Of a stretch of DNA of 41,726 nucleotides, positions 1 through 41,726 are shown one piece after another (within the stretch, counting starts at the first letter, position 1; each line of letters starts with the position of its first letter). A program made the position numbers and the translations under genes. The notes below the pieces were generated by a model that was not told the DNA's origin, made no database searches, and saw only the letters and a list, made by a program, of their open reading frames with translations. Source of the DNA: Trueperaceae bacterium (GTDB lineage: Bacteria; Deinococcota; Deinococci; Deinococcales; Trueperaceae). Location of the stretch: the NCBI GenBank assembly GCA_013697735.1, contig JACCWH010000182.1:1-41726 (forward strand), written 5' to 3'.

Positions 1-46
1 GACGGCGGGGCCGCCGCCGCCGCGGCCGGCGGGCGAGCTGACGAGC

Positions 47-1252
47 GTGGACGACGCCACGACGTGGCTCTTCGCACGTCGACGGAGCGGGCGCGAGCGC
101 GATCGTGCGACCGCGCGCGCATTGCTCGACGCGCTTGCGCTCCCCGATCCCCCCGCCGTCGTACACGTGGTCGGCACCAACGGCAAGGGCTCCGTGAGTC
201 ACGCCCTCGCGGCCATGGCGAACGCTGCCGGTCGCCGGACGGGGCGCTTCACCTCCCCGCACGTCGAGGAGGTCTTCGAACGGATCTCGATCGCCGGGGC
301 GCCCCTCCGACCCGACGAGCTCGTGGCATTCGTCGCCCGCGTGCGCCCCGACGCCGAGGCGGGTCGCCTCCCGCAGGCAGGCTTCTTCGAGTGGACGCTC
401 GCGCTCGCGCTCGACCGCTGGGCGGCCGCCGACGTGACGCTCGCGGTGGTGGAGGCCGGGGTCGGCGCTCGCAGAGATGCCACGTCGGCGCTCGGGAACG
501 TGGTGGCGAGCGTCGTGACCAACGTCGCCCTCGATCACCTCGAGACCCTCGGGGGGACGCTCGAGGCGATCGCCGACGACAAGGCGGCCGCCATTCGGCC
601 GGGGGTACCCGTCGTGAGCGCCGCGCGTGGCGCCCCCCTCGAGGTCCTGCGGCGCGCGGCGTTCCGCGCCGGCAGCCCGTTCCTGGCGCTCGTCGACGGC
701 GACGACCGCTTCGCGCTCCCCACGGGCTTCGACCCCGGCGCCGTGCCGCCCACACACGTCGAGAACCTACGCGTCGCGTGCGCGACCGCGCGCCTGCTCG
801 GCCTCGACGAGGGGGCGATCGAAGCGGGGTGCCGCGCACCGCGGCCGCCGGCGCGGTTCGAGATCTTCGACCTCGGCGATCGTCGCGTGATCCTCGACGG
901 GGCACACGACCCGGCCGCTGCCGAGGCGCTGGCGCGGGCGCTGCCGCGGCCCTTCGTGCTGGTGTTCGGCGCACTCGAGCGCAAGCAGGGGGAGGCGACG
1001 TACGCGCCGCTCGCGCGCGCAGCGGCGTGGCGGGTGCTCACGTGTGCGGACGGCGGCGAGGCGGCACCGCCGTGGCCCGCCGACGCCCGGCACGACGACC
1101 CGCGCGCGGCGCTCGAGCGAGGCCTCGAACGCGCCGGCCCCGGCGGCACCGTCGCGGTGGCAGGATCGCTCTACCTCGCCGGGCGCCTGCGCGGCCCCCT
1201 GCGCCACCTGCGCGACGATGCGCGCAGGACGGGGGTCGCGACACTCGGGTGA
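47..1252 (+). CDS. folC: Folylpolyglutamate synthase / dihydrofolate synthase
   Basis: This cytoplasmic Mur-ligase-type enzyme uses ATP to add glutamate to folates, and in many bacteria it also makes dihydrofolate from dihydropteroate. The 401-residue product shows the FolC P-loop [12 protein letters not shown] near residues 39-50, followed by FTSPHV and by DHLETLGG with ADDK. The C-terminal domain carries DGAHDP, where the family usually has DGAHNP. The GTG at 47 places the P-loop at the normal distance from the N-terminus, but the frame stays open to the window edge, so a longer start cannot be excluded. rimO follows 13 bases later. The folate role fits with purU in the same window, although the two are not in one operon. 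Whether the enzyme is mono- or bifunctional cannot be decided from the sequence. Confidence 0.93.
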
Positions 1253-1258
1253 TAGCAT
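1253..1258 (+). promoter_or_regulatory. Candidate -10 box for leaderless rimO
   Basis: TAGCAT fits TANNNT and lies seven bases before the GTG start of rimO. No Shine-Dalgarno sequence is visible. This matches the leaderless arrangement known from Deinococcus. The box overlaps the folC stop codon region, so rimO may also be read from folC transcripts. Confidence 0.5.
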
Positions 1259-1265
1259 CGCCGAC

Positions 1266-2678
1266 GTGCCGCGCATAGGATTCGTCAGTCTCGGTTGCCC
1301 CAAAGCGCTCGTCGACAGCGAGCGCATCCTGAGTGAGCTCCGCGTGTCGGGCTACGACCTCGTCGACTCCTACGAGGGGGCCGACCTCGTGGTCGTCAAC
1401 ACCTGCGGCTTCATCACGCCCGCGGTCGAGGAATCACTCGGCGCGATCGGCGAGGCGCTCGAACGCAACGGCCGCGTGGTCGTCACCGGCTGCCTCGGCA
1501 CGCGGCCGGACGAGATCTTGGCACGTCACCCGCGCGTCATGGCCATCACCGGCGAGGGCGACGTCGCCGGGGTGATGCGCGCGGTGCGCGCGGCCATCCC
1601 GCTCGAGGAGGGGGCGTTCACGGGCGTGCTGCCACTCGCCAGCGACGCCACCGGGCGCCCTCAGGGGCGCGGTATCAAGCTCACCCCACGGCACTACAGC
1701 TACCTCAAGATCGCCGAAGGGTGCGATCACCGTTGCAGCTTCTGCATCATCCCGTCGATGCGCGGCGACCAGCGATCGCGCGACGCGGCCGACGTGCTCT
1801 ACGAAGCGACGCGACTCGTCGCGACCGGAACGAAGGAGCTGATCGTGATCGCGCAGGACTCGAGCGCCTACGGGACCGACCTGCGCCACCGCGAGAGCGA
1901 CTACGCCGGCCGGAGTGTGCGCGCGCACCTCGTTCCGCTCGTTCGGGAACTCGCCACCCTCGGGGCGTGGGTGCGACTCCACTACGTCTACCCCTACCCG
2001 CACGTCCGCGACCTCATCCCGCTCATGGCCGACGGGGCGCTCCTCCCATACCTCGACGTGCCGCTCCAGCACGCGAGCCCGCGGGTACTCCGCGCCATGC
2101 GCCGCCCCGGCGGCGCCGAGAGCCATCTCGCCACGATCGCCTCGTGGCGCGCGATCTGCCCCGAACTCGTGATCCGCTCGACGTTCATCGTCGGTTTCCC
2201 GGGCGAGACCGAGGCCGAGTTCGAAGAGCTGCTCACCTTCCTGAGCGAAGCGCAGCTCGACCGCGTGGGCGCATTCACCTATTCCGACGTCCCCGGTGCA
2301 GCGGCGAACGCGCTCGCGGACCCCGTACCGGAGGCGGTCAAGCTCGAGCGCTACGCCCGCCTCATGGAGCTGCAGCTCCAGATATCACGCGCGCGGCTCG
2401 CCGCTCGCGTCGGCACGACCGTGCAGGCGATCGTCGACGACTACGGTGCGCTGCCGGGCGAGCTCGTGGCCCGCACGCGCGGCGACGCCCCCGAGATCGA
2501 CGGCGTGCTTCGACTCGACTCCGACGGCACCGTGAAGATCGGTGACGTCGTCGAAGCGCGCATCGTAGCGAGCGACGACCACGACTCGAGCGGCGTGGTG
2601 GTGCGGACGGTGCCGTGGCGCCCCGGGGTGCCGTCGTTCACGCCACTCCCGCACGGGCCCTACGCCCCGACGCCGTGA
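1266..2678 (+). CDS. rimO: Ribosomal protein S12 methylthiotransferase RimO
   Basis: This radical-SAM methylthiotransferase modifies the conserved aspartate of ribosomal protein S12. The 470-residue product has the three N-terminal cluster cysteines (SLGCPK near residue 11, NTCGF, TGCLG). The radical-SAM CxxxCxxC, seen as GCDHRCSFC, has its first cysteine at residue 153 and is followed by IIPSMRG and RSR, which are typical of RimO rather than MiaB. A TRAM-like domain fills the last 70 or so residues. The frame is open far upstream, but the family N-terminus begins at [13 protein letters not shown], so the GTG at 1266 is chosen. The gene ends three bases before the convergent pilT gene. Confidence 0.95.
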
Positions 2679-2681
2679 CGT

Positions 2682-3848
2682 TCAGCCCGCGACCGGCCCC
2701 CGACGCATGGCGATCTGCTCGTACTCGACGTCGTTGACGACGTCGCGTCCGCCCGAGCGCTGCGTGATCATCAAGCGCAGCTCGTGCGGGCTCGTGGCGG
2801 TGTAGACGGCGTCCTCGAGCGCGATCGCGCCGTCGAGGTAGAGGTCGACGAGGTGCTGATCGAAGGTATGCATGCCGCGCAGGTTGTCCTGCATGATCGC
2901 GTCCTTGATCATCATCGTCTTGTCGGCGTCCTTGATGTAGTCGCGTATCAGGGGCGTGTTGATCAGGATCTCGAGCGCGAGCGTCCGGCCCGGGCCGTCG
3001 GCGCGCGGGAGCAGCCGCTGCGAGAGGATCCCGAGCAACGACTCCGCGAGCAGGATCCGGACCTGCAACCGTTCGTGCGGCGGGAAGAAGTCGATGATGC
3101 GGTTCACGGTGCGGATCGCGTCGAGCGTGTGCAGGGTCGAGAGCACGAGGTGCCCAGTCTGCGCGGCCGTGAGCGCCGCCTCGACGGTGGCCTTGTCTCG
3201 CATCTCCCCCAGCATGATCACGTCGGGGTCTTGGCGCATCGCGTACTTGAGGGCGTCGACGAAGTCGGCCGTGTCGAGACCGATCTCGCGCTGCACCACC
3301 AGACTCTGCTGGTTCTTGTGCAGGAACTCGATCGGATCCTCGATGGTCACGACGTTCTTCGGGAAGCGCCGGTTCACGAAGTCGACGATCGCAGCGAGCG
3401 ACGTCGACTTTCCGGATCCGGTCGGGCCGGTCACGAGCACGAGCCCGCGCGGCTGGCTGGCGAGCTCGCTCACGACACCGACCGGCAGGCCGAGTGCTTC
3501 GAAGCTCGGGATCGCGTCGGCGACCACACGCATCACCACGCCGACGGAGCCGCGTTGCCGGAAGACGTTGCATCGGAAGCGCGCGACGGACGGGATCGTG
3601 AAGGCGAAATCGAGCTCGTGGCGGTGCCGGAAGAGCTCGCGCTGGCCGTCGGTCATCATCGCCAGCGCGATCTGCTCCGTCTGCGCCGGGACGAGGGGCG
3701 GAACGCCCTCGTACGTGACGAGGTCACCGTCGATGCGCATGTGCGGCGCCGCGCCCGCCTGGAGGTGGATGTCGGAGGCGCCACGCGCGACCATGTTCTT
3801 CAACAGGTCGGCCATGCGCATTCCGCGTGGTGCACCGTCGTCGGTCAT
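2682..3848 (-). CDS. pilT: Type IV pilus retraction ATPase, PilT/PilU family
   Basis: This cytoplasmic hexameric ATPase powers depolymerisation of type IV pili, giving twitching motility and DNA uptake. The 388-residue product has the PilT N-terminal part (ASDIHLQAG, residues 24-33), Walker A GPTGSGKS at 141-148, the Asp box around IEDPIEF, Walker B with DVIMLGEMRD near 209-218, and the His box TGHLVLSTLHT near 231-241. The C-terminal GMHTFDQHL resembles PilU-like paralogues as much as canonical PilT, so which paralogue it is remains open. No other pilus gene is present, so the gene stands alone. A GTGAGG precedes the ATG by eight bases. It converges with rimO with a gap of three bases. Confidence 0.92.
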   Translation of the reverse strand: MTDDGAPRGMRMADLLKNMVARGASDIHLQAGAAPHMRIDGDLVTYEGVPPLVPAQTEQIALAMMTDGQRELFRHRHELDFAFTIPSVARFRCNVFRQRGSVGVVMRVVADAIPSFEALGLPVGVVSELASQPRGLVLVTGPTGSGKSTSLAAIVDFVNRRFPKNVVTIEDPIEFLHKNQQSLVVQREIGLDTADFVDALKYAMRQDPDVIMLGEMRDKATVEAALTAAQTGHLVLSTLHTLDAIRTVNRIIDFFPPHERLQVRILLAESLLGILSQRLLPRADGPGRTLALEILINTPLIRDYIKDADKTMMIKDAIMQDNLRGMHTFDQHLVDLYLDGAIALEDAVYTATSPHELRLMITQRSGGRDVVNDVEYEQIAMRRGPVAG

Positions 3849-3881
3849 GCTCGAGCCTCACTGGATGCCATGGCGGTCAGT

Positions 3882-3902
3882 CTACGTGCCGCACCTACGT
3901 GC
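3882..3902. repeat. Direct repeat upstream of pilT
   Basis: CTACGTGC occurs twice, at 3882-3889 and 3895-3902, with a five-base spacer, about 35-55 bases upstream of the pilT start. On the pilT strand a TAGACT box overlaps the proximal copy. It could be a regulator site near the pilT promoter, but there is no supporting -35. Confidence 0.3.
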
Positions 3903-3936
3903 TGCTGTGAAGTTTCGGGAGCCGCCCCAGGCACGC

Positions 3937-4716
3937 TCAGAGGATCTTCGAGAGGAACGCCTTGGTGCGCTCCTCCCGAGGCGCGAGGAAGAAGTGCTCG
4001 GGCGTTCCCACTTCGACGATCTGCCCCTGATCCATGAAGATGACCCGGTCACCGACCTCGCGAGCGAACCCCATCTCGTGCGTCACGACGATCATCGTCA
4101 TGCCCTCCTGCGCGAGAGCGACCATCACCTCGAGCACCTCGCCGATGACCTCCGGGTCGAGCGCGCTGGTGGGCTCGTCGAAGAGCATCACCTTGGGGCC
4201 CATCGTGAGGGCACGCGCGATCGCCACGCGTTGCTGCTGCCCACCCGAGAGTTGCCCGGGGAACTTGAGCGCCTGCTCCGGGATCCCGACCTTGTCGAGG
4301 AAGAAGCGCGCGCGCTCCTCGGCCTTGCTCTTCTTCCACTTGCGCACGCGGATGGGTGCGAGCGTGATGTTCTCCAAGACCGTGAGGTGCGGGAAGAGAT
4401 TGAACGACTGGAAGACCATGCCGGTCTCTCGTCGCACCTGATCGATGTTGCGCACGTCGTCGGTCAGCTCGGTGCCGTCGACCACGATCCGTCCCTGCTG
4501 GTGCTCCTCGAGGTGGTTGATGCAGCGGATGAGGGTCGACTTGCCCGATCCGGAGGGCCCGATCACCACCACCACCTCCCCCTTGTTCACCGAGAGGCTG
4601 ATGTCGCGCAGCACGTGGAACTCCCCGAACCACTTGTTGAGGCCTTCGATCTCGATGATCGGCTGACCGTCGGTCGGCGCGTCGGCGCGGACGGCGGCGG
4701 GGGCGGTATCAGGCAT
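3937..4716 (-). CDS. Polar amino-acid ABC importer ATPase (AapP/GlnQ type)
   Basis: This is the cytoplasmic ATP-hydrolysing subunit of the amino-acid importer encoded by the genes just upstream. The 259-residue product has Walker A GPSGSGKS at 53-60, a Q-loop in [10 protein letters not shown], signature LSGGQQQ at 156-162, and Walker B MLFDEP at about 177-182 followed by TSALDPE. The sequence is typical of the GlnQ/AapP branch. An extended, Ala/Pro-rich N-terminus of about 18 residues precedes the first strand. Translation is supported by GGAGG six bases before the ATG. The gene starts 21 bases after the second permease gene and is the last of a four-gene operon. Confidence 0.94.
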
Positions 4717-4737
4717 GGACGACCTCCGGGAAGTACG

Positions 4738-5955
4738 TCATCGCGTCCCCACGCCGAGCTGCTTCTCGAGTTGGCGGCTGGCGATCGACATGCGATAGGC
4801 GAAGAAGAAGTAGATCAGCGCCACGAACAAGTAGAGCTCGAGCTTCACGCCCCCCGTGACCCGGAGCGAGGCGGGCTGATTCGCGACGATCTCCGTCACG
4901 CGGAAGAAGTCGGCGAGGCCGACGATGAACACCAGCGACGTGTCCTTGAAGAGACCGATCGCCTGGCCGACGATCGCCGGGATCACGGCGCGGAGGGCCT
5001 GCGGGAGCACGATGAGCGACGTCGTCAGCCACCCCCCTAGACCGAGCGCGCGCGCCGCTTCCGTCTGCCCCCGCGGAACGGACTGGAGGCCGCCACGCAC
5101 GTTCTCGGCCATGTAGGCGGCCGAGAAGAGCGTGATGGCGACGTACGCCCTCAGGATCGCCGGGAGGTTGTTGGGGTCGGTGTTGAGGAAGAGCGGCAGC
5201 AACAACGACGCCACGAAGAGCCACATGATGAGGGGCGCGCCGCGCACGATCTCGATGAAGGCGATGCAGGTGTACTTGATCGCCGGGAGCTTGCTGCGGC
5301 GACCGAGTGCCAGCGCGACGCCGAGGGGGAAGCTCGGCACGATCCCGGTGAACAAGATGAGCGTGAGCATGAAGCCGCCCCAGTCGCGCGCCGGCACGAT
5401 GCGCAAGAGGCCGCTCCCGGGCGTGACGCCGTAGAGCAGGAAGAAACCGAGGAAGAGCCAGGCGGCCCAGGCCCACGGGAGCGCGCGCACGAGCGCTGGT
5501 CGCGCGGCTCCGAGGGCGTAGCCGACCACGGAGGCGGCGAGCACACCCGTCCAGAGGACTCTCGCCGACGGCCAGAAGAGGATCGCGATCACGGTGACCA
5601 CCGCCACGAAACCGACGAGCGACCAGAAGAGTCCGCGCAGGATCTCGTTGCTGCGCCCCGCGCCGCCCATCACTCCGATGAGCGCCATCATCGCGGCCAG
5701 TACGGCCATGGGGCGCCACAGCAGGTCGGCGGGGTAGCGGTAGACGGCGAAGAGGCGTTGGTTCGCCCAGACCTGCCCCCACGAGGCGTCGAACAGGGCC
5801 CACGCCACCACGGCGATCACGACGTAGCCCACGAAGAGGCCGGTGACGACCGTGAGCAGCGTGTTGGCGGGTGAGCTGAAGAGGTTGCGGCGGATCCAGC
5901 CACCGATACCGGCCACGCCGGCAGGTGCGGGGCGAGGGGGGATGACTTCGAACAT
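4738..5955 (-). CDS. Polar amino-acid ABC importer permease (AapM type)
   Basis: This inner-membrane subunit of an Aap/Bzt-like general L-amino-acid importer has 405 residues. It begins with a segment (SPANTLLTVVTG) typical of AapM, then several hydrophobic helices, and the EAA loop (QTEAARALGLGG) near residues 297-308, which contacts the ATPase. The length fits AapM, which is longer than ordinary HisM-type permeases. Its start overlaps the stop of the preceding permease gene in TGATG (5953-5957), which suggests translational coupling. The likely substrates are glutamate, glutamine, aspartate or a broader polar set; this is inferred from the family, not seen. Confidence 0.9.
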   Translation of the reverse strand: MFEVIPPRPAPAGVAGIGGWIRRNLFSSPANTLLTVVTGLFVGYVVIAVVAWALFDASWGQVWANQRLFAVYRYPADLLWRPMAVLAAMMALIGVMGGAGRSNEILRGLFWSLVGFVAVVTVIAILFWPSARVLWTGVLAASVVGYALGAARPALVRALPWAWAAWLFLGFFLLYGVTPGSGLLRIVPARDWGGFMLTLILFTGIVPSFPLGVALALGRRSKLPAIKYTCIAFIEIVRGAPLIMWLFVASLLLPLFLNTDPNNLPAILRAYVAITLFSAAYMAENVRGGLQSVPRGQTEAARALGLGGWLTTSLIVLPQALRAVIPAIVGQAIGLFKDTSLVFIVGLADFFRVTEIVANQPASLRVTGGVKLELYLFVALIYFFFAYRMSIASRQLEKQLGVGTR

Positions 5956-7769
5956 CAGCGCTCCACCAGGGCGAGCCTGTCGTTCACGATGTTGAGGACG
6001 AATGCGAAGACGAAGCTGATCAGCAGGTACGACGCGATGAGCAGGAGCGCCACGGGCACGGAGGCGCCCGTCTGGTTCTGCACGATCGTGGCGATCACGA
6101 AGAGCTCGCCGTAGCCCGCGAGCGGCGCGAGCGAGCTGTTCTTCGTGAGGTTGAGGTACTGGCTGATGACGGGTGGGAGCACGATCCGCAGCGCCTGCGG
6201 AAAGACCACCAGCGAGAAGGTCTGGCTCGGTGAGAGACCGAGCGCGAGGGCCGCTTCGCGCTGCCCCTTCGCGACCGCTTGGATGCCGCCGCGCACGATT
6301 TCGCCGATGAATGCCGAGGTGTACACGACGAGTGCGAGCAGGAGCGCGAGATAGTTGACGGTGAGTCGCATGCCGCCCTCGTAGCTCGAGACGGGGACGT
6401 GGACGCGCGACAGTACGAGTGGGCCAGCCGGAAGGAGTTCGACGTCCGCCTCGAGCGGCACGATGTCGTCGCGCGACTCGGCCGCCGCCGCGCCGCCGAA
6501 CACCGAGAACGGGTTCAGGGCCGGCGCCACCTCCGCCGACCGGACGGTCCCGGAAGGCGAGAAGGCGGGCGTGCGCACCTGTCCGTCGCGGTCGGCGACG
6601 ATATGGCGTTCGTACCCCACCACGGTCATCACGAGCCGCACGCCGCCGTAACCGATGCCGGTCTCGGCATCGGACTCCTCACCGGGCGTGAACTCGCCGT
6701 CGCCGTCTCGATCGACGTAGACGACCCCGCGGCTCGGAAAGCGCGTGAAGTGGATGGCGAAGCCGCGCTCCGCCGCCTCCTCGGGGTCGCCGAAGTCGAC
6801 CACGGCCGCTTCGACGTTTCGCTCGAGGATCATCGGGAACCGGAACGTGGAGCGCACGAGCTGCCCGGACTCGGTGATGTTCTGCGTGGAGGCGGTGAGC
6901 TCCGCCTCGGCGATTCGGACGATCGTGCTCGCGAACGGCATCAGCGGATCACGCGGGCCCCGAACGCCGTTGCCGTCGAGATCGCGATAGACGACGCCGC
7001 GACCACGATCGATCGTGAAGTCGACGGCGAGGCCGTCGGGAAGCGTGCGATCGAGCGAGGCGACGTAGTACCCGCCGGCCGCGATCGCGGCGAGGGCCAC
7101 CAGCGGCAGGGGCCAGACCCGGACCGGCCGCTCGGAGCGTTGCGCGAGCCGGCGCCGCCACACGACGCCGACGACTGCGACGACCACCGCGAGCACGAGC
7201 CAAGGCACCCAGGCACCGAACCGGTACGTCGGATAGAGGAACGGGAAGGCGAGCCCGACGTTCGATAGGTAGAGGCCGCCGGGGATCTCGATCGGGTTGT
7301 TGATCCGCGGAGGGATGGGCAGCAGCACGGCCGTGTACCAGAACACGATCTGCACCGCGAGGGGGATGTTGCGCAGGAGTTCGATGTAGACCGTCGCGAT
7401 CGATCGCACCAGCCAGTTCGATGCCAGGCGCATGACGCCCACCGCGATCCCGATGAGACTCGCCAGGATCACGCCGATTCCGGCGATCTTCAGGGTGTTG
7501 AGGAAGCCGATGAGGAGCGCCCGCCAGTACGGGTCGTTTGGCGTGTAGGGGATCGGCGTCTCGGCGATCGGGATACCGGCGCGCGATCCCAACCACGAGA
7601 AATCCGCGGGCAGGTTGGCCCTGCCGAGTGCGTTGAGCGTGTTCGTCACGAGGACGAAGACGCCGAGGGCGATGACGGCGACGAAGACGATCTGGGCGAG
7701 GATGCCGATCGTCTTGACGTTGCGCCAGAACGGGATCCGGAGGACGGGATCGCGGTCCGCGAGCGCCAT
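5955..7769 (-). CDS. AapQ-type amino-acid ABC permease with large Ca-loop insertion
   Basis: This is the first permease subunit of the Aap-like importer. At 604 residues it is about 200 longer than the usual roughly 400-residue AapQ. The N-terminal part (helices near 22-43 and 88-112, then a conserved stretch ending ELLRNIPLAVQ near 130-140) and the C-terminal part (EAALALGLSPSQ near 505-516, then KNSSLAPL) match the family. Between a helix at about 221-238 and the next at about 470-488 lies a mostly soluble stretch of about 230 residues. It holds two similar blocks: GVVYRDLDGNG (residues 258-268) and GVVYVDRDGDG (348-358), the latter followed by EFTPGEE. These DxDGxG loops resemble Ca-binding loops of secreted repeat domains. 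The ATG is preceded by GAGG. Reading across the whole frame is uninterrupted, so this is not a frameshift or fusion artefact. Confidence 0.88.
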   Translation of the reverse strand: MALADRDPVLRIPFWRNVKTIGILAQIVFVAVIALGVFVLVTNTLNALGRANLPADFSWLGSRAGIPIAETPIPYTPNDPYWRALLIGFLNTLKIAGIGVILASLIGIAVGVMRLASNWLVRSIATVYIELLRNIPLAVQIVFWYTAVLLPIPPRINNPIEIPGGLYLSNVGLAFPFLYPTYRFGAWVPWLVLAVVVAVVGVVWRRRLAQRSERPVRVWPLPLVALAAIAAGGYYVASLDRTLPDGLAVDFTIDRGRGVVYRDLDGNGVRGPRDPLMPFASTIVRIAEAELTASTQNITESGQLVRSTFRFPMILERNVEAAVVDFGDPEEAAERGFAIHFTRFPSRGVVYVDRDGDGEFTPGEESDAETGIGYGGVRLVMTVVGYERHIVADRDGQVRTPAFSPSGTVRSAEVAPALNPFSVFGGAAAAESRDDIVPLEADVELLPAGPLVLSRVHVPVSSYEGGMRLTVNYLALLLALVVYTSAFIGEIVRGGIQAVAKGQREAALALGLSPSQTFSLVVFPQALRIVLPPVISQYLNLTKNSSLAPLAGYGELFVIATIVQNQTGASVPVALLLIASYLLISFVFAFVLNIVNDRLALVER

Positions 7770-7929
7770 CTAGCGCCTCGCCTCGACGCCGACACGACGC
7801 TCGCCGACGCGTCGATCCTGCTGCACGTGTGTCATGGCGCACCGTTCATCGGGGACGGCCCCGGATTGGAGTAGCCGTGCTGGCCGATAGCGCCGGCCGC
7901 GTCGCGAGGCGACGGTCGTCAGATAGGGG

Positions 7930-7954
7930 CTTGGGCCCCCCGAGGGGGCCCAAG
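7930..7954 (-). promoter_or_regulatory. Intercistronic hairpin between binding protein and permease genes
   Basis: A perfect 11-base-pair stem (7930-7940 with 7944-7954) with a CGA loop lies between the binding-protein stop and the permease start. No T-run follows on the minus strand, so it is more likely a 3' stabiliser or partial attenuator than a full terminator. The rest of the 226-base gap (7770-7995) shows no gene; a GAGG ribosome-binding site lies at its permease end. Confidence 0.7.
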
Positions 7955-7995
7955 TGACGTCAGTGCGTACCGGTAGCGTGCGTCCGGTCCCGCGT

Positions 7996-9006
7996 TCAGT
8001 TGAAGGGCGGTGAGTAGAGCAGGCCGCCACCCGTGTACGGAGCGTTGAGTCCGCGCGGGATATCGAACTGCGTGTCGGGGCCGAGGTGACGATCGTAGAT
8101 CTCGGCGTAGTTCCCCACCTGCAGGATCGCCTGGTACATGGCGTCGGCGGAGAGGCCGAGGCCCTGGACCTGGTCGGGATCGACACCGAGCATACGGCGG
8201 ACCTGCGGGTTCGGGCTCTCGAGGGCTTCGTCGATGTTGTCGGAGGTGATGCCGTACTCCTCCGCGGCGAACGTGGCGTAGACGACCCACTTGACGACGT
8301 CGTACCACTGGTCGTCACCGTGCAGCACGGCCGGCCCGAGCGGCTCCTTGGAGATCGTCGCATCCATGATGCGGTGATCGGACGGGACGCCGAGGGTGGG
8401 CAGGAAGGAGGCGAGGCCCGACTTGTCCGTCGTCCAGCCGTCGCATTGGCCGTCGTCGTAGGCCGAGACGAGCTGCGGCGCGCTCTCGAAGATCACGGGG
8501 GTGAACTGGACGTCGAGTGCACCGAGCACGTCGGCGAGGTTCAGCTCGGTCGTGGTGCCCGACTGCACGCAGATCGAGCGCCCCTCGAAGTCGGCGAGCG
8601 TGTTGATGCCCGAGTCGGTGCGGACCATGAAGCCCTGACCGTCGTAGAACGTCGGAGCCGTGAAGTTCAGGCCGACCGTCGTGTCGCGGCTGAGCGTGAA
8701 GGTCGTGTTGCGGATCAGGACGTCGACCTCGCCGGACTGCACGGCGGTGAAGCGCTCCTGCGCCGACAGGGCGCGGAAGGTGACTGCGTTCGCGTCACCG
8801 AGCACGGCAGCGGCGAGCGAGCGACAGAAGTCGACGTCGAATCCTTCGAATTCACCGGCGGCGTCGACGCTACCGAAGCCGGGGAGGGTCTGGTTGACGC
8901 CGCAGCGGAGTTCACCGCGGGCCTGGACCTCTTGGAGCTTGCCTTGTCCGAACGCCGTGCCGACGATCAGCACGAGTACGGCAAGGACGAGGAGTGTCTT
9001 GCGCAT
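7996..9006 (-). CDS. Polar amino-acid ABC importer binding protein (AapJ/BztA type)
   Basis: This is the extracytoplasmic substrate-binding subunit (family 3) of the importer. The 336-residue product has a signal peptide (MRKTLLVLAVLVLIVGTAFG) and family motifs RGELRCGVNQ, GFDVDFCRSLAAAVLGD, RFTAVQSGEVDVL and RNTTFT, as in AapJ/BztA. Four cysteines (RCGV, DFCR, SICV, GQCDG) are kept and could form disulfides. A longer start at 9024 is possible, but the ATG at 9006 has GAGGTGG close upstream and begins directly at the signal peptide. It is the promoter-proximal gene of the operon, followed by a strong hairpin and then the permease genes. The exact substrate cannot be told from the sequence. 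Confidence 0.93.
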   Translation of the reverse strand: MRKTLLVLAVLVLIVGTAFGQGKLQEVQARGELRCGVNQTLPGFGSVDAAGEFEGFDVDFCRSLAAAVLGDANAVTFRALSAQERFTAVQSGEVDVLIRNTTFTLSRDTTVGLNFTAPTFYDGQGFMVRTDSGINTLADFEGRSICVQSGTTTELNLADVLGALDVQFTPVIFESAPQLVSAYDDGQCDGWTTDKSGLASFLPTLGVPSDHRIMDATISKEPLGPAVLHGDDQWYDVVKWVVYATFAAEEYGITSDNIDEALESPNPQVRRMLGVDPDQVQGLGLSADAMYQAILQVGNYAEIYDRHLGPDTQFDIPRGLNAPYTGGGLLYSPPFN

Positions 9007-9071
9007 ACGATCCACCTCTTCCATGAAATTGCACTACGCCCGCATGTCGGGTTTATGTTGGGCGTTCGCTC

Positions 9072-9101
9072 ATGGTACCCGGCCGAACGCACACCTGTAA
9101 A
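9072..9101 (-). promoter_or_regulatory. Candidate promoter of the amino-acid importer operon
   Basis: On the minus strand TTTACA (9096-9101) and TACCAT (9072-9077) are separated by 18 bases. This gives a sigma-70-like promoter about 65 bases upstream of the binding-protein start. It is the best match in the intergenic region, but the -10 has only four of six consensus bases. Confidence 0.45.
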
Positions 9102-9112
9102 GGCGCGCACCG

Positions 9113-9128
9113 GTGCATGAACATGCAC
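9113..9128. promoter_or_regulatory. Palindromic operator-like site
   Basis: GTGCATG and CATGCAC form a perfect seven-base inverted repeat around AA, ending 11 bases upstream of the candidate -35 at 9101. The two-base centre is too tight for a good RNA hairpin, and no U tract follows. A binding site for a dimeric regulator of the importer operon is therefore more likely than a terminator for the CsgG-like gene. Confidence 0.45.
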
Positions 9129-9146
9129 GGGCACGCGACGGGAGCG

Positions 9147-9944
9147 TCAGCGAATACGCGGCGGCAACCCGAGGGACGCCTGCTCGACCGCGTCGCGGAT
9201 CGCGTTGCGCAGCGCCACCGCCACGATCGACTCGCGCACCGTCCCGGCTCGCAGGAGGCGCACCGCCTGGCTGAGACCGTCGACGGTGATCTCGGCGTCG
9301 CGCGCGATGCCCAACCCGCGACCGATGCCGACGATCTCCCCCGTGTTCGCATCGACGAAGCGGAGGTCGACGCCGATCCGCGCGGTCGTGACGGTCGATC
9401 CACCGACGAGGCCGAACACGGCACCGCCGGCGGTGGCGCGGTCGAGGCTGAACTCCGAGACGGCGCCCACGAGGATGAGCTCGGCCCCGAGGAGGCGGCC
9501 GACTTCGGCCACCGTGGCGGCGTCGAAGCGGTCGGTGCGGCCGATGTCTTGCTCCACGAGCACGCTCGAGAGCGCCTGCCGCTCGACGAGCCGGAAGCGA
9601 CCGAGGTCGAAGAGCTCGTTCGTGACCACGTCGCCGATGCCGCGACTGAAATCGACGAAGAGGCGCGTGTCGCGTTCGCGCTCAGGCACCACGTCGAGGT
9701 TCACGCGCACCGGGTTGACCTCGACGTCGTAGACGGCGACGAGGTAGCGCGCCTCGCGCTCGAGCGGCGGCAGCGCGTACGGGCGCACGTCGCTGCTCTC
9801 GGTCGGTGCGGCGGCGGCGGGTGCGCACGCCACCATGATGATGGCGACGATGATGGCGAACGCCGCCATGAGCAGCGCCCGCGCGGCGGAGAGGTCTGGG
9901 AAGCGAGGCATCGAGAGGCGACGATACCAGGCGCCCCCCATCAC
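9147..9944 (-). CDS. CsgG-like lipoprotein
   Basis: This is a probable lipoprotein with a CsgG/LpoB-type fold, a family that includes the curli secretion pore and various envelope proteins. The up to 265-residue product has an N-terminal hydrophobic stretch ending in IIMVAC, a weak lipobox with its cysteine near residue 40. Family features follow: YLVAVYDVEVNP, NELFDLGRFRLVERQALSSVLVEQ, GRLLGAELILVGAVSEF and VDANTGEIVG. No other curli genes are nearby, so a curli role is not supported. The start is uncertain: GTG 9944, ATG 9941 or ATG 9911, none with a good ribosome-binding site. The gene lies just downstream of the V-ATPase operon and may be read with it. Confidence 0.75.
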   Translation of the reverse strand: MMGGAWYRRLSMPRFPDLSAARALLMAAFAIIVAIIMVACAPAAAAPTESSDVRPYALPPLEREARYLVAVYDVEVNPVRVNLDVVPERERDTRLFVDFSRGIGDVVTNELFDLGRFRLVERQALSSVLVEQDIGRTDRFDAATVAEVGRLLGAELILVGAVSEFSLDRATAGGAVFGLVGGSTVTTARIGVDLRFVDANTGEIVGIGRGLGIARDAEITVDGLSQAVRLLRAGTVRESIVAVALRNAIRDAVEQASLGLPPRIR

Positions 9945-9951
9945 GAGGTGA

Positions 9952-9987
9952 GCGGCGAATCAGGCGCTCGCGGCGAATCAGGCGCTC
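9952..9987. repeat. 18-base tandem duplication across the atpD stop codon
   Basis: Two identical 18-base units, 9952-9969 and 9970-9987, lie head to tail. On the minus strand each contains an in-frame TGA, so the real stop at 9978-9980 is followed by a second TGA six codons later. The duplication leaves the protein end unchanged. Confidence 0.85.
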
Positions 9988-10649
9988 GCGGCGGCCTCCT
10001 CCGCGGCAGCGACCTTCTCGGCGGCGTCGCGCGCCTCGAGCTTCGCCTTGATGCGCTTGAGGACGGTGACCTCCTCGAGCGCGCGTTGATCCAAGACGGA
10101 TCGGATGTCTTTGATCTGCCGAGCGATGTTGGGGATCACGAGCTGCTCGAGCGCGTTCACGCGGCGGCTCGTCTTCTTGATCTCCTCGCCGATTCGCCGG
10201 AGGCGCGTCTCGGTGGCGGCGACGCGGATGATCGCCTCGGTGAGCGCCTTGAACTGCACGCTCGCGTCGAGCGTCCGCCCCCCCACCCCCACGGGCGAGA
10301 AGGCTGCGGCGCCGTCTGCGAAGTCGGGCGCTTGCACCTGCGGCACCTTGACCCCGAAGAGGTTCTCGACGGTGATCCCCACTTCGACGGTGGTTCCGCT
10401 CGCGAGTGCCAGGCTCCGAACAGCCTCCGGACCGTCCCAGGCGTTCGCGAGGAAGAGGGAGAGGTAGGCTTCCTGGCTCGCCTTCGTCAGGTCGCGCCGC
10501 GCCTGCAGCGAGACCTTCACCAGATCGAAGAACTCGCCTATGAGCGCGTCGCGCTTGCGCTTGAGCAGGTCGGCGCCGCGGTTCGCGAGCTTGAGCTGAT
10601 CGCGGCGCTGCAGCAGGTTCGAGCGGGTCGGTGCAATGGTCTCGGCCAC
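9978..10649 (-). CDS. atpD: V-type ATP synthase subunit D
   Basis: This is the central rotor shaft subunit (NtpD/VatD) of the V/A-type ATPase. The 223-residue product begins with the family pattern (APTRSNLLQRRDQLKLA) and is mostly two long helices with a middle segment, as expected for a coiled-coil shaft. The C-terminus is Ala/Glu-rich (AAEEAAASA). It starts with GTG nine bases after the atpB stop codon, with GAGG upstream. It is the last gene of the nine-gene ATPase operon. Its stop codon sits inside an 18-base tandem duplication. Confidence 0.94.
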   Translation of the reverse strand: MAETIAPTRSNLLQRRDQLKLANRGADLLKRKRDALIGEFFDLVKVSLQARRDLTKASQEAYLSLFLANAWDGPEAVRSLALASGTTVEVGITVENLFGVKVPQVQAPDFADGAAAFSPVGVGGRTLDASVQFKALTEAIIRVAATETRLRRIGEEIKKTSRRVNALEQLVIPNIARQIKDIRSVLDQRALEEVTVLKRIKAKLEARDAAEKVAAAEEAAASA

Positions 10650-10658
10650 GGCTCTACC

Positions 10659-12074
<1,416 letters not shown>

Positions 12075-12090
12075 GCGGTGCCTCCGGGTA

Positions 12091-13830
12091 TCACGCCGCG
12101 ACCGCGAAGCCGGCGTCGAGCTGCTTCAGCACGTCGTCGCGGTAGGCGGGGAAGTCGTCCTCCGGGACGTACCGGGAACGGTTGATCTTCTCGGTCACGG
12201 GGTTCGCCAGGATCTCGTCGATCGTGGCGCCCTCTTCGAGCGACGCGCGGGCGCGCTCGTAGAACTTGAGCATCATCTGCAGCATGCCGTACGCCTTCTC
12301 GAGGCTGCACGAGGCGTCGACCGGATCGAAGCCGTTCTGCTGCAGGAAGTCCTGGCGCAAGATGCGACCGGCTTCGATGATGAGCCGCTCCTGATCCTGG
12401 AGCGCGTCCGGACCGACGAGCTGGACGACCTCCTGCAGGTCGCTCTCGCGCTGCAGCAGCCCCACGGCGCGCTCGACGAGTTCGGGGTAGTCCTGCGCGA
12501 CGTGCTCGCGGTACCACGGCTCGAGGATGTCGGTGAAGAGCGAGTAGGAGCGGTTCCAGTTGATCGCCGGGAAGTGCCGCCGCCGCGCGAGCGACGCGTC
12601 GAGCGCCCAGAAGCAACCGGTGATGCGGAGCGTCGCCTGCGTGACCGGCTCGGAGAAGTCCCCGCCGGCGGGGCTGACCGCGCCGATGATCGAGACGGCG
12701 CCCTGCTCGCCCGCGAGCGTGGTGACGCGGCCGCCGCGCTCGTAGAACGCCGCGAGGCGCGAGGCGAGGTAGGGGGGGTACCCCTCCTCCGCCGGCATCT
12801 CCTCGAGACGCGACGAGATCTCGCGCAGCGCCTCGGCCCAGCGTGAGGTCGAGTCGGCCATGATCGAGACGCCGTAGCCCTGGTCGCGGAAGTACTCGGC
12901 GAGCGTGATGCCGGTGTAGATCGAGGCTTCACGCGCGGCCACGGGCATGTTCGACGTGTTCGCGATGAGCACCGTGCGGTGCATGAGCGGGTTGCCCGTC
13001 TGCGGGTCCTCGAGTTCGGGGAACTCGACGAGCACGTCGGTCATCTCGTTGCCACGCTCGCCGCAACCGACGTAGACGACGATGTCGGCGTTGCCGTACT
13101 TGGCGACCGACTGCTGGGTGACCGTCTTGCCCGAGCCGAATGGGCCGGGGATGGCGGCGGTGCCGCCCATCGTGAGCGGGAAGAGCACGTCGAGGATGCG
13201 CATCCCGGTGAGGAACGGCGTCACCGGGTCGAGCTTCTTCTCGAACGGGCGCGGCTGTCGCACTGGCCACGGGTGCATCATCTTGAGCTCGGTGCCGTCG
13301 GCGAGCGTGGCGATCACGTCGTCGACGGTGTACTCGCCCGCCGGGACGATGCTTTCGATGGTGCCGCCCTTGCCGGGCGGGACGAGGATCTTGTGCGTGA
13401 AGGAGAACTCGGGCACGGTCCCGATCGGGTGTCCGGCCTTCACTTCGTCGCCCTTCGCGACGCCGGGCGTGAACGCCCACGTCGCTTCGCGCGAGAGCGA
13501 GTTGACGGTGATGCCCCGGTCGATGTACGTGCCCGAGGCCTCGAAGATCTTGTCGAGCGGGCGCTGGATGCCGTCGAAGATCCCGTTGAGCATGCCGGGC
13601 CCGAGCTCGACGGCGAGCGGCAGACCGGTCGAGACGACCTCCTGGCCGACCGTGAGGCCGCCGGTGTCTTCGTAGACCTGCACGAACGCGGTGGTGCCGT
13701 CGAGACGGATGATCTCACCGACGAGGTTCTCCTCGCCGACGCGGACGATGTCGTACATCCGCGCACCCATCATGCCCTCGGCGATGACCGCCGGACCCGA
13801 GATGCGTTGGACCTTGCCTGTGATCGCCAT
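12091..13830 (-). CDS. atpA: V-type ATP synthase catalytic subunit A
   Basis: This is the catalytic subunit of the A3B3 head, which binds and turns over ATP. The 579-residue product has the N-terminal barrel ([16 protein letters not shown]), the A-subunit-specific non-homologous region around residues 115-190, and P-loop GPFGSGKT at 229-236. [31 protein letters not shown] and [20 protein letters not shown] follow. The size matches V/A-type A subunits. AGGAGG stands four bases before the ATG. The gene is spaced by 16 bases from atpB and follows atpF. Confidence 0.97.
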
Positions 13831-13871
13831 GGAGCCTCCTACGAACGGATGGAACGTGTCGCTGCGTGCGG

Positions 13872-14198
13872 TCAGTCGAGCTTGATGTCGAAGCCGATGG
13901 CGCTCCGCACCAGCTGTTGCATGTAGGACGTCGCGTCGGACTCGTGATCGAACGCCGCCGAGAGCCCCGGCATGGGCAGGAGCACGGGCAGGTCGCGGCC
14001 GCGCATCACGCGCGCCGACGCCGCCACCGGATCGGCGATGAGGCTCTCATCCACGACGACGAGGCCATAGTCGTTCGACAGAATCGCCTCCTCGAGCACC
14101 TCCTGCGCTCGCGCGCCGTCGGTTTCGATCGCCTCGACGCCCGCGAGACGGAAGCCGTTGGCGGTCTCCGCGTCGGTCACCACCAGCATCCTAGGCAT
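13872..14198 (-). CDS. atpF: V-type ATP synthase subunit F
   Basis: This small subunit of the central rotor stalk binds subunit D and tunes the activity of the head. The 108-residue product has the expected alpha/beta start ([22 protein letters not shown]) and the GLVVVDESL segment, then a C-terminal helix. Its ATG lies eight bases inside the end of atpC, which suggests coupled translation. There is a 41-base gap to atpA, which has its own ribosome-binding site. Confidence 0.92.
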
Positions 14199-15231
14199 GG
14201 CCGAGCTCCCGTCTGAGCGTATCGCTCGGGACGCCGTAGAAGGTGCCGCGTGCGACGAGGCGCAGGAGCGCCGCCTCGCGCTCCTTCGCGTAGAGGTAGT
14301 GGGTCACGAGCCCGATGTCGAGCGGGTCGTGGACGAGTCCCTTCGCATAGCGCTCGAGCACGCTCCGCACACCGACCTCGACGGAGGCGAGGTCTCCCCC
14401 GTCGCCGAGGGCGTCGAAGGGAGCGCGCAGCGACGGAAGTGCGGCGCCGGGCGCCGACGAGGCGATCTCCACGAAGACGTCCTTCGACACCACGCGCCCG
14501 CCGGGGACGAAGAAGCGCCCTGGCTCGAGTCCGCGGCCCCGGACCTTGAGCGCGGTGCGGAGGTTGGTGGCGTCGATCTCGATCTGCCCGTAGCGTAAGA
14601 ACGCCGGCGGCACATCGTGCTCCTCGACGCGTTCGCGGACCACCTCGTGGTAGCCGAGATCGATCGCGACCTCGAGCTCGAACAGGTCACCGCTCGCAGC
14701 GTAGGCCGCGACCGCCTTACGGAACGTGGGCCCGAGCGGGTGCCCCTTCAGCACGAGCACCTGGGCGGCATTCGGCAGGTCGGCGGCCGTGATCATCCGC
14801 TCGAGGATGTGTGCGTCGAGCGCTCCCGCGGGGAGCGTGGCGGCGGCCAGCGAGGCGACGGCGTCGTCGCTCTCGCCCCCACCACCACGGGCGGAGCGCG
14901 CGTGGAACGTCCGCGCCACGGACTTGAGGTTGGCGGCGTCGAAGCGCATGAGCAGCACCCCGAGCAGCTCCCGGGCCCTGCCATCCGCCATTCGGAGGAG
15001 CGAGCGGGTGGTCCGGGCGACGTTCGTGGCGATCGCGTCGTCGACCATCGGGAGGCCCTCGCGACGCCCCCGAGCCTCCTCGAGATCGGGCGCGTAGGCG
15101 GTCTGCGACAGCGACGTCACGAACGCTTCGAACGAACCGGCCTCGATCGCGCTCTGGGCGAAGGTCTCGTCGAGGAGTTTCGCCCGCAGGCCGCGCACGC
15201 GGGCGTTGAGATAGCCGTAGTTCGAGGACAC
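14191..15231 (-). CDS. atpC: V-type ATP synthase subunit C
   Basis: This funnel-shaped subunit (NtpC, related to eukaryotic subunit d) links the central stalk to the K ring. The 346-residue product has the family N-terminus (SSNYGYLNARVRGLRAKLL) and a largely helical, three-fold pseudo-repeated body with DAANLKSVARTFHARS and EIDATNLRTALKVRGRGL. It starts with GTG two bases after atpE ends, and its end overlaps atpF by eight bases. The position E-C-F is as in Thermus. Confidence 0.93.
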   Translation of the reverse strand: MSSNYGYLNARVRGLRAKLLDETFAQSAIEAGSFEAFVTSLSQTAYAPDLEEARGRREGLPMVDDAIATNVARTTRSLLRMADGRARELLGVLLMRFDAANLKSVARTFHARSARGGGGESDDAVASLAAATLPAGALDAHILERMITAADLPNAAQVLVLKGHPLGPTFRKAVAAYAASGDLFELEVAIDLGYHEVVRERVEEHDVPPAFLRYGQIEIDATNLRTALKVRGRGLEPGRFFVPGGRVVSKDVFVEIASSAPGAALPSLRAPFDALGDGGDLASVEVGVRSVLERYAKGLVHDPLDIGLVTHYLYAKEREAALLRLVARGTFYGVPSDTLRRELGHA

Positions 15232-15233
15232 GG

Positions 15234-15824
15234 TTATGCCACCGTCGTCTCGCCGAAGAGCACCTCGGTGATCTCGGAGGCGAGTTCGCCGCGCAGCGAC
15301 TCGAGGCGCCCACCGAGGGTGTTCTCGATGCTGCTCCCGCGTCCGGTGCGCACGCGCACACCACCGTGGATCGGCCCAGCGACGACGGGAGCCGCGGCAC
15401 CGCGCTTCGTCGCCAGCACCTGCGCGCTGGCTACGTCGCGCTCCGCGACCACGATCTCCGTGGCCGCTTCGCCGCCGAGGGCCGCGAGTGTCTCCGCGAG
15501 CAGGGCGTCGAGCACCGGCTCGTACGCCGTCGCATCCTCGATGAGCGCTTCGATCCGCTCGAGCGCGGCCGCGTAGACCGCCTCGACGGCCTCGTGCTGT
15601 GCCCGGAGCCGCAGCGCCGACGCTTCGAGTCGAGCGGCGCTCTGCGCCCGAACGCGCAGCGCGTCACGCTGCATGGTCGTCGACCGTTCGCGAGTCGCCT
15701 TGGTGGCCTCGGCCTCTTCCTCGGCCTTCGCGGTCATCGCCGAGGCGCGCTCACGCGCCTCGGACATGATCGCGTCGATCTCGGCGCTCGCCTCGTGTTC
15801 GAGCAGAGCCGTGAGATCCGACAC
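15234..15824 (-). CDS. atpE: V-type ATP synthase subunit E
   Basis: This is a peripheral stalk subunit that pairs with subunit G and holds the head against the membrane part. The 196-residue product has a long N-terminal helix rich in Ala and Glu (EIDAIMSEARERASAMTAKAEEEAEATK) and a globular C-terminal domain, as in the family. The start is GTG, nine bases after the atpK stop. Sequence conservation in this family is low, so the call also leans on position between atpK and atpC. Confidence 0.9.
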   Translation of the reverse strand: MSDLTALLEHEASAEIDAIMSEARERASAMTAKAEEEAEATKATRERSTTMQRDALRVRAQSAARLEASALRLRAQHEAVEAVYAAALERIEALIEDATAYEPVLDALLAETLAALGGEAATEIVVAERDVASAQVLATKRGAAAPVVAGPIHGGVRVRTGRGSSIENTLGGRLESLRGELASEITEVLFGETTVA

Positions 15825-15832
15825 CAGCGCCC

Positions 15833-16141
15833 CTACCCGATCTGACCGTTGAGGAAGAACGCGATGACGAAGCCGAAGATGATGAGCGTCTCGGGGATCA
15901 CCAGGTAGATGAGGATCTGACCGAAGGCCTGCGGGCGTTCGGCGAGCACGCCGACACCGGCGCTCCCGATCGCACCCATGGCCATGCCGGCGGCGATCGC
16001 GGAGAGGCCGATGGCGAGACCGGCACCGATCGCGATGAAGCCGGCGCCGAGAGAGGTCTCTCCGGGTGCCTGCGCGAACGCGAGCGTCAGCGGAGCGGCG
16101 AGGACGAGCAGGACGAGAACGCGGACGACGTGGGTGATCAT
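15833..16141 (-). CDS. atpK: V-type ATP synthase subunit K (proteolipid, L in Thermus)
   Basis: This is the membrane ring subunit carrying protons or sodium ions. The 102-residue product has a cleavable-looking signal peptide (hydrophobic stretch ending LTLAFAQA at about 25), then two membrane helices. The ion-binding glutamate lies in VIPET (Glu84 of the precursor). One hairpin per subunit matches the 8-kDa type found in Thermus rather than the 16-kDa enterococcal type. The ATG at 16141 overlaps the atpI stop as ATGA (16138-16141). Whether H+ or Na+ is used cannot be settled from these residues. Confidence 0.94.
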   Translation of the reverse strand: MITHVVRVLVLLVLAAPLTLAFAQAPGETSLGAGFIAIGAGLAIGLSAIAAGMAMGAIGSAGVGVLAERPQAFGQILIYLVIPETLIIFGFVIAFFLNGQIG

Positions 16142-18132
16142 GACTTTCCTCCCAGGAGCTTGAAGGGCCGGTAGTCCCGGCCGGACGACTCGTAGAACCC
16201 GAACTTGGTGAAGAACTCGACGTAGTGGAGTCGCAGCGGTTGGAGCGTGTACCCGATGATCTTGAGCACCAGCGCCAGCAGGTGGACGATGAGCGCGACG
16301 GCGATACCGAGGAGCGGACCCACGATGGGCATGGTGCCGCTGATGGCGAAGCCGAGGTCGGTGGCGAGCGACGCGACGAGCGCTGCGGCGAGACCGACGG
16401 CGAAGAGACGGAGGTAGCTCAGGATGTTGCCCGAGTTGGAGACCAACTCGACGATCATCAGCGGCATCCGAGCCAGCACGACGCACACCACGAAGACCGC
16501 CATGCCGAGCGCGACGATACCCAGCACCACCGGGTTGAGGTTATCGGTGAGGAAGGCGGTCGTGAACGTCACCAACGCGGCCAATCCCATGAGCATGCCG
16601 AGCCCCTCGTAGACGTGCTTCATGTCGTGGTGTTTGAACCCGTAGAAGACGCGGATCGCCCACCCTCCGAGCACCTGCAGCACGCCGAAGCCGATGGCCA
16701 AGAGGAGCAACGGCTCGAACACCTCGACGCGGAAGAGCAGGATCTCGATCAGACCGTAGCCCGGTTCGTGATGGAGGGTGGTGTAGAAGATCGGCCTGCC
16801 CGCCGGGAAGTACTCCAGGAAGTTCCCGAAGAACTCGCCGTAGATGTACCCCCACACGATCGTCCAGCCGGCGCACCAGTAGATGATCGTCGACAGGGGT
16901 ATGAGCGCCTTGGGTGCGATCACCACGTTGAGCGGCCCGAGCGACAGGAGTTGCCCCGATGCACCGCGGCGACGGAGCCACCAGGCGATCCAGGCGAAGA
17001 GCAGGCCGAAGGCGATGTCGCCGACGATCACGCCGAAGAAGAGTGGGAAGAAGATGGCGAGCGTCCAGGTCGGGTCGAAATTGCCGTACTTCGGCGGCGC
17101 GAACAGCGACAGGAGCCCCTCGAACGGCCTCGCCCACGTGGCGTTCTGCAGCTTCACGGGGACGTCGACGTCGTGGTGTTCGTCGGCCTCGCGGTGCTTG
17201 ATCACGACGTCGGCGACGAACTGCTTCGTGAGCGCGTCCACCACGCGGCGCCGATCGGCGCTCGGTACCCAGCCCTGCAGCGCGAAGCTGTAGCGGCCTT
17301 CCCCGAGCTCGCCGAGCCGTTCGAGGCGACTCTGGTGGTTGAGCGCGGTCTGCCGCATGGTCTTGAGGCGCGGACCGTGCTGGAGCGCGAGTTTGTGGAG
17401 CTCCTCGGAGATCGAGCGGAGGCGCTTGGGCACCGTCGTCTGGCGCTCCTCCATCACGTGGACGGCCTTGGCGACGCCGAGGTCGACGTACCGCTCGGGC
17501 AGCGTGAGCTCCCCGACGCCGGCCTTGGCGAGTGCGGCGCGGAGCTCCGCGGCGTCGCGACGCAAGACGGCGATCACGAGCGCGACCTGACGGCCGCGGG
17601 CGCGCGCTTCGAAGGCGACGTTGCCGCCCAGGGCCTCACGCAGGCTCGCCTCGACCCGCGCCTGGGCGTCCGGCGCGACGAGGGTGACGGCGCCGTGGAG
17701 GTAGCGGCTCGCCTCGAGCTGGGCCAGTGTCGGCGCCAGATCGCGGAAGAGCGGCAGGTAGGTCGCGACGGTCTCGAGCTCATCCGTCGACCGCGTCCGT
17801 TCGGCGAGGAGGATGTCGACCTGCTCACCGATTGCGTCGACGCGTTCGGCGATGCCGTCGGCGTCGGCGGGGCCCTCGCCCTTGCCGGTTCCGGGCGTGA
17901 ACTCCGGGACCTCGAGGAGGTGGAGGAGGGTGCCGCTGCGGGCCACGATGCGGTCCCACGTCGCCTTGCGGCGGGCGTCCTCCTCCTTGAGCGTGAAGCG
18001 GGCGAGGCCATCGTCGGCGGTCGCTTGGAACTCGTCGACCTGGACGACCCCGAGGCTCTGCAACGAGGCCAGCACGTCGTGGGCGATCTGCTTGCGGCCG
18101 ACCACGAGGAGCTGGTCCATCGGCGTGATCAC
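16138..18132 (-). CDS. atpI: V-type ATP synthase subunit I
   Basis: This is the membrane stator (subunit a homologue) forming the ion half-channels. The 664-residue product has a soluble N-terminal half with coiled-coil stretches, then about eight membrane helices. Two arginines, in SYLRLFAVGLA (Arg575) and in LQPLRLHYVEFF (Arg634), are 59 residues apart, the same spacing as the functional Arg563 and Arg622 of the Thermus protein. The GTG start overlaps the atpG stop as GTGA (18129-18132), and the end overlaps atpK. An ATG three codons downstream is an alternative start. Confidence 0.95.
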   Translation of the reverse strand: MITPMDQLLVVGRKQIAHDVLASLQSLGVVQVDEFQATADDGLARFTLKEEDARRKATWDRIVARSGTLLHLLEVPEFTPGTGKGEGPADADGIAERVDAIGEQVDILLAERTRSTDELETVATYLPLFRDLAPTLAQLEASRYLHGAVTLVAPDAQARVEASLREALGGNVAFEARARGRQVALVIAVLRRDAAELRAALAKAGVGELTLPERYVDLGVAKAVHVMEERQTTVPKRLRSISEELHKLALQHGPRLKTMRQTALNHQSRLERLGELGEGRYSFALQGWVPSADRRRVVDALTKQFVADVVIKHREADEHHDVDVPVKLQNATWARPFEGLLSLFAPPKYGNFDPTWTLAIFFPLFFGVIVGDIAFGLLFAWIAWWLRRRGASGQLLSLGPLNVVIAPKALIPLSTIIYWCAGWTIVWGYIYGEFFGNFLEYFPAGRPIFYTTLHHEPGYGLIEILLFRVEVFEPLLLLAIGFGVLQVLGGWAIRVFYGFKHHDMKHVYEGLGMLMGLAALVTFTTAFLTDNLNPVVLGIVALGMAVFVVCVVLARMPLMIVELVSNSGNILSYLRLFAVGLAAALVASLATDLGFAISGTMPIVGPLLGIAVALIVHLLALVLKIIGYTLQPLRLHYVEFFTKFGFYESSGRDYRPFKLLGGKS

Positions 18133-18449
18133 GGGAGGACCCGGTCCATCACGAGCGCCGCCGCTCGCTCGCGGTTGGCGTCCGCATGCGCCCGCAGCCT
18201 GCTCGCCTCCTCGCGTGCCGCCGCGACGACGCGTTCGCGGTCGGCCTCGGCCTCCGCGCGCGTCACATCGAGCGCCTTGGTGGCGTCCGCATCGGCCTTC
18301 TTCACGGACCGCTCCAGGAGCTTCGTCGCCTCCGCCTCGGCCTTGACGACGATCTGTTCGGCTTCGCTACGTGCTGCGGCGACACGATCGGCCTGACGCT
18401 GTTCCTGCCTGATCAGATCGTGCAGTAGGGGATCACGCGAGGTTTCCAA
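18129..18449 (-). CDS. atpG: V-type ATP synthase peripheral stalk subunit G
   Basis: This 106-residue, almost wholly coiled-coil protein pairs with subunit E in the peripheral stalk. The sequence is charged and Ala-rich (for example AARSEAEQIVVKAEAEATKLLE), without membrane helices. An ATG at 18476 is in frame, but it precedes the Shine-Dalgarno sequence. The TTG at 18447-18449 has AAAGGAGGG five bases upstream and gives the usual size, so it is chosen. This is the first gene of the operon, which gives the order G-I-K-E-C-F-A-B-D. Confidence 0.87.
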   Translation of the reverse strand: METSRDPLLHDLIRQEQRQADRVAAARSEAEQIVVKAEAEATKLLERSVKKADADATKALDVTRAEAEADRERVVAAAREEASRLRAHADANRERAAALVMDRVLP

Positions 18450-18453
18450 CCGG

Positions 18454-18462
18454 CCCTCCTTT
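18454..18462 (-). promoter_or_regulatory. Strong ribosome-binding site deciding a TTG start
   Basis: AAAGGAGGG on the minus strand ends five bases before TTG at 18449 and lies downstream of the first in-frame ATG. It therefore supports TTG as the atpG start. Confidence 0.75.
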
Positions 18463-18693
18463 CGACACACCGGCATGCCCGCTTGCGCACGCCGAAAGGT
18501 GTAGTGGTATCGAGGTCGAGAGGCAAAAAAAATGCGCTGCTGATGGCAATCGCCGCCTCACACGCTGACGGTCAACCATAGCAACCGCGCTCACGAGGTG
18601 TCAATGAAGACGATTGTCCCGGTGCGCATCCTCCAGACGCGGTAGCGCGGACTCGTCCGTGCGACCGTTGCCCGCACGAACCGACCGGCGCCG
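18463..18693 (-). other. Gap between dnaG and the ATPase operon
   Basis: No gene is convincing in this stretch. Eight consecutive T on the minus strand (18525-18532) stand out in this GC-rich DNA. They could be the U tract of a dnaG terminator, although only weak GC pairing precedes them. Alternatively they could be an UP-like element in front of a TTGCCT -35, but the hexamer 17 bases further (TACACC) is a poor -10. The ATPase promoter must lie here or further upstream. Confidence 0.4.
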
Positions 18694-20565
18694 TCATGTC
18701 CGCCGCTTGCCGGCGCCGCTCGCCCGGCCCCGCCCGACGATGCTCCGACCCCCGAGCTGGAGCTGTCGCTCGCCCTCGCGCGCCTGCTGCGCACCGTGGA
18801 TCGCCGCGAGCTCCGAGTAGGCTTCGTCGAGGTCGGAGCGCGGCGTCGCCGGGTCCTCGATGACGGCGCGCAGCGCCTCCCAGCGCGCCATCAGTCGCTC
18901 CTGGCGTCGCGCCTTCGCGGCGCCGAGGTGGATCGCCCTGATCTTCGCGAGCAGCTGCTCGAGACGCCGATCGACGTCCAGGGGACCGTGTCGCGCATCA
19001 CGCCCGGCGTGGTCGATGATGCGTGCCAGGATCCGTTCGGAGCCCGCGCGCGCGTTGAGCGCCGCCACCACGGCGGCGTCCTCGTAGTCGTGGCGGTCGC
19101 ACAGTTCGGCGAACGCGACGAGCTCCGACCCCTCACCATCGACCGGCAGCATCGCCAGCGAGCGCACGACGCGATCGCGCAGGTGATCGGGTTCGAGCAG
19201 CATCAGCCCCACCGCCTCGAGCTCGAGGGTGCGCACCGGACCGAGATCGTCTGACGAGCGACGCATCCCCTTGACGGCCGTGGTGTCGAGCCGCCGGGGT
19301 CGGCGCGCGTTCACCCACGCGTCGAGCCGGTCGCCGTCGAGGCCGAGATGATCGACCACGAGGCGGCGGAGTTCGGCCGCGACGGGGTCGAAGACGTCCT
19401 GCGGTTGGAGCGATGGGGCGAGCGCCTCGAGCACGGAGCGCTGCCCGTCGGGCGTGGTGGCATCGTGCTGCGCGACCACGTGCTCGAAGCGGAAGGCGAC
19501 TTCGGAGACGCCGGTGCGCAGGGCGGCGGCGAACGCCTCGCGGTGTCCGCCGAGCACCGCGTCGGCGGGGTCCTTCCCCGCGGGCACGCGCACGGCTTGC
19601 ACGAGGAAGCGGCGCCCGATGCTCTGGTCGAGTCCACCGAGTACGGCCCGTTGCCCCGCCTCGTCGGCGTCGAACGCGAGCAGCACGCGCCGGACGTCGA
19701 GCCGACTCAGGTGCTCGGCCTGCGCCGTCGTGAGCGTGGCGCCGAGCGCGGCCACGGCGTTCACGAACCCGCTCTGGTGGAGCGCCAACACGTCCATGTA
19801 GCCTTCGACCACGAGCACGTCGCCCGTCTCCCGGATCGCGGTCCGCGCTCGATCGAGGCCGTAGAGCAGTGCTCCCTTGCCGAACAGGTCGGTCTCGGGC
19901 GTGTTGACGTACTTCGGTAGCTCGTCGCCGAGCACGCGCCCGGCGAAGCCGACCACGCGTCCGAGCGAATCCTTGATCGGGAAGATCACGCGCTTGCGGA
20001 AGCGGTCGTAGCGCCGCCCCTTGTCGTTCTCCGCGAGGAGCCCGGCAGCGAACAGGTCGTCGTCTCGAACGCCCTTCGTGAGCGCGTGCCGGAGCAGGGC
20101 GTCCCAGGAGTCCGGCGCGTAACCGAGCTCCCACGCGTCGATGGTCGCACGCGTGAGGCCGCGCGCCTCGAGATAGTCGAGGGCCGGCCCCTCGAGCGAA
20201 GCGCGGAAGAAGGCGAGGGCGAGCTTGTTGATCTCGACGAGGTCGCGCCGCCGCCCCTGTTGGGGCGTCGCGGCCTGGACCTCCACGCCCACGCGCTCGC
20301 CGAGCGCCTTGAGCGCGTCGACGAACTCCATGCCCTGCGTCCGCATCACGTACTCGAAGGCGTCCCCCTTCGCCCCACAACCGAAGCAGTAGAAGAAGCC
20401 CCGGTCGACGTGCACGTGGAACGACGGCGACTTCTCGGCGTGGAAGGGGCAGAGACCCTTGAGTTGGCCCCGCCCCGCCGGCTTGAGCACGACCTGCTCA
20501 CCGATGAGCTGCGCGAGGTCGACGCGGGCGCGGATCTGCTCCTTCGCGTCGTCCGCGATGCTCAC
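18694..20565 (-). CDS. dnaG: DNA primase DnaG
   Basis: This enzyme makes RNA primers at the replication fork. The 623-residue product has the CHC2 zinc-binding domain with Cys39, His42, Cys60 and Cys63 (LCPFH and [11 protein letters not shown]), the RNA-polymerase basic motif region with [11 protein letters not shown] near 189-199, and a TOPRIM domain with VEGYMD (Glu254) and FDADEAG (Asp299 and Asp301). A helical C-terminal domain follows for DnaB contact. The GTG start overlaps the stop of the phosphoribosyltransferase gene as GTGA (20562-20565). The C-terminal 20 or so residues are Gly/Arg-rich. Confidence 0.96.
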
Positions 20566-21125
20566 GTCGCTGGGACCGTCCCCTCCGGCGACGCCGGCGA
20601 GGGGTAGAGCGGGAGGTGCCCGAGGGAGACGATGTCGTCTCGTTCGTCACCCTCGGTGAACACCACGAGCGTGGCGCACACCGTGGCGCCGACCTCCGCG
20701 AGGAGCCCACCGAGCGCCCGCAGGGTCCCACCGGTCGACACGACGTCGTCGACGATCGCGACGGCGCGGCCGCGCAGGCGCGGCACGTCGGCGCCGTCGA
20801 TCACGAGGTCCTGGAGCACGCCGGTGGTGATCGATCGCACGGTGCTGCGCACGGCGTCGACCATGTAGGGCTTCTCCGTCTTGCGCACGACGACGTACGG
20901 GAGCCCGGTGCGCACGGCGAGCGCGTGCGCGAGCGGCACGGCCTTGACCTCGGGCGTGACGAGCACCTCGATGCCGGGCGGGAGTCGCGCCGCGAGCGCC
21001 GCGGCCGCCGCCTCGGTGAGGGGTGCGTCGCCGAGCAGGTTGAGGAGCGCAACGGAGACCGGGCCGACGCTCACGATCGGGAGATCGCGGGTCTGGTCAC
21101 CGACGGTGACGCGGTGGGTTGGCAT
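20562..21125 (-). CDS. Purine-type phosphoribosyltransferase
   Basis: This type I phosphoribosyltransferase joins a base to PRPP. The 187-residue product has the PRPP loop [12 protein letters not shown] near residues 123-134 and the segment [11 protein letters not shown] near 80-90. It resembles adenine or hypoxanthine/xanthine transferases rather than PyrE, but the base cannot be assigned with certainty. GAGGAGG stands six bases before the ATG. It is translationally coupled to dnaG and lies 59 bases after purU, so purine salvage, one-carbon metabolism and primase may share a transcript. Confidence 0.82.
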
Positions 21126-21184
21126 GCAGGTCCTCCTCGAGGGTCCACGGTCAAGAGTACACTCGCCCCAGCCCGGGCGGGACC

Positions 21185-22069
21185 CTAGTCGAAGACGATC
21201 GTCTTGTTCGCGTAGACGAGCACGCGATCCTCGACGAAGGCGCGCACGGCTCGCGCCAAGACGGAGCGCTCCGCATCGCGGCCGATGCGCGTCAGGTCCC
21301 CGACGCTCTCCTTGTGGCTCACGCGGCGGACGTCCTGCTCCACGATCGGTCCCTCGTCGAGCGCGTCGGTGACGAAGTGCGCCGTCGCGCCGATGAGCTT
21401 CACCCCGCGCTCGTAGGCGCGTCGGTAGGGATCGGCGCCGACGAACGACGGTAGGAACGAGTGATGGATGTTGATGATGCGCTCCTGATAGCGGTTCACG
21501 AAGTCGCTCGTCAGGATCTGCATGTAGCGCGCGAGCACGACGCCGTCGACCCGCTCCGACTCGAGGCGAGCGAGCGCGAGTCCCTCCTGCGCCACCTTGG
21601 TCTCGGGCGTCACGTGCAGGCGCAAGAACGCGATACCGAACGACGCCACCAGCTCCTCGAGGTCGCCGTGGTTGGAGACCACGAGCACGATGTCGGCGTC
21701 GATCTCGCCGGCGCGTACACGCCACAGCAGCTCGAGCAGGCAATGGTCGAGACGCGACACGAAGATCGCGAGGCGCTTCCGGCGATCGCCGTAGGCGACG
21801 CGCCACGTCATGTCGAATGGCTCCGCGACGCGGGACTCGAAGTCGCTCTCGAGCTGCGCGCGGCTGACGTCGAGGGCGTCGAGGTGGAAGACCATACGCA
21901 TGAAGAAGACGCCGCCGCTCGGATCGGTGGAGTGCTGCGAGCTGTCGAGCACGTTCGCGCCATGCTCGAAGAGGAAGCGGGAGACCGCGGCCACGATGCC
22001 GGGGCGATCGGGGCAGGAGATCAGCAGGCGTCCTACATGGGCGCGCGGGAGCGTACCGCTCGGGGTCAC
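21185..22069 (-). CDS. purU: Formyltetrahydrofolate deformylase
   Basis: This enzyme hydrolyses 10-formyltetrahydrofolate to formate and tetrahydrofolate, balancing the one-carbon pool and feeding formate to PurT. The 294-residue product has an N-terminal ACT domain ([17 protein letters not shown] near 17-33) and a formyltransferase-fold domain. Asn200 and His202 in [10 protein letters not shown] and Asp238 in LDEGP have the same spacing as the Asn106, His108 and Asp144 triad of the related GAR transformylase. The GTG start has no Shine-Dalgarno sequence but follows a TAGACT box by six bases, so a leaderless message is likely. It is divergent from ruvB. Confidence 0.95.
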
Positions 22070-22075
22070 CCGCGG

Positions 22076-22081
22076 AGTCTA
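22076..22081 (-). promoter_or_regulatory. Candidate -10 box for leaderless purU
   Basis: On the minus strand TAGACT lies six bases before the purU GTG (22067-22069). There is no ribosome-binding site between them. Confidence 0.5.
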
Positions 22082-22094
22082 CCGGGGTGCGTGC

Positions 22095-22100
22095 TACCGT
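22095..22100 (+). promoter_or_regulatory. Candidate -10 box for leaderless ruvB
   Basis: TACCGT lies seven bases before GTG 22108. The box itself falls inside the longer ruvB reading frame that would begin at GTG 22087, which argues for the shorter start. Confidence 0.5.
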
Positions 22101-22107
22101 GCACCAC

Positions 22108-23118
22108 GTGGAAGACACCGCGTTGCGGCCGACGTCGCTGGCCGAGTACGTCGGGCAGCGCGCCCTCAAGGAGAAGCTCGCCGTCTATCTCGAGGCAGCC
22201 CGCGCACGTCGCGAGGCCCTCGATCACGTGCTGCTCTACGGCCCTCCCGGCCTCGGCAAGACCACGCTCGCGCACATCATCGCCGGCGAGCTCGGCGTCG
22301 CGATCCGCGTCACGTCGGGTCCGGCCATCGAGAAGCCGGGCGATCTCGCTGCGATTCTCACGAACGCACTCGAAGACGGCGACGTCCTCTTCATCGACGA
22401 GATCCACCGCCTCGGTCGCGTGGCCGAAGAGCACCTCTATCCGGCCATGGAGGACTACAAGATCGACATCGTTCTCGGGCAGGGGCCGGCCGCGCGCACG
22501 ATCCGCCTCGACCTCCCGCGCTTCACGCTCATCGGCGCCACGACGCGTCCGGGGCTGATCACCGGGCCGATGCGGAGCCGGTTCGGCATCATCGAGCACC
22601 TCGAGTACTACAGCGACGTGGAACTCGCCGAAGGGGTGCGCCGTGACGCGCGGCTCCTGTCGCTCGACCTCGCCGACGACGCCGCGCTCGAACTCGGTCG
22701 ACGCGCGCGCGGCACGATGCGGATCGCCAAGCGGCTGCTGCGGCGCGTCCGCGACTACGCCGACGTCGCCGGCGAGACGAGCATCGACGTCCGACGCGTC
22801 CGGCACGCGCTCGATGAACTCGGCATCGACGCTCTCGGGCTCGAGCGCCGCGACCGCGCGATCCTGCGCGCGCTCGTGGAGATGTTCGCCGGCGGGCCGG
22901 TGGGGCTCGACACGCTCGCCACGGCCGTGGGCGAGGACCGCGTGACGGTCGAAGAGGTCCACGAGCCGTTCCTCATCCAGCGCGGCCTGCTCCAGCGCAC
23001 GGCGCGCGGTCGCGTCGCGACCGGCGGGACGTACGACCACCTCGGGCTCCCCCGCCCCGCGAGCGCGAGCCTCGGGAGACTCTTCACCGACGATCCCCCG
23101 CACGAGGGGGCAGACTGA
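22108..23118 (+). CDS. ruvB: Holliday junction branch-migration ATPase RuvB
   Basis: This hexameric AAA+ motor drives branch migration with RuvA. The 336-residue product has [12 protein letters not shown] at the N-terminus, Walker A GPPGLGKT at 45-52, Walker [12 protein letters not shown], sensor 1 IGATTRPG, the arginine finger region RSRFG, and a C-terminal winged helix. The GTG codons at 22087 and 22099 are in frame, but the family starts near VEDTALRP. The GTG at 22108 has a -10 box seven bases upstream and no ribosome-binding site, so it is preferred. ruvA and ruvC are not adjacent. The stop is four bases before the DUF4388 gene. Confidence 0.95.
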
Positions 23119-23122
23119 GGGG

Positions 23123-24187
23123 GTGATCGAAGGCAACCTCCGGAAGGTCCCCCTCGCCGACGTCTTCCAGATCGTCGTGTCGGGCCGCAAGACGGGCGTG
23201 CTCGAGGTCGAGGGTGAGGAGCGTCGGGCACGCCTCTACTTCGACGCGGGCGGCATCCAGTACGCCAGCCTCATCCCCGGCGTCCACCTCGGCGAGGTCA
23301 TGGTGCGCATGGACCTGCTCACCGCCCGCCAGGTCCAGGAGATCCTCGCGATGCAGGTCGAGGAGAGTGCGGACGCGCCACTCGGTCACACCGCCGTCCG
23401 GCTCGGACTGCTCGAGGACGCCGACCTCGCGCGCGCGCTCGAGCGTCAGATCACCGAAGTTCTGGCCGACCTCATCACCTGGCGCGACGGCGACTTCCGT
23501 CTGAGCGAATCCGACGTGATGCGCACGTACGTCCCGACCGGCCATCACGTCGACGCGATGATGGTGCTGCTCCACGTCGCGGGGCACTGGCAGGACCAGC
23601 GAGCAGATCGGGTCGAGGGTGCGACGGTCTTCGACCGCGCCGGCGATCCGACCGCGCAACCACTCCCGGGCGGAGGCTGGGACGTGCTCGCGCACGTCGA
23701 CGGGAAGCGGAGCGCGCGCACCGTCGCGGCCGAGGTCGATCTGCCGGTGCGTCAGGTGTTCGCGGTGCTGGCGGAGCTCGAGGCGCTGGGCGTGATCGGC
23801 CGCACCGCCTACCCGCTCGAGGAACCGCTCGTGGTGGTGGTCTCGCCGAGCCACGCCTTGCAGCGCCTCCTGCGGCTGACCGTCGAGCGCGTCGGGGCGC
23901 GTACGGTCGCGACGTCGGACGCCCCGACGACGTTCGCGGCGGTCGCCGTCGAGCGCCCCCAGGCGCTGCTACTAGACGTCGCGACCGACGGCGACGCCTG
24001 GTCGCTCGTGCGGTCGCTCCGCCGACTCGACGGGCTCGGTCATGTCCCCGTCCTGGTCCTCGGTGCGGGCGCCGGCGGGCCGCTCGGCCGTTGGCTCCGC
24101 CCGCGAGCCGATACCATGACGAAACCGTTCGACGAACTCGAGCTGCAGGCGTGGCTCGCGCGCCGGCTCGGACGACCGCCCATCTGA
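23123..24187 (+). CDS. DUF4388 protein with degenerate receiver-like domain
   Basis: This 354-residue protein has an N-terminal DUF4388 (PatA-type) domain, with GNLRKVPLADVFQIV and GRKTGVLEVEG leading into LGEVMVRMDLLT. A winged-helix-like stretch near 180-228 follows, and then a receiver-like C-terminal domain (about 235-350). In that domain the phospho-acceptor Asp285 (LLLD) and Lys334 (MTKPF) are kept, but the acidic pair after the first strand is replaced by SPS. Related proteins are linked to gliding and signalling modules, but no partner is visible here. It starts with GTG after GAGGGG, four bases behind ruvB, so the two are probably co-transcribed. The function is unknown. Confidence 0.75.
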   Translation: MIEGNLRKVPLADVFQIVVSGRKTGVLEVEGEERRARLYFDAGGIQYASLIPGVHLGEVMVRMDLLTARQVQEILAMQVEESADAPLGHTAVRLGLLEDADLARALERQITEVLADLITWRDGDFRLSESDVMRTYVPTGHHVDAMMVLLHVAGHWQDQRADRVEGATVFDRAGDPTAQPLPGGGWDVLAHVDGKRSARTVAAEVDLPVRQVFAVLAELEALGVIGRTAYPLEEPLVVVVSPSHALQRLLRLTVERVGARTVATSDAPTTFAAVAVERPQALLLDVATDGDAWSLVRSLRRLDGLGHVPVLVLGAGAGGPLGRWLRPRADTMTKPFDELELQAWLARRLGRPPI

Positions 24188-24196
24188 TCGTCGCGC

Positions 24197-24218
24197 TGTG
24201 TACTCCCGGCGGTACACA
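24197..24218. repeat. Inverted repeat behind the DUF4388 gene
   Basis: TGTGTAC (24197-24203) and GTACACA (24212-24218) are perfect seven-base arms around an eight-base centre, nine bases after the stop codon. It may terminate transcription, although no T-run follows. Alternatively it may be an operator upstream of the sugar importer promoter. Confidence 0.4.
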
Positions 24219-24239
24219 CGGAGTCCGTTACCGCTGCCC

Positions 24240-24268
24240 TTGCGAGCACGGGAGTGCCCTGCTAGAGT
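24240..24268 (+). promoter_or_regulatory. Candidate sigma-70 promoter of the sugar importer operon
   Basis: TTGCGA (24240-24245) and TAGAGT (24263-24268) are separated by exactly 17 bases. A start near 24275 would give a leader of about 130 bases. This is the best -35/-10 pair I found in the window. Confidence 0.55.
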
Positions 24269-24351
24269 CCACTCATCGAACCTTCACCGTGTCGGCATGA
24301 TCGGCGCGGGCAGGTGTGGCGGGGGAGCGCGGGGATCACCGGGGTTTGGTG

Positions 24352-24391
24352 CCGTCGTGACGAACGACGGGACTCACTCGTACGGTACGAG
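24352..24391 (+). promoter_or_regulatory. Two inverted repeats in the sugar importer leader
   Basis: CCGTCGT and ACGACGG (24352-24370) pair around a five-base loop. CTCGTAC and GTACGAG (24377-24391) pair around a single G. The second ends at the ribosome-binding site AAAGGGAG, so it could be an operator or could mask the start. Its one-base centre suits a protein-binding palindrome better than an RNA loop. Confidence 0.45.
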
Positions 24392-24403
24392 AAAGGGAGA
24401 TAC

Positions 24404-25684
24404 ATGAGAATCGTGTTGTTGAGCCTATCGCTCGCCGTCGCACTCGCGCTGGGGTCGGCCGTCGCGCAGACGGTCACCGTCGCAGGGGGTGCGGTCGGTC
24501 AAGAACTCGAGCTGACGCGCGCCGCAGCGGACCGCTACATGCAGGAGAACCCGGGCGTCACCGTCGAGGTGCTCGAGGTGCCGGACCTGGCGGACAACCG
24601 CCTCGGCCTCTACCTCCAGTTCTTCGAGGCGCAGTCGAGCGAGGTCGACGTCTATCAGATCGACGTCATCTGGCCCGGCGATCTCGCCGTCCACTTCGTC
24701 GACCTCTACGACTACGGCGCCCGCGACGTAGCCGACCAGCACTTCCCGGCGATCGTCGAGAACAACACTGTCGACGGGCGCCTCATCGGCATCCCCTGGT
24801 TCACGGACGCCGGCCTCCTCTACTACCGCACCGACCTCCTGGAGGAGTACGGCTTCGACGGTCCCCCCGAGACGTGGGCCGAGCTCACCGAGATGGCGCA
24901 GACCATCCAGGACGGCGAACGCGCTGCCGGCCAGAGCGACTTCTGGGGCTTCGTCTGGCAGGGCAACGCCTACGAAGGGCTCACCACCAACGCTCTCGAG
25001 TGGATCGCCTCGAACGAGGGCGGCAGCATCATCAGCCCCGACGGCGTCATCACCGTCAACAACTCCAACGCCGTGGAGATCACCGACCTCGCCGCCTCGT
25101 GGGTCGGCACGATCAGCCCTCCCGGCGTGACCGGCTTCGGCGAAGAGGATGCGCGCAACATGTGGCAGGCGGGGAACGCCGCCTTCATGCGCAACTGGCC
25201 CTACGCCTACTCCCTCGGGCAGCAGGACGGCAGCGCCGTCGCCGGGAATTTCGACGTCCGTCCCCTCCCGGCCGGCGACACCATGGGCGGCGAGCCCGCG
25301 GCCACACTCGGCGGCTGGCAGCTCGGCGTGAGCCGCTACAGCAACAACCCCGAGTTGGCAGCCGACGTGGCCCTCTTCCTCGCCTCGTACGACGAGCAGA
25401 AGGTCCGCGCCGTCGAGGGGAGCCTCAACCCCACGATCATGGCGCTCTACGAAGATGCGGACGTCCTCGAGGCCGTGCCGTTCTTCGGCTCGCTCTTCGA
25501 CGTCTTCACGAACGCGGTCGCCCGCCCCTCTACGGCGACGGCGCCCAACTACGCGCAGGTCTCCAGCGCCTTCTACACGGCCATCCACAGCGTGCTGACC
25601 GGGCAAGAGGACGCCGAAACTGCACTCGCGCTCCTCGAGATCGACCTCGAAGCGCTCACGGGCTTCCCCACCGGAACGCCCTAA
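24404..25684 (+). CDS. Trehalose/maltose-family ABC importer binding protein
   Basis: This is an extracytoplasmic family-1 solute-binding protein. The 426-residue product has a signal peptide (MRIVLLSLSLAVALALGSAVAQ) and features of trehalose/maltose-binding proteins from Thermus and relatives. These include VDVYQIDVIWPGDLA, GIPWFTDAGLLYYR, PPETWAEL, FWGFVWQGNAYEGLTTNALEW and FMRNWPYAY. The many aromatic residues suit stacking on sugar rings. The frame is open further upstream, but the ATG at 24404 starts the signal peptide and follows AAAGGGAG. A hairpin and two permease genes follow. The likely substrates are trehalose, maltose or related disaccharides, inferred from the family. Confidence 0.92.
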   Translation: MRIVLLSLSLAVALALGSAVAQTVTVAGGAVGQELELTRAAADRYMQENPGVTVEVLEVPDLADNRLGLYLQFFEAQSSEVDVYQIDVIWPGDLAVHFVDLYDYGARDVADQHFPAIVENNTVDGRLIGIPWFTDAGLLYYRTDLLEEYGFDGPPETWAELTEMAQTIQDGERAAGQSDFWGFVWQGNAYEGLTTNALEWIASNEGGSIISPDGVITVNNSNAVEITDLAASWVGTISPPGVTGFGEEDARNMWQAGNAAFMRNWPYAYSLGQQDGSAVAGNFDVRPLPAGDTMGGEPAATLGGWQLGVSRYSNNPELAADVALFLASYDEQKVRAVEGSLNPTIMALYEDADVLEAVPFFGSLFDVFTNAVARPSTATAPNYAQVSSAFYTAIHSVLTGQEDAETALALLEIDLEALTGFPTGTP

Positions 25685-25706
25685 GCACCGTCGTCGAATG
25701 GATCCG

Positions 25707-25748
25707 CGAGCGGGTCGGGTCGGGTGCCTTTCCGACCCGACCCGCTCG
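25707..25748 (+). promoter_or_regulatory. Long intercistronic hairpin after the sugar-binding protein gene
   Basis: A perfect 17-base-pair stem (25707-25723 with 25732-25748) closes an eight-base loop, 22 bases after the stop. No T-run follows, so it most likely protects the upstream mRNA end or partly attenuates reading into the permease genes. Confidence 0.75.
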
Positions 25749-25822
25749 GCGTTGGCCCCGGTGGCGCGAGCGTATATCGTGCACCCACAGCGAACGTCGA
25801 ACACAACTGAGGAGGTGCCCGC

Positions 25823-26932
25823 GTGACGAAAGAGAGCCGCGCCCTGCAGCCCGCGAAGAGCCGCGGACCGTCGAAACTCGCCCGAGGCGAGGAACGGACC
25901 GCGCTCTGGCTGCTACTCCCGTCCTTCTTGATCATCGCCGTCGTCGCGCTCTACCCCTTCGGACGAGTGGTGTTGTCGAGCTTCACCGACGAACGCTTCG
26001 CCGCCGGCACGGACCTTCGGGGCGAGTTCGTGGGCGTCGTCAATTATCAGCGCCTCCTGAGCATGACGCTCCGGCAGGTACCGGCCGTCGTCGACGTGGA
26101 TACGGGCGAGCGAGTCCTGCGAGACGGGCAGCCGACGTTCGAGAACCCCCGTCTCTTCCTCCGGCGACTCGGCACGTCGTTGCCGCTCGACGCGGTCGCC
26201 ACCTTCCGGATCGGCGGCAACCTCTGGGTTCTCGGTGCCACGAGCGCCAGCTTCATCCGCTCCGTCTGGGACACGCTCGTGTTCACCGTCTCGTCGGTCG
26301 CGATCGAGACCGTGCTCGGCATGATCATCGCGCTCACGCTCGCCGCGAAGTTCCTCGGTCGGGGCGTGATGCGCGCCGCGATGCTCGTACCGTGGGCGAT
26401 CATCACCGTGGTCTCGGCGCGCATATGGGAGTGGATGCTGCAACCGACCCGTGCCGGGTTCTTCAACACGCTCCTCAACGACCTCGGCGTCACCGACGGT
26501 TCCTATGCCTTCTTCCAGACCGCCGCGCTGCAGGTCCCCGCGATGGTCGCCATCGACGTCTGGAAGACGACCCCCTTCATGGCCCTGCTGTTGCTCGCGG
26601 GTCTCTCGACGATTCCGGGCGAACTCTACGAGGCGGCCGAGGTCGATGGCGCGAGCCCGATCCGCCGCTTCTTCTCGATCACCCTCCCGCTCCTCATGCC
26701 GACGCTCGCGGTGGCGCTGATCTTCCGCACCCTCGACGCATTGCGCGTCTTCGACCTGTTCCAGGTGGTCTACGGCGAGGCGCGCTACTCGATGGCGAGT
26801 TACGCCTACTACCAGCTCATCGCGGCGAGGAACGTCGGCATGTCGTCGGCCGCGAGCGTCATCATCTTCGTGATCATCTTCGCGTTCGCCCTGTTCTACA
26901 TCCGCGCCCTGGGGGTCGACCGTGACGAGTAG
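25823..26932 (+). CDS. Sugar ABC importer permease, MalF type
   Basis: This inner-membrane permease has 369 residues, against the usual 290-310 for this family. The first helix is near residues 27-46. A stretch of about 98 residues (51-148) before the next helix is unusually long and carries VVDVDTGERVLRDGQ. The EAA loop is seen as YEAAEVDGASPIRRFF near 269-284. The GTG start has GAGGAGG upstream. The last 11 bases overlap the second permease gene. The enlarged loop recalls the MalF P2 loop, which touches the binding protein, though it is much shorter. No ATPase gene follows, so a shared MsmK/MalK-like ATPase encoded elsewhere is expected. Confidence 0.92.
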   Translation: MTKESRALQPAKSRGPSKLARGEERTALWLLLPSFLIIAVVALYPFGRVVLSSFTDERFAAGTDLRGEFVGVVNYQRLLSMTLRQVPAVVDVDTGERVLRDGQPTFENPRLFLRRLGTSLPLDAVATFRIGGNLWVLGATSASFIRSVWDTLVFTVSSVAIETVLGMIIALTLAAKFLGRGVMRAAMLVPWAIITVVSARIWEWMLQPTRAGFFNTLLNDLGVTDGSYAFFQTAALQVPAMVAIDVWKTTPFMALLLLAGLSTIPGELYEAAEVDGASPIRRFFSITLPLLMPTLAVALIFRTLDALRVFDLFQVVYGEARYSMASYAYYQLIAARNVGMSSAASVIIFVIIFAFALFYIRALGVDRDE

Positions 26933-27773
26933 AAGGCGCCTCTCCAAGACCGTCGGCCAGGTCCTCTTCTGGATCCTGATCGCCGTCATCTTCGTCTACC
27001 TCATCTTTCCCTTCTACTGGGCGTTGATCTCCGCCCTGAAGACGCAATCCGAGCTCATCCGTACGCCCGCGACGTACTTCCCGGAGAACCCCACGCTGCA
27101 GAACTTCCGCGCGGTGTTCCAGAACACGGCATTCCTGCGCGGCCTCGGCAACAGTCTCATCGTCGCCGGCTCCGTGACCGTGCTGTCGCTCGTGGTCGGC
27201 GCCTTCGCGGGATTCGCACTCGGCAAGCTCCGCTTCCGTGGCCGCACCCCGTCGCTCTACGTGATCCTGGCGATGACGATGTTTCCACAGATCGCGGTCC
27301 TGGCGGGCCTCTACGCCGTCATCCGCACCCTCGGCATGCCGGCGTTGCCGAGCCTGGTCCTCTCCTACATGATCTTCACGCTACCGTTCACGGTCTGGGT
27401 GCTCACGGCCTTCTTCAAGGGTCTCCCGACCACACTCCTGCAGGCGGCGCAGGTCGACGGCGCCTCGACCATGCAGACGTTCGTGCAGATCCTACTCCCG
27501 CTCACGGCGCCCGCGCTCGTCACCACCGGACTGCTGGCGTTCATCCAAGCGTGGAACGAGTACCTCTTCGCCCTCACGTTCACGTCGATCGCTCCGACCG
27601 CGCGCACGGTCCCGGTCGCCATCGCGCTCTTCAGCGGGCAGATCTCACGGGAACAACCCTTCGGGGAGATCATGGCCGCCGCCATCGTCGTGACGATCCC
27701 GCTCATCGCGCTCGTCCTCTTCTTCCAGAACCGCATCGTGGAGGGGCTCACGGCCGGCGCCGTCAAGGGCTAG
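26922..27773 (+). CDS. Sugar ABC importer permease, MalG type
   Basis: This second permease of the sugar importer has 283 residues and about six membrane helices. The EAA loop is LLQAAQVDGASTMQTF, and AFIQAWNEYLFALTF is typical of MalG-like subunits. Its GTG start overlaps the end of the first permease gene by 11 bases, so translation is probably coupled. It is the last gene of the operon and ends ten bases before the convergent acetoacetyl-CoA synthetase gene. Confidence 0.93.
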   Translation: MTSRRRLSKTVGQVLFWILIAVIFVYLIFPFYWALISALKTQSELIRTPATYFPENPTLQNFRAVFQNTAFLRGLGNSLIVAGSVTVLSLVVGAFAGFALGKLRFRGRTPSLYVILAMTMFPQIAVLAGLYAVIRTLGMPALPSLVLSYMIFTLPFTVWVLTAFFKGLPTTLLQAAQVDGASTMQTFVQILLPLTAPALVTTGLLAFIQAWNEYLFALTFTSIAPTARTVPVAIALFSGQISREQPFGEIMAAAIVVTIPLIALVLFFQNRIVEGLTAGAVKG

Positions 27774-27777
27774 CACC

Positions 27778-27797
27778 CGGCCCTCACGACAGGGCCG
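27778..27797. terminator. Hairpin between convergent genes
   Basis: CGGCCCT (27778-27784) and AGGGCCG (27791-27797) form a seven-base-pair stem with a six-base loop, between the sugar permease gene and the convergent synthetase gene. It could end transcription from both sides, but neither side has a T-run. Confidence 0.35.
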
Positions 27798-29736
27798 CGA
27801 CGCGCGCCGCGATCTCGGCGCACACCTCGGGGTTGGCCATCACCTCGAGGTTCGTCGGCCCGGCGCCGTTCACGATGGCGCGCACGGCGATCTCCATCGG
27901 CTTGCCGCTCCGTGTTCGGGGCAGTTCGCGCACCTGGAGGACGCGCCGCGGTACGTGCCTCGGGCTCGCACCCTGGCGGATCGCGGCGCGCACGCGGCCG
28001 ATCAGGTCGTCGTCGAGTACCTCCTCTTCGCGCAGGACGAGCAGCAGCCAGATCTCCTCGTCGCTCCCGGTGCGGCGCCCGACCGCGCAGGCTTCGACGA
28101 CCTCCGGGAGTGACTCGAGTGGGCGGTAGATCTCGGCCGTGCCGATCCTGACGCCGCCGGGGTTGAGCGTGGCGTCGGAGCGACCGTAGACCGCCACACC
28201 CCCCTCCGGCGTCCGCGCGATCAGGTCGCCGTGCCACCAGACGCCCGGGAACCGCTCGAAGTAGGCCGCGCGGTAGCGCTCCGCATCCGGGTCGCCCCAG
28301 AACCCGAGGGGCATCGACGGCAGCGGCGAGCGGCAGATCAGCTCCCCCGAGCCGGAGGCCACCGGCCGCCCATCGTCACCGAAGACGTCGAGGTCGACGC
28401 CGAGCCCAGGACGTTGGATCTGAGCGTCGTAGACCGGGAGTGTCGGGACACCCAGCATGAAGCAGCCGACGATGTCGGTCCCCCCCGAAATGCTCGCGAG
28501 GTGGACGTCGGCCTTGACGTGCTCGTAGACGTAGCGGAAGCCGGACGGCGACAGCGGTGACCCGGTCGAGACGACGCTCCGCAAGGCGTCGAGACGGACG
28601 GCTTCGCCTGGCCGGGCGCCGGCCGCCTCGAGTCCGTGGAGGTAGCGCGCACCGGTGCCGAAGAGCGTCGCCTGCTCGTCGGCGAGGATCCGCCAGAGCG
28701 CGAGGTCGTCGGGCCACACGGGCGATCCGTCGTAGAGCAGGAGCGTCGCCCCCTGCGCGAGCGCCGACACGAGCCAGTTCCACATCATCCACCCGAGGGT
28801 CGTGAAGTAGAGGACGCGGTCGCCAGGTCGGACGTCGAGGTGGAGTCGGTGCTCCTTGTGGTGGGTGAGGAGGGCACCGCCGGCGCGGTGGACGATCGCC
28901 TTGGGGCGCCCCGTGGTGCCCGAACTGTAGAGGACGTAGAGGGGGTGGTCGAACGGCAGCGAGCGGAACGTGGGCGCTTGGCCCTCGTCGTCGCCGAGCC
29001 AAGCGTCCCACGAGCGCTCTCGCTCCGCCGCCACCGCCGGCGCATCCTCGCCCGGCACCGGGAGCCAGACGAGGCGCGTCACGCTCGGCATCGAGCGCGC
29101 GAGGTACCGACCCGTCTCGAGCGTATCGAAGCGCCGCCCGCCATAGCGGTACGCGGGCGAGACGGCGAGGACCTTGGGCGTCACCTGCGCGAGTCGAGCG
29201 TGCGCCGCCTCGGGGCCGAAGTCCGGCGAGCACGAGGTGAACACGGCGCCGATCCCGGCGCAGGCGAGCAGCAGCACGACCGCCTCGACGCCATTCGCAG
29301 CCACGGCTGCGACCCGGTCGCCCTCGACGACGCCGTCGCGCTCGAGCGCGCGCTGCGCGCGCGCGACCTCGCGCTCGAGCTCTTCGCGGCCGAGCGCGCG
29401 CCGCCCGCCCGACTCGTCGAAGGCGACGAGCGCCTCGGCCGCGGCGGTGCCACCGGGAGGGCGGAGCAGCGCGCGAGCGTAGTTGAGCGCACCCCCCTCG
29501 AACCAGCGCATGGCGTGGAGCGCATCACCCGTCACCACCGGATGGCCCGGGCGATCGAACTCGATGCCCGCCCACTCCACGTAGGTGCGCCAGAAACGTC
29601 CGACGTCCGCCACGCTCCAGGCGTGGAGCGCGTCGTAGTCGCCGAGCGCGCTGCCCGCTCGGGCCTCGACGAACGTCGCGAAGTCGGTCATCGACGCCCT
29701 CGCGATGCGATCGGGAGCGGGGGTCCAGCGTGCCAT
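27784..29736 (-). CDS. Acetoacetyl-CoA synthetase
   Basis: This AMP-forming ligase of the ANL family activates acetoacetate to its CoA ester. The 650-residue length, the N-terminal MTDFATFVEA region and ELIGRV-like C-terminal spacing fit acetoacetate-CoA ligases rather than acetyl-CoA synthetase. Core motifs are YVLYSSGTTGRPKAIVH, LGWMMWNWLVSAL, GRSDATLNPGGVRIGTAEIY and the C-terminal lysine in RTRSGKPMEI. The frame is open upstream, but the ATG at 29736 follows AAAGGA and gives the family N-terminus MARWTPAP. Related short-chain acyl substrates cannot be excluded. The divergent neighbour is an ABC exporter gene. Confidence 0.87.
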   Translation of the reverse strand: MARWTPAPDRIARASMTDFATFVEARAGSALGDYDALHAWSVADVGRFWRTYVEWAGIEFDRPGHPVVTGDALHAMRWFEGGALNYARALLRPPGGTAAAEALVAFDESGGRRALGREELEREVARAQRALERDGVVEGDRVAAVAANGVEAVVLLLACAGIGAVFTSCSPDFGPEAAHARLAQVTPKVLAVSPAYRYGGRRFDTLETGRYLARSMPSVTRLVWLPVPGEDAPAVAAERERSWDAWLGDDEGQAPTFRSLPFDHPLYVLYSSGTTGRPKAIVHRAGGALLTHHKEHRLHLDVRPGDRVLYFTTLGWMMWNWLVSALAQGATLLLYDGSPVWPDDLALWRILADEQATLFGTGARYLHGLEAAGARPGEAVRLDALRSVVSTGSPLSPSGFRYVYEHVKADVHLASISGGTDIVGCFMLGVPTLPVYDAQIQRPGLGVDLDVFGDDGRPVASGSGELICRSPLPSMPLGFWGDPDAERYRAAYFERFPGVWWHGDLIARTPEGGVAVYGRSDATLNPGGVRIGTAEIYRPLESLPEVVEACAVGRRTGSDEEIWLLLVLREEEVLDDDLIGRVRAAIRQGASPRHVPRRVLQVRELPRTRSGKPMEIAVRAIVNGAGPTNLEVMANPEVCAEIAARVAALS

Positions 29737-29800
29737 GGTCGTCCTTTCGGGAGTCGAGTGGTGCGTCGCGACAGTGTACCGGCACGCGAGAACGCTCCGG

Positions 29801-29806
29801 TAGAGT
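29801..29806 (+). promoter_or_regulatory. Candidate -10 box for the ABC exporter gene
   Basis: TAGAGT lies five bases before the ATG at 29812, with no ribosome-binding site between. This spacing would give a leaderless mRNA. Confidence 0.5.
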
Positions 29807-29811
29807 GGCGC

Positions 29812-31731
29812 ATGCGCATGCAGAGCTTCGGGCGACGTCCCGCCGGCACGAGTACCGACGACGACACCACGGGGCGCTTCGATCCGAAACAGCTCCGTCG
29901 ACTGTGGAGCTACACGCGGCCGTACTCGCTGCGGCTCTGGAGCGCCGTGATCGCTTCCTCGATCGCCGCGCTCCTCGGCGTCGCCTTCCCCGTCATCGTC
30001 GGTGACCTCTTCAATACCGCCTTCGGCGTGCAGGTCGACGCCGGCCTGGGCGGCATGCTGCGCGGCGGCGGTCCCGCGGCCGTCGACGGGGCGGCCCTCG
30101 AAGGAGCTCCCGCCGCGGCGACGAGCGCCGACCTGAACCTCATCGCCGGGGCGCTCTTCGCCGTCTTCCTCGTCCAGGCGATCTTCAACTTCGTGCGCGT
30201 CTTCCAACTCGGCTACGTGGGCGAGGCCGTCGTGGCCGATCTCCGCAAGGCACTCTTCGGCCACCTCATGACGCTCTCGATCCGCTTCTTCGAGGCGCGG
30301 CGGATCGGCGAGATCACCTCGCGACTCACGAGCGACATCGGAACCGTGCAAGCGGCGGTCTCCCAAGCGGTCGCGCAGCTCATCAACCAGAGCATCCAGC
30401 TCGTGGGTGGCGTGGTGGTCCTCATCGTCATCAGCCCGCAGCTCACGCTCGTGATGCTCGCCGTGCTCCCGGCGGTGATCGTGGCCACGGCGATCTTCGG
30501 CCGCCGCCTACGGGCGATCAGCACCGCCTTCCAGGACGAGGTCGCCGAGGCGAACGCCAGCGCCGAGGAGGCGATCGCCGGTATCCGGATCGTGCAGTCG
30601 TTCACGGCCGAGGGGCACGAGCGAGCGCGATACGCGGCACGGATCGATGCCTCGTTCGGATCGGCGATCCGCCGGGCGCGCGTGCGCGCGTGGTTCATCC
30701 CGACCGTGGTGCTGTCGATGTCGCTCGGCATCGGCGTCGTCCTCTGGTACGGAGGGCAGCAGGCGCTCGCCGGAGTGCTCGCACCGGGGACGCTCATCAC
30801 CTTCTTGCTCCTCACCGTGCTCGTCGCCGCCTCCATCGGCTCATTCACCGGCCTCTACAGCCAACTCATGGAAGCGATGGGGGCCTCGAAACGGATCTTC
30901 GAGCTTCTCGACACGGGTTCCGACCTCGCGGTGCGCGACGACCCCGTGCCGTGGCGCGACGTACGCGGCGCGGTTCGCTTCGAGCAGGTGCGATTCCGCT
31001 ACGGCGAGCGCGGCGACGAGTGGGTGCTCGACGACATCGATCTCGACGTCCGCCCGGGTGAAGTCGTGGCGATCGTGGGGCCGTCCGGAGCCGGCAAGTC
31101 GACGTTGGTAACGCTGGTGCCGCGCTTCTTCGATCCGACCGAGGGGCGCGTGCTCGTCGACGGCATCGACGTCCGCGACCTATCGCCCACAGACCTGCGT
31201 AGTGCCATCGGGATCGTGCCGCAGGAGACGCTGCTCTTCTCTGGCACGCTGCGCGAGAACGTCCGCTACGGCCGGCCCGACGCGAGCGATCACGAAGTCG
31301 TGGAGGCCTGCCGCGCCGCCAACGCGCACCCCTTCATCGAGTCGTTCCCGGACGGCTACGACACGACCGTCGGCGAGCGCGGCGTCAAGTTGTCAGGGGG
31401 GCAGCGTCAGCGCGTCGCCATCGCTCGAGCGCTCCTCAAGGACCCGCGAATCCTCATCCTCGACGAGGCGACCAGCTCGCTCGACAGCGAATCGGAAGCA
31501 CTCGTGCAGGCCGCGCTCGAGCGCCTCATGGTGGGCCGCACTACCTTCGTGATCGCCCACCGGCTCTCGACGGTCGTGGGCGCCGATCGCATCGTGGTGA
31601 TCGACGACGGGCGCGTGGTGGCCCAGGGGACGCACGACGACCTCCTGCGCTCCGACGGGCTCTACCGCGACCTCTACCGGACCCAGTTCCGACACGACAC
31701 GCCGGGCACCTCGGCGCCGTCGCACGGCTGA
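29812..31731 (+). CDS. ABC exporter half-transporter (MsbA/BmrA type)
   Basis: This 639-residue membrane protein fuses a six-helix exporter domain to an ATPase domain and probably works as a homodimer. The ATPase has Walker A GPSGAGKS near 423, signature [16 protein letters not shown], Walker B ILILDEATSSLDSES and H-loop VIAHRLSTV. The loop between helices 1 and 2 (about residues 72-108) is long and Gly/Ala-rich, without a recognised domain. ATG 29812 and ATG 29818 are both possible; the first has a -10 box close upstream. The substrate (lipid, drug or peptide) cannot be told. No partner gene is adjacent. Confidence 0.92.
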   Translation: MRMQSFGRRPAGTSTDDDTTGRFDPKQLRRLWSYTRPYSLRLWSAVIASSIAALLGVAFPVIVGDLFNTAFGVQVDAGLGGMLRGGGPAAVDGAALEGAPAAATSADLNLIAGALFAVFLVQAIFNFVRVFQLGYVGEAVVADLRKALFGHLMTLSIRFFEARRIGEITSRLTSDIGTVQAAVSQAVAQLINQSIQLVGGVVVLIVISPQLTLVMLAVLPAVIVATAIFGRRLRAISTAFQDEVAEANASAEEAIAGIRIVQSFTAEGHERARYAARIDASFGSAIRRARVRAWFIPTVVLSMSLGIGVVLWYGGQQALAGVLAPGTLITFLLLTVLVAASIGSFTGLYSQLMEAMGASKRIFELLDTGSDLAVRDDPVPWRDVRGAVRFEQVRFRYGERGDEWVLDDIDLDVRPGEVVAIVGPSGAGKSTLVTLVPRFFDPTEGRVLVDGIDVRDLSPTDLRSAIGIVPQETLLFSGTLRENVRYGRPDASDHEVVEACRAANAHPFIESFPDGYDTTVGERGVKLSGGQRQRVAIARALLKDPRILILDEATSSLDSESEALVQAALERLMVGRTTFVIAHRLSTVVGADRIVVIDDGRVVAQGTHDDLLRSDGLYRDLYRTQFRHDTPGTSAPSHG

Positions 31732-31737
31732 GGGCGC

Positions 31738-31749
31738 GCTGCGCGCAGC
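31738..31749. other. GC-rich palindrome in a convergent gap
   Basis: GCTGCGCGCAGC is a perfect 12-base palindrome, seven bases after the exporter stop and 20 bases before the convergent osmC stop. It may help end transcription, but no T-run is present. Confidence 0.25.
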
Positions 31750-31768
31750 CGCGCACCCCAACCCCAGC

Positions 31769-32194
31769 TCAGGCTCGCGTCGCCTCGAGCTCGATCGGCA
31801 CCGACGCGAGCGCCTTGTGGATCGGGCATCCTGCTTTCGAGACCCGCGCGATCTCGTCGAAGGCGGCGTCGTCGACACCCTCCACCGTCACCCGGCACAC
31901 GAGCTCGATGCGCGTGATCACGGGTCCGACGTCGTCCTTGCCGAGGTGGACCTTCGCCTCGGTATGCACCCGCTCGGGCACGAAACCGGCGGCGGCGAGC
32001 TTGCTGGCGAAGAACATCGAGAAGCAGCCCGCGAGGGCGGCGCCGATGAGCTCCTCGGGATTCGTGCCGCTCCCCTCCTCGAAGCGTGACGCGAACGTGT
32101 ACGGCCCGTCGAACGCGCCGCTGCCGAGCGCGACGGTGCCCTTGCCGCCCTTGAGATCGCCGTGCCAGATGCCGGTCGAGCTTCGGATCGTCAT
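31769..32194 (-). CDS. OsmC/Ohr family peroxiredoxin-like protein
   Basis: This small cytoplasmic protein reduces organic hydroperoxides with a reactive cysteine pair. The 141-residue product has Cys57 in AALAGCFSM and Cys123 in AGCPIHKAL, close to the OsmC pair at 59 and 125, and starts with a family-like [20 protein letters not shown]. The pattern is nearer to OsmC than to Ohr. The ATG at 32194 follows GGAAGGA. The gene is divergent from uvrB, with about 100 bases between starts. Peroxide stress control is plausible, but no clear operator is visible. Confidence 0.9.
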
Positions 32195-32282
32195 GTGAAT
32201 CCTTCCAGTGCGTGGGATGGCCCATCGTACGACGAGGGCCGCAACCCCTCCATCGGCGACCGCCGCACGAGTCCGCACGGGC

Positions 32283-32288
32283 TACCAT
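32283..32288 (+). promoter_or_regulatory. Candidate -10 box for uvrB
   Basis: TACCAT lies eight bases before the uvrB ATG. GAGGG also stands close to the start, so the message may be leaderless or very short-leadered. The Deinococcus radiation-response palindrome is not visible here. Confidence 0.4.
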
Positions 32289-32296
32289 TGAGGGCG

Positions 32297-34363
32297 ATGC
32301 CGCTGAAGGTCGAGACCCCGTTCACGCCCAAAGGAGATCAACCGAGCGCGATCGCCACGCTCGTCGACGGCCTCGCCAGTGGCTTGCGCTTCCAGACGCT
32401 CCTCGGCGCCACCGGCACCGGCAAGACCTTCTCGATGGCGAAGGTGATCGAGGAGACAGGGCGCCCCGCGCTCGTGCTCGCACCGAACAAGGTCCTCACG
32501 GCGCAGCTCGCGGCCGAGTTCCGCGACCTCTTCCCCGACGCCGCCGTCGAGTTCTTCATCTCGTACTACGACTTCTACCAGCCCGAGGCATACGTGCCGG
32601 CACGCGACCTCTTCATCGAGAAGGACGCCAACGTCAACATGGAGCTCGAGCGGCTCCGGCACTCCACCACCCGCTCGCTCCTCACCCGCCGCGACGTGAT
32701 CGTGGTCGCGTCGGTGTCGGCGATCTACGGCCTCGGAGCCCCGGAAGAGTACGAGAAACTCAATCTCATCCTCACGACCGGCGCCACGATCTCGCGCGAC
32801 GCCATCCTCTCCCGTCTCGTCCAGCAGCAGTACGAGCGCAACGACGTCGAGCTGGCGCCCGGCCGTTTCCGCGTCAAGGGTGACGTGATCGAGATCTGGG
32901 CCGCGTACGAGGAGAGTCCGCTGCGCGTGGAGCTGTGGGGCGACGAGATCGACGCGCTCGCACAGGTCGATCCCGTGACGCTCGACGTCCTCCATGCCCC
33001 GACGAGCGCCACCGTCTTCCCGGCGAAGCACTACGTGACACCGTTCGAGACGCTGCAACCCACCATCCGCGCGATCGAGCACGACCTCGCCGAGCGACTC
33101 GCCTATTTCGAGAGCGTCGGCAAGCTCCTCGAGGGGCAGCGCCTCCGCGAGCGGACCATGTACGACCTCGAGATGCTGCGCACGCTCGGCTACTGCAACG
33201 GCATCGAGAACTACTCGCGCTACCTCGACGGCCGTGCTCCGGGCGATGCGCCGTTCACGCTGCTCGACTACCTGCCCGACGACGCGATCATCTTCCTCGA
33301 CGAGTCGCACGTGATGTTGCCTCAGGTCCGCGGGATGTTCAACGGCGACCGCGCCCGCAAGCAGACGCTCGTCGACTACGGCTTCCGACTCCCGGCGGCC
33401 CTCGACAACAGGCCCCTCAAGGAGGGTGAGTTCCTCGAACGCGTCGGGCAGACGGTCTTCGTCTCGGCGACGCCCGGAGCCCAGGAACTCTCGCTCTCGG
33501 ATCAGGTGGCGGAGCAGGTCATCCGTCCGACCGGGCTCGTCGACCCGGCGATCACCGTGAAGGGGAGCCGCGGCCAGATCGACGACCTCCTCTTCGCGAT
33601 CCGCGAGCGCGCGGCGCGCGACCGTCGGGTATTGGTCACCACCCTGACCAAGAAGATGGCGGAGGACCTCACCGAGTACCTCTCCGAGCAGGGAATTCGG
33701 GTGCGCTACATGCACTCCGACATCGACGCGGTCGAACGCCAGGTGATCATCCGCGACCTCCGACTGGGGCATTTCGACGTCCTGGTCGGTATCAACCTCC
33801 TCCGGGAGGGGCTCGACCTCCCCGAGGTCTCGCTCGTCGCGATCCTCGACGCCGACAAGACCGGCTTCCTCCGGAGCGAGCGCTCGCTCATCCAGACGAT
33901 CGGCAGGGCGGCAAGGCACGTCGAGGGGGAGGTCTTCCTCTACGCCGACACCGTGAGCGACGCGATGCGGGCCGCGATCGACGAGACCGACCGACGCCGC
34001 ACGAAGCAGATCGCCTACAACGAACTCCACGGCATCACGCCCGAGACGATCAAGAAGCGCATCCAGGAGGTCATCCGAGGGGAGCGCAAGGAGGCCGGCG
34101 CCGACATCGCCCCAGTCGCACCGTGGGAGCGCGAGTTGCTCGAAGACGACGCGCGTCAGGAACTCGGCGCACTGGAGCGGGAGATGTGGGAGGCCTCCGA
34201 GGCCCTCGACTTCGAGCGCGCGGCGGCCGTACGCGACCGCATCCGCGAGGTCGAGGCGCGGCTCGGCGGCCGCGAGATCGCGATGCCGAGCGTTCCCGGG
34301 CGCGGCGCCAAGTCCGGGCGCGGCGCCAACTCTGGGCGCGGCGCCAAGCGGGTGCGCGCGTGA
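32297..34363 (+). CDS. uvrB: Excinuclease ABC subunit UvrB
   Basis: This is the damage-verifying helicase-like subunit of nucleotide excision repair, which loads UvrC. The 688-residue product has Walker A GATGTGKT at 37-44, the beta-hairpin region with [12 protein letters not shown], helicase motifs with FLDESHV, VSATPG and QTIGRAARH, and a C-terminal UVR domain ([16 protein letters not shown]). After the UVR domain a basic tail carries three six-residue repeats, [12 protein letters not shown] and GRGAKR. The frame is open upstream, but MPLKVETPF is the family start. The stop overlaps a GTG of the next gene. Confidence 0.97.
34298..34351 (+). repeat. Three 18-base tandem repeats in the uvrB 3' end
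   Basis: Three units, 34298-34315, 34316-34333 and 34334-34351, share GGGCGCGGCGCCAA in their first 14 positions apart from the final bases. Each encodes a GRGA-K/N-x hexapeptide, forming the basic C-terminal tail of UvrB. Confidence 0.85.
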
Positions 34364-35913
34364 GGATGGAGGGTGACGCGACGTCGCGATCGCACGCCCT
34401 CGCGGCGCTCGTCGCCTGCGCGCTCCTGCTCTCGATCGCAACCGTTGCCGCGCAACCCTACGCGGCCGACGGCGGCTTCGGGCGCCCGGACGAGATCGTC
34501 GGCCACCAGCAGCGACCGGCGATCGCGGTGGTCGTCGACGCGGGTGTGGCCACGCTCGCACGCGTCGACAACGGTCGGATCCTCCTGGCGCCGCTGCACG
34601 CCGTCACCTCCGCGGAGGTGCTCGCGAGCGGTGAGGCCTATGTCGACGTGATCGCGGCGACCGGTCAGGTCGTGGCGACCGGCGACGTCGCGACGGCCCC
34701 CGCGGTCTACGCGTGGTACTCCCGTGACCTCACCACCGGGCGCTACGTCTACGCGTGGCATCACGACGGCACCACTCGAAGGCTGCTCGAGGCGCCGCAG
34801 GTGCTCGACGTCCGCCTCGCAGTCGGCCCCCACGGACCCGAAGCGTGGGTGATTCGGACGCAGCCGTCGGGCGCACGGATCGAACGCCACGGCTGGGTGG
34901 AGGGCGACGTCGAAATCGTGCACGAGAGCGGGCTCTCGCTCGCCGAGCCCGCCGTGTCGTACGCACGAGACGGCGCTCGGCACCTCGCCTACCTCGAGGG
35001 CTTCACCGACGTGACCGACTTCGGCGTCAACGCCCACTGGGTCGTTCGCTACCTGCCTCCCGGCGCCGATGCCGGTGACGCGGTCGAACTCGGCGCCGCC
35101 GCTCCACCGCCGAACGAGGTGACGGTCGTCGCCGACGACGTGCGCATCGCGTGGACCGATGACGCCGGCATGCTCGTCGTCGCCGCACCCGACGGTGACG
35201 CGGTGCCGATCGGCACGGGGCGCGCGGTGGCCGCCACACCGCAGCGCCTCTATTCCTTCGACGGCGCTTCGATCGTGGCGCACGATCGCCCCGTCGTTCC
35301 CGGTGCCGGCGTGAACGTGGCGTGGTCACCCATGGGCATCGAGCGAGCCTTCGCAGCGCGAGACGCCGAAGGGGTCACGCACCTCGTGTGGGCCGGGCGG
35401 CGGGCCGGCGGTGGCTTCGCCCTCTTCGTCAGTGACGATCGATCGCCGATGGCTCGCTCGCTCGCCGATCGCGCCGCGGCGACCTTCGGCTGGGCGCCGT
35501 GGTCGGTGGCGGAAGAGGCGTTGGCGCAAGGCGCGGGTGCGCTGCTCACCGGAACGATCGCCACGATGGCGCTGATCCCCCTCCTCTGGTTGCTCGCGGC
35601 GCTCGTCGTCGGCCGCGTCCCGCACCATCGCACTCGGCTGGTTGGGGCACTCATCGCCGCGGGTCTGATCGCAGTGGCGCTCGCCGGCGTGGTGGCACGG
35701 CTCGGCGACGTCGGTCACGCGCTCGTGGGTCTGCCGTGGATCGCGCCGCTCGCTGTCGCGATCGGCGTGGCGGCGGGGAGTGCCGGCCTCCGGCGCGTCG
35801 ACATGGAGTCGCTCCAAGCGATGGTGTTCGGCGCGTGCATCACGTGTTTCGTGAGCGTCACGATCCTCGCGTTCACCACGTTTCAGGGTTGGATGCGGCT
35901 CCTCGACCTGTAG
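34360..35913 (+). CDS. Unrecognised secreted-ectodomain membrane protein
   Basis: I do not recognise this protein. The 517-residue product has a signal peptide near residues 10-33 ending in TVAAQ, and then about 360 residues of beta-rich sequence. Spaced motifs such as [22 protein letters not shown] and HLVWAGRR suggest a propeller-like fold. Four hydrophobic helices lie between about 400 and 510 at the C-terminus. GTG 34360 overlaps the uvrB stop as GTGA, a form common in this window; ATG 34366 is the alternative, and neither has a clear ribosome-binding site. It probably shares the uvrB transcript, but a repair role is not supported by the sequence. The ectodomain would face outside the cytoplasm, with the C-terminal helices as anchor. 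Confidence 0.7.
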
Positions 35914-35947
35914 CCGGGCGACGTGGGGCATCGCCGGCGCGCCGCCG

Positions 35948-35962
35948 CGCTCCCGGGGAGCG
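35948..35962 (+). terminator. Small hairpin before carD
   Basis: CGCTCC and GGAGCG pair around a three-base loop in the 116-base gap between the membrane-protein gene and carD. No T-run follows. The remaining gap holds TACCCT at 36004-36009, a weak -10 candidate for carD. Confidence 0.3.
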
Positions 35963-36029
35963 TGTCCGACGCGCCCGACGGCCGTGGGATGCTTTCGCTG
36001 TGGTACCCTCGGGAACGGGAGGCCCGAGT

Positions 36030-36527
36030 GTGACGTTCGAAGTCGGAGACCACGTCGTGTATCCGTCGCAAGGGGCCGGCGTGGTGCAGGAGCGGACCAC
36101 GCGCTCCGTGATGGGCAAGACCCACGAATACCTCAAGATCGTCTTCGTTCGCGGCGACATGGAGGTCCTCGTCCCCATGAAGCGGGGGGAGGAGGTCGGG
36201 TTGCGCCACACGATCGGCGCCGACGAGGTGGAGCGCCTGCTCGAGGCCATGGTCAAGGGCGACCTCACCCTCCCCACGCAATGGCCACCGCGCTACCGAG
36301 CGGAGCAGGAGATCCTCGCCGGCGGGAGCGCCTACGAACTCGCCCGCCTCATCGGCGTGCTCGCGCGCCGCGACCTCGACAAAGGGCTCGCCGCCACGGA
36401 GCGCGAGGTGCTCGAGAACGCCAAGACGACGCTCGCGAGCGAGCTCGCGGTGGTGGAGGGGACCGGGCTCGAAGAGGCAGCGAAGCGCATCGAAACGGTC
36501 GTGACGGAGCGCATCACGGCGTCGTGA
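36030..36527 (+). CDS. carD: CarD family transcription regulator
   Basis: This protein binds the RNA polymerase beta subunit and stabilises open promoter complexes, tuning rRNA and stress transcription. The 165-residue product has the N-terminal Tudor-like domain (FEVGDHVVYPSQGAGVV) and a helical C-terminal domain. Trp85 in LPTQWPPRYR matches the tryptophan that CarD wedges into the upstream edge of the -10 element. The GTG start at 36030 follows GGGAGG by seven bases. Its stop overlaps the rsmA start as GTGA. CarD is common in Deinococcota and Actinobacteria. Confidence 0.93.
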   Translation: MTFEVGDHVVYPSQGAGVVQERTTRSVMGKTHEYLKIVFVRGDMEVLVPMKRGEEVGLRHTIGADEVERLLEAMVKGDLTLPTQWPPRYRAEQEILAGGSAYELARLIGVLARRDLDKGLAATEREVLENAKTTLASELAVVEGTGLEEAAKRIETVVTERITAS

Positions 36528-37387
36528 ACCCCGCCGTCGGGGGCGCTCACCCCTCGCTCACGTCGCCTCGCACGATTCGCGAGATCCTGCACCGCCACGG
36601 GCTCGCCGCCGACAAATCCTTCGGACAACACTTCCTGACCGACGACCGCGTGCTCGCGAGCGTGATCGAGGCCGCTGGCGTAGGTCCCTCCGACGAGGTC
36701 TGGGAGGTCGGTCCCGGCCTCGGCGTCCTGACGCGCGCCCTCGCGCGGGTCGCGCGTCGCGTCGTGAGCATCGAGCTCGACCGCCGTCTGCTCGACGTTC
36801 TCACCGAGACGCTCGCGCATGTGGAGTCCGTGGAGGTGGTGCACGCGGACGCCACCACGTTCGACTTCACACGGGCGACCCCCGGTAGTGTCTTCGCCGC
36901 CAACCTTCCGTACAACGTCGGCACCGGCATCCTGGTGCGCGTGCTCGAGAGCGCTCGCTTCCGCCGCATCGGCGTGCTCCTCCAGCGCGAAGTCGCCGAA
37001 CGCCTCTGCGCCCCACCCGGGAGCAAGACGTACGGTGCACTCTCGCTGCTCGTCGCCCATCTCGGCCACGCGCGGATCGTCCGGCGCGTGCCGCCCGGGT
37101 GCTTCGTGCCACCACCGACGGTCACGTCGGCGGTCGTACGCATCGACGTGCGGCCCGACGCGCTCCCCGACCCTGCGACCTTCGCCGTCGTCCGCGCCGG
37201 CTTCCGGCATCGCCGGAAGACGCTCGCACGCAACCTCCGCATGGCAGGTGTCCCCGAGGAGGCCGTGGTAGCGGCGCTCACGGCGCTCTCGCTCGACCCG
37301 AGGATCCGCGCCGAAGCGCTCGACCTGGCGACGTTCCGCTCCCTGGCCCAGCACCTTCCGCCTTTGGCCCCGGTCGGGCCTCCCTAA
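36524..37387 (+). CDS. rsmA: 16S rRNA dimethyladenosine transferase RsmA (KsgA)
   Basis: This methyltransferase dimethylates two adjacent adenines near the 3' end of 16S rRNA, late in small-subunit assembly. The 287-residue product has KSFGQHFLTD near 31-40, the SAM-binding EVGPGLG at 61-67, IELDRRL, and the catalytic NLPYN at 127-131. The C-terminal domain has FRHRRKTLARNL. The GTG start overlaps the carD stop in GTGA (36524-36527), and the frame is open far upstream without family sequence. A new transcription start may follow behind it for the kinase gene. Confidence 0.95.
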   Translation: MNPAVGGAHPSLTSPRTIREILHRHGLAADKSFGQHFLTDDRVLASVIEAAGVGPSDEVWEVGPGLGVLTRALARVARRVVSIELDRRLLDVLTETLAHVESVEVVHADATTFDFTRATPGSVFAANLPYNVGTGILVRVLESARFRRIGVLLQREVAERLCAPPGSKTYGALSLLVAHLGHARIVRRVPPGCFVPPPTVTSAVVRIDVRPDALPDPATFAVVRAGFRHRRKTLARNLRMAGVPEEAVVAALTALSLDPRIRAEALDLATFRSLAQHLPPLAPVGPP

Positions 37388-37392
37388 CGGGC

Positions 37393-37398
37393 TATACT
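37393..37398 (+). promoter_or_regulatory. Candidate -10 box before the PfkB-family kinase gene
   Basis: TATACT matches the consensus in five of six positions, 43 bases before the kinase ATG. No good -35 stands at 16-18 bases upstream, so the promoter is tentative. Confidence 0.4.
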
Positions 37399-37441
37399 GA
37401 GCGGTACGCACACGAGGGGGGCACCCCGAAGAGGTAGGTGG

Positions 37442-38386
37442 ATGGCCAAGCTATTCGTGGTCGGCGACGCGACGGTCGACCAGATGTATTTCGTCGACGC
37501 GCTACCGGAACCGGGCGGTGAGGTAACGGCGCTCCGGGCCCTCATGGAGCCCGGCGGCGCTGGCGGCACGATGGCCACGGCGCTGGCGCGCCTCGGGCAC
37601 GACGTCCGCATCGCGACGCGCGTCGGCACCGGCCCGTTCTCGGAGCTGGCACTTCGCAACGTCCGCGACGCCGGCGTCGACACGTCGCTGATCCAGACCG
37701 ACGACACGTACCAGACCAGCAGCGTCACGATCCTGATCACACCCGACACCCAACGGACGATGATCAGCGCGGCGGGAGCGAGTCGGTACCTCGATTCGGC
37801 GAAGCTCGACATAGGCCACGTGCGCGAACGCGACGCCCTGGTGATGAGCGCCTACAGCCTGGTCGGCGGCCCTCAACGCGAGTACGCCGTGCAGGCGCTG
37901 GCTTTCGCGGCCGAGGTCGGTGCGACCACCTTCGTCGACATGGGCTCCGGCGCCGTGAACGCGCTCCAGGGACGGCTCCTGCCGCTGCTCCGGGGCGTCG
38001 ACTACGTGCTCATGAACGAGAAGGAGCTCTTCACGCTGACCGGGGAGACGTCGATATCCGACGCCGTGAGCGGGCTCCGGGCACAAGGGATCGATCAGGT
38101 GGTGGTGAAGGTCGGAGAGATGGGATCGATCGTGGTCACGCCCAACCTCACCGAACTCGTCGACGCCATGGAGATCGATGGCGTCGTCGACTCGACGGGC
38201 GCGGGCGACTACTACACGGCCGCCTTCGCGCACGCGGTGCTCGACGGCTACGACCTGCTCGAGGCCGCGTGGCGCGGCAACGTCGCCGGCGCGCTCAATA
38301 CCACTCGTGTGGGAGCGCAACGCGTCGCCATCGACGTGGCGACGCTCGAACGCCACGCTGGCGGGATCGACGTGGGCGCGGCGTGA
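37442..38386 (+). CDS. PfkB-family carbohydrate kinase
   Basis: This ribokinase-type enzyme transfers phosphate from ATP to a sugar or nucleoside. The 314-residue product has the N-terminal GGAGGTMATALARLG motif near 38-52 and the C-terminal DSTGAGD at 250-256, with Asp256 as catalytic base. Family members more often have DTTGAGD or DTVGAGD. The substrate cannot be assigned. GAGGTAGGTGG stands directly before the ATG. The gene is followed by an S41 protease homologue through a GTGA overlap, so the two are probably translated together. Confidence 0.88.
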   Translation: MAKLFVVGDATVDQMYFVDALPEPGGEVTALRALMEPGGAGGTMATALARLGHDVRIATRVGTGPFSELALRNVRDAGVDTSLIQTDDTYQTSSVTILITPDTQRTMISAAGASRYLDSAKLDIGHVRERDALVMSAYSLVGGPQREYAVQALAFAAEVGATTFVDMGSGAVNALQGRLLPLLRGVDYVLMNEKELFTLTGETSISDAVSGLRAQGIDQVVVKVGEMGSIVVTPNLTELVDAMEIDGVVDSTGAGDYYTAAFAHAVLDGYDLLEAAWRGNVAGALNTTRVGAQRVAIDVATLERHAGGIDVGAA

Positions 38387-39357
38387 ACGTGCCGCGGGCC
38401 CTCACGATCCTCCTCGCGCTCGCGATCGGGATCGCCTTCGCGATCGGTACCGCCGGCGCCTCCGGCTATGCGGAACGCTTCGATACCGCCTGGCGACTCG
38501 TCGACGAACGCTACTGGGATCTCTCCAGCCTCGACGTCGACTGGGACGAGGCGCGGGAGCGCTACGGACCGCAAGCGTCGAGCGCCCCGGATGACGCCGC
38601 CTTCTACGCCGTGCTCGAGGCGATGTACGCCGAGATCGGCGACGACCACAGCGTGTTCGTGCCGCCGGAGCGCGTGGCCGAGATCCGCGCCGCCTACGGC
38701 GACCTCCCCTGCCTCGGCGTCTTCGCGCAGGGCGCGCCGGCGGCGGCTGCGCCCCCCGTCGCGCTCCCCGAGCAGCTCGAGGAGCGCGGCCCCGTCGCGT
38801 TCGCACTCCTCGAGCATGGCATCGGCTACGTGCGCATCGACGATCTCGTCCGCGGCGGCACGGCCGAGGGGGTCCGCGGCGCAGTCACGCAACTCACGCG
38901 CGACGGCGCCGTGGCGTTCGTGCTCGACCTGCGCGGCAATCCCGGTGGCCGGCTCGTCACGATGATGCAGGTCGCGGGCGTCTTCACGCAGGGCTTCCTC
39001 TGGCGCACGGTGACCACCTGGTCGTTCCCCATCCCGTACCCCGCGATCGGCATACCGGCCACCGACGCTCCCCTCGCCATCCTCGTCGACGGCGACGTCC
39101 ACAGCGCGGGTGAGGGCCTCGCGGGGGCGCTGCAGCATCGCGGTCGGGCGGTCGTCGTCGGCAGCACCACGGCCGGGAACGTCGAGGCGGTCATGCCCTT
39201 CTGCCTCCGCGACGGCTCGCAGGCCTGGATCGCGACGGGCGTCCTCGCCCCCATCGGCGGCCCGACGTGGGCCGGCCAAGGCGTGGTGCCCAACGTCGCA
39301 ACGAGCGACGAGGACGCGCTCGGGGCCGCCGTGAAGGCACTCCGCACCTCCCCGTGA
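38383..39357 (+). CDS. S41-type protease homologue
   Basis: This 324-residue protein has an N-terminal hydrophobic segment (ALTILLALAIGIAFAIG), probably a signal peptide or anchor, and an S41 tail-protease-like core without a visible PDZ domain. GDDHSVFVPP near 87-95 and LDLRGNPGG near 181-189 are family motifs. The nucleophile is probably Ser241 in DVHSAGEGLAGAL. In Prc/Ctp enzymes a lysine follows the serine by 25 residues; here that position is Asn266 in TTAGN. It may be a tricorn-type S41B enzyme using another base, or inactive. The GTG start overlaps the kinase stop as GTGA; GTG 38389 is an alternative. Confidence 0.82.
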   Translation: MNVPRALTILLALAIGIAFAIGTAGASGYAERFDTAWRLVDERYWDLSSLDVDWDEARERYGPQASSAPDDAAFYAVLEAMYAEIGDDHSVFVPPERVAEIRAAYGDLPCLGVFAQGAPAAAAPPVALPEQLEERGPVAFALLEHGIGYVRIDDLVRGGTAEGVRGAVTQLTRDGAVAFVLDLRGNPGGRLVTMMQVAGVFTQGFLWRTVTTWSFPIPYPAIGIPATDAPLAILVDGDVHSAGEGLAGALQHRGRAVVVGSTTAGNVEAVMPFCLRDGSQAWIATGVLAPIGGPTWAGQGVVPNVATSDEDALGAAVKALRTSP

Positions 39358-40238
39358 GCTCGGAGGACGCTCCGACCACGCGTCCGCTCCCGGACGTCGA
39401 GCGGGTCGCGCCCGGCGCCTGGCGCCTCGAGGCGGCGGTGGCGACCCTACCGCCGTTCGACACCGTCAACACCTACGTGATCGCTCATTCGGGTGTCGCG
39501 GTGGTGGTCGATCCCGGCGGCGAGCGCTCCGAAGCGGCCGACGCGACCCGCCGTACGATCGCGCTCGCGGGCGCGACGCTCAAGGCGATCGTCCTCACCC
39601 ACACGCACGCCGACCACCTCGCGGGCGTGGACCGACTCCTCGAGGGTGAGCGCGACGTCGCCGTCTATGCCCACCCCCGCGAGCTCCAGCGGCTCGATCC
39701 CGCCTGGCGCGCTACGGGCCTCGCCCATGGACGGCGACTGACGGTCGGCGACGAGGTCGTCGAGACGGTCCACACCCCCGGGCACAGCCCCGGCCACATC
39801 GCGCTCTGGCTCTCGACGCAGCGCCTCCTCCTCGCCGGCGACCTCGTCGCCGGCGCGGGATCGGTCTGGATCGGGCTCCCCGAAGGCGACGTCGGGGAGT
39901 ACCTCGAGAGCCTCGCCCGCGCCGCCGCGCTCGAGCCCGCGGTGATCGCCCCCGGTCACGGACCCGTTCGACACGACGGCGCGCTCGTGCTGCACGAAGC
40001 GCGCGCGCACCGGCTGGCGCGAGAGCGCGGCGTGCTCGCCGCCTTGCGGATCGGACCGCTCGATCTGTCGGCGATCCGGCGGGCGCTCTACCCCGATCTC
40101 GATGCCGCGATCGTCGACCACGCCGAACGGAGCGTGTTGGCGCACCTCCGCAAGCTCATGCGCGAGCGACGCGTGATGCACGTCGGCACCGACGAACGGG
40201 GGCCGTTCGACCTCGCGCCCGGCGGTGGCCGGGACTGA
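39354..40238 (+). CDS. MBL-fold metallo-hydrolase (LACTB2-like)
   Basis: This is a dinuclear-zinc hydrolase of the metallo-beta-lactamase fold. The 294-residue product has THTHADH with His83, His85, Asp87 and His88, then TPGHSPGHIALWL, AGDLVAG and APGHGPV. The C-terminal 80 or so residues look like the winged-helix tail of LACTB2-type proteins. Some relatives are RNases or hydrolyse thioesters, so the substrate is open. The GTG start overlaps the S41 gene stop as GTGA. It is the last gene of the operon and converges with thrC across 22 bases. Confidence 0.88.
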   Translation: MSSEDAPTTRPLPDVERVAPGAWRLEAAVATLPPFDTVNTYVIAHSGVAVVVDPGGERSEAADATRRTIALAGATLKAIVLTHTHADHLAGVDRLLEGERDVAVYAHPRELQRLDPAWRATGLAHGRRLTVGDEVVETVHTPGHSPGHIALWLSTQRLLLAGDLVAGAGSVWIGLPEGDVGEYLESLARAAALEPAVIAPGHGPVRHDGALVLHEARAHRLARERGVLAALRIGPLDLSAIRRALYPDLDAAIVDHAERSVLAHLRKLMRERRVMHVGTDERGPFDLAPGGGRD

Positions 40239-40260
40239 CGGCGGCGCGGCCGACTCGGGG

Positions 40261-41592
40261 TCAACCCTCGTCGGCAGCGAAGCGCCGCAGCGCCAGCGCC
40301 AGCGCCGACGCATCGGCCGCCAGCGCTTCGACGCGCGTGGGGGCGTCGACGAGGTGTTCGAGCGCACCATGCGTCGGGCGCTGCCCGGTGGCGCGTGCCA
40401 CCACGTCCGGGAACTTCGCCGGGTGCGCGGTGGCGAGCGCGATCGCCGGGACCCCGCGCCACGCCGCGTCGCCCGCGCGGACGCGCTCGATCGCCTCGAG
40501 GCCGACGGCCGTGTGGGGGCAGACGAGCAGCCCCTCCTCGCTCCAGACGCGCCCGAGCGCGCCGAGTGCGTCCTCGTCGTCGATCGAGACGCCCGTCACC
40601 GGCGCCGGCCAGGCGTCGCCGAAGAGCGCGTGCAGGCGCTCGAAGTTGCTCGGCGCACCCACGTCCATCGCGTTCGCCACGGTCGCGACCGTCGGCCCAT
40701 AGGCGAAGGGGGCCGCGCGACCGGCCAGGAAGCGCGGGAAGAAGTCGTTCGCGTTGTGCGCGGCGACGAACCCGCCGATCGGCACGCCCATCGCCGCTGC
40801 GAGCAGGCCGGCGGTCAGATTGCCGAGGTTGCCCGACGGCACGCTCACGAGGGGCCGGAGGTCCTCTCCCCGCGCACGTGCGAGCTGGACGCTCGCCCAG
40901 GCGTAGTACGTGATCTGCGGGAGGAGCCGCCCGATGTTGATGGAGTTCGCCGTGGAGAGCCGCAGCGCCGCGAGCTCCGGATCGACCAGGGCGCCTTTGA
41001 CGAGTCGTTGGCAGTCGTCGAAGGTGCCGTCGATCGCGTACGCCCGCACACCTGGGCGTCGCGCCACGAGTTGGCGCTCCTGGACGTCGCTCACGCCCCC
41101 CCTCGGGAAGAGGACGGCGACCCTGAGCCCTTCGACGCCGGCGAAGCCGTCCGCGACGGCCGACCCGGTATCACCCGAGGTGGCGACGAGCACCGTCGCC
41201 GCTTCGCCCGCACCCCGGAGCGCACGTCCCCACCAGCGCGCCATCGTTCGGGCGGCGACGTCCTTGAACGCCAGGGTGGGGCCGTGGAAGAGCTCGAGGA
41301 GGTAGCGGTCGCGCGCGAGCGGCCGCAGCGGTACCGGGAAGTCGAGCGCCCCGCGCGCGTCGCGCGTCCAGGCGTCCGCGTCGTCCGCCGTGAGCCACGG
41401 CCGCAAGACCGCTTCGACCACCTCGGGCCAGGTCTCGGCCTCGCTCCATCGTGGCGCGAGCCGCGGGATCGTGGTGGGGACGAAGAGCCCGCCGTCGGGG
41501 GCGAGGCCGAGACGCACCGCCTCCGGCAGGCTGCGCGCACGGCGAACAGGGTCGCGCGTGCTCACGTAGATCGGGGCACCGCCGAGCGTCAC
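40261..41592 (-). CDS. thrC: Threonine synthase
   Basis: This PLP enzyme converts O-phosphohomoserine to threonine. The 443-residue product has GGLFVP near 34-39, LFHGPTLAFKD with the PLP lysine at Lys110, ATSGDTGSAVADGF, STANSINIGRLLPQ and PSGNLGNLTAGL. A GTG at 41598 is in frame. The GTG at 41592 is preferred because it overlaps the upstream stop codon as GTGA, the form used by several other gene pairs here. The upstream neighbour is a probable homoserine dehydrogenase gene, so threonine biosynthesis genes are together. Confidence 0.95.
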   Translation of the reverse strand: MTLGGAPIYVSTRDPVRRARSLPEAVRLGLAPDGGLFVPTTIPRLAPRWSEAETWPEVVEAVLRPWLTADDADAWTRDARGALDFPVPLRPLARDRYLLELFHGPTLAFKDVAARTMARWWGRALRGAGEAATVLVATSGDTGSAVADGFAGVEGLRVAVLFPRGGVSDVQERQLVARRPGVRAYAIDGTFDDCQRLVKGALVDPELAALRLSTANSINIGRLLPQITYYAWASVQLARARGEDLRPLVSVPSGNLGNLTAGLLAAAMGVPIGGFVAAHNANDFFPRFLAGRAAPFAYGPTVATVANAMDVGAPSNFERLHALFGDAWPAPVTGVSIDDEDALGALGRVWSEEGLLVCPHTAVGLEAIERVRAGDAAWRGVPAIALATAHPAKFPDVVARATGQRPTHGALEHLVDAPTRVEALAADASALALALRRFAADEG

Positions 41593-41726
41593 CCCCACAC
41601 CTCGAGCGGGTCGTCATCGCTCCCGAAGGGGAGAACCGGCGCGGCGTGCGCGAGGGGCCGAGGACCGGGGCGATCGTCGAGCGCGTCGAGCACGTCGGCC
41701 AGGACGGCGCTCGCGGTGGTGTCGGC
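41589..41726 (-). CDS. hom: Partial: C-terminus of probable homoserine dehydrogenase
   Basis: Only the last 45 codons lie in the window, running off the right edge. The visible residues begin DTTASAVLADVLDALDD, close to the TASAVVADLLD stretch near the C-terminus of homoserine dehydrogenases. The tail ends DDDPLEVWG. Its TGA overlaps the GTG of thrC, so the two are coupled. The call rests on this short motif and on the neighbour, so it stays tentative. Confidence 0.6.
   Translation of the reverse strand, partial: ADTTASAVLADVLDALDDRPGPRPLAHAAPVLPFGSDDDPLEVWG

Follow-up and report, generated by a model that had tools for sequence, protein, structure and literature searches.

A probable pair of SdrD_B-like domains in an extracytoplasmic loop of the AapQ-type permeases of Trueperaceae

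What accounts for the unusual length of an AapQ-type permease encoded in the Trueperaceae, relatives of Deinococcus, and what might its additional residues do for the importer to which it belongs? The question is raised by the window analysed here, which is the whole of the 41,726-nt contig JACCWH010000182.1 of a Trueperaceae bacterium (assembly GCA_013697735.1) and to which the coordinates in Table 1 refer. An earlier note, made from the letters of this DNA, had claimed that the aapQ frame runs unbroken from 7769 to 5955 and that its product exceeds the AapQ norm by about 200 residues. Both claims agree with what we find: a single ORF opens with ATG and continues uninterrupted for 604 residues, and the excess of ~200 aa follows from the lengths of standard AapQ homologues, which are mostly 390-430 aa when measured by open frame. 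The product combines a BPD_transp_1 and HEQRo_perm_3TM core with the EAA motif, and its gene lies beside those for a binding protein, a second permease and an ATPase, as is characteristic of AapQ-type permeases and their operons. The core is split by the insertion, with HEQRo_perm_3TM (TIGR01726; residues 83-147, 48.4 bits versus a cut-off of 42.2) on its N-terminal side and BPD_transp_1 (PF00528) on its C-terminal side, where the latter is recognised at residues 472-599 alone (1.1e-14, above cut-off). None of the equivalog cut-offs of NCBIfam was reached by this protein, for which transport of amino acids in a broad sense is predicted.

Table 1. Coordinates, in the window, of the aapQ-type gene, the predicted parts of its product and the neighbouring genes of the operon
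Feature	Position (nt)	Strand	Evidence
aapP-type ATPase	3937..4716	-	ABC_tran 1.2e-40
aapM-type second permease, without such an insertion	4738..5955	-	PF00528 at 209-398
aapQ-type permease gene with insertion	5955..7769	-	ORF and translation; 604 aa
N-terminal membrane part, residues 1-238	7056..7769	-	AF2 model, pLDDT 86.8
Extracytoplasmic insertion, residues 239-469	6363..7055	-	Alignment with insertion-free AapQ; profile in 27 Trueperaceae genomes
Putative SdrD_B-like domain 1, residues ~254-344	6738..7010	-	hhalign score 42; beta strands in AF2 model
Calcium-type loop 1, residues 263-274 (DLDGNGVRGPRD)	6948..6983	-	Orthologue alignment
Putative SdrD_B-like domain 2, residues ~345-405	6555..6737	-	hhalign score 40; beta strands in AF2 model
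Calcium-type loop 2, residues 353-364 (DRDGDGEFTPGE)	6678..6713	-	EF-hand-type positions 1, 3, 5, 12 conserved
Ala/Ser/Pro-rich linker with FSxFG element, residues 406-440	6450..6554	-	Low model confidence
Return strands to membrane, residues 441-470	6360..6449	-	Alignment
C-terminal permease core, residues 470-604	5955..6362	-	PF00528, 4YMS match
aapJ-type substrate-binding protein, same operon	7996..9024	-	SBP_bac_3 5.7e-18

The surroundings of the gene contain two further features of interest in their own right. A perfect hairpin, CUUGGGCCCCC-UCG-GGGGGCCCAAG, occupies positions 7930-7954 of the minus strand in the gap between aapJ and aapQ, shortly 3' of the aapJ stop and with no T run, and it possibly protects or limits the transcript. 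A structured RNA element in the same gap was considered and rejected, as there is no Rfam match and the overall fold has a z of -0.98. On the plus strand, a 1037-residue frame at 9072-12185 lies opposite several minus-strand frames, one of which reads like a V-type ATPase subunit; the plus-strand frame is probably spurious, the genome being high in GC.

The insertion, which comprises ~230 residues, lies directly ahead of the helix from which the chain continues into the EAA coupling motif. In the AlphaFold2 (AF2) model, the part of the protein that precedes it forms helices at residues 18-50, 81-113, 119-132, 137-149, 184-212 and 220-239, and the helix that directly follows it, at 471-497, runs into the coupling helix with the motif EAALALG (505-511). 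Importers of this type whose structures are solved have the helix before the EAA motif entering the membrane from outside and the EAA loop in the cytoplasm. Homology to 4YMS assigns this topology to helix 471-497, and the turn preceding helix 220-239, WRRRLAQRSERPVRVW, is arginine-rich and positively charged and would lie inside; on both grounds the insertion is placed on the extracytoplasmic side, where the earlier note had put it. The alignment and the AF2 model together depict an importer permease with a folded domain in one of its periplasmic loops. Toward its end, this loop includes a linker with a pLDDT of ~45 at residues 413-432, which is mostly missing in three orthologues, and then, in the return strands, a PLVxS...GG element that is common to insertion-bearing and ordinary AapQ proteins.

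The identity of the inserted sequence emerged from profile comparisons. Searched alone against Pfam and NCBIfam, the insert of the window yielded nothing at E<=1, and no curated model exceeded its cut-off on the Trueperaceae insert; Pfam SdrD_B gave weak E values in the orthologues at L030 (0.014), L041 (0.032) and L035 (0.25), the best of them, at 16 bits, being short of the 29.7 needed for a single sequence. When a profile of the insertion was compared with a local SdrD_B set, made up of 13 strong domains from Deinococcota proteins, hhalign aligned repeat 1 (score 42.3) and repeat 2 (39.6) separately, both to the same template columns, from 4 to 56-59; 30 column-shuffled controls scored at most 16.0. 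Because both repeats match the SdrD_B columns, we read the insertion as two tandem SdrD_B-like units followed by the linker and the return strands, and it is very probable that they are indeed two domains resembling the B domains of adhesins. An internal duplication is supported by the match of both halves to SdrD_B and not by direct full-length similarity between them, as the repeat-to-repeat alignment spans only the 22 residues of the calcium-loop region. The earlier note had proposed a calcium-stabilised domain with no family name; the conserved domain stands, and the hhalign results would replace the single nameless unit by two of the SdrD_B type.

Structure prediction gave a mixed picture of the putative Ig-like beta fold. 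The full-length AF2 model, for which the alignment was drawn from proteins of the window and of certain loci and had few rows with the insertion, is beta-rich over the two domains, with a pLDDT of ~80-95 per block except in the linker, and strands of domain 2 are placed at 347-352, 378-391 and 397-399. Among the Foldseek matches listed for this model, essentially the permease core is represented, by short alignments. Modelled in isolation, the insert reached a pLDDT of 45.6 and its Foldseek matches were meaningless, with no solved fold among them; the insert profile likewise retrieved from the PDB only chance matches to protein A. A derivation of the window's insert from a substrate-binding protein was also considered and was rejected by a score of -2.9 bits versus a binding-protein profile (built from 106 binding-protein frames of the fetched loci).

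Each of the two repeats begins with a GVVYxDxDGxG block (residues 258-268 and 348-358), and the positions that the earlier note gave for the acidic motifs are exact: DLDGNG at residues 263-268 (nt 6966-6983), DRDGDG at 353-358 (nt 6696-6713) and TPGEE at 361-365 (nt 6675-6689). The repetition is not a matter of chance, since, when the insert was shuffled 100,000 times, two D.[DN].[DN]G motifs arose in only 4 trials and the longer G.V[YF].D.DG.G motif in 0. The motif block is conserved across 26 aligned orthologues, in which the two loops fare differently. Loop 2 has the EF-hand-type spacing D-x-D/N-x-D/N-G-x-x-x-x-x-E, and the acidic loop expected of an SdrD_B domain is retained at its positions 1, 3 and 12 in every orthologue (D1, D/N3 and E12, each 26/26) and nearly so at D/N5 (25/26) and G6 (23/26); residues D353, E364 and E300 are invariant. 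Loop 1, in contrast, has lost its acidic positions in 7 of the 26, namely six that belong to a single genus, and G014. Of the pair of calcium-binding loops that had been claimed, the domain with such loops is thus conserved, but loop 2 alone is kept throughout and loop 1 is dispensable. Calcium may occupy the conserved EF-hand-type loop, and above all loop 2. In the B1 domain of SdrG and its relatives among the B domains, three bound calcium ions strongly raise the mechanical stability, and the binding in SdrG B1 is very tight, with sub-nanomolar affinity suggested (PMC6232131). Such tightness would suit a structural role better than that of a sensor through which extracellular calcium might gate transport, a role that could otherwise be read from the near-invariance of the EF-hand-type positions of loop 2; as loop 1 is moreover dispensable, we consider ion sensing to be very improbable and, lacking specific support, the least supported among the functional readings.

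A search with the insertion profile detected the insertion once per genome in all of the 27 Trueperaceae genomes that have AapQ, including G014, which is probably the type strain of Truepera radiovictrix, and the conservation in related genomes that the earlier note proposed to check is therefore found throughout these carriers. Among the family's genomes without the insertion, G109 and G110 aside, no full-length AapQ was found, and elsewhere among 111 Deinococcota the profile gave two weak matches in unrelated frames. In a tree from a quick search, the permeases with the insertion fall together in a single clade (SH-aLRT 100). Genome G006 encodes two AapQ proteins, one of 611 residues with the insertion and one of 411 without it; the short copy clusters with the insertion-free permeases of another Deinococcota family (SH-aLRT 98), and its origin by recent loss of the insertion was rejected, as placing it in one clade with the Trueperaceae set gave a p-AU of 0.003. 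The surveys of other phyla, which are samples, showed 69 of 301 Chloroflexota genomes with an AapQ match at E<=1e-40, nearly all of standard length (G111, G260 and G356 being the exceptions), and 124 of 398 Pseudomonadota with a match at E<=1e-50, in none of which was there an alignment gap of the size of the insertion. The insertion is accordingly absent from related families, from most of the Chloroflexota and from the Pseudomonadota sampled, and is not a general property of AapQ proteins, as it might have been.

As a separate observation, the 3.5 Mb genome to which the window belongs (G000) contains 150 PF00528 stretches, which marks an importer-rich organism. So many stretches imply many binding proteins, and it could be imagined that the module serves as a screen for selectivity that bars the wrong ones from docking with AapQ in such a genome; this is improbable, given that the insertion occurs nowhere else in that genome. 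In five close pairs, dN/dS was 0.09-0.39 for the domains, 0.06-0.18 for the membrane part and 0.06-0.60 for the linker, with the insert somewhat above the membrane part in every pair. The insert is under purifying selection, with a constraint weaker than that on the membrane core. Its faster evolution, the loss of loop 1 in two groups and the acceptance of different sequences at the same site in other lineages (described below) would all be compatible with a neutral passenger that the loop merely tolerates, but a passenger would hardly have been kept in all 27 genomes at these dN/dS values and with D353, E364 and E300 unchanged, and we regard neutrality as the least probable of the readings weighed here.

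Additions to the same loop were encountered in two other phyla. The AapQ of a member of the Tectomicrobia (L049:3980-5383) has one short SdrD_B-like domain there, which gives an E of 8.4e-6 with Pfam SdrD_B, below the cut-off, and an hhalign score of 52.7 versus the local SdrD_B set. In the best tree, this permease is sister to the Trueperaceae clade with a non-significant support of 62.9; a shared origin of the two insertions is neither shown nor rejected. Two Chloroflexota permeases, G111 (L042:3962-5632) and G260 (L123:1555-3183), have ~130-160 extra residues in the same place, and these inserts match the binding-protein profile along ~70 residues that belong to a single lobe, scoring 29.7 and 34.1 bits where the best of 1000 shuffled controls reached 4.4 bits. 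BLASTP against the binding protein of the respective genome is in agreement (5e-7 and 6e-5), and the two loops carry what reads, by these matches, as a degenerate piece of one lobe of a binding protein. The AapQ loop before the third core helix appears in these comparisons as a recurrent site for added domains, and the presence there of an SdrD_B-like domain in Tectomicrobia and of a lobe fragment in Chloroflexota suggests that the loop faces the binding protein.

Some neighbouring features of these loci might deserve attention for other reasons. At L049:5380-7362, an AapM-type permease and an AapP-type ATPase are apparently fused in a frame of 660 residues, and at L042:5735-7567, on the minus strand, a 610-residue protein of secreted type that consists of DxDxDG repeats adjoins the Chloroflexota aapQ. 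The third long Chloroflexota AapQ (G356, L124:612-2327; 571 residues) seems by its sequence to have extra membrane segments and no soluble insertion.

How might these observations be brought together? We envisage that the AapQ of Trueperaceae gained tandem SdrD_B-like domains in the extracytoplasmic loop between its second and third core helices, that calcium in the EF-hand-type loops, chiefly the second, would rigidify the domain, and that the rigid module might stand above the periplasmic side of the channel formed by AapQ and AapM, where, as a platform, it might position AapJ or keep hold of it during transport in the manner of MalF P2 with MalE. The location of the insertion, its retention across the family, its restriction to one importer and the lobe-derived inserts of Chloroflexota at the same loop lead us to this reading. 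Both the rigidity of the module and its contact with AapJ are inferred; we would give a calcium-stabilised periplasmic platform, as the overall explanation, an even chance of being correct, and the docking of AapJ by the insertion, argued by analogy, slightly less than that.

The main rival to such a docking platform is a calcium-stabilised brace or spacer, which would stabilise the permease or link it to a component of the envelope such as the wall or a surface layer and would leave AapJ untouched. The B domains of adhesins are mechanical elements with calcium-dependent strength (PMC6232131), SdrD_B-like domains elsewhere in these genomes occur in large and often repetitive frames, and the habitats of T. 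radiovictrix are alkaline, saline and warm (PMC3072082), all of which would suit a brace. Such a function is nevertheless rather unlikely, inasmuch as a single permease per genome carries the insertion although many permeases, to judge by the 150 PF00528 stretches in the genome of the window, face the same envelope, and the lobe fragment of a binding protein that the two Chloroflexota carry at this site indicates a docking face. Returning to the docking platform, we suggest tentatively that different lineages might have added docking modules independently, of the SdrD_B type in Trueperaceae and from a piece of the binding protein in some Chloroflexota. If true, amino acid importers would have arrived by convergence at a device like MalF P2. 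An adhesin-type domain with calcium-type loops that has become fixed in Trueperaceae, together with the additions to the loop in other phyla, provides natural variants for studies of binding-protein capture, and, as the probable type-strain carrier T. radiovictrix is cultured, the proposal can be examined by experiment. No earlier description of the insertion was found in the literature (open-licence papers).

Among known systems, the closest are the AapQ-type permeases of AapJQMP importers, with which the Trueperaceae protein shares gene order, membrane core, EAA motif and an additional pair of helices ahead of the third core helix (at 35-47% identity with standard homologues), and from which it differs by ~200 extra residues where standard AapQ has a short GxPL...GG loop. 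The permease of Art(QN)2 (4YMS) is alike in its core and EAA region (phmmer 8.8e-22; Foldseek 1.8e-5) but is short (220 aa), without an inserted domain and without the extra helix pair. The insert itself resembles SdrD_B (PF17210), the B domain of staphylococcal adhesins, in its GxVxxDxNGNGxxxxGE start, its calcium-type loop, the strands that seem to follow the loop and a DxxGxxxxP element, a likeness of sequence in which the insert nonetheless remains below the Pfam cut-off, lies within a membrane protein rather than in a surface repeat, has a degenerate loop 1 in some members and closes with a long linker. To our knowledge, folded periplasmic domains are rare in importer permeases, MalF P2 of the E. 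coli maltose importer being the best-known case; P2 sits before a different core helix than the AapQ insertion, and we know of no calcium loops in it. The comparison with MalF P2 is an analogy only, because the position in the loop differs and homology was not found, there being no MalF chains up to E 10 in the search of the PDB with the insert profile, which is weak as a test of fold. Within that analogy the two are nonetheless alike, in that P2 (residues 91-271) is likewise a folded domain, of ~180 residues, in a periplasmic loop of the permease, from where it contacts the binding protein MalE (PMC3150292).
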